From Bolinopsis microptera (Eukaryota > Ctenophora > Tentaculata > Lobata > Bolinopsidae), in NCBI RefSeq assembly GCF_026151205.1, contig NC_087080.1, forward strand, positions 12,633,837-12,697,836: 64,000 nucleotides of DNA, in the 5' to 3' direction. The stretch's first letter is position 1. Each line of letters starts with the position of its first letter. The translations under genes were made by a program, and so were the position numbers. The notes under the pieces are model-generated. The model searched no databases. It saw only the letters and a program-made list of their open reading frames with translations, and was not told the DNA's origin. Positions 1 through 64,000 of this stretch are shown piece by piece.

Positions 1-282
1 GTGCAAATTGTGACAGTAAGTTCGAACACTGCGAATCTGTAAGCAGACCGAGTCTTTGTTAAGAGTTTGACAGTGAATTATTTGTCCTGCTAAACAGATT
101 CTGGCAGTGAGCTGGTTAAAGGGAGGTCACGTGTCAGAAACGCTGGCCAATTACAGACTATTACGTGGCAGTGCGAAGTGTCACACGACATATGCATGTG
201 CCAGTGTAGATGCAGATGGCGGAGCACGTGACTATAACGTGGTCTCTCATGCACATAGTGCTTCAAGTAAATTAGCTCCAGC

Positions 283-1070
283 TTTTTTATACTCCCTGAA
301 ATTGACCGTATTATAGTGCTCTAACTATCTGAAGAGTTTAAAGAAAATTTATCAATACAATTTTCCGTTATTTAAGAATCCGGCAAAAATTCTGGCCAAA
401 TGAAGATATTTTCTTGTGTTTGACCTTGTATCTCCACTCACAGACGAAGAAATTTTTTATACTCCCTGAAATTGACCGTATTATAGTGCTCTAACTATTT
501 GAAGAGTTTAAAGAACATTTATCAATACAATTTTCCGTTATTCAAGAATCCGGCAAAAATTCTGGCCAAATGAAGATATTTTCTTGTGTTTGACCTTGTA
601 TCTCCACTCACAGACGAAGAAATGTTTTTATACTCCCTGAAATTGACCGTATTATAGTGCTCTAAATATTTGAAGAGTTTAAAGAACATTTATCAATACA
701 ATTTTCCGTTATTCAAGAATCCGGCAAAAATTCTGGCCAAATGAAGATATTTTCTTGTGTTTGACCTTGTATCTCCACTCACAGACGAAGAAATGTTTTT
801 ATACTCCCTGAAATTGACCGTATTATAGTGCTCTAACTATTTGAAGAGTTTAAAGAACATTTATCAATACAATTTTCCGTTATTCAAGAATCCGGCAAAA
901 ATTCTGGCCAAATGAAGATATTTTCTTGTGTTTGACCTTGTATCTCCACTCACAGACGAAGAAATTTTTTTATACTCCCTGAAATGGACTGTATTATAAT
1001 GTTCTAACTATTTGAAGAGTTTAAAGAACATTTATCAATACAATTTTCCGTTATTCAAGAATCCGGCAAA
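283..1070 (+). repeat. ~171-bp satellite array, forward, about 4.6 units
   Basis: The marker ACTCCCTGAA occurs at 291, 461, 632, 803 and 974, giving a period of 170-171 bp. Each unit carries TTTCCGTTATTCAAGAATCC and CCACTCACAGACGAAGAAA. The last unit is cut off near 1070 after a diverged segment. Confidence 0.92.
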
Positions 1071-1724
1071 AAAATCAGCGCCAAATAACAAAACTTATCC
1101 TTGTGTTTCAGGTATTACCTAGTGATCGCTATGTCTATATTACTTCACAGTGGTATATGTGGAAGTTGGTATTATCCTGTTAATATTTGCCGAGTTTTGT
1201 GGACAGTTGGCCATGATTTTAAGTGATATTTTGGAAAAGTTTGGGAAATTTGCAGCGCGATTATCCGGCAAAAATCCGGCAATTCTGGTCTCAAGTACTT
1301 CTGTATGGAACGCGCGGTTACAATAAAATTAAGCAAAGAACCTCAGAAGTATCGACTGTGACACAAAGGCGCGAGTATATATATTTCAAACTAACTTATT
1401 TGCGCGCATGCAACACATGCTTTTACAGCTGAAATTTTCTTGGCCATTTCCAAACCAACTTAAGTACCTTACTCGGGAATATTATAGCGGGTTAATTTAT
1501 GACTAGGAAAATTTATGACCGGGAAAAATATGACGGAATTTGCCAAAACCCACCACTTTATCCCAGTCATAATATTCTCAACTTTCATAAAACTAATCTA
1601 GATCAACTTTTGTTAAAAATGACCACCGGAGGGGTTGGCTTTTTATCCCGAATTGTAGGTCTGACGAAAAATCGTCCAATTTAGCAGCAAATTGTACCAA
1701 TACAACGTTCGGTCGACGCCAAAA

Positions 1725-1754
1725 ATCCTGCAAGATTGTGAAATCTTGCAGGAT
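1725..1754. repeat. Perfect 13-bp inverted repeat with 4-nt loop
   Basis: ATCCTGCAAGATT at 1725-1737 is followed by the loop GTGA and its exact reverse complement at 1742-1754. It recurs at 5412-5441 in the second copy. It lies in the single-copy centre of the unit; a role as a cruciform or RNA hairpin is only possible. Confidence 0.85.
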
Positions 1755-2624
1755 GAAAGTTATTGTGATGTTTCGCTCCCTGGCCCTGTTTTAAAACTGT
1801 TGAATGAGGGTGTTTCCTCTCTTGAACTGCTGGTGGATGTCAAATTCGTATTCTTACTCTATACTGTAGTCATGAAGTGACTGTACTCGTCTATATTCTA
1901 TTGTATGCCGTTTCGGCCGGATGGTATCACTAATCACACTATTCTTTATTGTTAAACCACTTTTGTAGCATTTTTTGGAAATATGCTAAACTATGACCTA
2001 GTAGTGACTAGTGTCCCTCACTTCAAGCTAAATGAAGTCTCATTTTGTTGTCCGTCGTTACTCTAGCTGTAGCCTGTATTGCAGGAGTACCAGCTATTTA
2101 TACCAGAACATGAACAAATTGCATGCTACCAGTTGCAGTAAGGTGTGCCTTCATCATCTGTCATCATCTGTCATCATCTTGTCATTATCCAACTCTCTTA
2201 TCAGATGCACCAGAGTGTTTGAATGTATAAATATTGCAGCCTCGCGCAAGATAGTCTGATCACAACCCCCTGCATTTTCGCGGAGCTTCTTCTTAAGAAA
2301 AGTGCGTTCAAAATTCCGCTTGATTACTCTTTTGAGCTGCCCAGTGCCCCGCTGCCGCCATTACAATTATTATAACCTGAAGGAATAGTTTTTAAATTAT
2401 TGAGCTAGAGTTTAAATTACTTTTCATATTTTACTGTTTTTATTAGTTTTTCGCTAAAGTACGAAATGTATGTTTTTACCGAAACTCAAAATTGAATAGG
2501 ACAGTGTAAAGTCTAACGTCAGTGTTACCTTATTCTTCAACCAATTTTTCGTACTAATAAAATATTGTGAACACTGACAGAAAGGGTCTACCCAACATTT
2601 TTATGGAACGAGGGCTACTTGAGA

Positions 2625-3156
2625 GCGTTTTGCCGGATTTTTGCCGGATTCTTGAATAACGGAAAATTGTATTGATAAATGTTCTTTAAACTCTTCAAAT
2701 AGTTAGAGCACTATAGTACGGTCAATTTCAGGGAGTATAAACAAATTTCTTCGTCTGTGAGTGGAGATACAAGGTCAAACACAAGAAAATATCTTCATTT
2801 GGCCAGAATTTTTGCCGGATTCTTGAATAACGGAAAATTGTATTGATAAATGTTCTTTAAACTCTCCAAATAGTTAGAGCACTATAATACGGTCAATTTC
2901 AGGGAGTATAAAAAAATTTCTTCGTCTGTGAGTGGAGATACAAGGTCAAACACAAGAAAATATCTTCATATTGCCAGAATTTTTGCCGGATTCTTGAATA
3001 ACGGAAAATTGTATTGATAAATTTTCTTTAAACTCTTCAAATAGTTAGAGCACTATAATACGGTCAATTTCAGGGAGTATAAAAACATTTCTTCGTCTGT
3101 GAGTGGAGATACAAGGTCAAACACAAGAAAATATCTTCATTTGGCCAGAATTTTTT
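2625..3156 (-). repeat. Same ~171-bp satellite in inverted orientation, about 3 units
   Basis: The reverse complement of the unit is seen three times, with GGGAGTATA at about 2731, 2902 and 3073 (171-bp spacing). Together with the forward array at 283-1070 it gives the unit long inverted, internally repetitive arms, the architecture of foldback elements. Confidence 0.9.
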
Positions 3157-3969
3157 AGACTTAAAAATTTAAATTAATTTAAAACTAAGTTTTCAAACCA
3201 CAAATTTTATTGCTGAAGCAGGAACCTACTGTGTAAATTTAATAAGTCTAACATGGTAATAGAGAGATGATATAAAGTAGGACTTTCTGAACCGATCGTA
3301 GCTCGGTCGTGGGGATGAACATACTATGCAACATAATCTTCCAGGGTCTAATCAAGATGGAAGTTTGGGATCATCTAATAACTCAGCAGGATCCATCCGC
3401 AGAGGACTTGGTATCGTACACCCCACTATACTGTCGAAGTCGGAAAAACCGGAACCCACGTAGAGTGTAGACCTACAATGATAATTTTCTGTGATCAGTA
3501 ACTTCACAGATTACTATTTGGATTAAACTAGATTTAAAAGAAGTTAGACGATTGCACATTTAACCAATTGGCAAAATAAACGTTTTACAACTTCACATCA
3601 ACATGAACATGAAAATGTTTCCAAGATTCAAAAAACATTGAATTCACTTTGAATAAAGACAAAAACCGTTCGGACTTACTTACTTCGGTGCAAATTGTGA
3701 CAGTAAGTTCGAACACTGCGAATCTGTAAGCAGACCGAGTCTTTGTTAAGAGTTTGACAGTGAATTATTTGTCCTGCTAAACAGATTCTGGCAGTGAGCT
3801 GGTTAAAGGGAGGTCACGTGTCAGAAACGCTGGCCAATTACAGACTATTACGTGGCAGTGCGAAGTGTCACACGACATATGCATGTGCCAGTGTAGATGC
3901 AGATGGAGGAGCACGTGACTATAACGTGGTCTCTCATGCACATAGTGCTTCAAGTAAATTAGCTCCAGC

Positions 3970-4757
3970 TTTTTTATACTCCCTGAAATTGACCGTATTA
4001 TAGTGCTCTAACTATCTGAAGAGTTTAAAGAAAATTTATCAATACAATTTTCCGTTATTTAAGAATCCGGCAAAAATTCTGGCCAAATGAAGATATTTTC
4101 TTGTGTTTGACCTTGTATCTCCACTCACAGACGAAGAAATTTTTTATACTCCCTGAAATTGACCGTATTATAGTGCTCTAACTATTTGAAGAGTTTAAAG
4201 AACATTTATCAATACAATTTTCCGTTATTCAAGAATCCGGCAAAAATTCTGGCCAAATGAAGATATTTTCTTGTGTTTGACCTTGTATCTCCACTCACAG
4301 ACGAAGAAATGTTTTTATACTCCCTGAAATTGACCGTATTATAGTGCTCTAACTATTTGAAGAGTTTAAAGAACATTTATCAATACAATTTTCCGTTATT
4401 CAAGAATCCGGCAAAAATTCTGGCCAAATGAAGATATTTTCTTGTGTTTGACCTTGTATCTCCACTCACAGACGAAGAAATGTTTTTATACTCCCTGAAA
4501 TTGACCGTATTATAGTGCTCTAACTATTTGAAGAGTTTAAAGAACATTTATCAATACAATTTTCCGTTATTCAAGAATCCGGCAAAAATTCTGGCCAAAT
4601 GAAGATATTTTCTTGTGTTTGACCTTGTATCTCCACTCACAGACGAAGAAATTTTTTTATACTCCCTGAAATGGACTGTATTATAATGTTCTAACTATTT
4701 GAAGAGTTTAAAGAACATTTATCAATACAATTTTCCGTTATTCAAGAATCCGGCAAA
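3970..4757 (+). repeat. ~171-bp satellite array, forward (second copy)
   Basis: This is the counterpart of 283-1070 at offset +3,687, with the same number of units and the same diverged final unit. Confidence 0.9.
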
Positions 4758-5411
4758 AAAATCAGCGCCAAATAACAAAACTTATCCTTGTGTTTCAGGT
4801 ATTACCTAGTGATCGCTATGTCTATATTACTTCACAGTGGTATATGTGGAAGTTGGTATTATCCTGTTAATATTTGCCGAGTTTTGTGGACAGTTGGCCA
4901 TGATTTTAAGTGATATTTTGGAAAAGTTTGGGAAATTTGCAGCGCGATTATCCGGCAAAAATCCGGCAATTCTGGTCTCAAGTACTTCTGTATGGAACGC
5001 GCGGTTACAATAAAATTAAGCAAAGAACCTCAGAAGTATCGACTGTGACACAAAGGCGCGAGTATATATATTTCAAACTAACTTATTTGCGCGCATGCAA
5101 CACATGCTTTTACAGCTGAAATTTTCTTGGCCATTTCCAAACCAACTTAAGTACCTTACTCGGGAATATTATAGCGGGTTAATTTATGACTAGGAAAATT
5201 TATGACCGGGAAAAATATGACGGAATTTGCCAAAACCCACCACTTTATCCCAGTCATAATATTCTCAACTTTCATAAAACTAATCTAGATCAACTTTTGT
5301 TAAAAATGACCACCGGAGGGGTTGGCTTTTTATCCCGAATTGTAGGTCTGACGAAAAATCGTCCAATTTAGCAGCAAATTGTACCAATACAACGTTCGGT
5401 CGACGCCAAAA

Positions 5412-5441
5412 ATCCTGCAAGATTGTGAAATCTTGCAGGAT
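5412..5441. repeat. Perfect 13-bp inverted repeat (second copy)
   Basis: Same hairpin as 1725-1754, in the second copy of the 3.7-kb unit. Confidence 0.85.
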
Positions 5442-6222
5442 GAAAGTTATTGTGATGTTTCGCTCCCTGGCCCTGTTTTAAAACTGTTAAATGAGGGTGT
5501 TTCCTCTCTTGAACTGCTGGTGGATGTCAAATTCGTATTCTTACTCTATACTGTAGTCATGAAGTGACTGTACTCGTCTATATTCTATTGTATGCCGTTT
5601 CGGCCGGATGGTATCACTAATCACACTATTCTTTATTGTTAAACCACTTTTGTAGCATTTTTTGGAAATATGCTAAACTATGACCTAGTAGTGACTAGTG
5701 TCCCTCACTTCAAGCTAAATGAAGTCTCATTTTGTTGTCCGTCGTTACTCTAGCTGTAGCCTGTATTGCAGGAGTACCAGCTATTTATACCAGAACATGA
5801 ACAAATTGCATGCTACCAGTTGCAGTAAGGTGTGCCTTCATCATCTGTCATCATCTGTCATCATCTTGTCATTATCCAACTCTCTTATCAGATGCACCAG
5901 AGTGTTTGAATGTATAAATATTGCAGCCTCGCGCAAGATAGTCTGATCACAACCCCCTGCATTTTCGCGGAGCTTCTTCTTAAGAAAAGTGCGTTCAAAA
6001 TTCCGCTTGATTACTCTTTTGAGCTGCCCAGTGCCCCGCTGCCGCCATTACAATTATTATAACCTGAAGGAATAGTTTTTAAATTATTGAGCTAGAGTTT
6101 AAATTACTTTTCATATTTTACTGTTTTTATTAGTTTTTCGCTAAAGTACGAAATGTATGTTTTTACCGAAACTCAAAATTGAATAGGACAGTGTAAAGTC
6201 TAACGTCAGTGTTACCTTATTC

Positions 6223-6716
6223 AAAACAAAACTTGAAGACTTTCGAAAGCTTGCGCTGTTGATGACCATCTTTTGTCAAAAGCAAAAGCTCGAAGTGCAG
6301 CCTGGGCTAATTAGTATTACGTGTTCGGTGTTACTAATGTGTGTGCACATTCTTTGTTATCACAAAATATCCATATTCAAGTCTGAGTTATTATTCGGAA
6401 TGCCGATTGAAAAATTGCATTTGTAATATAATTAAATGAAATTATAAATTCAGTAGAGTAAGATGTCTCTTATTTCAATTAGATATTAATTTTGTAACAT
6501 AATGTTAGCGATGAATCCAAGAAATGCGATGAAGAAACGAATGTTTGTTCAAATGACATCACTAGCACTTTGATTTTAGACTTTCTAGACATCCCTGGAT
6601 CAACCCCTCCCTGGTCCCTATATTTGCTTTCGAGGAGAGATTTTTCTTCCTGAAGTATATGATGCCGAATATTTTCATCGACATTCAACAGTTTAAAAAA
6701 TCATCTGTATTTTCAG
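6223..6716. other. Sequence between the large repeat and the first NDP-kinase exon
   Basis: No exon, RNA gene or transposon end recognised. It ends in a good 3' splice site (TGTATTTTCAG before 6717), so it is probably intron of the NDP-kinase-domain gene. Confidence 0.5.
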
Positions 6717-7281
6717 TGGGGAGTCAACATTTTTGGTCCTCTCTGCAAACAACGCTGTCGAAAAATGGCGGGAAATTATTGGTCCAGCAGATCCGAGTGA
6801 GGCAAAAGCGACTAAACCGCAGTCTCTTCGGTCAAAACTAGGTGGGTGAAACGAGGCTACTGATACAATTTTTAAATAATAATAAAAGTTTCGGCAATCA
6901 ATAGTTTTTTCGGTACATGCAGACTTGGAATTAACGTTAAGTCAATCTCGCTGCATTGGTTTATACATATCGTACTTTGCCCAAAATGCCCATCATAACG
7001 ATATCCCAACCACACAGCCCTGAATCTGTTATCTAAACAGCTAAACAGCATCATTAATCATTATCTACTAGCTTATTAATATTGCTCAGTAGTATCACGA
7101 ATCCCCGAGCGTTCATTAATTTAAATCCTGCTCAGGTAAGGACATCTTGAAGAACGGACTACACGGCAGTTCCTCGGCTGAACATGCCCTTAAGAGTATA
7201 GAGCAGATATTTGGAGCCAGCATGACGATACGTAGCAGTAAGAGCAAATCTTTCACGAGCCAAGGTCTGGATACTTCTGAG
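6717..7281 (+). CDS. NDP kinase domain, C-terminal half (two exons)
   Basis: Exon 6717-6841 enters in phase 2 and leaves in phase 1; exon 7136-7281 leaves in phase 0. The order of motifs (FLVLSANNAVEKW, GPADPSEAK, SLRSKLG, NGLHGSSS, EQIFG) is that of the NDK fold from the GETNP-type loop to the last helix. The KPDA-type N-terminal motif of the fold is not in the window, so at least one upstream exon must lie beyond base 1 or be separated by the tandem repeat. Confidence 0.85.
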
Positions 7282-10200
7282 GTATGTTTGTTTGCAAGTA
7301 TGTTGTATGTGTGCTTGTTTTTCGACTGAGGAATGCTCATATTACATATTACAGATATTAGAGATAACAGATGTTTTCCCTTACTGCGAACTGCGAAGCT
7401 TAATCTGAACTATCAGTATAAATTTAAGGGGGCAGGGAGTCTTCGTGAAAATTTTCTTGAAATCGACTTTAGTATGAAAATTTTTGAACCACTTAACTTA
7501 CCTTACAAGACATTTTTATAACGTACGAAATGCGACGGTTTTCCCGAAATTTCGCCATATTTTCGGACCGCCAAAATTTCGGTCGTCGTAATAGAATCCG
7601 TCGCATTATTTTTAGCTTATTCCAATAATTGTGGCTTCATCGATTCATTTTGTTCTTGAAAAGTTAGTGATATGATGGTGGGACAAATAAACACAATATT
7701 CCATGATGAATTTAATGTCAAGTTATACGTTTTAAATTTACAATAAATTACATTTATGTGCTAACATAAACGTCTTATAGACTAAGTCAAGATAAACAAT
7801 TTAATACCAAACTCAATAAGTGAAACTGAAAGATTCGAGCCGGACCCCCTAGAGGAAGATGAAGAAATCGATTTATAAGTTTCATTTTGTTTCAACATGA
7901 TTTTACCGATTTTTAGAAAATTTTGAATTTCCTTTGTGTCAGAAAACAAAATGATGAAAAATACCCTTATTTTCTGTGACGTCCGAAATGTGACGGTTTT
8001 TGTTCAATTTCGCCATATTTTCGGACCGCCAAAATTTCGGTCGTCGCACATTGGTCCGCCACAAAAATGTCTTGTAAGGTATTTTCTTTACGTTTGATAA
8101 AGGGAAGAGAACACTTTTGGGTCTTGTTAATTTGTATCTTGTTAAGGGCATAGCAGAGATAGGAAGCGTGCAAGGAGCGACCGATAAGACTGAGAATGAT
8201 GTGTGTAGTGATCTCCCAACTGACAGTCCTAAAGATAACAATAAATCGTCATCTCAACGCACTCTGGAAGGTGAGGTTCTGGAGTCATTTGAACGTCATA
8301 TTTGTAAATAAGACGTTCAATACTTTAAATAATATTCACAATCACGATACTTCAATGTAATGGTCATGGTCAGTCAGTAGCTGGTTTATTATTAACATAT
8401 CATCTGTATCTTGTTCAGCCTGGGTTAAATCGGGTGTAACGAGCATGATTTATTTCTGTAATGTTTTATCACTTTCTGTAATGTTTTACACTTCATTTTA
8501 CTTAGATGGCCAGGACTTGCCAGAATTACCTCACGACTCAGAAAATCATACTCCACGGGTAACTCCTGAGCTCACAGTTACTCCTGAGCTTACAGTAAAT
8601 GAAACAGACGGCATCGTCAAGCGATCTCAATCACAGGCTCAATGGCATCTGTCAAAATCACCAACCAGGTCGGGAATGTCCGTCATGGGGGCACAATCAC
8701 AAATGGCGCTGACACGAACACAAATGTCAGTCACATTAGCACAATCACATTTAGATCTTGCACAATCAAGAATTGAGGCCGCAGAAACAAAAATTGAAGA
8801 AACACGTGCTCAATCGGCATCCGGGACACCAACTACGGAATCTATACAAAAGATAGCAGCAGCACGTTCGCAAATAAATCAAGCACAATCAGATATTGAT
8901 CAGTCTAAATCACTTATAGAAAAAGTACAATCCCAAATGTTAGAGAAGGAGTCTAAAATTGAGGTAGCACAATCATTAAATCAAGCACAACCAGATATTG
9001 ATCAGTCTAAATCACTTATCGGAAAAGTACAATCCCAAATGTTAGAGAAAGCACAGTCTAAACTTGAGGTAGCACAATCATTAATTGAGCAAGCTTTATC
9101 AAATATAGAAGAAAATGGTTCCCAAATTGAGCAAGCCCAATCACCAAATGAAGAATCACAGCTACCAAATGAAGAATCACAATCACCAAATGAAGAATCA
9201 CAACCAAAAAATGAAGAATCACAACCACAAAATGAAGAATCACAACCACCCAGTGAAGAATCACAAAATGAAGAATCACAACCACGTAATGAAGAATCAC
9301 GACCACCCAATGAAGAATCTCAAAATGAAGAATCACAACCACCAAATGAAGAATCACAAAATGACACCACAGATGCAGAGAAGTCAGATTCGAATGATAA
9401 TGAAGCTAAAGGAGAGACGGAGCAAAAAGAGGTCGATAGCCCAGAAAAACAGGTTACAATACTGAAACTTCGAGAAATCTTCTTTTGAATGTGCCGTGTT
9501 TTACTTTTCAAAACTTTGTGCTCTTTCGTAGATTGAAAAGCAGCGTACTAAATATTTATTGAAGGCACAGATAATTTTGAATTTAAATTTTCGCCATGTG
9601 TCAGGCAGAACCTAGTTCGGGAGAACAAGCTGGAGAAGAAGAAAAGCAAGAAGAAGAGACAGCGGTAAAGGAAGAACAAGGTGAGGAAGTTAAACCGCCT
9701 GCAGTAGAAAGTGAGCAAGTCCATAACGCCGACGGAGAAGTTGAAACGGTCGATGCACTTCAGCCGTCCATGACTAATGTGAGTTCTACCTATTCTCGTT
9801 GCTTCATTATTCTATTGTTTGTTTGTTTTTGTTTGGGGACCGGTTTTTTATACCCGGCCAATGTTTACAAAATAATATAATACATAACAATATAATTTTA
9901 TTTAATATGCGTGAATATGAAAAGTGAAAATGTTGATTACGTCTATTCATTAAAAACAAAAACAGAAACTTTAAAAATTAAAACTTGTATATCATGATTT
10001 ATTAACATATAGTGACAAATAATTTGATTTGATACGACAGATGATCACACGCACTGTTTTATAAGCTACTTGAGGTTAAAACAAAAAAAGAAAAACTGAG
10101 CCCATGTCTTATCAGCACCTGCTAGCGCTATCTATATGATGCTATTAATATGACAGTGAATGGGCAGTGAAAAAAGTGGCATATGGTTGATAGTGACTAG

Positions 10201-11699
10201 TGTGCTAACCGTCTGGTTTTATTTATTCCTTAGTTTATTCTCGGTAGTTGATTTGTTGTGTGCCTGATCTTGTCGATTTACGGTAGCCCGGGTAAATTAT
10301 GTAACAGAAAAGGTGGCCATTCTTCATCGTTTCCTGAGCTTTGTAGTTCTATCATTACACGCTTCGCTGATTTCTTATATATGCTTATTGAGAAAATGCT
10401 AGATGGGCAAGTTATGCGACTAATGTTGTGCTCGGTAATAGCTAATATAGGACCTTTATACAGAACACTGGCGCGTAGATCTGGTTGAGAGAACGTTGTT
10501 AGCCAGTCGATATTGTCGTCATAAGACGTGCCATACTTTGGTATATCGGGAGGAAATAAGTCTTTTGGAGGAAATAAGTCTTTTAAAGGAAATAAGTCTT
10601 TTCCATTGATGGTAGTCACTGTCACATGTTCGCAGTTAAGACTTACCTTATCGGACATAATTGTCACCTTAGCGTGAATAATTATGTCCGTGAAAATAAT
10701 GTCTGTGGCATTAAGGTCCGTAAGTCCGGTAATTATTTACATTGATTTTAGTGTGTGTGTCCCTGCATATGCGTAGATATGTGTGTAGCCGATTACTACT
10801 ATTAGCTTATTAGTATACTATAATCAGTAATCACTCCTCAGTCACATTCACTCTGTATTAAATGTACATAACAGTAAGTTAAAGTACTTAAGTTAAAACA
10901 CCATGGTCACTATGAATTTGATTTGGTCCGTGAAAAACTTGTCCGTGACAATTATGTCCGATAAGGTAAATTATATTGCCTAATTAATGATGTAATAACG
11001 GGAACGCATTTTTAATCAGTTATTTTCTCCTAACAGATGTCAGAAGGATTATCCCCGATATCGGAGGGACAGGAGGATTACTTTCAGGACTCATTCAACT
11101 CCGACTCATCTGTTTTACGAGGTTTGGATAACATAATTTAGGGGACGTTTTATCTTTATTTAGGGGGTTGTTTTATCTGAGTTTAGGGGGTGTCTTATCT
11201 TAGTTTAGGGAGGAATTCTATTATTGTTTTGCTGCGTTTTTCATACCAAGGGTAAACAAACCATCTCATAAACCATTGTTTAGAAAATCTGAAAAATTAT
11301 CCTGAAATAACCGTCAATTATTTAAAACTTGCCAAAACACATTCAAAACACGCACAAAAATAGTTTGTTACACTTTTTCGATTAAAAAGGTATTTATAAC
11401 AATTATGAATAAAATGTTGACCAATTAATCGTGTTTCAGAAGCTAGAGAAACTTTAGAGAACGAGGTGACGATGACAAACACCCCTGATCACACAGGGGA
11501 CGAACTAGAAGAGCTACCAGCTGATAGTGATAAAGAGGGTTAGTTGAACACAAGGATATGTTTTATCAGGGATCTAGATATTACCTGATAGTGATAGATG
11601 TTTTGTAAATTGTGATGATCAAAACAACTTTCCTTTTTCATAACTTCACAGTCAAATTATTCAGGGACGACGCCGGTGCCTGAAAAGAAAGAAGATTGA
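6717..11699 (+). CDS. NDP-kinase-domain protein with Gln/Ser/Glu-rich tail (NME8/NME9-like), 5' part missing
   Basis: Eight exons with matching phases: 6717-6841, 7136-7281, 8147-8270, 8506-9452, 9605-9778, 11037-11121, 11440-11538, 11665-11699 (stop TGA). The first two exons encode the C-terminal half of a nucleoside diphosphate kinase fold: NNAVEKWREIIGPADP, then PQSLRSKLG, then NGLHGSSSAEHA. The catalytic His sits in NGLHGS; the Arg of SLRSK and the Asn before GLH match nucleotide-binding residues, while the Thr of GETNP is Ala here. Long acidic repetitive tails after NDK domains are typical of thioredoxin-NDK proteins of ciliary outer dynein arms (TXNDC3/IC1, NME8/NME9), so I infer an axonemal role; a thioredoxin domain, if present, lies upstream. 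Exon 3 could also start at 8159. Reading through the last donor would stop at 11541-11543, giving a slightly different C-terminus. Confidence 0.8.
7501..8089 (+). mobile_element. TA-flanked non-autonomous DNA transposon (family A, copy 1), intronic
   Basis: Ends are CCTTACAAGACAT and ATGTCTTGTAAGG, inverted and flanked by TA (7499-7500, 8090-8091), as in Tc1/mariner insertions. A ~40-bp block containing GCCATATTTTCGGACCGCC occurs near both ends in the same direction. No transposase frame. It sits in an intron of the NDK gene, 57 bp before the chosen start of exon 8147-8270. Confidence 0.8.
8506..9452 (+). CDS. Large low-complexity exon: AQS-coil repeats, then NEESQ repeats
   Basis: This 947-nt exon (phase 1 in, phase 0 out) encodes three zones: an acidic entry with VTPELTV twice; a run of imperfect coil-like repeats with periodic AQS/VQSQ and Ile/Leu positions, including a duplicated SQMLEK block; and a tandem of NEESQ with Pro/Gln/Lys/Arg spacers (about 9150-9360). 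No stop interrupts it. The donor (CAG before GTTACA) is weak but its phase fits the next exon at 9605. The antisense Ser/Cys-rich frame over 9002-9310 is a mirror of this repeat. Confidence 0.8.
10646..10966. mobile_element. 321-bp MITE with 22-bp perfect TIRs and TA flanks, intronic
   Basis: The termini begin CCTTATCGGACATAATTG and are exact inverted copies for 22 bp; TA dinucleotides flank at 10644-10645 and 10967-10968. Internal sequence repeats GTCCGTGA-like words. The first four bases and TA target resemble the 7501-8089 family. No coding capacity. Confidence 0.85.
11137..11213 (+). repeat. 22-23-bp tandem repeat with TTTAGGGG core
   Basis: TTTAGGG starts at 11137, 11159, 11182 and 11204, separated by GTTTTATCTTAG-like sequence. 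It lies in the intron between exons 11037-11121 and 11440-11538. It resembles telomeric DNA only superficially. Confidence 0.75.
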
Positions 11700-12150
11700 A
11701 ACAATTAGCTAATTAGAGAGCGAAGGATAATGAAACTGGTCTTCTGTTCGCTGGACGATGAACGTTGAAGATGTTTTAGACTTTCATTTTGATTTGATCA
11801 GAGTATTTATACGAACCCGCAACAACTGCTCCAAAGAAACCTGAATGGGACTGACAGCATTGGTGTTATTGTTATCATTTTCGTGTATTATATGTGTGAA
11901 TATTGTGTATGGAATTATCTTGTTTGACTTTATATAAATGTTCCTGTGAGTGGAGTACAGACTACAAAGTACAAGTGGAGTACAGACCTGTACCAGAGAT
12001 ACGATGTCTTATGTCTTATTTAAAGCTTTTGTTGTAAAGGCATTTATTGTTATTGTGAACTGCGCTCATTATCAATTCTATCTATGACAATTAATATTAT
12101 TAAGAGGTAGATAATTGAATGATGAATATGACGACCTCTATATTTGAATA
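11700..12150. other. 3' flank of the NDK gene
   Basis: Expected to hold the 3' UTR. I see no AATAAA; nothing else recognised apart from a short ACAAGTGGAGTACAGAC-type duplication near 11956-11990. Confidence 0.4.
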
Positions 12151-12408
12151 CAGTCAAACCTCTATATACTGTGCCTCTCTATACCCGGTTCCTCGAGATA
12201 CTATACCGCGCCTCCTCCTTTCCCCAAAACATTTGGTTAATTAGCTCGTTTTGTGCAAGAAGTGTAGGCCTAATGGGATAATGGTACACTTGACATGTTA
12301 ATTGAGAGGCTACATACATTGGGGATTGGGAGTATGTGAATCTCTCTATACCGGGTTTTTTCTACACCATGCACTTTTCATTTCCCCGGAGAGGCCCGGT
12401 TTATAGAG
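12151..12408 (+). mobile_element. Tigger/pogo-like MITE fragment
   Basis: Starts CAGTCAAACCTCTATATAC, the classic end of pogo/Tigger-type elements (Tc1/mariner superfamily), contains CTCTATACCCGG words and ends near GAGAGGCCCGGTTTATAGAG, the inverted inner part of the terminus. The outer right end looks degraded. A related copy is at 31788-31919. Confidence 0.7.
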
Positions 12409-13390
12409 TATAATAGTTATAATTATTAATTTTATTATCAATTTTATCGATTGTAAAAGTAATAATACAATGATGTAAAAACCTTTTAATTAATTCGGTT
12501 AAATTGAGCAGAATTGTGAATTCTAAAATGTTCTATCGTACAGCTTATTGTGATTTCATTTTTGACCAGAATATTTGTATTTCACTTGTTCCAATTTTAA
12601 CTTATCACGGTTTACCGGTGCGGGCGGCGCTCAGCCTGTCATTCCGCCGAATCTCTATGTTTATGAACCTTAAAGCCTGGGGTTCCAAAGTATTAATCGC
12701 GGTTAAGGTAATGTCAGACTCTGGATGCTCGATAGATTATGCTCATTTGCAATGACATCAACTGTGTCACGGGCCACGGTTGGCGCTATCTGATTTACTG
12801 GTAGCGGTCACCTGATGCAGGATATAGTGCAACTGAAAGTTATTACTGTCAACGTAACTGGAAATTACTCACACTGTGTCTGTACTTGTAGTTCACACTT
12901 CACATTACACATATTGTCACAGTTGGGGCAACTGGCGAGGGGCTCTGGAAATATTTAAGTGATACGACAGGTTGATTGTCTCAGAAGCTCACAAAACTCA
13001 AATAACTTTAATCTTCAGCTGATAAATTTCAACGTAAATCTTCCGGGCAAGATGTATACCACTTACGCATTGGTATATTTCAGTACCAATACCATCTCGA
13101 TCAGGCATGATACGGACTACGGTACCTTGGGTTTAATTGTGATTAAGAGGAAATGACTAAATAATAACTTGTCATTTTGTAATTCCTCTGAAAGTTGACA
13201 TTGCCTTGCAGCTTTCATGCATTACATCGTAGTACAATTTAGTCAAAAGTTAAAGATCCTTCAAACCTGAACCTAGGTTACTCAATACTCACTGCGATCG
13301 TAATTGCCCATCCTTGCGGCTGAAATGATCAATCACCGATGAGCTATGATGTATAAGTATAATAGTTAACAGTATCAGTATCACTATAAT
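12409..13390. other. No gene seen; one degraded short-MITE copy
   Basis: The 12627-12684 stretch carries GCGCTCAGCCTGTCATTCCG and AAAGCCTGGGG, marks of the very short MITE family found at 44630, 46930 and 19415, but clear ends are missing. The remainder has only short chance reading frames. Confidence 0.5.
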
Positions 13391-13718
13391 GGGGGGGTAC
13401 CAATGGCATAAAATGGCATAAATGGCATACGTTTTATGGCATAAATGGAAATTTTTATTGGCCAATTCTCCATTTATGCCATGAATTTAGGTCTTCATAT
13501 TTGACTTTAAATTCGCAAATTATTATTAGTACTTGAATAAGAGACATGTTTCATGCTTTATAACGCTTGGAATGATTGTTAAAGATTCATATGACAAATA
13601 AAGAAAATAGAAATGTATTATATCAAAAATGGCATAAATGGCATACGTTTTATGGCATAAATGGAAATTTTTATTGGCCAATTCTCCATTATGCCATTTA
13701 TGCCATTGGTACCCCCCC
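13391..13718. mobile_element. 328-bp hAT-type MITE with G7/C7 termini and 8-bp TSD
   Basis: The 8-bp duplication ACTATAAT flanks it at 13383-13390 and 13719-13726. Termini are GGGGGGGTACCAATGGCAT and its inverted copy. Inside, ATGGCATAAATGGCATACG recurs. Eight-bp duplications are the hallmark of the hAT superfamily. Reading frames across it (for example 13638-13823) are transposon shadow. Confidence 0.9.
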
Positions 13719-13726
13719 ACTATAAT

Positions 13727-14479
13727 ACTCTTGCGCAAATGCAAAATTATACATTTTCGTGTTTCCACGAAGCGTTACATCCATCGCCAATCGTACATCG
13801 GGGGTAGAACTAAAATTTGCTAATTGTTGTGTGTGAATCAATATGGAATGTACGACAGCATAAAAAACATTTTCTAACCCAGTTATGATAAGTGAGCGAG
13901 GGCACTGAGGAGTGAGGAGTGAAGCGTAGCTAGGGATGGAGTTGAGCACATTATTGATTATTGTTTTAGCCGCGCACAGTTTCAACTTTGGCACGTGCAT
14001 GAAACCGTACTATTGCCAAATGATGTTTTGATAAAGGACTAAGGAGTAGCCTTTAAATATGGTGAAAATGGCAACTGTGATATTTTCGATTGTCACAGTT
14101 TGTTATCAGCTAGACTTCCACAGTGATTTTGCTTACGATGCAACTTTTCGAATCCTTCTCATCAAAGTTCACGACTTTCCTCCGCAGGGAGCGGAATCGA
14201 GACAGAGTCTACGTGTATGATCCGGATCTTGAACACTTAACACTACCAAATTTTCTGGTTCCTGAAGTTTTACTCTGCTCTGGGAACGGAATGCATCCAC
14301 CTACCTCGGCCGGAGAAATATGATCCAGATAACTTCGCTGATATTTTCAGCCCCATCGAACCATATGTTTAAAATACTTCATCGCCTACTTCTCAGAAAC
14401 TTCACAAACTTGGAGCTCGCTGAGATAATGAGTGAAGTCGATGAGACTATACCATGATACCAGGGAGTCACTGCAGCTG
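13727..14479. other. No intact gene seen
   Basis: Short chance frames only. The part after about 14140 (a 66-codon frame ending at 14323) may be the outer part of the decayed retroelement that follows, but I cannot support homology. Confidence 0.35.
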
Positions 14480-15145
14480 GTACAGGAGGTTGGCTGACAT
14501 GTCTCCCCATTCGACAGCTAGGTTATGCCTACAGCTACAGCAAGCTAGACTTCAGTGATGCAGTTCATCTCCGATTATATGGCTGGGACGAACATAATCA
14601 GATCCTAAACTGTAAGAGAGGGGGGTATGTGCACTACTGTCATAACAACGTGAGAGATCCTCAGTGCAAGTGGCTGAATTTCTTAGGCTGGTGATAAACG
14701 ATGTGAGGATTGAGCCTCTTTTAACGCTTCCAACAAAAGGGCAACAATGCTGATAAGGCCAGGCTCGATATCTCAGCAAGAGGAGTGTGGAGCACTTTTG
14801 AGAGGACTTTCTTTGACGTGCGTATCTTCAACCCAAAATCGCGGTCATATCAGTTAAAGACCGCTGCTTTACATACACCCTACATGAGAACGAGAAGAAA
14901 ACCCAGTATATGAATAACCAAGTGCTACAATTGGAGAAAGGGTCATTCGTCCCCCTTGTATTTACCACAACAGGAGGAATGGCATTTGAGGCCAAGTGTT
15001 TCGTTAGTAGACTTGCTACATCGATAGCCGCCAAGAGAAAGGGACAATACAGCCAGGCCCAGGTGATGTGTAACATCATATCAGGACACGCCTGAGCATG
15101 GATATCATGAGGAGTGCGATAGTAGCAGTAGGAGGTGCATAAAGG
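14480..15145 (+). pseudogene. Decayed retroelement-type coding remnant
   Basis: Piecing frames together gives an order of motifs I recognise from the C-terminal region of reverse-transcriptase proteins abundant in invertebrate genomes: LRLYGWDEHNQ, GGYVHYCHNNVRDPQCKW, ARLDISARGVWS, TFFDVRIFNP, LQLEKGSFVPLVFTTTGGMA, then a SAIVAVGGA ending where intact copies have a Leu-Arg-Gly-rich end. At least one internal stop (after NQILNC) and frame changes between 14660 and 14780 break it. I give no restored version. It reads rightward; the upstream reverse transcriptase is not recognisable here. Confidence 0.65.
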
Positions 15146-15566
15146 GGGAAAGAAAAGAAGACATTGACCGCCCTCATATATCAAGTGTCTCATTCAACCT
15201 GATCCCCGAGGAGAAGAGTTATGAGGGGTAATTTATGATTGTGCTCTGCCAATTACCACTTGATTTAATTGAATGTATGTATTATTTTCGTTTTTTTAAA
15301 TTTATCAGAAAAAAATTTGTATTTTTACAAATACTTGTTTATTGATTTCGCTTTCTGTTGTGGGTATGTAGAGGTGGGAGTGCATCTATTTCAGGATACG
15401 TGAGGACGAAAAAAGAAAAGGCAACTACTTCCTTTCGATTTCTTTTGACATTGGGACCTGGCTCTTCAGGAATTAAATAATTTTGACTTAGTTCTTTAGT
15501 TATAGTCGCTTTTAATAAATTGGATTGCATGAAATTGTGCATATATTATACTGTAATATTGTTTTG
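15146..15566. other. No gene seen
   Basis: AT-rich flank between the retroelement remnant and the 2.2-kb element; nothing recognised. Confidence 0.4.
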
Positions 15567-17776
15567 TATATGGACACGTTCATTTGAGTTTGAGGATATT
15601 GGTAAATATAAGTGACCCTATTAAAAGGCACAGTGTAGTTGACTTTGTCACACTATGAAATTACTTAAACCCTTGATGGTTAGGATAATCGTTTCATCCT
15701 CCAGCCTAACTTTGTCACATAACGATATCTTAATCAGGTGATAAAATATCGCTTAAATACGGTCGGCACGGAAATGGTTACATTGTCACACTATAAACAT
15801 GTGACGGAGTAATTATGGACCCCTTGCTGCCGTTCTTGACCAAATTTTTGAATGTCCAGTTGATTGGATGGGTACATATGACCATTACCTACATATTTGA
15901 CGACTTTTTTCGTTAGATGGTGCATTCAGGTTTACTCTGTCACACATTAAAAAAATATGTGATGAATGTTTAGGGCACCCTGATAAGCAATGCTGAGTAG
16001 TGTAAGTTTATTTGATGGCCTGGAAGTGCTGGGAATTGTTATTATATCATATAGTCGTAAGGAATTAAAACACAGAAGGCACAACCAAGCTTACTTTGTC
16101 ACATAATCTTGATGATATCTGAACATGTGTGAAATTGAACAAATAATGATATACCAGCTTAAACCCCTTATATTATACGTACTATGGATCAAACAACACT
16201 GCTAGTACCATGCACCAGTCAAATAAATCATTATCAGGTGGTAATATGTTAACAGTGTCACAATTAAACTACCGCTATACTACATGGTCAAAAATATGGT
16301 AATTTTGTCACAAAAAATTATTATAACTCTGTTAGCTCCTTGCTGGCAAAATAACTAGTTTATCGAAATTTTTTTGATGATAAAGTTACATAGTATTCTA
16401 ATAGAGGTATAGTTCTTCAAAATAGGGGCAAGACATGTTTACTTTGTCACATCAGTTATTATAAGAGTTAGGTAATCGTCATCAGATTAAAAGATATTTT
16501 TCGTAGTTTGGATCGATTAATACTTTAATATACCTGTAATAAATCCTATGCCAATTTTAACACACTATCTTGATACTGTTGGGGCAGGGAAAGTTAATTT
16601 TGTCACATTTTCAATGTCTTTGACAAATTAATCTAAATTTTTAAAATTAAGTTCTTATGTTCTGGACAATATTCTTCCAATCGTTTATGAAAGAATGTTG
16701 AATTCTAATGGAGTTATAGAGATCTTCAAAATAGGGGCAAGACATGTTTACTTTGTCACATCAGTTATTATAAGAGTTAGGTAATCGTCATCACATTAAC
16801 ATATATTTTTTTGTAGTTTGGATTGATTTATATAGGTAATAAAGCAGCCTATGCTAATTTTTACACACTATCTTGAAATTGTTGCGGCATGAAAAGTTAA
16901 TTTTGTCACATTTTTAGTGACTTTGACAAATTTAACCTAAAATTGTTAAACTTAAGCTCTGATGTTCTGGACAATATTCTAATAGAGGTATAGAATATAG
17001 ATCTTCAAAATAGGGGCAAGACATGTTTACTTTGTCACATCAGTTATTATAAGAGTTATTATAAGAGTTATTATAAGTGACTATTTCATTCTATAATCAT
17101 TGTTTTTAATCTGTTTACGATTTCGTATAATTTTTTGTGACAATGTTAACATCAACTGATCTTAACTTGCATCAACTACATTGTCATCATATAAAATTTT
17201 CCCGCCTTTCAAACCAAAATCAGATATAAATAATTCGCCCAAAATTTTAAATTCCATATATTGTGACAGAATTAACCTCATTTCCCAATAACCAAGTGCC
17301 TGTATTAGCTAACTATTCAAAACAACATATTTTAGGGCTATGATTGGTGGAGCAACCATCAAATAATGAGTTGAAAGGGTTTTTAGGACACCTCACAGTA
17401 GAATAGAGGTATGGTATCATGAGTGTGACAACGTTACCCAAATATTGCCTTGTAACCGTTCGATCCGTGCCCATTAACCAATGTTGTATCATAATTGTTA
17501 GATTGACCTAATTTACTATATTTCAGACCAAGGAACGATAATTAGACAACTGCAGTTAACTAAGTCACACAAAATGTGACATTTGAAACATTATAGTGCC
17601 TAACAACAATAGATATTCTTTCTGAGCGGTGCATATGGGAGTATGGGTTACGTGGCTAATGTTCAGAACTTTTGAACATGCTAGGTTAATAGATGTCAAA
17701 ATTAAGCCACCATCGTCAAAAACGCTATTATTTTTGTTTACCAATATCCTCAAACTCAAATGAACGTGTCCATATA
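15567..17776. mobile_element. 2.2-kb element with ~40-bp inverted termini and TTTGTCACA repeats
   Basis: The left end starts TATATGGACACGTTCATTTG and continues for about 40 bp; its exact inverse closes at 17776. Inside, TTTGTCACA-type words recur many times, and a ~290-300-bp unit containing GGGGCAAGACATGTTTAC and TCAGTTATTATAAGAGTTA repeats around 16430, 16735 and 17020. No transposase or other frame of note. It is probably a non-autonomous DNA element with internal satellite growth. Confidence 0.75.
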
Positions 17777-18282
17777 CCTTACAAGACATATTTATGGCGG
17801 CCTAATTTGCGACGACCGAAATTTTGGCGGTCCGAAAATATGGCGAAATTGAACAAAAACCGTCAAATTTCGGACGTCACAGATAATAAGGGTATTTTTC
17901 ATCATTTTTTGTGACAGTAAGCAGTAAGGAAATTTCTGAAATTCGGTAAAATCATGTTCAAACTTAGTCTGTATTAAGACTGTAAGACTTTCATGTTAGC
18001 ACATACATGTATTTTAATGCAATTTTAAACTGTATTGCTTGACATTCAATTCGTCATTGGTGCGGTGATAATTTGTCCCAAGATGCCAGAATTTATTTAT
18101 TTATTTTACTTGATATTACTTTTTAGAAACAAAATAAAGCAGTGAAGGCACAGTCATTGAAATAAGCTAAAAGATAATGCGACGGATTCTATTACGACGA
18201 CCGAAATTTTTGCGGTCCGAAAATATGGCGAAATATTCGGAAAACCGCCACATTTCGTACGTTATAAATATGTCTTGTAAGG
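17777..18282 (-). mobile_element. TA-flanked DNA transposon (family A, copy 2)
   Basis: It shares ends CCTTACAAGACAT/ATGTCTTGTAAGG and internal blocks with 7501-8089, read in the opposite orientation. TA flanks at 17775-17776 and 18283-18284. It begins exactly where the terminus of the 2.2-kb element ends (CCATATA), so it probably inserted into the TA at that terminus. Confidence 0.8.
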
Positions 18283-18354
18283 TATTCAGTTTTGTTTTTT
18301 TAAAGAAATAAAACAGTGCTTAACTGGTTATATTAACTGGTTATATCAAGGGTT

Positions 18355-18830
18355 CGGGAGGGAAGTGTAACTGTAATTGTAAGAGAGGGGAAGATTAGGG
18401 AACGAATAAGGAGGGAAATGTAAAGGGAGGGGAGGTTAGGGAGGAAATGGTTCGGAAGAGGGAGGGAAGGAATAGACAGGGAAATGTAATTGCAAGGAAA
18501 GGAATTCAGGAATTGTTAGGGAGGGAATTGTTAAGGAGAGAAGGGTTCGGAAGAGGGAGGGTAAGTTTAGCGAGGGGAAAGTTAAAAGATAAGTGTTAGT
18601 GAGGTAAGGGTTAAGAATAGAACAGTTTGAAAGAGAAGTGTTAGGGATTGAGGGATAAGGGAGTAAACAGTAAGAGTAAAGGCCAATCAGTGAAAGGGAG
18701 GAAGACCAGAGAGGGAAGCATCGGGCCATGGAGGGAGGACAATTGAGGGTCAAAAAGTGAGTGACGGAGGTGAGCCAAGAGGGAGGGGGAGGAAGTGAGG
18801 CCATGAAGGGAATATAGCGCAGGAGAGTTT
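18355..18830 (+). repeat. Purine-rich GGGAGGGAA tract
   Basis: About 480 bp almost without pyrimidine runs on the + strand, with irregular repeats of AGGGAGGGAA, GTTAGGGAGG and GGTTCGGAAGAGGGAGG. Several stretches have four or more closely spaced GGG runs and could form G-quadruplex or triplex DNA. The Ser/Pro/Leu-rich antisense frame 18436-18804 is a composition artefact. Confidence 0.8.
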
Positions 18831-19414
18831 CCGGGAGGGAGGGCTGGCTGAAGACTAGCTGGAGGGTGCGAAGGAAACAGGGAGTTAGGAACGGGAGGAG
18901 ACCCTAGGTACTACTTATAGGATAGATGAAGGAAGGGCCAGGAATCACAGCTGGTTGGGATAAGGTAAAGGATGATAGGAAAGGACTACTGGTAACGGGT
19001 GTGATCGCGGTCCATCAATAAGGGTGAAAATAAGGTAGTATGTAAGGTCCCGGGATAGGTAGAAAGGGAAGTTAGGAATCAAAGGCAATGTAGGAACCGG
19101 TAACGCTGCCCTAGCATGCAACACTAAGAGTTGGAATTCTGTTAAAAACAGCAGTATTGCATTAGCTCTGTTTATATTTTTACTTTTATCTAAGACTGGG
19201 ACCGTAATATCTTCATATTTAAAATATACTATTTACAAAAACTCGAGGTGTATCATGGCATATATCACACGCAATGCAACTGCAAATTTGGGGTGTAGAA
19301 AGTGTGGAACACAGTCAAGGAGTCTGAACACTAGAAGCATATTCATTATTCAACATTATTGGTTGTTGGTGGCCTCTGGTGTTGGACAATGTGGCTCTGA
19401 CGGCTCGCACTGTT

Positions 19415-19465
19415 TTACTGGACGGCGCTCAGCCTGTAATTTATGAACTTTATAGCCTGAGGTAA
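19415..19465 (+). mobile_element. 51-bp very short hAT-type MITE
   Basis: TTACTGGACGGCGCTCAGCC to AGCCTGAGGTAA, flanked by GCACTGTT (19407-19414) and GCACTATT (19466-19473), an 8-bp duplication with one mismatch. It is an internally deleted member of the family at 44630-44726 and 46930-46999. Confidence 0.7.
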
Positions 19466-19473
19466 GCACTATT

Positions 19474-22400
19474 CGGTATTCTCACAAAGCCATCCCGGCT
19501 TTTGGAATACCTATACACCGTAGTAACCTTATAAATTTTTCACACCATGATTTAATGTCAACATATATAAATAAAACCAGGAAGTGTAAACACACTGAAA
19601 AGGGGCCTGCTGTTAACGCAAGGCCCCACGTACCTACCAACCACTAACCAGTGGTCTCATCTCACTTAAACTGAAATTAATGATCGATCATTTAGTTTTT
19701 CATAACCTAAATTGTCGATACCGTAAGCTTAGGAGTTAGTTTTTCCTGTTTTAACAGTGTTCAATATCGTATAAGATAGAAATGTTCCTAGTTTCTATCA
19801 ATAACCCAACTGCTAGTTTCGAACACTAATGTTCCCCGTCCAATAACCAAAGTAAAGTAACTACGTATCCGCGGCCAATGCAACATCTATGATCTAGGAA
19901 CCGAACGATTTTGCAATGCCAACGATAATGAAAATTGACGGGTTCAGTTACTTATTTAACCCACATGTACGCGGATTGTTAGTGGCTGTGGCATGTGAGT
20001 TGGCTGATCAGCAGAACAGAGCATGAATGGTTCTGCGGAACCCTTAAATCGCGTGACAGGGTAACAATAAGAACCAACAATTGAGCTACCCTTTGTCTAC
20101 TACCTATAGGCAGATTATTTAGCCTTCCTGACACGATTCATAGTGACAAACTTTAGTTGTCACTCAATTAAAATGTACCTTGTCACTATATATCACTTTC
20201 ATTATATTTCGCTGTGAAGAGCAAAGATTTGTTTTAACAAATCATGAAAATATAAGCTCAGAACTACTCTTAAAGTTAAACATTGCTGGTAAATGAAAAT
20301 AGTCCACTGTAAGTGTAAATGTAAATGTACAGTGTACGGCGGGAAACGGTTTGAGAACAGTTAGATAGTCATTGACCAATCGACCTGGCTATAACTGGCT
20401 ACACTGCATTGCTATAGTCCAACTTGACTTTACCTGGAGCTGACGAGGGTGAAACGTTCCACAGAAACTGTTTCAGACAAATGAGATGTAATTCGATTGT
20501 ACATTTTATTGTTTTTATAATCTATGGCCTGTATCCTTTATTCTGTTTTGTAAGTCTAAAATCTGAGTATCAACTATCATGTAGTTCTAGTGTGCACTAA
20601 GTCAACGTGTCCCTGAATCTTTCAGTATCCCCGACTTCATCTAAATCACTGTCTCTGACTCCTGTACTGTTTTCAACACTAACTGTTCAAGAATCAGTTT
20701 CAGTTCCCCTGTTCAATAGACTGCATTATTCCTAAATCTAAGTGGTGTATGTCAGTTAGTGACTCCGATTCAGGACTCTGCTTCAAATATCCACCACCGC
20801 TATCAGAGTCCTCGAATTTTACATTTCATGAGGGAATAGCTGAATATCGCTGAATTCTTAGTGCCGGACAAAAATTGCGAAAGCGCCCACGACCCCGTAA
20901 AGGAGCCTGTTTTGTTTGTGTGCTGGACTCTGTTTCAATTTCACGTGTCTCCACAATTGAAATTTATTTGACTGTGGCGGTTAGTGTCTCCACTCTCCAC
21001 TGGCACTACATGGTGTTTCAAAAGTCTTGTTAGGATGTATTTTTTGAATAACTTTTTATCCATTAGTCTCATTTTGTTAAATGTTATTAGTAGTTTAAGG
21101 TTTAATGGGGATTGGGGACTTCTGAATTTTGTACGTACTACGTTGCCATGACGACCATTGCAACCACAATCAGTCCCCTAGCAACCGAGGTAAATTTGGT
21201 TCATTTATCTTACGAATCCTTGGTACTGTTCCACAATTTAGCCTTCCACAATTTCGACTTCCATCATCGTCAAACAATAAAGGTTTCATTCACAAGCTGT
21301 GTTTGTAAAGGAGAAATGTCAGTCATATCCTCTTATAACAATGTTTCATTTGGTGGTTTGAAAAATTTGTCTGTGATGGTTGTTGACAATTAGGACAAAA
21401 GTAAACGAATAACCACTGCCCCCCCCCCTCCCCACACAACTTGGACAGTTACACAGACTTTATCAGCGCTCTTGGAGCTGTCAGATGACCGGGTTTGTCA
21501 GTTAATACCAATTTGTCAGTCTCCTTGACTGTGGCTCAAGTATTCTGGACTCTTTCGGTGTCCCACACTTAGTTTCTGTCCACAACTAAGTTGTGTCAAC
21601 TTCTGATTCCTGATATGTATTGTGTGTCTAACTCTGTCCACGACGGTGGTGCCGAGTACACACTATGTTAACGTCCCAAGTTTTGTCAGTGTCGATTTCT
21701 TCAAGTATTTTTCAGTTATTTTCTATCAATGTTCTTGACTCTAGATCAAGTCTCACGGATTCTTTCCTAGTCAACTAATCTGTTTGCTATATGTGCTTCT
21801 TATTCAGCTATAATACTAGTGTCCACTCTTTTGTGAGTGACTCCTAATCAGCAGATCCCAGACTCAGTCTCCTCACTGTCTCCTCAGTCTCCTCACTGTC
21901 TCATCTCCTCACTGTCTCTGACGAGGTAAATATTCATTCGTCAGTTTCTCCCTCGTCTATTCGGTCTATTATCTAGATACAACGATATCCGAATTAACTC
22001 TGTCGTTGTTAACAATATTGATGCCGACTTTGTCACTACGTCTTTGGAAGCCCTTCTCTTCGCGATGGTCTGAAAACGTTTCCAAAGGCAAATTTGCATT
22101 TGTCTTGATCGGTATAGTCATTAGTCATGAACATTGCTGTCCTACTGGTATTTTAAGGTGGTAGCGTTTATATGGATCGGGGCGGGGTAGTTTTGACGGC
22201 GTCAACAGTTTGTATTTCATTTTACTATTTAATATATGGGGTGATACAGAAATCATATCAATCGGATCAAATTGTGACATCGGCGATGACATATTCACAA
22301 GGTGTTTAAATTGTACTTGTAGTTTAAAATTGGCACGAACTAAATTGGAAATTGAATTATTTTCAGAGGTTTAAAAGTTGAGACCACAGTGATACTGATG

Positions 22401-24468
22401 GAGCACTTGTGACTTGGCAACAGTATTCGTGATTATTCTGTATGATGTGCTTTAATTTACTGATTCGGTATAGCAGCTTATCAGAAGATAAACAAGGCAC
22501 AAAATAAACGGTCACAAATCGGATCGTGAAACGTGGATACCAATCAGGAGATAACATTTAAACAGACTCCAATCAGGTTTCGTAATAGAAGCACTTCGGA
22601 CTGTAAAAGGAGAACATCAGACCGTTTAGTGTATGGACATTGAACACGTCTTTTAGTAGGTATAAGAAGAAAAATCAATTAAGAGAGACGCATATAATAG
22701 GGTATCCGCATAATATTAGTAACATTGGGTTCGAATGATGAAAGCGGATCTGGAAGTATAAAAACTAACAGGGCCTATGCAATACAGACACGTTTAACGA
22801 AATCGAAGACAATCAGTACGCTATAAAACGAAAAAACGTTAACCCCAAAATGTAGGATAATTGCCATTGGTATCATTAAACAAAATCGAATCAGGCCATA
22901 ATATTGAAAAGGAACTTAAGGCCAGAAAAATAAGCCTTAATATGATTATGGAAACTTCTGTGCAATGAATTGGAGATAACTCTGACAAAAAACAGACATA
23001 AATCGTGCCGTAAAACTTTAAAATTTATAAACGGCACGCCGTCGGATATTTCCAGCGGCGGGCGAAAAACTGCCGTTCATTTGATATCCAACTCCTCAGT
23101 TGAAGCGGTCAATTTTAATACTTGACTGCATTTGCCAGCGCTGTAAATATAATATTGCAAATACATGCATTTCTGCAGATGAGTATCAACTATATAAAAC
23201 AAATTTACATTTATACTTTGTACTTGAATAAAGCACGTAATTGCGGGAAATTGAGTTTTACGTAGTATTCATGCTTCATAACAATTGCCTTAGATAGCTA
23301 AATTTGTTGGTACATACGTTTTGGGTTTATAAAAATACAATATACATACATAGATACAATCAAAGATCACAGCTATCTACAGACCATGCTTATTTTCGTC
23401 AAACCAATTGTAATAAGGCTGATAAAACAAATTGATAACATACAACAGCTCATCCAAACTTTTCAAAAATTCGACTTACGTAATTTTATTATTTAGCGAT
23501 GATACTTCTTATTTAGAGCAAAAGTTTTCGTTTGTTGTCAAAATTAAAGCAGTATGAGATTATTAGTATTAGTAATTGAAATTCAACCGCAAAAATTTGC
23601 TATTTCGGGCTTGTTGAAATTTACACAATTTAATTAAATATTCACTATTCAGGCTGTTATCGATTGGCGTTCTGTCACATTTACATTAATTATCTTGCAA
23701 ATGAAAAGTAAAATGGATCGCACATCTTTTCCGATAAAGTTAATGGTTAACAATTTGTCAGTCCAAAATTGAAATCCGGGTTCAGTTTCAAGTCATTTTT
23801 ACGTTGTACGTTTTCTAAAATTCGTGATTAAATCGCACGCCTTTCAAAATATGTTCACTGAAGCACGAAAGATCCAAAAGACGAAAGTGACTCAGAATTT
23901 CGGCAGGCAGAATTTGGGATGCTAGATAATTTTAAAATACTTGTTAACATTTATTGCTGTTTACACTCTCGCACGAAATTGGCAGCTGAGTACTTATTAT
24001 CTGTCGCTGAAGTCTGAACACCTGATCTTGTATCACCTGGCATCGTTGCATGTTCGTGGAGAAAGATTTATGACGGTCTTCAATTTTATAAGAATGGCTT
24101 GACTCTGACTTTTGTTGTCACACTCAAGTCTGCCTTTTGATCTCTTGATCCTTTATTAAAAAGTGAAACTTCGGACAGAGCTATTTAGTGGCAGTAATTA
24201 CTGTTTACTTTCGCGGACACATGATCTGAGCATCTGACAGCCCCACACGTTAAGAGATATCAGGGCCCATCATGGGCCATAGGTTCCTAATTTAGAGTAG
24301 GAAATGGGAGCACTAGGATGACCCACTGGCTACCCAGGCAACTAAGCTGCCGTCCCCCTACCGCGGCAGGAATATCGAGTCTCATTAGAGCCAGCGCCGC
24401 ACTGTATATAGCATGATAAGCCCATTTATTCCATAAATGGATTGAGGAAACTACACACAGTGTCTGGT
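19474..24468. other. 5 kb without a recognisable gene
   Basis: Only chance frames under 95 codons in both strands. 20600-21950 is rich in CTCC/TGTCTC-type words and has a C-run at about 21420. 22550-23050 is AT-rich. I see no transposon ends, RNA gene or exon I can support. It is likely intergenic DNA upstream of the BCOR-like promoter. Confidence 0.5.
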
Positions 24469-24720
24469 TTCCAATATCTGATTGGCTCTCTTCCCGCAGC
24501 CCTCTCACCGCATTGGTCCATCCAGCTCACTCCCGGCTCCCTCATTGGCCCGCCTTCAGCGTATACAGAGCGCTCATTGGTCTACTCTATAAGCAGCTAG
24601 CGCGCTGATTGGCTCGCTGTCCTGGTTACGTCACTCATAACTACTAATATATCGCCATTGGTCCTGAGGTCACGTGTTGGTGCTGCGCGCTAATTGGCCG
24701 AGCAGATGTCACGTGCCGCG
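24469..24720 (+). promoter_or_regulatory. Regularly spaced CCAAT-box array; probable BCOR-like gene promoter
   Basis: ATTGG (CCAAT on the other strand) starts at 24481, 24512, 24544, 24576, 24608, 24657 and 24693; the first five are 31, 32, 32 and 32 bp apart. Two CACGTG E-boxes lie at 24671 and 24710, and TTACGTCA at about 24630. The tract is locally GC-rich with many CpGs. NF-Y-bound CCAAT boxes near 32-bp spacing are typical of active animal promoters. It lies 1.5 kb before the first coding exon on the + strand, which leaves room for a 5' UTR exon and intron. Confidence 0.6.
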
Positions 24721-25929
24721 TTAGCGCGCGTTCACTGGCTGATCTGTTAATATCTTTAGAAAAGCGCTCACTGTGTGCTGTCTTCGTTGTACGCTCTCTC
24801 TTGCTATAACATACTGTGCCGTTTATAGACCTGTATTAACCCCGGGTTTTTGATATGTTGTTCCCGATCGAAAGTAATCTAGTTTGTGATGGCACTTGAT
24901 TAGAAGTTGACAGCCTAATTATCTAGTCTAATTGGCTTATTAATGTCTCTCATTTTAGGAAGCTGCTCACCTGATAACCCATTACTTGTGTAGCGGCCCC
25001 TACTTGCCATGTATTGCTCAGGAATGTACACAAATTATCAGCTCGCTGCCAACATTCGCCTTGATATTGTTGTTTCATGTTACCGGATAGTGCCAACAAT
25101 TTGTAATCATGAAAAGTGCTCTTCTAGATCGTTCCACTGCTCGCCCTGAAAGCTCCACTCCAAATGATAAAACCTTTGTTCTAGACTGAAGACTGAGTGC
25201 TAATTATGGTATCTGCTGCGTTAAAATAACAGTATTATATTGTGCGCACATTATGATAACAAAAGGAAGCCATTATGTGAAGACGTACACGTATCAGCTC
25301 TTGTTTGTCCAATTCCCTTCCTTATAAGCTTACAGCATTATTATAATCTTCTCTGTTGTCATATCTGCTTTATTCCTCAATATTTGTGCCAGGTTATCAA
25401 CTGCTTGCTACTTCAAACTTCTTAGTTCGTTCACTGCAAGTCAGAATCCCTTCAAAGTTCGATATGTCTTCAGCAAACTGGATATTATACTTGTTAATCT
25501 GTGAATTTGTTATCAATTACCCGGTCTTACTCTGAAATGTCCCAATATGGTCACGTACTTGATCCTTACGTGTAGCCCCACGACCTATGATTCGAGACGT
25601 CAGTGACTGCAACACACTTGAACAATCTGCCTCACGTGCAGGCTTTGTGAACAAAAGCCCACTATTTGCATTGCAATAGCGTAATGACAGTGAATTTGAA
25701 GAAATGTCATGAAATTTACTGCTGAAGCAATTATTTAAGAGGCTGTAACCATGGTGACAATTTCGACTGACACATATGGCTGGCTTCATCACATCTTACA
25801 CACTACTTATTATTGAGGGATCTTGAATCAGTGTTAGAACTGGTCCGTCATATGTCTACTGTACACAGCTTTATAAAGTCAATTTGATACCTCTGTCCTG
25901 AAACCTGTTGACAGCTAAATAGCTGCTTA

Positions 25930-26120
25930 GAACCCATCGTTAGTTGTTTAGTAACCTATCTTTAGTTCAAGTGTGGTATCTTTTGTTGCTTAGTAACCTA
26001 TATTCGGTCGCTTGGTAATATAAATTAGGTTCCTTAGCAACCCACCTTTTGTTAACCTAATAACCTATCTTCAGTTACTTATAAGAATGTCTCATGTTGC
26101 TTAGTAAACTATATTTGCCT
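25930..26120 (+). repeat. Diverged tandem repeat of a TTGCTTAGTAACCTATCTT-like unit
   Basis: TTAGTAACCTAT or near variants recur about six times with spacing of roughly 25-45 bp just upstream of the first BCOR-like coding exon. It is probably 5' intron or UTR sequence. Confidence 0.6.
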
Positions 26121-26197
26121 TTATTTGGTTGATTATTAATTAACCCCATCTCTCACTTCAGCAGATCATGTGAAGCAATTAACCCTGGAGAAGTCAT

Positions 26198-29100
26198 ATG
26201 AAAGACAACATGAGCGAGGATTCGGATAAAAAAGAGGACCCAACATCCACTGAATTAACTGGTAAGTGAAATTAAAACCTATTTCCAAGAAGATACGTGT
26301 AATAAACGATTTTGTAGTCCAAGAAAATGTTCAATGCGTCGGTACATGTCTTTTAAAACAAATAACTCTGATTCAAAGCTTCAATTTCTACTTCTTTGCA
26401 GTTTACACTTACAGTTGTCCGAATTACTACTGCATGGTGTTGAACGTGAAATTGTTGCAAATTATTACACATCGTGTACGGTGTAACCGTTTAAATATTA
26501 CTCTGTAAGCTGAAACAAATCACACGTGTTTTGTTCATGTAATATACTATCCTGTTTCAGAGAAAATCACAGATTTGTCTACTGATAACGATGAAGAAGA
26601 CAGTTTAGTTATACACGTAAGTTTATTATAATATCTTATTCAATAACCTTATACTGAAATCGTGTTATGTCTTTTTGTCTCGTCAAATAAAGTGTAAACT
26701 AGGTTTCTATCTTTTTAATATGTTCGCCGTTCGGTTAAGTGCAGTATCTGCCATTGAATAAATTCCTTACTCAAGTATATTCAGATAGAAATATCAACAA
26801 ATTTAGTTTAAACAGTTAACAATAATCGTTTTCGTTTTCTCATTATAATTTTGAAAAAATATTAAAACCTTAAAAAAGGAAGCTAGACCACCTTTTACGT
26901 GTTTGCTAAATAACAAAGACGAATCTTGAGTATTTTTTGACAATTTCCCAAGAAAATAAGAAAAACGATAAGAATTTTAAAATTAGCTAACATTTTATGG
27001 TAAGCAATTTAACCTGCAGCTGTTAATAAATCATAACAAATTAAAAAGCCATTACATAATGATTTATCTTAGCGAACCGATTCAACGATTTTTCTACTAT
27101 TTCACGATGAAAAAAATCTGCAGAAGTTTGGTAAATTTACGCCGAACCTTGAGGCTGGACTTACACGAACCGGTAAAAAAGGCCGATATCCGATCCGAAA
27201 TTTTCGTCATTTCCTTCTTGTCTCTATTATAGTAACCACCGATTCTCCAGGATGATATGGATGACGATATGGAGGCGGACACGATCGAAATAGAAGACGA
27301 GTCCGCACAACCCACCGACTCTCACCCTACAGTCCCTGATCTTTCTCCGAAACAACCAGCTGAGACTACTCCGAGCACTCCAACTGATATACAAGAAGAT
27401 TCTGGCACACCGCCAGCTACTTCCAGCTTACAAACAAATAATTCTAGCAGTTTACCTGCGTCTGAGAGCTCAATTCTTGCTGCTACAGAGTCAGTGATGG
27501 AGAAACTAGCTGCAACTGATGTGAGTGTGGCCTGTCAGATGTTTAAAGTTATTTCAATTTCAACTGTTTTGACTTATCGTGACAGTTGCTTTTCATATTT
27601 TCGACATTTTATGTTACTTCAACGACTACAAGTTGCGTGTACCAAGCTATTATCTTGTGAAGAATTATGTCAGTTAATTTTGGTCTCCTGGTACTATCAA
27701 AATGTAACCTGTGATTAATCGATTTACATTTTTGGATATGTAATAATTGCTCGGTGTAAAATAGCGGGGATGTGGCATGTTTAGTTCTCGTTGATTATGA
27801 TACACACTTTACATGATGTAAAATTATGGCCTATTCAGATTTGAAATCTGATCCTCTTCAGATAGCCGTGATAACGACTTATAGATAACCTGAATCAATT
27901 GCGTGATTACCATATATGGGCAAAGGTATCAAAGCGGGAAAATGTTAACCAATTATGAGCAATGGTCTTAAAAATGATGAAGGAATTTCTAAATACTCGA
28001 TCGTTTGTAATAATCTGAAGTTAATCGGCCATACCGCGCGATTGAGATTATTCAGCAACTCTTATCAGTAAATTATTCTCCTTTATAAGGTAAAATGATC
28101 TCTATTGTGACTTAAAATAGAAAACTTAGTTATTCTATTTCAGGAACAAGATATAAAACAAGAGGAGCTGGAATGTTCAGTCGACGATACGGTAATTGAG
28201 GTTGGAGCAGAGGCTTTCTCTCGGACCGCCACAGTGTCAGGTGAATATAAGCCGGAATTTGATTAACATCTCTGATTTAATTTTGTTTAGTTACTTGGAT
28301 TGCTCAATGATTGAGTGTGTAAATTCTGCGGAAAATTTAAGGATCATACCACCAGTTTGTCACGTCCAAATGAAAAAACCTGAAAAGTGCTGACGCTGTC
28401 ATCGTTAACTTTATATTCCTAATTTCTGCTTTTAAGATATTTCATAGCAGAGCATAATTGCCGCAGGAAAGACCAGATTTTTCTTTTAAATAAATCGTTT
28501 CGCTAAATGCTACTATATATAAACGCGTAAAAATAAAATTGGCTACGCCTTAACTTGCCGCAATTTTACAAACAGATATTTAAGCCCATCAATTGAAATG
28601 AGAGTTCAGTACAATAGATCAATTCTTTTGTAATAGCCGAGTTTAGCTGAGATCAAGAACAAAGTAATTTGACTTTAGGAGCTATGGACTAATGAATCGG
28701 ACATGTTTCCAACCGCGGCTGTTATTAAAATTATAAAACGGTCGTTAATTTGTGAAACTGAAAGTTTCATGTATTCCGATGTTGCTATAATGCTCATTTA
28801 AAAGAGGTAGATTAAGTTATAACTACAATATCTTGTAAAAAGAGAGCTAAGCTCTCAGTAAACTGTAGTTTATTGCACTCCGCTGATAATTTTAGCAATT
28901 TCGGGCCATAGCTTCGCGTATCAGGTTACTTGCCGGTTTGTCGGAGATGAATTGAGGGCTTTTTGATCATCTTATATCGTGAGAGTATCTTTTTAATAGC
29001 CACATGTTTCTCCAAGTATTTTTACACCCAGGCGCGATCACTAATATCAGCGCGTATTACAGTCGCGTATTTCGTTTGCCATTGTTTACTTACCCTACAT

Positions 29101-32100
29101 TTGCTGATACGAATTTTCTATTACTGAAATCATTACTGAGAAATCTTTCACAGTTATTGACACAACATACCGCAGATATCGAGACCGAACCAGTGTCCGA
29201 AGGGGAGATGGATACGGAGGAGACAGAGAAGACAGAAAAGACACAGCAAGTTTGTGAAAATAAGGATTCGGAAGAGATCAGTATGGATGAAGGAGAGGCA
29301 ACACAAGAAGATAATACTGAAGTGCCTGTTCTAGAGACAAGCACAAATGTGGAGCTACTGGAGGAGGACAGCTCCAAACCAATAGAAAACGAAGAAGTGA
29401 AAGATGTGGAGCTGGTGTCCGAGGCAGAGGAAGAGGAAGAGGAAGAGGAAGAGGAAGAAGAAGAGGAAGAAGAAGAGGAAGAGGAAGAAGAAGAGGAAGA
29501 GTTGTTGTTATCAGAACCAGATCGAGCAGACGACCTGGTTACCGAAGCTATCACCCCTCCAGCCACAACCCCGCCTCCCTCTCGGTCCCTCCTTTCTGTG
29601 GACGAGGACCAGGATACTGGTAACGATATACTGGATATCTCTGATCCAGATGAAGGAGATATGTTGATAGAAGATTCACTGGCAAGACGCACCGTGAAAC
29701 CAATGGAGGTGGTATCGGTGGTATCCACCCCATTGTCTCCGGTACGGGATCTAACTCCCGTCTCACCTGCCTGTAAGTCCCCAGCCCTGGTTGCTATACC
29801 TTCCTCTTGTAGCGAGAACCTCCTCTCGGATAACCAGGTGGCCACTGAGGAAGGTACCACAGAGAGTCAGGAGGTCACTCCCCTCTCCCCGGAACTCATC
29901 ACTCAATCTGACCCTGATTCCTCAGAGCAAGTTGACCCCACTCCTAGCATAGAGACCGCAGCTCCTGCAGCCGTCACAAGTCAAGACAGTATTATGGTCA
30001 CTTCCACATCTGGAGACAGTGAGGCAGTGATTACATCAGACTCTCTACCTACTGAGTCAATATCCCCTCCTAGTGGATCTCCTGCTCTACCTGTCCCCTC
30101 CTCTGCCTGCCAACCTGTCTCTTCTACCACCGTCTCATCAGACGAACCATCAACTTCACAACCTTCTAACCCGCTACCTGAAAGTGTATCTAATGATGGA
30201 CCCCCAATAGTTAAATCTGTGAATTTCCCTCCATCTGCCCCTCAGCTGGAAGTGCCCACCTCTCTAGTTCTGGAGATATCAGCTCCCTCTACCCCTGATA
30301 ACGCAGTAACCTCCACTTCTGTGGAACAGACAACAGCTCTCTCAACCTCCTCAACCTCCAGAGCTTCATCTCAAGAACCAGGTCCTTCTAAGAAACGCAA
30401 GATCCCACCTACTGAGAAACCTTTTGAGCCCGGTATAATCTGGATAAAACCGGAGCCGGTGGATCCGGACGAGCCGCAAATTATCCCAGCTCCGGTTCCT
30501 GAGCAGCAGCCTGGTCCTAGTAGCGGGGTTTCCAATGCTTCAAGGAAGAGAAGACTGGTGGAGAAACAGGTGTCTGGACTTCCTAGCGCTCCACCTAATG
30601 TCCACGTTACTGCTACTCAATCTCTAGGTTCGTACACTCACTGGGCATCTCTATTGTTTATTCTTAAGTTAGCGTACAATGATTGCTTAATTGGGGCGTA
30701 GGTTTCAAGGATTTCAAGATTCCTCTGGTTTTATAAAACCTAATATAAAGTATTCAATTAACGCGACGAAAAAGTAGTGATCACTTTCCTTAAATTTGAA
30801 TAAAGAGGATTAAGGGATTTACTGTTTTCTGACCAGGACCTTTAACCAAACCTCCTAGCTGGTATTGCAACGTATAAACTCAACTGCTTCTAATACAACT
30901 GTTAGTCCAGCTATTGCTCAGACTCACTCAATATTCCTTACTAGAATACATGTGTACACGTTTATTTGGACTTTAACCGTTTGCGTGTAGGAACAATGAA
31001 TATTGAACAATAACGACTAAAGACCAAATCGGGTAATGATGTCAGGATTATTTAAAACTCAAAAATTTCGCAGACTCTGCCCAGTTTTAAGGTTACAAAA
31101 TGAAGTACGCATTAAGATAAATTGCTATTTAAAATTAATGCAAAATTTATACTGGATTTATAGTTTCAAGGTGGCTGCTTACGTTTGTTACGCCAGGGTT
31201 TGTGCAGTGTGCACCAGAGAATTTTGCAAATTTTGACCAAATAGGAGCGGTTATTATTGAGCAATTCGACCCTTTTTACTCGCTCCATGACTGTATGCTG
31301 ACAGGCTGTGTCATGTGGTCTATCTCAGAAAGTAGTGAATCCTCCTGCGTTCAAAAGTTCACCACGCTAAATAAAAACTATGTATCCCACTTGACATCCT
31401 TTGATCTCACATCAGCCCCAAATCATCAACTAGATATCGCTAACCTCCAAATTGCTCACAAGAGTATCTAACCGCCTCCCCTTTCAGCAGGAGAGGATGT
31501 GCAGGGTCAGCTGCAGAAGATCCTGCAAAGCTCCAGCTCTGGTTCCCTCCTCTGCTCTCTTCTAGCTCAGCTTCCTCAAGAGCTCACCAGCTCTCTTCTC
31601 TCTAAAGTCCTCCACCAGCAGCAGCTACAAAACCAGGTAGGCAGGATATTCAGCTGTTTGAGGTGAAGTGAAATTGGTTTTGTTGATTGAGTGTCTTTTC
31701 ATTTAATTGATCATCAACTAAATATTGTTCATCAAATATTGATCATCAACTAAACAATATTTAAAAATATTGTAGCACTACTCGAACTAGTCAAACCTCT
31801 CTATACCGGGCTTCTCGGGGGAAACGAAACGTGCACGGTATAGAAAAATGTTGGGGAAAGAAGAGCCGGTATATCGAGGTAACTGGTATAGAGAGGCCCG
31901 GTATAGAAAGGTGCGACTGTTCTGTAAACTGATTATGCACGGCGCACGCCGATAATGTTAGAAGAGCCCTCTGTAATACCGGTTACCTCAATATACCGGG
32001 CTCTTCTTTTCCCCCAAACTGTTTCTGTACCGTGCACTTTAGATTTTTGACTGTACTTTTTAACTGTACTGTGATAATGTTACACCTCATTAACAGTTAA

Positions 32101-35100
32101 CACCCCCAGGGTCAGGCTAGTAGTCCGAACTCCGGTGCCCCAGTATTAGTTGGTAACTTCAACACCCCTCTCTCCTCGAATCCACTACCTGTTGCACAGG
32201 GTGTTGCTGTCTACGACCAGCCTCAGTCTCGGAATAATCCTCCCAGAGCCCCATTCTCCCCTGGCTATCAGGTTTGTTCTTTAGTGCAAGCCTGTTTCAA
32301 AAATTAAAAGTAAAAACGACTGGATTATTGGACAGTCCTAGAATCTAGATGGACCATGGCCCGTGAAACTGGGTGAAGATTTCCTTAAATCGTTTATTCA
32401 CATCTACCTTACAACTTTAGAAGCTTATAAATGTTTTGCGTACAAAAGATCGTTGTAACTTAATAGACCTATTGTACCCAGGGTGGGGATATGAACCGGT
32501 TGTCACCGGGGAAACTGGCCCAGAAATACCCTCCTCTCCCTCAGTTGCCTAGGCAACACCGTCAGGGATCTAGAACTCAGGTAACATTATTTATGGCACG
32601 TGGCGATCTTTTGACTTAAAGGGGTCTTATTTTTCATCTTTTTGATGTTCATTTTTACGTGTAATATGCATCTTCTGGCGAATAAATAAAATACAAATTT
32701 GGTACGTTAAGCTATAAGGTACCACAAGAATAGGCATCATGTAGCCGGTGGGCCCGACATGATACGACACATCTCGACACGTCGGGGTTTTGTCAGGGTT
32801 TGTCAGGGTTTGTCGGGGTATGTCGGGGTTTGTCGGGATATGTCGGGGTTTGTCGGGGTCTGTCGGGGTTTGTCAGGGTTTGTCGGGATAGTCGGGGTCT
32901 GTCGGGGTCTGTCGGGGTTTGTCAGGGTCTGTCAGGGTTTGTCGGGGTTTGTCGGGATATGTCGGGGTTTGTCAGGGTTTGTCGGGGTCTGTCGGGGTTT
33001 GTCGGGGTCTGTCGGGGTTTGTCAGGGTTTGTCGGGATATGTCAGGGTTTGTCGGGATATGTCGGGGTTTGTCAGGGTTTGTCGGAGTTTGTCAGGGTTT
33101 GTCGGGATATGTCGGGGTTTGTCAGGGTTTGTCGGGGTTTGTCGGGGTCTGTCGGGGTTTGTCAGGGGTCTGTCGGGGTTTGTCGGGGTCTGTCGGGGTT
33201 TGTTGAAGGATATGTCGGGGTTTGTCGGGGTTTGTCGAGCCTGGAGGCTACATGATGCCTAAGAATTCAACGTGAAAATAACTTTGCAGAGTTCAAGTTC
33301 GAGTCAACAGTTCCCAACAGCAAACCTGCAGAAAACACAGCAGCTGCTGAACGAGTCGACCTACCTACAGAGTCAACTCCAGAACTCACAGTTAACTACC
33401 ATGCAACCCTCCTCGCAGATCAATCAGGTTGGAGCTGATGTTAAAATAACGGAATCATAATGTTAATTCTTATCTATACTACCTAGGGGGGGGGGGGGGG
33501 GGGGCCAAGTGGATATTTGTAGATATTTGGATAATGTCATCCACTTTTTTCGTGAATTATCCATTACAATAATCTACAAATATCTACATTTATCTACAAA
33601 AAATGTATATCTCAAATATGTGCCCAGAAATTCTACTGAATTTTTGGAGATAAATGTATAAATTTGTAGAATTTGTAGAATTTTCGTGAATTATCCATTG
33701 ACAATAATCTACAAATATCTACATTTATCTACAAAAAATGTAATCTCGAATATGTGCCCAGAAATTCTACTGAATTTTTGGAGATAAATGTATAAATTTG
33801 TAGAATGTCATCCACTTTTTTCGTGGATTATCCATTCTACATTAATCTACAAATATCTACAAAAAATGTAATCTCGAATATGTGCCCAGAAATTCTACTG
33901 AATTTTTGGAGATAAATGTATAAATTTGTAGAATGTCATCCACTTTTTTCGTGGATTATCCATTCTACATTAATCTACAAATATCTACAAATATCCACTT
34001 GGCTCCCCCCCTACCTAGTCATGTTTAAATCAAAGTTTATAAAAAACGAGGAGCTTGGGAGACATTTTTCGACAATATTGTACTGCTGTTTGCCGAGCGA
34101 AATTATTTATGAAGCGGGCTTAAAATATTCTTGTCGTAAGTTTAAAGTGAATAACTCTTTTATTCCTCAGGGTCCCCCGCAGTCGACTAGTAATGCAAAC
34201 TTCCAGCAAGGACCGAGTGTACGGCCGGTGCAAAACAGAGCATTTTTAACATCAAACCAGAGCGGCATGCCGCTCGTGCAGAATACACAGCAGAACATTG
34301 CACCGCACGTGCAAAGCGGGCAGCAAAATATTGCCCCAATGGTGCAGAATGTGCAGCAGAACAGTGTTCCGCTGGTCCAGCCACTAGGACACGTGCAGGC
34401 TGCGCACAGTGGAGTGCAGAACAATCAACAGGGTAATCTCCTTCATCAGCAGAATAAAAATGTTTTGATGGGGAACTCTAATCAGATACAAGCTCTAAAC
34501 TCTAATCAATACAAGTCCAATAACCAGGTCAGCTCATCATTTTTCTTAAAATCTACCCGAACTGAACCGAATTGTTGTTTCTGGAATCACATTTTATTTA
34601 TCTCAACAGCTCTTTCTGATTCTCGTAAAATCAATCAAGTCCAGTCATAACACAGTAACTATCTGCTATGTAGTCGATGGTGATCCCTCTTTTACCCAAT
34701 CAATGACTGTTAATCCCTCAGGGTCTGCAGCCGATGGTGATCCCTCTGTCAGATATTCAAACACTTGTTGGTATTGATGATCAGAATAAACAAACAGTTA
34801 TATTGTCCGATGAGTTGAATACTTTGAGAAGAGCAACTAACGCTACTATAATTCGAGCTGGCCAGCAGGGAAACTCTATGATGGGCAAACAACAACAGCA
34901 ACAACAGCAACAACAACAACAACAGCAACTACAACAGCAAATACAACAGCAACCGCAGCAACTGAATCAGATGGGGCAACAGATGGTAATGGGCCAGCAG
35001 GCGAATCTTGGGAATATGGGACAACAAGGTCACCTGGTCCCTCAACAACAGTCTACACTACAACAGTCCCAGTCAGGTAGGGTGAAGTGTTCATATTATC

Positions 35101-38100
35101 ACCATAACCAATATTCAATAAAGATCCAAAATCCCTTTGCAAGTTCAGATAATTTTTACTGTTTACTTCAATTGAATATTTAATTTTGTTGAAAGAGAGG
35201 CTGGACCTTAATGGCCCTCAGTATATTTTATTGTGGTAAAATTAACCATAGGATTATTCACTGCCAAGCCCTAGCTTCCCCTGATCTCCATATTTCACCC
35301 GCTAACTCCACCTCAATCTCAGGTATAACGGTGAACTACGCCCAGCCTGACTCTAGTAGTCACCAACCGAAACTGCTTCCGAAGACACCTCTAATCAGGC
35401 AGACTACACCTAACAGGCGAGCTGGCAAGGAGAAACAACCTTCCAGCGAGATCATCTGTATTGACAGCGATGAAGAAGATGGTGAGTTTTTATTTTATAA
35501 ACTATGAATAGCTAAAATAGCTATAAATAGCTTCTTAGCTTATAAACTAAGTGTTTTAGTTAATAAACAAAGCTATAAATAGCTTCTTAGTTACACGTTT
35601 TTACACACTTACATTATCTGAATCTGGATAGGTTCCACCATAACGTTAAGAGTCCGAGACTGAAATTATGACATATATTTCTCAGTTTTCCTCCAATCAC
35701 GTGACATTTCTACCACATACCCAGACACTAATCACCACTGCCCACCCTAGGAAGTGGTAAGGGTGAGACCGCTGCGCGATGTCGGGTCTACGTGCGGGAT
35801 GAACAGAAGATAGCTGTCATATTCGAGATGATGAAGAGGAAATGCATCAAAACAGACTCAGCAGACCGATCACCTACTGCTCCCAACATTGTTAACATTC
35901 CTCAAGATAGTTTACCGGTAAGTCACGGGGAGGTGGTGGTTCGGTTGAGCCAATCCAATTATCAAACCTAGCCTTCTCCTTTGATCGTGATGTATCGCTG
36001 TTCATTTATTTGATAAGGTTTCTTTGATAATATAGCATTGGCAAGTCTGATGTAACAAACTAACATTGAGTCTTGCTGTTGCGTGCTAACTTCAGATATG
36101 TATTTGTTTTGAATACACCTATAGTTAACTATCTGTACCGCTTGAGATTCACTAAAACTTGTGTTAATTTAAATTTGTTTTTAAGACTACTAAAGTTGAG
36201 ATAAGATTTAAATGTATCTTGGTTCAGGAGCTGCAGCCTATAGTTAACGTATCAGGAAACTTACAAGGATACCTTGTACACGGTCAGACACCCTTCCTAC
36301 TGACTCCTGTTTCTGGCAGCAACCATCTCTTTACTGTCCACCAGAATGGGAAGGAGACTCCAGCCCTACAGGACCACACTTTCCCTGCGTGAGTTGGACT
36401 GGTTATCTGCTGGATAAAGTGTCATTAATAAAACTACAGTTACCATATCGATATATACATATTAACTACTTAGTAATTTTTACTGTTATTTCTTTAATCA
36501 TTAGACGATTATAGTGACTAATAACATAAAACCATTTACCGAACCCTCCAATTTCAGAGGCACAATATTGAACCTGAAAGCGATGCTGGAGAAAGACCCT
36601 CCAGCGCTTCCTCCTCTACCGGCCAGCTCAATCCCTCTCTCCCTGACCGCCACTCCTCTCCCTACTGCTGCAAACCCTATCAACATCTCAACCAGCACCG
36701 TCATCAACTACCAACCTGTATTCCTAAATCAGCAGCAAGGGGCCGGATCTCAGTTACTGTACACCTCCAGTCAGCAACCCCTGAATAGGGAACATTCTTC
36801 TGATCAAACTAGGGTACGTTTATCTTATCAAACTAGGGTACGTTTATCTTATCAAACTAGGGTACGTTTATCTTATCAAACTAGGGTACGTTTATCTTAT
36901 CAAACTAGGGTACGTTTATCTTATCAAACTAGGGTACGTCAATATCTTATCAAACTAGGGTACGTTTATCTTATCAAACTAGGGTACGTTTATCTTATCA
37001 AACTAGGGTACGTTTATCTTATCAAACTAGGGTACGTTTATCTTATCAAACTAGGGTACGTTTATCTTATCAAACTAGGGTACGTTTATCTTATCAAACT
37101 AGGGTACGTTTATCTTATCAAACTAGGGTACGTTTATCTTATCAAACTAGGGTACGTTTATCTTATCAAACTAGGGTACGTTTATCTTATCAAACTAGGG
37201 TACGTTTATCTTATCAAACTAGGGTACGTTTATCTTATCAAACTAGGGTACGTTTATCTTATCAAACTAGGGTACGTTTATCTTATCAAACTAGGGTACG
37301 TTTATCTTATCAAACTAGGGTACGTTTATCTTATCAAACTAGGGTACGTTTATCTTATCAAACTAAGGTACATTTATCTTATCAAACTAGGGTACATTTA
37401 TCTTATCAAACTAGAATACGTTTATCTTATCAAACTAGGGTACGTTTATTCTGAACTTTTCTCTTCCGCTTTTATTGGTGTCCAGGTTTCTGAACCGTAG
37501 AGCTACCTCAATAAACAATATGATCTTTAGAAGGCTCTTTACGAGTTAGGATTTCTGAATGTGAATTAGCTGCGCTTGTGTAAGCTCCCCATACGTTTCC
37601 TTTTCTATTCCTCATCTCTCGATCTAGGAGCCAAGGTAAACGGAACGGGATTATTTGGAACGGTTGTTCCGATCTTGAGGTCGCTCCTCTATATTCATCA
37701 TCAAAACATCTTTTGTCCTTTATTGAAAAGCAAAGGTCATGTCTTTGGATGTAAGATTCTGTAACTATGTAAGTGTGGACCCTAAGTGTGATATTTGTCT
37801 AATTCCATGATGCTTGTTCCGTTTCTATGCGAAGAGAGAGCTACCACGCAGGATTTATAATTATATAGCTAGATAGTAAACGTGATCAATTTACGCTCTC
37901 GTAGACATATCTTTATTGTTTTTCTATTGTTTTATGCCGATTCAATAAATAAATAAATTAAATTAAATGATAATATGTGGTTCAGAATATTATAATTTTA
38001 TATTCGGAACAACAAATTGTTTCGTTCCACAAGGGCTCCTAAAATTATGAGAATTTTACACTATAGGAATAATCCATACAAATATCAACACTGCAAATCT

Positions 38101-41100
38101 AATTATTTAATGGAGATGTTGAATGTGATGTGATCGGTTTAAACAGCAAAGAATCTGTTCACATCTTACGTCATCACTTCTCAAGGCCTTTTTAGGACCC
38201 CTCTGGTATGTCATCACTGTTGTGTAGAATTATATTAGTGATACCCGGTAGTACAGACCACTTACGAATTTACAAGAACAATAATTTTACTGTGTTAATA
38301 TGAAATAAATTAACAGGAGCCCGGAGTGCAGTACGTGGTGGTAGAGAAGCAGCAGAACAACAACAGCACCCTGCAAGTTTCTACAGCTAGCATGAACACT
38401 GGCAGACTTCCCCACGTGGACAACAAAAATCAGCAGCCCGTCAATAATAACCAAGCCACTATTAAACCTACAATAGGCAAGTTCTTAACATATTGACGAA
38501 ATAAAGTATTGCTGTTAATTTTTAAACTGTTTTGTTTCTTGTTACATTTATCGTATTGTATTGTATTTAATAAGCGCTGTGTTCAGATTGTTCTAATTTC
38601 AGTTTATCAATTCAGGTTCAGTGTCACGTGATGGGTTGGTGTTCCACAACATCACCTTCTCCACCGCAGAGAACGGCACCACAACCCGGGTTAACCCCAT
38701 CAACCCCGCTCTCCCCTCCGCCATCAACGCAGCCTCTGTCTTCAGTAACCAGGTTGAAGCACGTGCTGCGCGCGTCATGGTCGGCTCCTCCACCAAGAGG
38801 TACATGCCAATAGCTCCAGCCCCTGGTGGCAACACTCAGGTGAACACACAGCGTCCCCTTCTCCTTCCTAACCAGACTCCTGCCGCTACATTCGGGGCTC
38901 CCAACCAGCAGTTCATCCAGCCTGCTCATCTGCAACCTGCACAGCAACCACACTTGCAACCCGCACTCCTGCAACCTGCACAACCCGCCCACTTGCAACC
39001 GGCTCAACCTCCTCATCTCCAGCCGGTTCAACCACAATCCGGACAATTCTCGACTGGTCCGTCCGGAATCATGTCACCAGGACAAGGACAGTCTGGACAA
39101 ACCATCATAGCCCAGACCTTGCCGGGTAATTATCAGTCCTTCCCTCACGAACAGACCATTCAGCAGACCCAGCCTTTCCAGAATATTCAGCCTCAGAGCT
39201 TACAATCTCAACGTGTTTACAACGTCCTCAACCTTCAGCCCATCTCTCAGGTGACGCTCTAACACATTAATTCTTAATCCACGTAAAGATATAGAGTTGA
39301 AAGGTTGCGTTTTTCTAGGCTTAGTTTAGTGACTATCACATTGTTCCAGCAATTGGAACTCGTTAGTTAACTGATATCAGTTGTTGTCATATTTATTATT
39401 TATAGTTAAACAACCGAATGAAATACCAGCCTTCTCCGTGTTAACATGGAAAACATTGAATAAGGATAACACATACTAAACTTATCTCTGTTCAGCCCCA
39501 GTTGGATCATCAGAATCAGATGCCAGTACAGCAGCAGCTACTCAATCAACAGCAGGTGTCTAATCAGCACTCCCAGCAACAACAACAACCCTCTCATCCT
39601 ACCGGCACTCCCAGCTCCGCTTCTAAGACTCCAGGTTAGAACTAGATCAAGTAATTTCTCGCTTTCCCTCACCATTTTTGCGGCGAGGGAGGGAGAAGGG
39701 TGTTATGGTTAACTTTCTTTCTTCGGCTTTTATATTCTACATATCGCTCATGAAAATGTGCCCAGTATACAATTTTTTTCCATTTTCAGGCGACAGAGAA
39801 GCAAAGCTGAAGATGGTAATGAACTCCCTTTCTCAAGTCCTCTCCCTCCCCATTCAGCAGCAGAAGGAAGTCTTCAAGAACAACCCCATTCTCCGCCAAC
39901 TACTGATGAAGAGAAACGCTGGTAATTAATTGATTATTTAGTTAGATTACTAAGAAATGGTATCTCCCACCGACAGCTAAATAAGATGTATAAAGTAAAT
40001 AGGATTATTTCGCTTAGAAAACACGTGCTATCAATGTGCCAGAACCAACCCTTACCCTACCTTCCACTCCAGACCAGGAACAGAGGAAGGACCCACCTCC
40101 CCCGTACCAAGACAACAGAACACTACCCAAGAAGAGTACAGGTCCTCCTGGTCCTCCTCGGGTACAGACTCTACAGAGTGTCCAGGTAGCGGCTCTCAGA
40201 GGGCAGGCCTCTCAGCAGCGCACTATTCTACCCAAACCCAACGAACAGTCCGCTCAGGTATGTTGCTTTATCTCCGAATCTATTTTGTACGGTAAAAGCG
40301 CTGTACCACAGCCGCTACGTCGTAGCGGCTGTGGTGCAGCTACGAGCTGGCCTCTAAATTTCGCATCTTTGGGTCAATTTTATTGTTATTTCGAACTTTT
40401 ACGGTCTTCGATCAGCTTCTTTATAACCAAGTTTACGTCACCAGAAAGCTCATCTGAAAGAGATGCTGCTACAAAAGACTACTAGTGGTGAGCACAAGAT
40501 GGAGCGAGACGCGCACGAGAGATGGTTACAGCTATCTCAGGAGCAACAGAGTGTTATTCTCGCTGCTGCCAAAGAAAAAGGTTTCCCTTTCGCTTTCACT
40601 TTCTTGAGTATCTAATTGTTCGTATCAATATCATTAATATACCTTTGGATAAGTCAATTCTTAGTTCATTAATGTTACCGGCTAGGTATTACTATTAGTA
40701 AATGTACCCATCTATTGTTTATTTTATCTAAGCTATTCATGATGAAGTGGTTGAACTCTATTCAAATTTATCGTGAAATATAAGACAACCTTTACCTAGC
40801 CGCCCTCTTAACTCTAACTCTCCTCAGTATCTAAACTAAAAAAGAACGAGCTCCAACTCTTACTGAACGCGGCTTATCAGCACATGCACAAGGTGCCCCC
40901 CGACATGCGTAAAGCACTGTTGATTGCAGCACAGGAGCGTATGGATAAGTTGAGCGGCAAGACCACTGAACAGATTGGTGATCCCAATCCAGCACGGGGG
41001 ACTTCTGCTCCGGCTCCAGTTCCAAGTAGAGCAGCCCCTTCCAAGAGCAAGGATGATGATGATCTGGTTATCCTTCAAGAGGTGAGTCGCACAGGACAAA

Positions 41101-43177
41101 GCTTAATTGTCTGATTGGGATAGAGACCTTATTTGGCTGCTCTTCTATAATTTTCTTTTCTACCAGTTACTCTTAGCAGTCTTCTATCAGTCTTAGCTGT
41201 GTTCTGTATACTGAGTTACTAATACTAAAAGTGACGATTTAACGTCGAATTTTTATACATTCAGTAAATCCGTACAATATAACTAATGCCGTGATTAGTT
41301 AGAAAAGTTAGAACAATTATTGTCCGTGTTGCAGGTGCCGTGCAGAGAATCCCGCACAAAGGTAACAATCAGGGACGAGACTGGGGAAGTGGTGACATTG
41401 TTGGGGCGCCCTGCGGAGTCCCTTCCTCGACTCACTAGTCGCTACTCCCAGACCTGGCGCACGCACTTCTCAGGGTGTGCACGAACGCGCGCTATCGTCA
41501 AGACAACAGGACTCCCCACCACTCTGCTGCCGGATCTATCAGAGTGGAGAGATGGAGTGGACGAGGCAGCTAGTGTTACCAGTTCCTGCGCTAGGGTGAG
41601 ACCTTATCATCGTGCTGTCGGAACTAAGAGCCGGATTAAGAGAACTGGTGGAGTGTACGGACAGGACAAACGTTTCCCTGTCAGACAGGAAGTTTCTAAA
41701 ATAGTGACCAGACTCAGGAAGTTCCATTGTGAACGGAGTCGGGGCAGCAAGGCTAGCGAGCTCACCAACGTGTTCTCTCTCACGGACGAGGGACTGGACG
41801 ATGTCGCGGAGTGTATTGCACGTGCGTATGTGAAGGAGAAGAAACGCACGGTGCCCTTAGAACGCCGACGGGGCCGGCCTACCACCCGACACATTCCTGT
41901 CACTAAACCACTCGGCCCCCAGATGCCGAAGATAACAGTTTGTAGGAGCAGTGGGGAGACGCCCCTACACAAGTCTGCACAGCAGGGCTGGTTGGAGAAT
42001 GTGCTGCAGTGTCTTCAAGCTGGAGAGGATATCAACGTACGTGATAATGCAGGCTGGACCCCTCTCCACGAAGCTACTGCTAAGAATAGGGTGGAAGTTG
42101 TGACCTTGTTATTGGAACACAACGCAGATGTAAACGTGGCAAGCAGCACTACAGGAGTAAGACCAATACACGACGCTGTGTTACACGACCTCGTGGAAAT
42201 AGCAGAGTTGTTGCTAGCTGCTGGGGCGGACCCTAAATTACCCACTTTCAGCGGGAAACTGCCGTCTGACTTCTGTAGGAGCACAGCTATGTCTGAGCTA
42301 CTAGATAATTATATCGCTAAGTTGGGTAATCCTGGAGGAGCACCTCCCGGTTGGGGCACGGAGTGTCTGATCGAACTCAGTGAGCTTCCTCACATGCCAG
42401 TCTACAAGCTTGGGCTCGAGGGGACTGAGTGAGTACTTTGATTTTCCTTATCCATTTTATAAGCTCAACACTCTGTCGACGTTTGAATCTCGTCAAATTT
42501 TCGATCTTTTTAAATGGAGTTTAACTGTCACTTATCACTGGTTGATTCCATATCTAGCTTCTATAAGTAAATACTTCCTAGAGAGAAGAACTACTACCTG
42601 CTGACTGATCTAATAGCTCGGCTGAATATTTCTCGCAGTACCTTCAGCATGAACTATCCCGCTTTTAAAACCTACAAAATGAAGTGGAGAGACTTCGCTA
42701 AACTCCTCGGCAAGGTAGGACACAAGGTGTTATGTAGAGGAGAGGGGGTAACTTGGACGGGATTGGGCTGGTATTAGAAAGTGGGCTGGGGTTCTATTTC
42801 CATTCTCGAGATGGGAAGGATGTACCTTTACGAGACATATTTATGTTCGACATAATTCCGGTGACCGAAATGATTTGGGAACGAAGATATGGGAATTTCG
42901 GACCCCAAATTAACATCATGGTATTCGGGGATTTTTTCCATCTCCTTATTTTACAAAAATGAAACCCAATATTTGAGAAGATTAAACGCAAAGATCTTCT
43001 CTGATCAGCTGTTTCAGCTTTTAAACAATTTCCACCGTTAACTCACGAATCTAATTTTTTCAGTCGCCGTTTTTTGTACATCCTGATCGACTACCAAGTC
43101 AAGTGTGTGAATTTATTGAGCTGAACGATGACGCTAACAGGATACTCAATATCAGATCAGAGATATTCGAACCTTGA
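26198..43177 (+). CDS. BCOR/BCORL1 homologue: PRC1.1 Polycomb corepressor with ankyrin repeats and PUFD domain
   Basis: Twenty-five exons, all phases matching: 26198-26261, 26561-26616, 27251-27520, 28144-28240, 29176-30627, 31491-31636, 32110-32271, 32482-32580, 33290-33427, 34171-34527, 34722-35076, 35323-35481, 35751-35917, 36228-36388, 36558-36813, 38317-38476, 38616-39250, 39496-39634, 39790-39921, 40043-40257, 40445-40580, 40828-41081, 41335-42428, 42582-42714, 43064-43177. This gives about 2,316 aa (human BCOR is about 1,755). Residues 1 to about 1870 are mostly disordered Ser/Pro/Gln-rich; about 2076-2190 hold three ankyrin repeats; from about 2213 a PUFD domain follows, which in BCOR pairs with the RAWUL domain of PCGF1 in PRC1.1. 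The start is the first ATG after an in-frame TAA at 26180. Exon 5 may instead start at 29032 (+48 codons). Uncertain sites: weak donors at 30628, 33428 and 40581. The ankyrin-PUFD end is firm; the N-terminal exons are joined by phase and composition alone. Confidence 0.87.
29176..30627 (+). CDS. BCOR-like exon 5: polyglutamate tract, NLSs, SUMO-site motif
   Basis: An acidic start (ETEPVSEGEMDTEE) leads to a long glutamate tract coded by GAGGAA/GAAGAA (about 29425-29505), then ~300 residues rich in Ser, Thr and Pro, then basic clusters SKKRK (about 30390) and SRKRR (30540-30554) that look like nuclear localisation signals. Between them IIWIKPEPVDPDEP contains IKPE, a canonical sumoylation consensus (hydrophobic-Lys-x-Glu). 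The antisense polyserine frame 29090-29860 is only the complement of the glutamate tract. Confidence 0.8.
31491..31636 (+). CDS. BCOR-like exon 6 with NAGNAG acceptor
   Basis: Encodes EDVQGQLQKILQSS and a Leu/Gln-rich end (SSLLSKVLHQQQLQNQ). The acceptor reads CTTTCAGCAG, so splicing may use 31488 or 31491 and add or omit one codon; both keep the frame. Confidence 0.75.
31788..31919. mobile_element. ~132-bp Tigger/pogo-like MITE in a BCOR-like intron
   Basis: Starts AGTCAAACCTCTCTATACC and ends with the inverted GGTATAGAAAGGTGCGACT, with CTCTATACCGGG and AACGAAACGTGCACGG inside. Tigger/pogo-type ends; no coding capacity. Confidence 0.75.
31970..32057. mobile_element. Partial inverted copy of the same Tigger-like MITE
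   Basis: TACCGGTTACCTCAATATACC and CTGTACCGTGCACTTT are the reverse complement of parts of 31800-31895. It ends shortly before the exon at 32110. Confidence 0.65.
32732..33260. mobile_element. 529-bp TIR element filled with a GTCGGGGTTT minisatellite
   Basis: AGGCATCATGTAGCC at the left is inverted as GGCTACATGATGCCT at the right, flanked by a 6-bp duplication AAGAAT (32726-32731, 33261-33266). About 32799-33238 consists of ~44 tandem GTCGGGGTTT or GTCAGGGTTT 10-mers with T/C and A variants. It ends only 29 bp before exon 9. All three forward frames stay open across the repeat, giving Ser/Gly/Val/Cys-rich frames that should not be read as genes. Confidence 0.82.
33487..34010. mobile_element. 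524-bp hAT-type MITE with G18 terminus and 8-bp TSD
   Basis: CTACCTAG flanks it exactly (33479-33486, 34011-34018). The left end is eighteen G's then CCAAGTGGATATTTGTAGA; the right end is its inverse closing in CCCCCC. Inside, a ~140-bp unit with GTGCCCAGAAATTCTACTG is present three times. Same style of end as 13391-13718. It occupies the intron between BCOR-like exons 9 and 10. Confidence 0.9.
34722..35076 (+). CDS. BCOR-like exon 11 with polyglutamine tract
   Basis: Begins GLQPMVIPLSDIQTLVG and passes into 13 consecutive glutamines (mixed CAA/CAG, about 34890-34930) followed by a Gln/Met/Gly-rich region. The mixed codons suggest a fairly stable tract. A 16-bp piece around the exon start (CGATGGTGATCCCTCT) is duplicated in the intron 50 bp upstream, just before the acceptor. 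Confidence 0.8.
35323..35481 (+). CDS. BCOR-like exon 12 with SUMO-interaction-like motif
   Basis: Ends SSEIICIDSDEED (35445-35480): a hydrophobic IICI core directly followed by acidic residues and a Ser, the form of phospho-regulated SUMO-interacting motifs. Similar motifs end exon 2 (LVIH then DD across the junction with exon 3) and exon 22 (DDDDLVILQE, 41052-41081). Confidence 0.75.
36814..37453 (+). repeat. 24-bp minisatellite starting at the 5' splice site of BCOR-like exon 15
   Basis: About 26 units of TTATCAAACTAGGGTACGT-type sequence (period 24 bp, one +2-nt unit near 36937, degenerate last four units). Exon 15 ends at 36813 in CTAGG before GTACGT, and this same junction is repeated in each unit. 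As 24 is divisible by 3 and no stop occurs, the open frame runs on to 37500; I treat it as intron because the donor and the phase of exon 38317 fit without it. Confidence 0.9.
38616..39250 (+). CDS. BCOR-like exon 17, preceded by a GC-AG intron
   Basis: Encodes VSRDGLVFHNITFSTAEN, then an imperfect QPAHLQPAQ repeat region (about 38910-39020) and more Gln/Pro-rich sequence ending NLQPISQ. The preceding exon ends AATAG before GCAAGT, a strong GC-type donor, and only this donor gives phase 1 to match the acceptor at 38616. The antisense Leu/Arg frames here are shadows. Confidence 0.78.
40300..40340. repeat. Near-perfect 20-bp palindrome in a BCOR-like intron
   Basis: ACCACAGCCGCTACG, a central T, then the exact inverse; arms extend to 20 bp with one mismatch. 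It is a GC-rich hairpin of unknown role within the intron 40258-40444. Confidence 0.85.
41335..42428 (+). CDS. BCOR-like exon 23: conserved pre-ankyrin region and three ankyrin repeats
   Basis: The longest well-conserved exon (364 codons). The first ~200 codons are basic and compact, with no name I can give. Then come three ankyrin repeats with the usual hairpin signatures GETPLHKSAQQGW, NAGWTPLHEATAKNRVEVV and TGVRPIHDAVLHDLVEIAEL, then GADPKLPTFSGKLPSDF as a capping segment. The last two repeats match BCOR closely (compare its GTRPLHDAV and ADPTLATYSG). The exon ends in the first PUFD strand (ELSELPHMPVYKL). Confidence 0.92.
42582..43177 (+). CDS. BCOR-like exons 24-25: PUFD domain and stop
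   Basis: 42582-42714 encodes NYYLLTDLIARLNISRSTF and YPAFKTYKMKWRDFAKLL, aligning with BCOR's FLFSDVLKRLKLSSRIF and the following helix; 43064-43177 encodes VCEFIELNDDANRILN and the C-terminus IFEP before TGA. This beta-alpha fold binds the RAWUL domain of PCGF1. The intron 42715-43063 holds only chance frames. Confidence 0.88.
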
Positions 43178-44629
43178 AACCTCTCCAATTACTTCCTCTT
43201 CTCACGAACTTGTTATCACTCCTTATCACGCCTTCAATCACACACCGAGCTGATGTAGTGCTTCAGTTAGAGTGTCAATATCATATTAAAATTTAATGTG
43301 GTGTCAGGTGTGACCACATGTATTGACGCCTCTCGCGTGTGATGTGCCGCGCACAGACACGTGGGCGTTTGATGTGCTGCTCATTGATTAAGTGATGACG
43401 TGCAATTCTCAGAATGTTTGGCCCAACACAGTTGGAGATATTCATTTTATAAACGTGACCCTGACCCTGTGCTACTGGACAGATTTCACCTTGGAATGTA
43501 TCATTTTATTTTCATATGAAGATTGAACTGGTATGTAACTGTAAATACTTTTGTTAAGTTAGAATTAGATTTTTTGATTATGCTCACGTGAGGACTTAAC
43601 TAGTAATCATTATTAAGAGTTATATTTAGCTATTTTTCGAGAAATGATTAACTAGCATTCGCTAATTTGACAAAAGTTATTTCCTCTCAAACTTACGTTA
43701 TATTTTAGACATTACCTACGTTGTTATGCAATGGATTTTAAATTATTTTCTTTCTTAGTTTGCTACATTCACAGTCAGCAACATAAAGCAGTACATTTGC
43801 TACTAAATGATGGACCGTTAGAGTGTAAAGATTAATGATGCAAGGCTCGATCTGAAGGCGTGCCACCTCCCCAGCCATGTCTATCAACTCTGAGTTCGTG
43901 CGGCTAAAGGTTATTTTCATCTTGTGCTGATAATTATAGTAAGTGTGGACGGATATTTGTAACTGCTGATGCTGATCACACTCGTCTCTGAACAAGCGGT
44001 TCGAGGAGCTGTAAATCACCTGAAATGCCACTATAAATCCCTGAAATGCCACTACAAAGATAGTTTACTCATTACACTATTCAATACACAGCTGAGCTGA
44101 TCCTCACTCTTACCTTCTTGAATATTCAGATAAACCAGGCTCCTCCTTCTGTTCAGCAACTTTGTCATTACGGCTCCAACCTCTCCCAGATAAATCCACC
44201 CTGTATTTATTCTATTGTGTGTTGTGGTAAGAGCGCGAGGCTAATTCTCTGAGACCTGGCACTTGCAAGCATATTGCTTTGGGACTGTCTAGTGGAGATG
44301 ATTGGTTGAGCTGCTCTCCAATGAGGGGTTATGGACAATGGAACCTAAAAATCTCTGGCAGTACCATATTAACTAGAGGTTGGTATGTACTATCGTGCTT
44401 TTTTTCTATTATAATAATAGCTCTAAGTCATAAGTGTCATTTTGGTTTGAACACGATTTGTCGTGGTGAATTTTAACATAGCTTTATTTTTAAATAGTTA
44501 TCGTCATTTTTATAATTGATTTAATCGTCATTATTTGTAAAAAAATATATACCTGCAATTTGCCTGCTATTATCTTCAAATTAAGCATATATTGTTTGTT
44601 AAATATTCAACTTTGCTTGACACAAGTTC
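43178..44629. other. 3' flank of the BCOR-like gene; no supported gene
   Basis: Holds the 3' UTR. A 104-codon minus frame (43738-44052) with a coding-like look is present, but I could not join it by splice phase to a neighbouring exon or recognise it. Confidence 0.4.
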
Positions 44630-44726
44630 TTACTGGGCCGCGCTCAGCCTGTCATTCCGCCAAATCTATATTATATAGTTAATATATATATGTTAATGAA
44701 CATAATAGCCTGGGGTCCTCAGGTAA
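44630..44726 (+). mobile_element. 97-bp very short hAT-type MITE
   Basis: TTACTGGGCCGCGCTCAGCC to GGTCCTCAGGTAA, flanked by ACAAGTTC on both sides (44622-44629, 44727-44734). The core CAGCCTGTCATTCCGCC and GAACATAATAGCCTGG define the family; the middle is an AT-rich TATA palindrome. Confidence 0.8.
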
Positions 44727-44838
44727 ACAAGTTCTAGTTTTTCATTCATCACCGAATTATAAACCTATGATAAAGAGCTGTAATAAAAAACAATTGATTT
44801 TTGGTCAAATAAAGTGTATAGTTGAAAATACCGGAAGT

Positions 44839-45940
44839 GCCAAAAGTCAGTGGGCATACGCTGGCCTTAATCGCTCCCACTAAATCGCTCGCCCAATTTT
44901 AAGAAAATTCTTGTAGAAAGGCCGTGAAGGTGTAAGAATAATCTGGATCGATGTATTTTTGGATGCTGATTTCGAATCACCCCCCATGACGTAGGGTAAA
45001 AATGCTTCCCTGGAAAGTTAAGGGCAAAAAACTGTTTTGGTCACGTGACAGGCTAGTAAAACACGAATTTGATTGTTTAGGGCTCGGGTAAGGGTTAGGG
45101 TCGTGGTTAGGGTTATGGATAGCTTTGGAATTATGGTTAGGGTTCCGGTTGGGATTAGGTTTTATGTGAAACCGTTTTGTTCGGCTGCAAAACCATAAAA
45201 ACCAAAGTCACGTGATAATTTTTGGGCGAGCTAATTAGCAAAAAGCCGGCCTTAATAGCTTTGACGGATTTTTCTCGTCTAAATTTCTCCGAAGTAGCGC
45301 GCGCCGCTATCTTCTCGAAATGGCCTGACGGCAAGTGCTACGAAGTAGCGCGCGCCGGGCCAGACCATTAACAATGGTCAATGATAGAGCTCAGTCACTG
45401 AGTGACCAATTGAAATAATTCTTTCTTGAATGACTTAATAGTACTACCACCACTGGTTCGAGGAATTTGTCAAATCGAAAAATATTCGAGTTAATTTTTT
45501 TCAAATGAAGGTTAATTTTTGCATTTATTTGATAGTCGGATCGAGCTAAATTTTATTGAATTGTGTTTAGCCATTCGAATTATGTTAATTAACGTTTGTC
45601 CTGAAAAAAATTAGAGTTGTAGCTTATCAAGTGGCCGAGATACGGAGCATAACGAGTTTATTCATTACATGTGATAATGTGATTGGTTTACCTGATCACG
45701 TGATAAGGTCACCCCTTTAATCAACCCATTAAACATTATGGGAATCGTTAAGGCTGCCCAATTAAGGTGTCTTGTCACGGTGTCACATAATCACACACAA
45801 CACAGTCAATTTGTTTGACGACGGAATCCTCGAACCAGAAGGTACACTTACAGTATGCCTTCTGCAATACAAAGCAACAGCTCTAAAATATAAAACACGG
45901 CGGAGCTATTAAGGCCAACGCATGCCCACTAACTTTTGGC
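44839..45940. mobile_element. ~1.1-kb non-autonomous DNA element with 39-bp TIRs
   Basis: GCCAAAAGTCAGTGGGCATA at the left matches the inverse at 45902-45940 (35 of 39 identical). Inside are TTAGGGTT stretches (about 45090-45150), CACGTGAC sites and a GAAGTAGCGCGCGCC block found again near 51860 and inverted near 48580. No coding frame. Confidence 0.7.
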
Positions 45941-45950
45941 CCACCCTGTA

Positions 45951-46929
45951 TAATTTGATGATTTTCCATTTCTCAAAACATTCGCCGGTTTTTAGTCATC
46001 GCAAGAAGATTAAATTTTAAATGGGACACAAATGTCGCAGCTGTCTATTGATTTAAACAGTTTTCGGTGAAATTTGGGTCGTAACGCAGTAAACTGAAAT
46101 TTTGTAAATGTCTTACCGGTACGACATTTTCAAAATTTTCCTTCCATCAAAGTTTTCTCCGGATATACAGGTACGTTCTAGTACCTTGACGACGACTTGT
46201 GTCACTCAACCGACCTCACTGATTGGTCACTGGTAAAAAATTCAGTAAAAACCGCCAAATTTCTGTCAAGGAAACGGCAGAAAACTGAAAAGCTTCTCTT
46301 CCAAAATCTCCTTTTCTATACTGTTGATTTTCCGTTTATCAGAGCTTTCTTTGGGAATAGAACTTTTAGTACCTCAATTTCATGTCTTTTGCCATCCTCA
46401 GTGACCTTGCTAGATGGTCATTCAAGAAAAATTCGGTCAAAACAGTGAAATTTGGGTTGCGGAAAGCTGAAATACAACGTGTAGCAAGGAGACGGCAGAA
46501 AAACTTTTTTTCCAAAATCTCTCTATTCTGATGATTTTACGTTTATGAGTATTGCTGAAAGCACAGTGTAAGGCCTACACGGACCGCCTCTAACTAGCCA
46601 ATCCCTGTTTACATGCCGTGTAGCAGGGGACTAGAAAGAGCTAAACTAGTAAGCGGGGCATAGCCAATACACTATACTCCCATCATTGAGTATATTACCA
46701 ACCAGAAGGAAAACTTCCTTGTGTTTGGAATCTACCAAGACGAAAGTTGTACAATCCAGCGAAATTTTATGCATTATGGTTTATCAGAGTTTTCTTTGGG
46801 AATAAAACTTAAAAGTTCCAGTACCTTGATCGCATTGATGGCGACTTGTAGTTGTTTCACTCTCACCGACCTTACTATTTTAGTCACTGGTCAAAATCGT
46901 CAGTCTAAATAATCATTGTAGGTTTACAA
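45951..46929. other. No gene seen; diverged internal duplication
   Basis: Segments around 46170-46400 and 46720-46900 share TTATCAGAG-TTTCTTTGGGAATA and CTCACYGACCT-like words, so this is an old duplicated repeat. No exon recognised. Confidence 0.45.
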
Positions 46930-46999
46930 CTTACTGGGCGCGGCGGCGCTCAGCCTGTCATTCCGCCGAATTTTTATTGGAACATAATAGCCTAGGTAA
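46930..46999 (+). mobile_element. 70-bp very short hAT-type MITE
   Basis: CTTACTGGGCGCGGCGGCGC to AATAGCCTAGGTAA, flanked by GTTTACAA (46922-46929, 47000-47007). Confidence 0.8.
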
Positions 47000-49220
47000 G
47001 TTTACAATCTACCAGGACGCGCGCCGAATTGGACTCGTCGACGGTTTCATGGAACAAATATTTTACGAGTATCACCCGTTAACCAAAAATTTCACGCGAC
47101 TTTGGTTTCTATGGTTTTGCAGCAGTAAAAAACGGTTTTACAAAACCCAAATCCCAACCCTAACTCTAACCCGAGCCCTAAACAATCGAATTCATGCTTT
47201 ACTAGCCTAGCTGTCACGTGACCAAAACGGTTTTTGCCCGTTACTCTCCAGCTAGGGAAGCATTTTTACCCTACGTCATGATCGTGATACTTAAAGTTAA
47301 AAACCTGAAGTCTGTCATGTAGTACTTAACCGGATTATTTTTAAGTACCGAAGTCAGAACTTTCTGCTTTCCCTATCATGCAGTTAGGTTTTAAATAAGA
47401 TAAGATTAAGCAATAACTATAAGTATTTAAAGTACGAATATACATATTCAATATTCGTACTTTCATTGCTTGGAAAGTACCATCTTAACGTTTCTCTTGT
47501 TGCATACACTATACAATTACAAGCACCATCTACATTTAATTGTACAAGCACTTTGTATATAGACTTAAAAAACCATGCTCTACCCCACTCAATGTGATAA
47601 TTCTGACCATTTTAATTCTCAAGATGCTGAGAAATTTTGTATCAAGTGCATCAATCGCTATTTGCTACAGCGTAAAAATGGGGTCTGACCTAATTTAAAT
47701 CACTAATAAATAACTCAACAACCTTGAACCTGCCAGAAAAGGGCGTGGTCAATTGCGCAAAACTGCCCACATTCATTATTCATGTCAGTGTTCAGAAAGT
47801 CTGCCCAAGCCTAATTTGTTTCTGAGGGGCCCTTGAGCCGTTCCAGGTCTCAAACTTCGGGGCGGAAGCGAAGACGTTTCTACGGGAATATTCTCCGATC
47901 CATGACTAAAATTGTAATCTATCTAATTCAATGTCGTGAATATTTCTGGAGATCTTATTTGTTATTGACAAGTTAATGAAAAAATTGAGACGCACAGTTT
48001 AGCTGCACTGAGGATCAGGAACTTGCTATAAATGATGATTAAAAATAAAGGTGCTTCTTAATTGACGATGTCAATTCATCGCAGCTCGGCAAGTACGTTA
48101 AATCATGGCGAAATGCGATACTTGGCCTTTATGGAGAAGCATAATTGAGTGCGCGGCGCGGCCTTACCTGGGGACCTCAGGCTCTCATGTTCATAAACGT
48201 ACATATAATTATAAAGATTAGGCGGAATGACAGGCTAAGCGCGGGGGCCGCTTTTATGTTTTACTAATTTGCTCGCCCAAAAATTTCACGTAACTTTGGT
48301 TTTTATGGTTTTGTTGTAGGTTTACAACCTACCAGGACGCGCGCCGAGTTGGACTCGTCGACGGTCCTGTGTAATGGAACAGATATTTTACGAGTATCAC
48401 CCGTTAATGGTTTTGCAGCCGTACGAAACGGTTTTACATAAACCCTAATCCCAACCCTAACAGTAGCCCTAACCCTAACCCTAACCATAACCATTGTTAA
48501 TAATCTGGCCCGGCAAGCGCTACTTCGTTGCACTTGCCAACATTTCGAGAAGAAAACGGCGCGCGCTACTCACTACTTCGAAGAAATTTAGACGAGTAAC
48601 ATCCGTCAAACCATAACCCCGAAGCCATCCAAATCCCTAACCACAACCCTAACCCTAACCCGAGCCTTACCTGGGGACTTCAGGTTAACGGGTGATACTC
48701 GTAAAATATCTGTTCCATATAGTCGACGAGTCCAACTCGGCGCGCGTCCTGGTAGGTTGTAAACCTACAAACCTGAGGCTATTATGTTTATAAACGAATA
48801 GAGATTCGGCGGAATGACAGGCTGAGCGCGGCCTAGTAAGTAAACCCGAGCCCTAAACCATAAAGTTTGTGATAAACAATCGAATTCATGTTTTACTTAT
48901 AGCCTGTCACGTGACCAAAACGGTTTTTTGCCCATAACTATTAACTCTACAGGGAAGCATTTTTACCTTACGTCATGGAGGGTGATTCGGAATCAGCGTC
49001 CAAAAATACACCGATTTAGATCAATTTCATACCCAAAGGGCTTGTCATACGTTGTATGACCCGCCGCGCACGAGTGCGCGGCTCCCCCTGTATCGTCGAA
49101 ACTCCACTATAGCGAAGCGACCGTGGGGGTCACCACGTGATACAACAAAGGGCCTATTCACAAGAATTTTCTTAAAATTTGGGCGAGCGATTTAGTAGGA
49201 GCGGAGCGCGGCCCATTGTT
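47000..49220. repeat. Nested inverted-repeat block with telomere-like CCCTAA runs
   Basis: A ~90-bp unit (CTACCAGGACGCGCGCCGA, ACGAGTATCACCCGTTAA) occurs at about 47005-47085 and 48310-48405 and inverted at 48685-48770. 48880-49197 is the inverse of 44880-45260 (GTCACGTGACCAAAACGG, GGGAAGCATTTTTACC, GGGCGAGCGATTTAGT). CCCTAACCCTAACC runs lie at about 48450-48490 and 48640-48665. Minus-strand copies of the very short MITE lie at about 48162-48250 and 48771-48840. No gene seen. Confidence 0.75.
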
Positions 49221-52140
49221 GAGGACGTAGGTAGTAGCTGAGAAGTCAAGTTGGTCCCAAGTGATGCCGTTCATTTGCAATTCATGTGTTAAATATGTGG
49301 ATTAAAATGGTAAATAAACCATGTAAATTTGCAAATATTCTTCGTAACATAAGGTTTCACAAAGATGAATTAGGTGTTAACTTATATGATTAAGATGAAT
49401 TAAGTGATCATTTATATGATTAAGATCTGATAGGAGAGATCTGCAGAGCACTGCAGCCATTGGTCAGAAAGGCCATTTAGTGTTATTAGAATTATTTATA
49501 ACTAAATTATTGGATTAACAGAGTTATTGAATTCGTCAATTAGTGGAACGGTATTTTAACCAGTTTTAGAAACCGGGATTTGTATCAATAACCTGTTGTA
49601 ATAACCTGTTTGTTGCTACCTGGATAACGCGCTATACCGCCTCATCCACAACTCCCCTTCCACGGAACACTCTGGACTACAAAAGGATGGAAGACAAGTT
49701 TATCACGGCCTTTTTCTTCTGCCATCGCTCTTCTTCAGCAACTCCGGCCCGGGGTGGTTTAGTGTGCTGTCTCTCTCTCCCATGTCACTAGTCCATTAAG
49801 AAGGTTGGTAGCCCTTGTTTTAATCATTGACCTTATTGTTTGTATCCTTAAAGATCGTTTTAATTTAGTGAGGTTAGAATTAAGTTCATTGATCCAAAAG
49901 CCTTAGTATATTATGCGACTAAAATACTTATCCTTTCGTCCCCACCAGAAGTCACCAGAACATTGCAATTGGTTCCCGTCACTTCCGTAAATTCCAGCTA
50001 AGCTAGGAAGTTTGTTGCTCGAGGTATTGTTCTATTATTATGTAACCCATTCATTAGATGTTGTTCATTGCAATGTTATTCCCAAATTATTGTTTCACAT
50101 TGTTCGTAATACTAAGGTCATTCCCGATTGGTTATTAATTAGTTCCTAATAGTTTATCATTTCCTAGGTAATATTGTGGGTGAGCCCTATCCTAACCTGC
50201 CTGCTTGTCCCAACCTTAGCACCACCTACCTTATTATCTCGTAAGTCATTGAGCATTAATTGATACGTTCTACATATTTCGTATCTACAGAATACTCTAT
50301 TTAACTTCATCTTGTTTAATTTTATCCTAGTTAGTATATTATTGTCATTAATTAATCTGTCACTTGCTTATAATTTGTCCCTTTTCAGGACAAACCCCTC
50401 CCGCGGATTGTGCCTCGTTCCCAGCCGTTATAAAGAATGTAGGACTAGGAGAGAACGAGGTCAATCACGGTCAGTCACTTATAGATTTAATTTACATTGT
50501 GTATTCAATTATTGGTTATCGTTGTATTTACGTATTGTTTTATTATATGTTGATTTATCCAACCTAACGTGTCATTAGATTCTTAATTAATTATATGTCC
50601 CCTTTACGTTCTCTTACCAATTCCATTTCGCAGTGATCCTAGAAGCTACCAGTACCTGTCCATCGTCCAGAGAGAGAGTCAGCCAGCCCCGTTATAAATA
50701 CACACTGCAGTTCCCATTGATCACCCAGCTACCCAACTGATTTAGGGTAACGGACTTTACCATGAAATGGAACACTTATTTTATGTACTATTGGATTGGT
50801 CTTGCATTATTTTACAATCCATATTCCCTTGTTTTAATTGGTTATCTTCCAGATATAAATTCATCTAAAAGTTCGAAGTTAAAACTCTAGACATAAATTA
50901 ACCTAAAAGTTCGAAGTCCATAGTTATACATAAATTATTGTCATAATCTACACTTGTACACATGGGAGTTTGGGTTTGAACTCTGCCCTGAGTGAGTCTC
51001 AAGCCGGGAGGTATTCCATAATATCGGAACGTGAATTTCCATACTCTAGTTAAAAGGAGCCCATTATACGTAGTTAAATTAATACCATTCCAATTTAATG
51101 AAATATAATACATAAATAATCTCTAGTAGTCATGGGAATTTGGAGCAGTAATTAGGCCGTTAAGTAAAGTTGTCGTGCTGAAACCCGAGTACGCATCTTA
51201 ACACCCATTGATTCACGATGTCAATCCTTCGCATCTCGCCGATCTGTGGTTGCGAGAAGCATTATTGGATGCGCGCGCGCCCCAGTAGTGAGTAGTGTAT
51301 CGCGCTACAACGCGGCCAATTACTAGTAACGCATCGCGCTACAAACGTGCTTTTAACGATACCCCTTCAAAAGCTGTGCTCATTTCATCAGACGTATGCA
51401 TAGCAGTACGGTTTTCACATAGCCATGTGCCTACGCGTACTGCGTGACGCGCTTGTTTCACAAGTCTTTTGCCGCCTACGGCGGTCGCGCGCTACTGCAA
51501 GCGAGAGGGCTCTGGTTAGAGCAAGTACGGTTTGCTGGTTGAAGGGGATACAAAAGGTAAATGCAGGACTGCGACTGCGAGCGGTATAATATTCCTTAAA
51601 GCGGTAATTAAATATAAATAAGAAAACATTTGCGTATTTATTCGTGCTTTCTATGGATCGACTAGAACATTTGTTGGGAATGAGAGCTAAAGACGTTAGT
51701 TGTTATACTTATATTAGTCGTACTTCTTGACACTTGACATGTGTCCAGATAGTACTACATACATGATGCGAATCGGATTTAGATTTAGGTTTAAATTTTA
51801 TCGTAATCGTATGCGATAAAGTGATCCTTGACGGATGCTACTCGTCTAAATTTCTTCGAAGTAGCGCGCGCAAGTGCTACGAAGTAACGCGCGCCGGGCC
51901 AGACCATTAACAATGGTCAAGAGTGATCCTCACTATTAGTATTGCCACACAATACTTACTTAGACTTAGAAATACGACTGCTTGATCTAATTTAAAACTC
52001 ACCCACCTTTACAAAATATTATTGTCACGTGTAATAAGAAATTTTGCCAATTTCCAATGCACTCGATTATTGGTGGTACCTAAGGGTGGTGTCTAACCAA
52101 CAAGTGTAACGTAAATTGGCTGAGAAATAATATAAATAAA
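49221..52140. other. Repeat-rich intergenic DNA, no supported gene
   Basis: AT-rich with GC-rich islands near 51200-51560 (CGCGCTAC words, a GCCGCCTACGGCGG hairpin) and a CGAAGTAGCGCGCGC block near 51855-51905 shared with 45290-45365. Reading frames are under 90 codons and not recognisable. Confidence 0.45.
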
Positions 52141-52498
52141 TGGAGGGATTTTAAGATCGGACTTATTTTATGTCCGAGACACCACGGTAAAGAACTCAAA
52201 AGAACCCAAAAACACTGTTACTGGTAGTTCATTGTTGATTTTAGTTCACCGTCAGTGACGTCGTGAAACAATTGCAGCTGAAATGTGATCTCGAAAACGA
52301 GGTATGTACTCGAGTAGCAGCAGATAAAAAATGTATTAAAAATCAGGCCAGTCAGATAAGATGGTTCAGATACGATATTTACAGTTACAACTTACAGTTA
52401 CATTATATTCTTATATTGTGTTTAACTTCAATTTTTCTCGTCACCTATATCTGTCTGACAGTTTTATTTTGCATTTTGAAATTATTTGATAGCTGCCA

Positions 52499-52789
52499 TT
52501 GAATTTGCAAAGTTGCAGGTGCTCTAAATCTATTTACCTTTATTTAAATTTTATCTGCTATACTGAAATAGGAAAACAAAAGGAGTTGACCGCACTCCAG
52601 GACCATCAGCCAAATCAGATCCGCGGCAGTGGGACCCAGAGTTCTGTTAAATTCAAGTTAAACGTACTAAACTCAACAATCTGGCAGAACTACTGGGCTG
52701 GCAAGAAGAGCAAGTATTTAAATTTAATACCTTACTCCCCCAGTGTGACCGAAGCACGTGACGTGTTGCTTGGCCGACTAAAATCGTAA
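52499..52789 (+). CDS. Possible small unrecognised coding exon
   Basis: The frame from about 52571 to TAA (52787-52789) has balanced composition (KELTALQDHQPNQIRGSG, STIWQNYWAGKKSKY, SVTEARDVLLGRLKS) and follows an AG. An upstream candidate exon ends near 52302 (KQLQLKCDLENE before GTATGT), but the phases do not match, so I cannot join them. No family recognised; it may be a gene remnant. Confidence 0.25.
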   Translation: MNLQSCRCSKSIYLYLNFICYTEIGKQKELTALQDHQPNQIRGSGTQSSVKFKLNVLNSTIWQNYWAGKKSKYLNLIPYSPSVTEARDVLLGRLKS

Positions 52790-52976
52790 ATGGAGTATAG
52801 TATAAAATCGTGGTGATGCCTGATGGCGATGCTTACTAGTACTACAGTCGTAATACTAATTGTGTTCTTCCATCATCCGTTTTCCGCCCAAAGTCTCAAC
52901 AACATCACGTCCACCTAGTAATACTAATAAAATCACAGTGCTGGCAAGCACGACCGGTGCATTTATTGTGGGTATA

Positions 52977-53025
52977 CTATGTACCCCCTTTACTATTATA
53001 CCCCCTTTACTATTATACCCCCTTT
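52977..53025 (+). repeat. Short tandem ATACCCCCTTTACTATT repeat
   Basis: Three copies of a 17-18-bp unit. Antisense and sense frames crossing it are not supported as genes. Confidence 0.7.
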
Positions 53026-53055
53026 GGTACACGTTACAAGCCTCTTTCGTGTTTC

Positions 53056-53118
53056 GTGCACGCGAAGCGTGCACTCCAGCCGGAGGAGGCGGCCGAAGGC
53101 CGCCGCCTCCGGCAGGAG
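53056..53118. repeat. Two adjacent GC-rich hairpins with GAA loops
   Basis: GTGCACGC-GAA-GCGTGCAC (53056-53074, perfect) is followed by GCCGGAGGAGGCGGCC-GAA and its inverse with one mismatch (53079-53113), extendable to 53118. Both have GAA triloops and are far more GC-rich than the surroundings. Confidence 0.85.
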
Positions 53119-53460
53119 TTTTTCAGGCATTAAGACTCATCGGAAGTCGTTCAGCAGATTTAATTTTAGTTCAAAACATTCTAATTTGATGTCAAAGATG
53201 ACAGGAATAATAAATAGTTATGTTGAGAATTTTAAGAAATTTGCATAAAATACTCGCCAGCACTGTTATACGAAATTCGGTAAAAAACCCAAAATCGCCA
53301 TATTCAGGAGCCTTAATAACCATGTTAAAATCGAGTTAGAGATCTGAAATTTTTCAGAGCGTCTAGACGTTGACCAAATCGACTGCAAAAAAAGTTTCAG
53401 GTCTCAGGATAATCGGGAAATGGGTTTTCTAGAACCCCTGTTTTACGATAGATTGTCGTG

Positions 53461-53511
53461 ATACATACATATATATACATATATATACATATATATATAT
53501 ACATATATTCA
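53461..53511. repeat. ATATATAC microsatellite
   Basis: Simple CATATATATA-type repeat of about 50 bp, followed by AT-rich sequence without genes. Confidence 0.85.
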
Positions 53512-54525
53512 GGGATAGACGCTTTGCCAGTCAAATGTAGCCTGTTTTTAATTGTCCATAGATTCAAAAGTATAAAAGATACAGCAATTTCCGACCACAG
53601 GTCTTGAAAATAATTGTTTACACTTTAGTTTACATTGTATAAACAAATTATTTGACGTCATGAACACCCCTTGATGACGTCATCAAGTTAACCGTTTTTA
53701 AAACTTGATTTTTGACAAAGTAATAACTTTTAAAAATGATTTTACACCATTAAAAAGTAATTGAATTCAAAATCTGAGGAATTTTGTATCTTAGATAATT
53801 GTTCAAGCATTCTGAAAATCTACCGGAAAGTTTTTCTAGCTTGCTCCTTCATAAAGATATTCGTGATTGAAGTTTGTGCTTTTTTGAAGAATTATTTTAT
53901 AAAAACGTCAATTTTGCGATTTAGTATTCTCTGGTGTTGGGCCATGCCTTGGGTTGTGGAGCTCAGTTCTGCTTCCTATAGGTATAAATTGTGCATTAGG
54001 CTAGTTTTAAAGTTGAAAATCGAAAAGTTGCACACGTGGGGACACGCCCAAATTGATAGAAAATTGCTAAAATCACTGAAAATTGCTGTTTTCGTCATTT
54101 TCTGTCAACTTTAGAGTGCCGTTGTGATTACAGTTCTTCTTGAAATACTTTGAAACTTTGCATGCTTATCAAGCTATATATAAAACAATTACACGCAAAA
54201 ATTTACGGCGATTCAATATTGGATGCGCACGCAACGTCCGCTTAAAGTTTGCACGTGCGAAAAGTGAGAATTTTGCTCATTCGTGATTTCCAACAAATTC
54301 TGCTTTTTAATGTCATTATATATGAATTTAATGCCAACTTGAATGAGTATAAAGTGGCATATTCAGTCAGTGATCGACCGATATGCTTACCTAAACACAA
54401 GGAAATGTTTTTAAAGGAAAAATTTCTAAATCGTGGAAACTTCCTCCTTATTAATATTAATGAAGATATCAGTTTATATTTCGACGTTATAAAGTACCCT
54501 GACATTATAATCAAAAAGAGATGAT

Positions 54526-54608
54526 ATTTTACCAAAACCCATAATCATGGGTAGAGTGGACCACTGGCAGCGGTCCACTCTACCCATGATTATGGGTTTT
54601 GGTAAAAT
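54526..54608. repeat. Perfect 37-bp palindrome with 9-nt loop
   Basis: The left arm (54526-54562, ATTTTACCAAAACCCATAAT and on to GTGGACC) and right arm (54572-54608) are exact reverse complements around ACTGGCAGC. No terminal duplication is obvious. It could be a miniature foldback element or a structured RNA locus. Confidence 0.9.
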
Positions 54609-57600
54609 TATGAAATATGAAAAGCGTGAAACAATCAAAAAATAAAGTATGTAAATTATATAATTGTCTATCAAATACAGATAACGTCCGTAAGATACTC
54701 CTTCATATACTGATCAGTGTCCGAGAGACATGATTACCGGCATGTCCTCTAAAATCACCTAATTTGTTACATTTTAGGGAGGGGCGCTAAAAAGGGAAGG
54801 GGTGCATTTTCGGCGGGGGGCGCCAACAGGCAAGGTTACGCCACTGCATTATAGTCGAATATATGACATATAACAGTCAGTTTGTAGATGTACAGTATAA
54901 CTCATGAGTCATGAGTGTATTCGAATGTACGCGTCTCAATTTATATACCGTGTCCTTAGTAATTGTTTTACTTGCCATCTGTTGTCTCTGCTGGAGAGAA
55001 AGGGACCACCTTTGTTTTGATAGCTCACAGTTTTAATTACTTGGGAATACAATCCTGAAATTCAGCAAACTACTCAATACATATATGAGTACCCAAAACC
55101 CTATTTTTGGTATATCCAATAAATAAATAATATCCGGTCCCAGATGTATAAAATACTTTAAACTGGACCATTCTAATGCTTGTAGCGGGGGAGAGAGGCT
55201 CTGAATGTATTATATTATATTATATATATATACAATTCCTTTTACTATTATTTGCATTATTCCCTAACTATACTGTCCTTTCTTTTTTTGCTCTTTCTTT
55301 TATTACCAGTCTACACATATAATTTATAATTGTAATTGTATACTTTATAAACATCTTCAGGATACCGCTTCGTAAAGGGAGGGTATAGAAAATAAGAGGC
55401 GACGTTCTTTTGACCCTTAATTTCGCTGTTTCCTTTCTGCACAGTTTTTAATTTTATATATATAATCCCACCCCACAATCCACATGACATTCATTCAACC
55501 CGATTTTGTTTGTTAAGTGATATTTCGTCTTTGATGTTGTCTGGTTTTTTTTTGGGAGAAACTAATGCCAATGGCCGCGCGTTGATCAAAAATGTCACGT
55601 GACCTATAACTTTACTCAAGAACTATAGATCTACATTCTACATGACACGTACCAGGGTTAGTTGTATGCTCTGGCAAAGTTCCAGCACACAGCTTAATGC
55701 CTATTATCAAGTTTCTTGGACCAGTTCCAAAACCTGTCTTTAAGGTTACACTAATTGTCCGGTACATTTTTTCGTAGCGAATGCCCAGTCTAGTTTGATA
55801 TGAGCTGACGTGTATCGTCGTCTACTTTGATGAACTCTAGTTCAGGAGACAATATCGACTCCACTATTTTTGCTTTCCCAGGGCCCAGCTAAACTCGACG
55901 CCATTCTTCACTCAGCGTTCGGATTGAGGAACTACTTAACAAATAAAACACCAACTTCAACGGTCAAAGTACATTAGTTTTATTTATTTAGTAATATCGG
56001 TAATATTTTTTAAAATTTTTTTTCTTTTGATATAGAGGTACTAGCAGTTGCCACATAAATTAGGTCCAGGATCATTATATTACATAACGCCGGACTTCTA
56101 GGCATGGTGGTTGGTTGTGGGACACACTCAAATAAGTAAGGTTGAGAGACCTCAAATATCCCTAAACTTAAAGAGATATCAACAGAGTGTGAGCCTGATT
56201 AACCTGTGAATAGAGTTTGCCCGGCCTTGAGTATGGCAGACAGTATTTTTTGAGTAATATACGTCTCTTACTTCTCCAATTCCATTTTCCATACAGATCC
56301 CAAATAATGAGAATGAAAGGTAAATCTTAAACCGAATTATATAGTTTTATATATAGCTACATTAGCAGTTGACCCATCGTTTCATGTGATCATGTTCAGC
56401 TCCTGACCCACTTATCAGAACATTCCCCCGCTCTGGGGTACATAGTCATGTGTTGTTATAATTGTGTGCAGAAGCTTCATGTGCGGGCTCTTGTCTAGGC
56501 TTTATCTTTGAACCTTTCAAGAGTTAAGAGAGAAGAGTTATACTGACTCAATATACGATACATTATATAAGATAAACCTGCAAACGAATCCCAGATTAAA
56601 CCGATACCAAACATAAAACATGTGTGAACTGTGACGTTGCTCCGTGCTCACTGCACGTATCTGATTATACTTTGTTTACGTCATATCTTTTATCTCCTGC
56701 GAATTGGAACATTTCACAAGGATACTATTTCAGTGCTCTCTAATTTGTAATAGTCTATATATAGGAAGAAGAGTTCCTCACTCTCTGACGACAACTTTTC
56801 TTCTGTACAGTTTCCAGGGTACCGTCCTTTTGTGTTATATTACATTGTACCTGTTCACTAATCTTCCTTCGCGTTTAAAACTTCCTTTGTGTTAATTCAC
56901 ATTTCACATGTGTGCTATGGTTTAAACTCTTGTTTGATCTTGTGAGGTCTTTTATTGTCTGTTATATATTCAGTTTTCTAATTACCACCTGTTGAAGCTG
57001 TTCCTACATTTTAGTGATATTCCAGTTACTTTTATCTTGCTTTATATTTGGTCTGTACTACTACTACTACTATTGTAAAATATGTGTAGTTTTAAAGGTT
57101 TTACTGTAATTATGAACCACTATAATTACTGTAATAGGTAGGAACAAACCAGGCTGCTTAACTTCGGGTTGTGACAAATTGCAAATTAGATTTCCGTCAC
57201 TTCTTTGTCAGCTGGCCAACACTCAGCTCATCAAATGGCTGTACTCTGATTCCTCTCTAATTCCTCTCCCAGTCATCAAGTTTCAAATACGCAGAGTGTT
57301 ATGTAAGTATGTAGCAGATAAGATTCCAGCATACTGTAATACTGTACCACACGTCCGCACGACTCGGTTTTTAAACACGTGCACCGACCTCATGAAGATT
57401 TATCATTTTTGCAGCTTTGATAATCTCGTAATTTTTGTTTCTTTGCAGTTTTTGAAGGTAGTTTATAGGTTAGTCTCCATCTTATTTCCTAGTTTTGTTA
57501 ATAAGTTAACGCCGTTATCATCACTGGGCCTCGACTAGTTACTGTATACAGTAACTAATATACATATTAGTATGTACAACTTGTATAAAAACTGTTTTAC

Positions 57601-57616
57601 TAGGAGCTGATTAATA
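54609..57616. other. 3 kb upstream of the K2P gene, no supported gene
   Basis: AT-rich; TATATA stretch at about 55210-55230; a 119-codon frame at 57179-57538 follows possible intron-like sequence but has no recognisable family and no matching splice partner. The K2P promoter should lie in the last few hundred bases; no motif stands out. Confidence 0.4.
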
Positions 57617-60600
57617 ATGGGTTTGAACACGGTGTTACGATTTACAATGAACTTCATGGTCTCCCTGGCTATGATACTAGGTTACGTGGCAGTGGGGGCG
57701 GTAGTGTTCGTGTCCCTGGAGTGGCAGGATGAACAGGAGCGGGGCAAACAGGCTCACCACATGCTCCAGGTACCAGCCCACTTCATACAGTTGGAAGAGG
57801 CAAAACTTTAAATGCGCGAATTAGTGGCAAAACTTAAATATTCAAGCATTGGATTTAAACGAAATCGTCGGATTATGTTCATCATTTCTCAAACTTGGCA
57901 ACCCGTATTCAATGAACACAAACTGCACTGCAAATTTAATGAACTTTGAAATTATAAATTTTTGATTTATTTAACCAACGTATTTTAACTAAATTCGTAA
58001 ATTTTCTCTAAATTGGAAGCTCTGCTTCTGAGCGATTGGAACTGTAACATGTAAGCCCTCTAAATCAGTGCGAAATTTGATCCGATAACATCACGACACC
58101 CTAATACTAGTGGAGGGTTACGTTATTAATCACGTTATTATTATTAATTCATTGCGTGATCTGAATGTAGTCATTCTAAAATTGAACATTTTTACTTTAA
58201 CGTATAATCCTTTCCCGACTGCTTTACTAATTTTGTTTTTTCCAGAAGTTTCAGAAGAAGTACAATCTGTCAAAAGATAATGTCTCAGATTTTATTGAAG
58301 TGTTTTCTGAAATGAACAAGCTTATGAAAGGACACCTTAGACACACCAAGCCAGAAAATGTGTGGACTTTCGAGGGAGCTTTTTACTTCTGTACGACAGC
58401 CATCACTACTATCGGTAAGCTGCAGTTTCTTCAGAATATCATGCTCAAGTCTCAATATATGCACTCTGCTGGCAATCTGGCAGTCTGGCTGCTGGCAGAC
58501 TTCCAACCTCATACTCCTGTCCCAGAATTCTGTGTGGTGTTTTCTTACATGGTGTCTTACTGTCTCGACCAATATATTGCTGTGAAATAGAGCTGCTAAT
58601 GCGGTCGCTATATATAGCTTATATAGCTTATATTGGTCACTAAATAGTTACAACCCAGGTACTGGCAACATAACACCCAACACAAGCGCTGGAAGATGGT
58701 TCTGTATTGCTTACGTCCTTCTCGGTATACCTCTCTTATCTCTGTTCTTTGGAATGACTGGATATTATCTCACACAGTTACTCAGACTTGCCATACTCAA
58801 GGTTAGAATATAATTAATACTTAATATGGTAATAGGACAATAACTATAGGCAAAGTTTGGAGATACTCAAAGTTTTGAGTTTTTCATACATTTCCTAGTG
58901 TATGGTATTTACTCATGGTTTGGACATAAGCTCGCCAAGCAATACTGTAATTTATTTAATTTAGAGAAGAAGTTTGAGCAAAAACTTTAGGAAACTGGAA
59001 TGTGAGGAATGAGCTTCAGACCATTTGTGAAAGTGCAGTGGTGAGGGTGTGTATCACTCTTAGAATGGTTTCAATGTTTTAAAATACAAATGAACTTAAC
59101 GTGACTTCAGTCTTGGCAGGAACATTAATGCGGTACCAACTTAATATAAGGTGATAGCAGGTTCTAGGGCAGATCTTTTGCGAGTCTCAAATAAATAATT
59201 CTTAAAGCGTAAAATAATGCATATCTGTATACTTTTAGTTACATAATTCAACAACAGAGTAAACAATGTGGCAGCTCAGCACCAAATACGTATTTATACG
59301 ACTATATTTCAGATAGAAGGTTGCTCCAAAGTGAGAATGAAGTTGTTCCTGCGACAGTGCACATTTGTAATGATCACCTGGTTTATAGGTGCTATATGTC
59401 TGTGTGTGTATGCGATGTGGATGTACTACAGTATCTCACACTGGACTATTGGGGAGAGTATCTACTTTTCTCTAACTACCTTCTCAACTATAGGTTTAGT
59501 ATATATATAGTATATAGTAATATTTAGTGCTGTTTATAATTTACATAGATATTAGTATTTTTGGTGGTATTAACTAACTTTGGAGGGAACAGAATTAGCT
59601 GAAACACTTATATGAAATGGAGATTTTGGGGACTCTCTGGGATGATTACTGGGACCTGTACCGACCATTTCCCGTGGGAATCGCTTTGTTGCGAATTATT
59701 CCGACAAAAATATATATTTGACTTTTAACTAATCTCCCCAGGTTTTGGGGACTACACAAACTATAACGGTACCCAAAGCGAGTTTCCTCTCGTAATCTCC
59801 TCCTTTGTAGTGCTGACATTAATGTTACCAGCCTCCAGCTTACTATTCAGCACTACAGCAGGTCTGTCATACATTTAGTAGTCAATTAGTTTATAGTTCA
59901 TAGTCACTTAATTAGATGATAATTAGTTAATTTGATGATGTTCACTATATATTTAAGACTCTGATGATGATTTAGTGTTGGTTTTAATTGGTATTTTCTA
60001 ATCCTGCTATGAATGTATTCAAGAAATGTATCATGTCATGTTAAACTTAAATAAACCGCCATTGTGCCATGTTGCGCTTGTGTTACATTAAAGGACTTAC
60101 CAGCGCTATTATTAGTACCAAGTTAACGACGAATGAAGAGGTTTATAATGAACAGTGTGTAACAGTCTCGAATATATTATATATGATTGAGAACAATAAA
60201 CACTAATCTCTTTTATTGAGACTTCTCATGATGGTACCTCAACATTGAACCTCAACATTGAACCCTAATATATAAAATTGAAAGAGTGAATTCTCTCAGA
60301 ACTGCTGCAAACGCTGATTTGCCCGATTTATATAAAATCCGGACTGGTGAAGAAATCAGAACTACAACGAATACTTGCAGAAGATCAGTTATTGTACAAG
60401 TACGTGTTTTTACGTTTATAGTAAACTGCATCAGTTATCGAATGTACAATTGTACATTCATTGTACGTGTCTTTACTAAGAAGACGAAATAAAGTCAGGT
60501 CTCCAAAACCACACTCAATACTTATGATGGTTTGATAGTTTATGGGTTGAGTATATTTTTTGTAAAGTTTAAGTAAAACACTTTTAATAAAACTTTTGCC

Positions 60601-61869
60601 AACAGGTATAGAAAAATGAAAAAAGAAATGAAGGAGTACGACACTTTTAAGAGGGTAAGGATAACATTTGTATGGAATTTATACTATATTATATATAATA
60701 TAATACTATATTACTATAGTGTTCTTCGCTCTTGCCTATAAACTTGTTAAATTTTAGTTAATTCCAAAACATAATGAACTCTGATCAATCAAAGACAGAG
60801 GTGGGTAAAAGTAGGGAGTTTACACGTGTCAAACAGCGCGCGCGTCACCTCCTCGCTATAACCCACGTCTATGATAATGAGTTTCAGTCATTATCATAGT
60901 TATACTGTATACATTACTGTTATATGTTATGTACGACCTTGTAAAACTGTGCAGGCTACGAGACACGATTTAGACAGACAGCACTTAATTAACGAAGAAG
61001 AAGAGGATGATAAGGATTTCCTGCACGAATCTTCTTTAGGTAAGCGGTTACTTAGCCATCACTTTGAAATTATCATAGTCATAATTTTAAACCTACAATT
61101 TTTGTACAACTGGTTTTGTGATGCGTCCCATTTCGTTGTACCAGATGGATTTCTGCCCAGGTGGCGGAAAGGCTGATGGCAAAACAAGGCACATCTTGCC
61201 CCATTCCTCAATCCTATATACAAAGTATTTTTATTATTGATTTGGGGATGTAGCCTTATCTTTTTGTGTGTATAATTATTGTATAATGTGCATAATTATG
61301 TTATCAGCTTCCTACCAAAATGTGTGGAATGTGTAATCGTCCTGATAAGTTGATTTGGGGTGGGCGCAAGCAGATATTCGAATGGTCACTATTTTCATTG
61401 ATATAAATGATTCGTAAAATTAATGGGCCAGAAAGTTTCATCGGTCCCAACTGTGAATACTGAATATAAAGAGGAATCCGACACACATTTCCGTGGAAAA
61501 TGCCCATATAACTCTTCGCTCATTAAATTCAAGATGTATTATCTTTCGGTCAATCGAATCTATTATAACAAATTACGCATCTCCACTATCATTATCACTA
61601 TGCCACCATCATCAACCGCCCGACCACACCTAACTCCAGCTCTAGTTTAGTTTTCCAGGCAGACTTAATTGGTCCCACACGCTTGTCCTTTTTAAAAACA
61701 TTTCTAATTTCTAAACATTCGACAATTAAGTTCCGGCAACTTACATTTATCTATTTCAGGGTACGGTATAATACAAGAATATCTATCTGGTATAGAAAGT
61801 GATGATGGTGATGGTTGTTCATCATGTGATGACGGTTTAGGTACCGGACGACCCCAGAGCCAGGATTAA
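57617..61869 (+). CDS. Two-pore-domain potassium channel (K2P/KCNK family)
   Basis: Nine exons with matching phases: 57617-57769, 58246-58414, 58659-58801, 59313-59493, 59742-59861, 60300-60399, 60606-60654, 60955-61039, 61760-61869 (TAA), 369 aa, a usual K2P length. Order: TM1 (about 13-34), extracellular cap with Asp/Lys-rich coil, pore helix FEGAFYFCTTAITT and filter TIGTGNITP (106-113), TM2 (about 118-150), TM3 (about 168-190), pore helix ESIYFSLTTFS and filter TIGFGDY (214-220), TM4 (about 230-252), then a cytosolic tail ending in an acidic Ser-rich stretch (ESDDGDGCSSCDDG). Two pore loops per chain define K2P leak channels, which act as dimers in the plasma membrane. Odd: Thr replaces the usual Tyr/Phe in filter 1. 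The short exons 60300-60399 and 60606-60654 are the least certain, but together restore the frame that a direct 59861-60606 splice would break. Confidence 0.9.
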
Positions 61870-62400
61870 ACTGGAATATTCTACAACTTTATAGAACATT
61901 CCCTACAATCTGTCAGATTGAAGTGAATAATGACAACAATCTGTGCTAAGAGTAACCACTCAGAATAAACCACCACTGGTCTTAGAACCACAACGGAAAC
62001 GATCTAGGTTAGTTTTGATTGAAGGAATGTTTGAAATTGAAGCTCCGGATTTACTGTAATGCCTGGTTATTAAAAGCAGTTTCTCCTCTGAATTATTATT
62101 GTTTGTCTCGATTTAAAGACCGATTTTTAACTATTTGAGTGTATTTGAAGACTGGATATTCGTGAAGATTTTAAATATTTGTGCTTTTATGTATAATTTC
62201 GTATGCTTGTGAAGCAAGTTGTCATGAAACGATATTTTTAAAATAATTTTTATGTTTTTGATAACTGTATTTACAATTTACATCTGAATTTCATATAAAA
62301 TCAAAAACTGAACGACATATCTTTACTTGTAACCAGCAGGCTGTAGTCTTACAAAACAAAAATGACCGTAAATCCACAATCTAACCTCAGCTTGAACCTC
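61870..62400. other. Convergent 3' flanks of K2P and PPIL6
   Basis: About 530 bp of AT-rich DNA between the two stop codons, with the 3' UTRs of both genes. No other feature seen. Confidence 0.6.
61964..61969 (+). terminator. Probable K2P polyadenylation signal
   Basis: AATAAA 95 bp after the K2P stop codon. Confidence 0.45.
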
Positions 62401-63602
62401 TCACAGCGCATTTTTCAACAGTCCACAATCATGAATACAAAGTGGTCTCTTTGGTCTCTCGTTATAAGTCTCAACGTTTTCAATATCGTCCAGCACACTC
62501 ATACCCTCAATGAGACAGCCGAACGCTACATACTGCTGGTCCATCCAGGGGGCAGGAGCAAATGTGATGTAGAATTGTGAGCCGTTTGTGTGGGGTCCTG
62601 CGAGATAAAGTTAGTCAAAATAGAGTGTGAGCCGTTCATTAGTGTTTACTGCCTGGGCCAATAATTAATTAACTGTCCATTGTGTCTAGTTGGTCACTAC
62701 AGAGTGGGCCAGAATAAATAGAGTGAGAAATTCTGTCCTGCTTCACATGTCAACTATGTGTACCTATTGTACTTATTGTGTATCTAGAATTCAGAATACA
62801 AGACAAATAAGTTGCTAACCCCTACCATCATTGGCCATGCCAATAGTTCCCCGCTTCAAGTGTTTCACTGCATAGTTTTCATCGCTGAACTTTCCTCCCT
62901 CAAATGATTCGCTGTTTCCTCCACTTCCATTAACGAAGTCACCCCCTGTAAAGTAAAACCTTAAGAACAAATTTTATAAAATCGTATCATTAAGGAAAGC
63001 CATTTGCTATTGATTTCTATAATAACTAAAAATTTCTATCCGAAGAACAAATGTAAAGAGATTTCACCTTGGACCCAGCCGTTCTTCACGATTCTGTGCA
63101 TGCTGGTTGAGGCGAACTTCTTATTATCTGTTTTTGAACATAAAAGATCGACAAAATTCTTCACAGTATCAGGGACAATGTCTTTGTACAGTTCAAATAT
63201 AACTCGCCCCATAGGTCTTTTGTCGTGTGTGAAATCAACATAAACAAATTCACGCTCGGTATTTTCAAGGTAACCTTTGTATGCTTGATTTGCAAGAGCC
63301 TCGTAGAATGCAGGTGGCCTGAAATCAATCATACCGAATTTGTCTTTCGTCCACCTCATGAAATCATCACCATTTCCAATAAGCTCGCCTTCGACAAAGG
63401 CCATTGTGCCATTCTTGAACCCCCATATTTCTCCTCTGATATCAGTTTTCTTTTCGGTCAGGAAACTCTCCCAGTCAGTGTCAGTCAGCTCATGAAGGTT
63501 GAGCTTCAATGCACCTTTGTGAGTCCGATCAAGTGTCTCAACTGCCAACTTAATCATGTGGAACTCATGATCCTTTATTTTACCGTAAATCTGAACGTCC
63601 AT
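62401..63602 (-). CDS. PPIL6: cyclophilin-like peptidylprolyl isomerase-like 6
   Basis: Three exons on the minus strand, 63602-63068, 62945-62826 and 62597-62401 (stop TGA), phases matching exactly, 283 aa. Residues 1 to about 115 form the N-terminal domain typical of PPIL6 (DWESFLTEKKTDIRGEIW, AFVEGELIGN, RPPAFYEALANQAYKGYL). From about 117 a cyclophilin domain follows: MGRVIFELYKDIVPDTVKNF, MHRIVKNGWVQGGDF, GTIGMANDGPHTNGSQFYIT, PWMDQQYVAFG and a HDCG end. The catalytic Arg of the HRI motif, the Gln-Gly-Gly and the Trp of the cyclosporin-contact region are kept; the Phe of FMIQGGD is Trp as in human PPIL6, so isomerase activity is uncertain. PPIL6 is expressed in motile-ciliated tissue in vertebrates. 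An in-frame stop upstream supports the ATG chosen. Confidence 0.93.
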
Positions 63603-63625
63603 CCTGAAATAAGAGTATCAATTTA

Positions 63626-63639
63626 GTTGCCATAGCAAC
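63626..63639. promoter_or_regulatory. RFX X-box upstream of PPIL6
   Basis: GTTGCCATAGCAAC fits the RFX consensus GTNRCC-N(0-3)-RGYAAC at every position. It lies 24 bp before the PPIL6 ATG. X-boxes at short range from start codons mark ciliary genes driven by RFX/FOXJ1. CCAAT words (63665-63672 and about 63715) follow further upstream. Confidence 0.75.
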
Positions 63640-64000
63640 CAACACATTGCGCGCGCAAAGATCAACCAATTTTATATCCGCGCCATACAATTCTTACTCA
63701 AATCATAAAGTGCGCCAATTGGCCAAAGGATCGTAACAGTTCGATAATTTTATTCAAATTACAGCTGTTCACATACTCGAAAAAATAACGCAAAGGATTT
63801 AGAAAATATCAATCCATCCAATTTTAATTCGTTAACATGAAGAACAGAAAAATAGTAAATTTAAATGCAAATAAAACGTAACCACATGCACCGACATTTT
63901 GGAAATATTCCAAGCTATCCAGCTATAAGAAATACTAAATACACCAAAACAAAGCAATATAAATTTGAGAACATCAAAATCGTTCACCCCTTTTGATTAA
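63640..64000. other. PPIL6 upstream region, no further gene
   Basis: Contains a GCGCGCGC stretch and CCAAT words near 63650-63720, then AT-rich sequence to the end of the window. No exon recognised. Confidence 0.5.

Follow-up and report, generated by a model that had tools for sequence, protein, structure and literature searches.

A minisatellite with a repeated 5′ splice-site sequence where predicted exon 15 ends in a BCOR-like gene of the ctenophore Bolinopsis microptera

When a tandem repeat carries the same 5′ splice site in unit after unit, which copy would end the exon, and what would the protein gain or lose with each choice? This question is raised by a locus in a 64,000-nucleotide stretch of the Bolinopsis microptera genome (NCBI RefSeq assembly GCF_026151205.1, contig NC_087080.1, positions 12,633,837 to 12,697,836), which we refer to as the window; positions below are counted from its first nucleotide. 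The array is in effect a natural competition experiment, in which 24 exact copies of one 5′ splice site stand almost all 24 nt apart and a single built-in phase change makes each junction distinguishable by its length and frame. It could reveal how the spliceosome chooses among equal donors, and it could show whether a gene for a chromatin regulator tolerates the expansion of repeats at its splice junctions.

A 24-bp array with a repeated donor

Tandem Repeats Finder places a 24-bp minisatellite of 27.0 copies on the + strand at 36799–37449 (unit TCTTATCAAACTAGGGTACGTTTA; period 24, 97% matches, score 1235), which bears out the original prediction of a donor repeated about 26 times within 36795–37500. 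Exon-like DNA ending in ...GATCAAACTAGG|GTACGTTTATC leads into the TCTTATCAAACTAGGGTACGTTTA repeats, and CTAGG|GTACGT lies at 36813/36814, as had been anticipated. In our computed gene model, the array straddles the 3′ end of predicted exon 15 and continues into the intron. The repeat finder, the motif counts, and the gene models all support the proposal of a donor-bearing minisatellite on a predicted exon–intron junction. The proposed 24-bp step describes the period of the array but fails in one place, since the unit at 36922–36947 (+ strand), as read from the sequence, is 26 bp long and changes the phase by 2.

Counted by unit register, the donor reads AGG|GTACGT in 24 of the 27 units and GTACAT in two, and it lacks GT in one. 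The array contains the hexamer GTACGT 24 times, and the two strands of the whole window together contain it 44 times, against 19.03 expected; none of 100 dinucleotide shuffles reached the window total. The altered donors belong to units 24, 25, and 26, three of the last four, where the site is weakened (GTACAT at 37368 and 37392) or lost (no GT at 37416). This clustering at the 3′ end, a post hoc observation, suggests that the 5′ side of the array is its homogeneous side.

The units resemble the 5′ splice-site consensus, and the donor they carry scores 4.06 with our position weight matrix (PWM). This strength is mid-range: 1.9% of the GT sites on the + strand of the window score as high or higher, the array copies included. 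A search for U1 genes gave 10 matches over the cut-off, with the canonical ATACTTACCTG 5′ end in all three loci read. The computed energy of U1 pairing with the array donor is −5.8 kcal/mol; among the 21 other donors listed, 17 pair more strongly, two equally, and two more weakly. Judged by its sequence, the array donor seems weak, though usable. One base ahead of it, standard units have an acceptor-like CTAG, with an AG acceptor score of 1.87 that is matched or exceeded by 7.8% of the AG sites on the + strand of the window. Introns of about 24k − 1 nt inside the array, a length that follows from arithmetic, are conceivable.

The unit appears to be private to this locus. When up to two mismatches are allowed, its 19-base core is matched at 29 sites of the 264.65-Mb assembly, stretches reading N being beyond judgment, and 27 of these lie inside the array. 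The remaining two are both at the two-mismatch limit, and a reversed control also gave two. At up to two mismatches there is no sign of a dispersed genomic repeat, as the off-array matches equal those of the control in number, and an initial DNA search had likewise returned at least 13 rows, all within the array. Because the core matches are confined there, the array is best read as a local expansion. The DNA of exon 15 matches a single place in the assembly, where no second haplotype copy was found. Viral and prokaryotic collections, from which records near this genome may have been excluded, gave no match to 30 consecutive bases of the array searched exactly.

Exon end and reading frame across the donors

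Where exon 15 ends was judged from a gene model built by dynamic programming with general splice-site tables for animals; the 5′ and 3′ ends that it gives the gene are provisional. In a first run, in which exon 15 was within the training set and GC donors were disallowed, the 15th exon of the model spans 36558–36813 (+ strand) and leaves in phase 0 (...QPLNREHSSDQTR|). This run inserted a 10-nt microexon at 38196–38205 in place of exon 16, which repaired the phase. The region was then re-scored locally with GC donors allowed at a hand-set penalty and with a fixed start position for exon 15 and for exon 17; exons 15 and 16 and the array were excluded from training, and part of exon 17 (38800–39250) was retained. 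The top path of 385, the best 25 of which were listed, joins 36558–36813 to 38317–38476 with a score of 61.1; the microexon path, at 44.7, was rejected once GC donors were permitted. Both runs stop at 36813, including the one trained without exon 15, and so agree with the earlier proposal that exon 15 ends at the first donor of the array.

That donor, AGG|GTACGT at 36814–36819 (+ strand), is the predicted main 5′ splice site by motif count, PWM, gene model, and local re-scoring. Predicted exon 16 (38317–38476, + strand; sequence reading and re-scoring) enters in phase 0 and leaves in phase 1 through a GC donor, TAG|GCAAGT, and predicted exon 17 (38616–39250, + strand; gene model) enters in phase 1, so that in the model the phases of exons 15, 16, and 17 fit one another. 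The intron predicted after exon 16, with its donor at 38477–38482, would be of the GC–AG type. Exon 15 might instead end elsewhere, for example at the weak donor CCA|GTCAGC at 36769, which also gives an open path, and the array would then be a minisatellite like any other in an intron, its donors all inactive. That path, the best that dispenses with an array donor, scores 36.5, however, against 61.1 through the first donor of the array, and we regard such an exon end as very improbable.

Given this gene model, the first six donors are all in phase with exon 16. Donors 2–6, at 36838, 36862, 36886, 36910, and 36934 (36838–36939, + strand), would each add VRLSYQTR by frame computation. Donors 1–6 would thus contribute 0–120 nt (+24 to +120 nt for steps 2–6) and zero to five copies of this octapeptide, and with each of them the modeled frame has no stop before its end at 42428. 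Beyond the sixth donor the phase is different, because the unit at 36922–36947 is 26 bp long. Donor positions 7–27 (36960–37445, + strand) retain GT in 20 of 21 cases (18 GTACGT and two GTACAT, with one lacking GT). All 20 would add +146 to +626 nt, 2 modulo 3, and would meet a stop in exon 16, where the two translations printed end in ...GSPECSTWW*.

These phases recast much of what had been expected of the protein. The absence of a stop within the array was predicted correctly, the frame of the exon remaining open up to a stop codon at 37498–37500. The expectation of eight in-frame residues per step is true of five steps only, the rest being shifted by the 26-bp unit. The repeat was also misnamed: the exon's own frame gives VRLSYQTR, and the predicted LGYVYLIK arises only after the 26-bp unit, in a frame that would be read only in truncated products or if the intron were retained; in the latter case translation would stop after 313 codons counted from exon 15. 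Finally, an in-frame protein repeat driven by array length is not supported: 25 usable donors follow the first, of which five preserve the frame and 20 truncate the protein, and the coding score of the repeat is that of non-coding sequence. The array does not have the properties of a coding VNTR, since 20 of these 25 donors do not fit the frame of exon 16 and the composition is not coding-like.

The codon make-up of the repeat scores −4.48 bits per unit, against +26.3 bits for the whole of exon 16, figures that come from a small training set within this window. Because this make-up is non-coding, the model score drops by about 4.5 bits with each in-frame step, and paths from donors 2–6 to exon 16 score 56.6, 52.1, 47.6, 43.1, and 38.7. 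A narrowed form of the original prediction would have donors 2–6 used at useful levels, yielding a protein with a variable in-frame VRLSYQTR repeat. In its favor, donors 1–6 are identical and leave the modeled frame open to its end, and in human IFI6 the repeat units reportedly serve as donors (PMC4526556). However, the coding score is negative, with about 4.5 bits lost per added unit, and with five steps at most the number of protein repeats would not be set by overall array length. We consider this outcome unlikely.

We judge it reasonably probable that this is a junction minisatellite seeded from the exon 15 splice site, spliced mainly at its first donor, with possible leaky in-frame splicing at donors 2–6 and truncated transcripts from the donors beyond. 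Local tandem duplication of about 24 bp across the 5′ splice site of exon 15 would have seeded the array in the BCOR-like gene, and expansion would have carried it to its present extent, which takes up the initial ~640 bp of intron 15. The donor at 36813/36814, the first and the closest to the exon, would be the main one in splicing. If donors 2–6 were occasionally used, one to five copies of VRLSYQTR would be inserted in frame, and use of later donors would shift the frame past the 26-bp unit, reach the stop in exon 16, and truncate the protein; such transcripts would probably be cleared by nonsense-mediated decay. The sequence of this one genome fits an array seeded from the junction and one from which a donor was recruited alike. 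Since 24 of the donors are identical, the preference for the first is drawn from exon length, coding score, and general knowledge of splicing; when equal donors compete, the intron-proximal one can also be favored.

If distal donors of the array were often used, a share of the transcripts would run into the stop, and array length would tune the dose of the BCOR-like protein. All 20 usable donors past the 26-bp unit give the exon 16 stop in the model, and 18 distal donors share the hexamer of the first. Such splicing would nonetheless require an exon of roughly 400–880 nt, and we think it improbable. Another possible source of stops lies just downstream, in a strong acceptor-like site at 37486–37500 (+ strand; PWM and frame computation) whose first exon base is separated from the array by a gap of 36 bp. 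A coding route through the acceptor at 37486 was rejected, as it meets a stop with donors 1 and 7, the two that were computed. Together with a donor-like AAG|GTAAAC after 37635, the same acceptor could delimit a poison exon.

An hnRNP A1-like motif over the donor

The hexamer TAGGGT overlaps the donor in 25 units of the array, compared with nine occurrences on the + strand of the remaining window. It is combined with GTACGT in 24 units, and outside the array the + strand of the window does not contain TAGGGTACGT. Two reports give UAGGGA/U as the hnRNP A1 SELEX motif (PMC4932749, PMC3794818), and a third names UAGGGU as a high-affinity hnRNP A1 site (PMC1379639). As a further element of the first-donor reading, UAGGGU in 25 units, an hnRNP A1-site match overlapping the donor, may help to silence the downstream donors. 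The same protein is described as spreading in the 3′-to-5′ direction (PMC3794818), and the first donor could be covered equally well. Neighboring donors are perhaps not occupied together, because the spliceosome footprint, given as about 25 nt on each side of the junction (PMC1379639), is close to the unit length.

Alternatively, the array might act while unspliced, as a decoy or silencer that, by binding either U1 or a protein like hnRNP A1, modulates splicing of the first donor. The recurrence of TAGGGT with GTACGT in 24 units, and of TAGGGTACGT nowhere else on the + strand of the window, would suit such a role. So would the report that a 5′ splice site is used less well when a nearby tail contains hnRNP A1/A2 sites or another 5′ splice site bound by U1 (PMC1379639). 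Against it, the combination of motifs may simply be what was duplicated, and the array lacks unusual RNA structure: a fold of 181 nt gave a z of −0.01, with 91 of 200 shuffles folding at least as well, and one of 701 nt gave a z of −0.58, with six of 20 shuffles at least as good. We rate this role as quite unlikely. A broader scheme would make the array a length-set splicing rheostat, in which six in-frame donors yield a protein ladder, later donors lead to decay, an hnRNP A1-like protein acting on UAGGGU sets the balance, and the amount of a Polycomb corepressor is adjusted by the number of copies; we offer it as a speculative and rather doubtful extension.

Comparable systems and the surrounding gene

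The minisatellite of human IFI6 (6-16, G1P3) comprises about 26 copies of a 12-bp unit and starts near the end of exon 2. Turri, Cuin, and Porter reportedly described it in 1995 as having multiple splice donors, and a later account, citing Turri et al. 1995, states that its units act as splice donors (PMC4526556). The present array resembles it in being a tandem array that overlaps an exon end and has units resembling 5′ splice sites. It differs in its 24-bp unit, in belonging to an unrelated gene, and in that most of its downstream donors are out of frame, owing to the 26-bp unit. The likeness is one of anatomy, as judged from sequence and gene model; the functional hallmark of the kind is the use of several donors, as reported for IFI6. 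The array is a probable further case of an IFI6-type splice-donor minisatellite, and by that precedent the use of several of its donors is possible in principle. The precedent limits the surprise of the array; IFI6 was the sole comparable splice-donor array among the papers we consulted, and others may be in print.

In fission-yeast genes, 24-bp AGGT duplications are described with splice signals in the copies and introns that run across them (PMC4974935). Both systems thus have 24-bp tandem copies with splice signals. However, the yeast copies are described as exonic, with AGGT supplying both intron ends in the proposed model. Here the junction reads AGGGT in 25 of 27 units, AAGGT, which contains AGGT, in one, and AGAAT in one, and the acceptor is predicted downstream of the array, immediately before 38317. 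The duplicated segment does not yield both the GT and the AG of the predicted intron, as AGGT-type intron gain would have it.

The identity of the gene is drawn from its downstream exons. An open frame at 41299–42432 encodes ankyrin repeats (Pfam Ank_2, PF12796, E 2e-26), and the predicted exon within it, 41335–42428 (+ strand; Pfam, with the donor at 42428 picked by eye), carries the ankyrin repeats, with a PUFD-like segment beginning in it. A second frame, 42571–42777, has a partial PUFD match (Pfam, E 1.5e-4, 22.3 bits). Joined by hand, the two exons match PUFD (PF16553) with E 1.4e-6 and 28.8 bits, just below the 29.5 cut-off, over 61 of 114 positions. Searched against the whole assembly, the PUFD model matches this locus only (20.1 bits, E 0.107). 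A PDB search with the ankyrin frame returned general ankyrin proteins, none of them named BCOR among the best 60 of 398. The Polycomb corepressors BCOR and BCORL1 have ankyrin repeats followed by PUFD; here the ankyrin repeats, a feature not specific to BCOR, precede sequence that is PUFD-like, with a partial match under the cut-off. Because the PUFD score is below its cut-off and no BCOR-named PDB match appeared among those listed, we call the gene BCOR-like rather than BCOR. A human BCOR-ITD in "exon 15" is described (PMC7948083); it is another kind of duplication than the present array, and we take the shared exon number to be a coincidence.

Other repeats lie in and around this gene. Its predicted introns also hold a 10-bp array of 45.4 copies (GTCGGGGTTT, 32781–33237) and a 128-bp array of 3.6 copies (33518–33995), which with 36799–37449 makes three long arrays in the gene, and its predicted exons contain a long run of glutamate at 29421–29501 and a run of glutamine at 34888–34962. 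Elsewhere in the window, a 171-bp unit forms arrays at 284–1072 (4.6 copies), 2637–3155 (3.0 copies, reverse complement as judged from the consensus), and 3971–4759 (4.6 copies). Small repeats beside these arrays recur at an offset of 3687 bp (1494/5181 and 2151/5838), a pattern suggesting that some 3.7 kb has been duplicated here. At the far end of the window, a PPIL6-like cyclophilin frame lies on the − strand at 63036–63617, and in the PDB it is most similar to "Probable inactive peptidyl-prolyl cis-trans isomerase-like 6" (E 3.3e-33).
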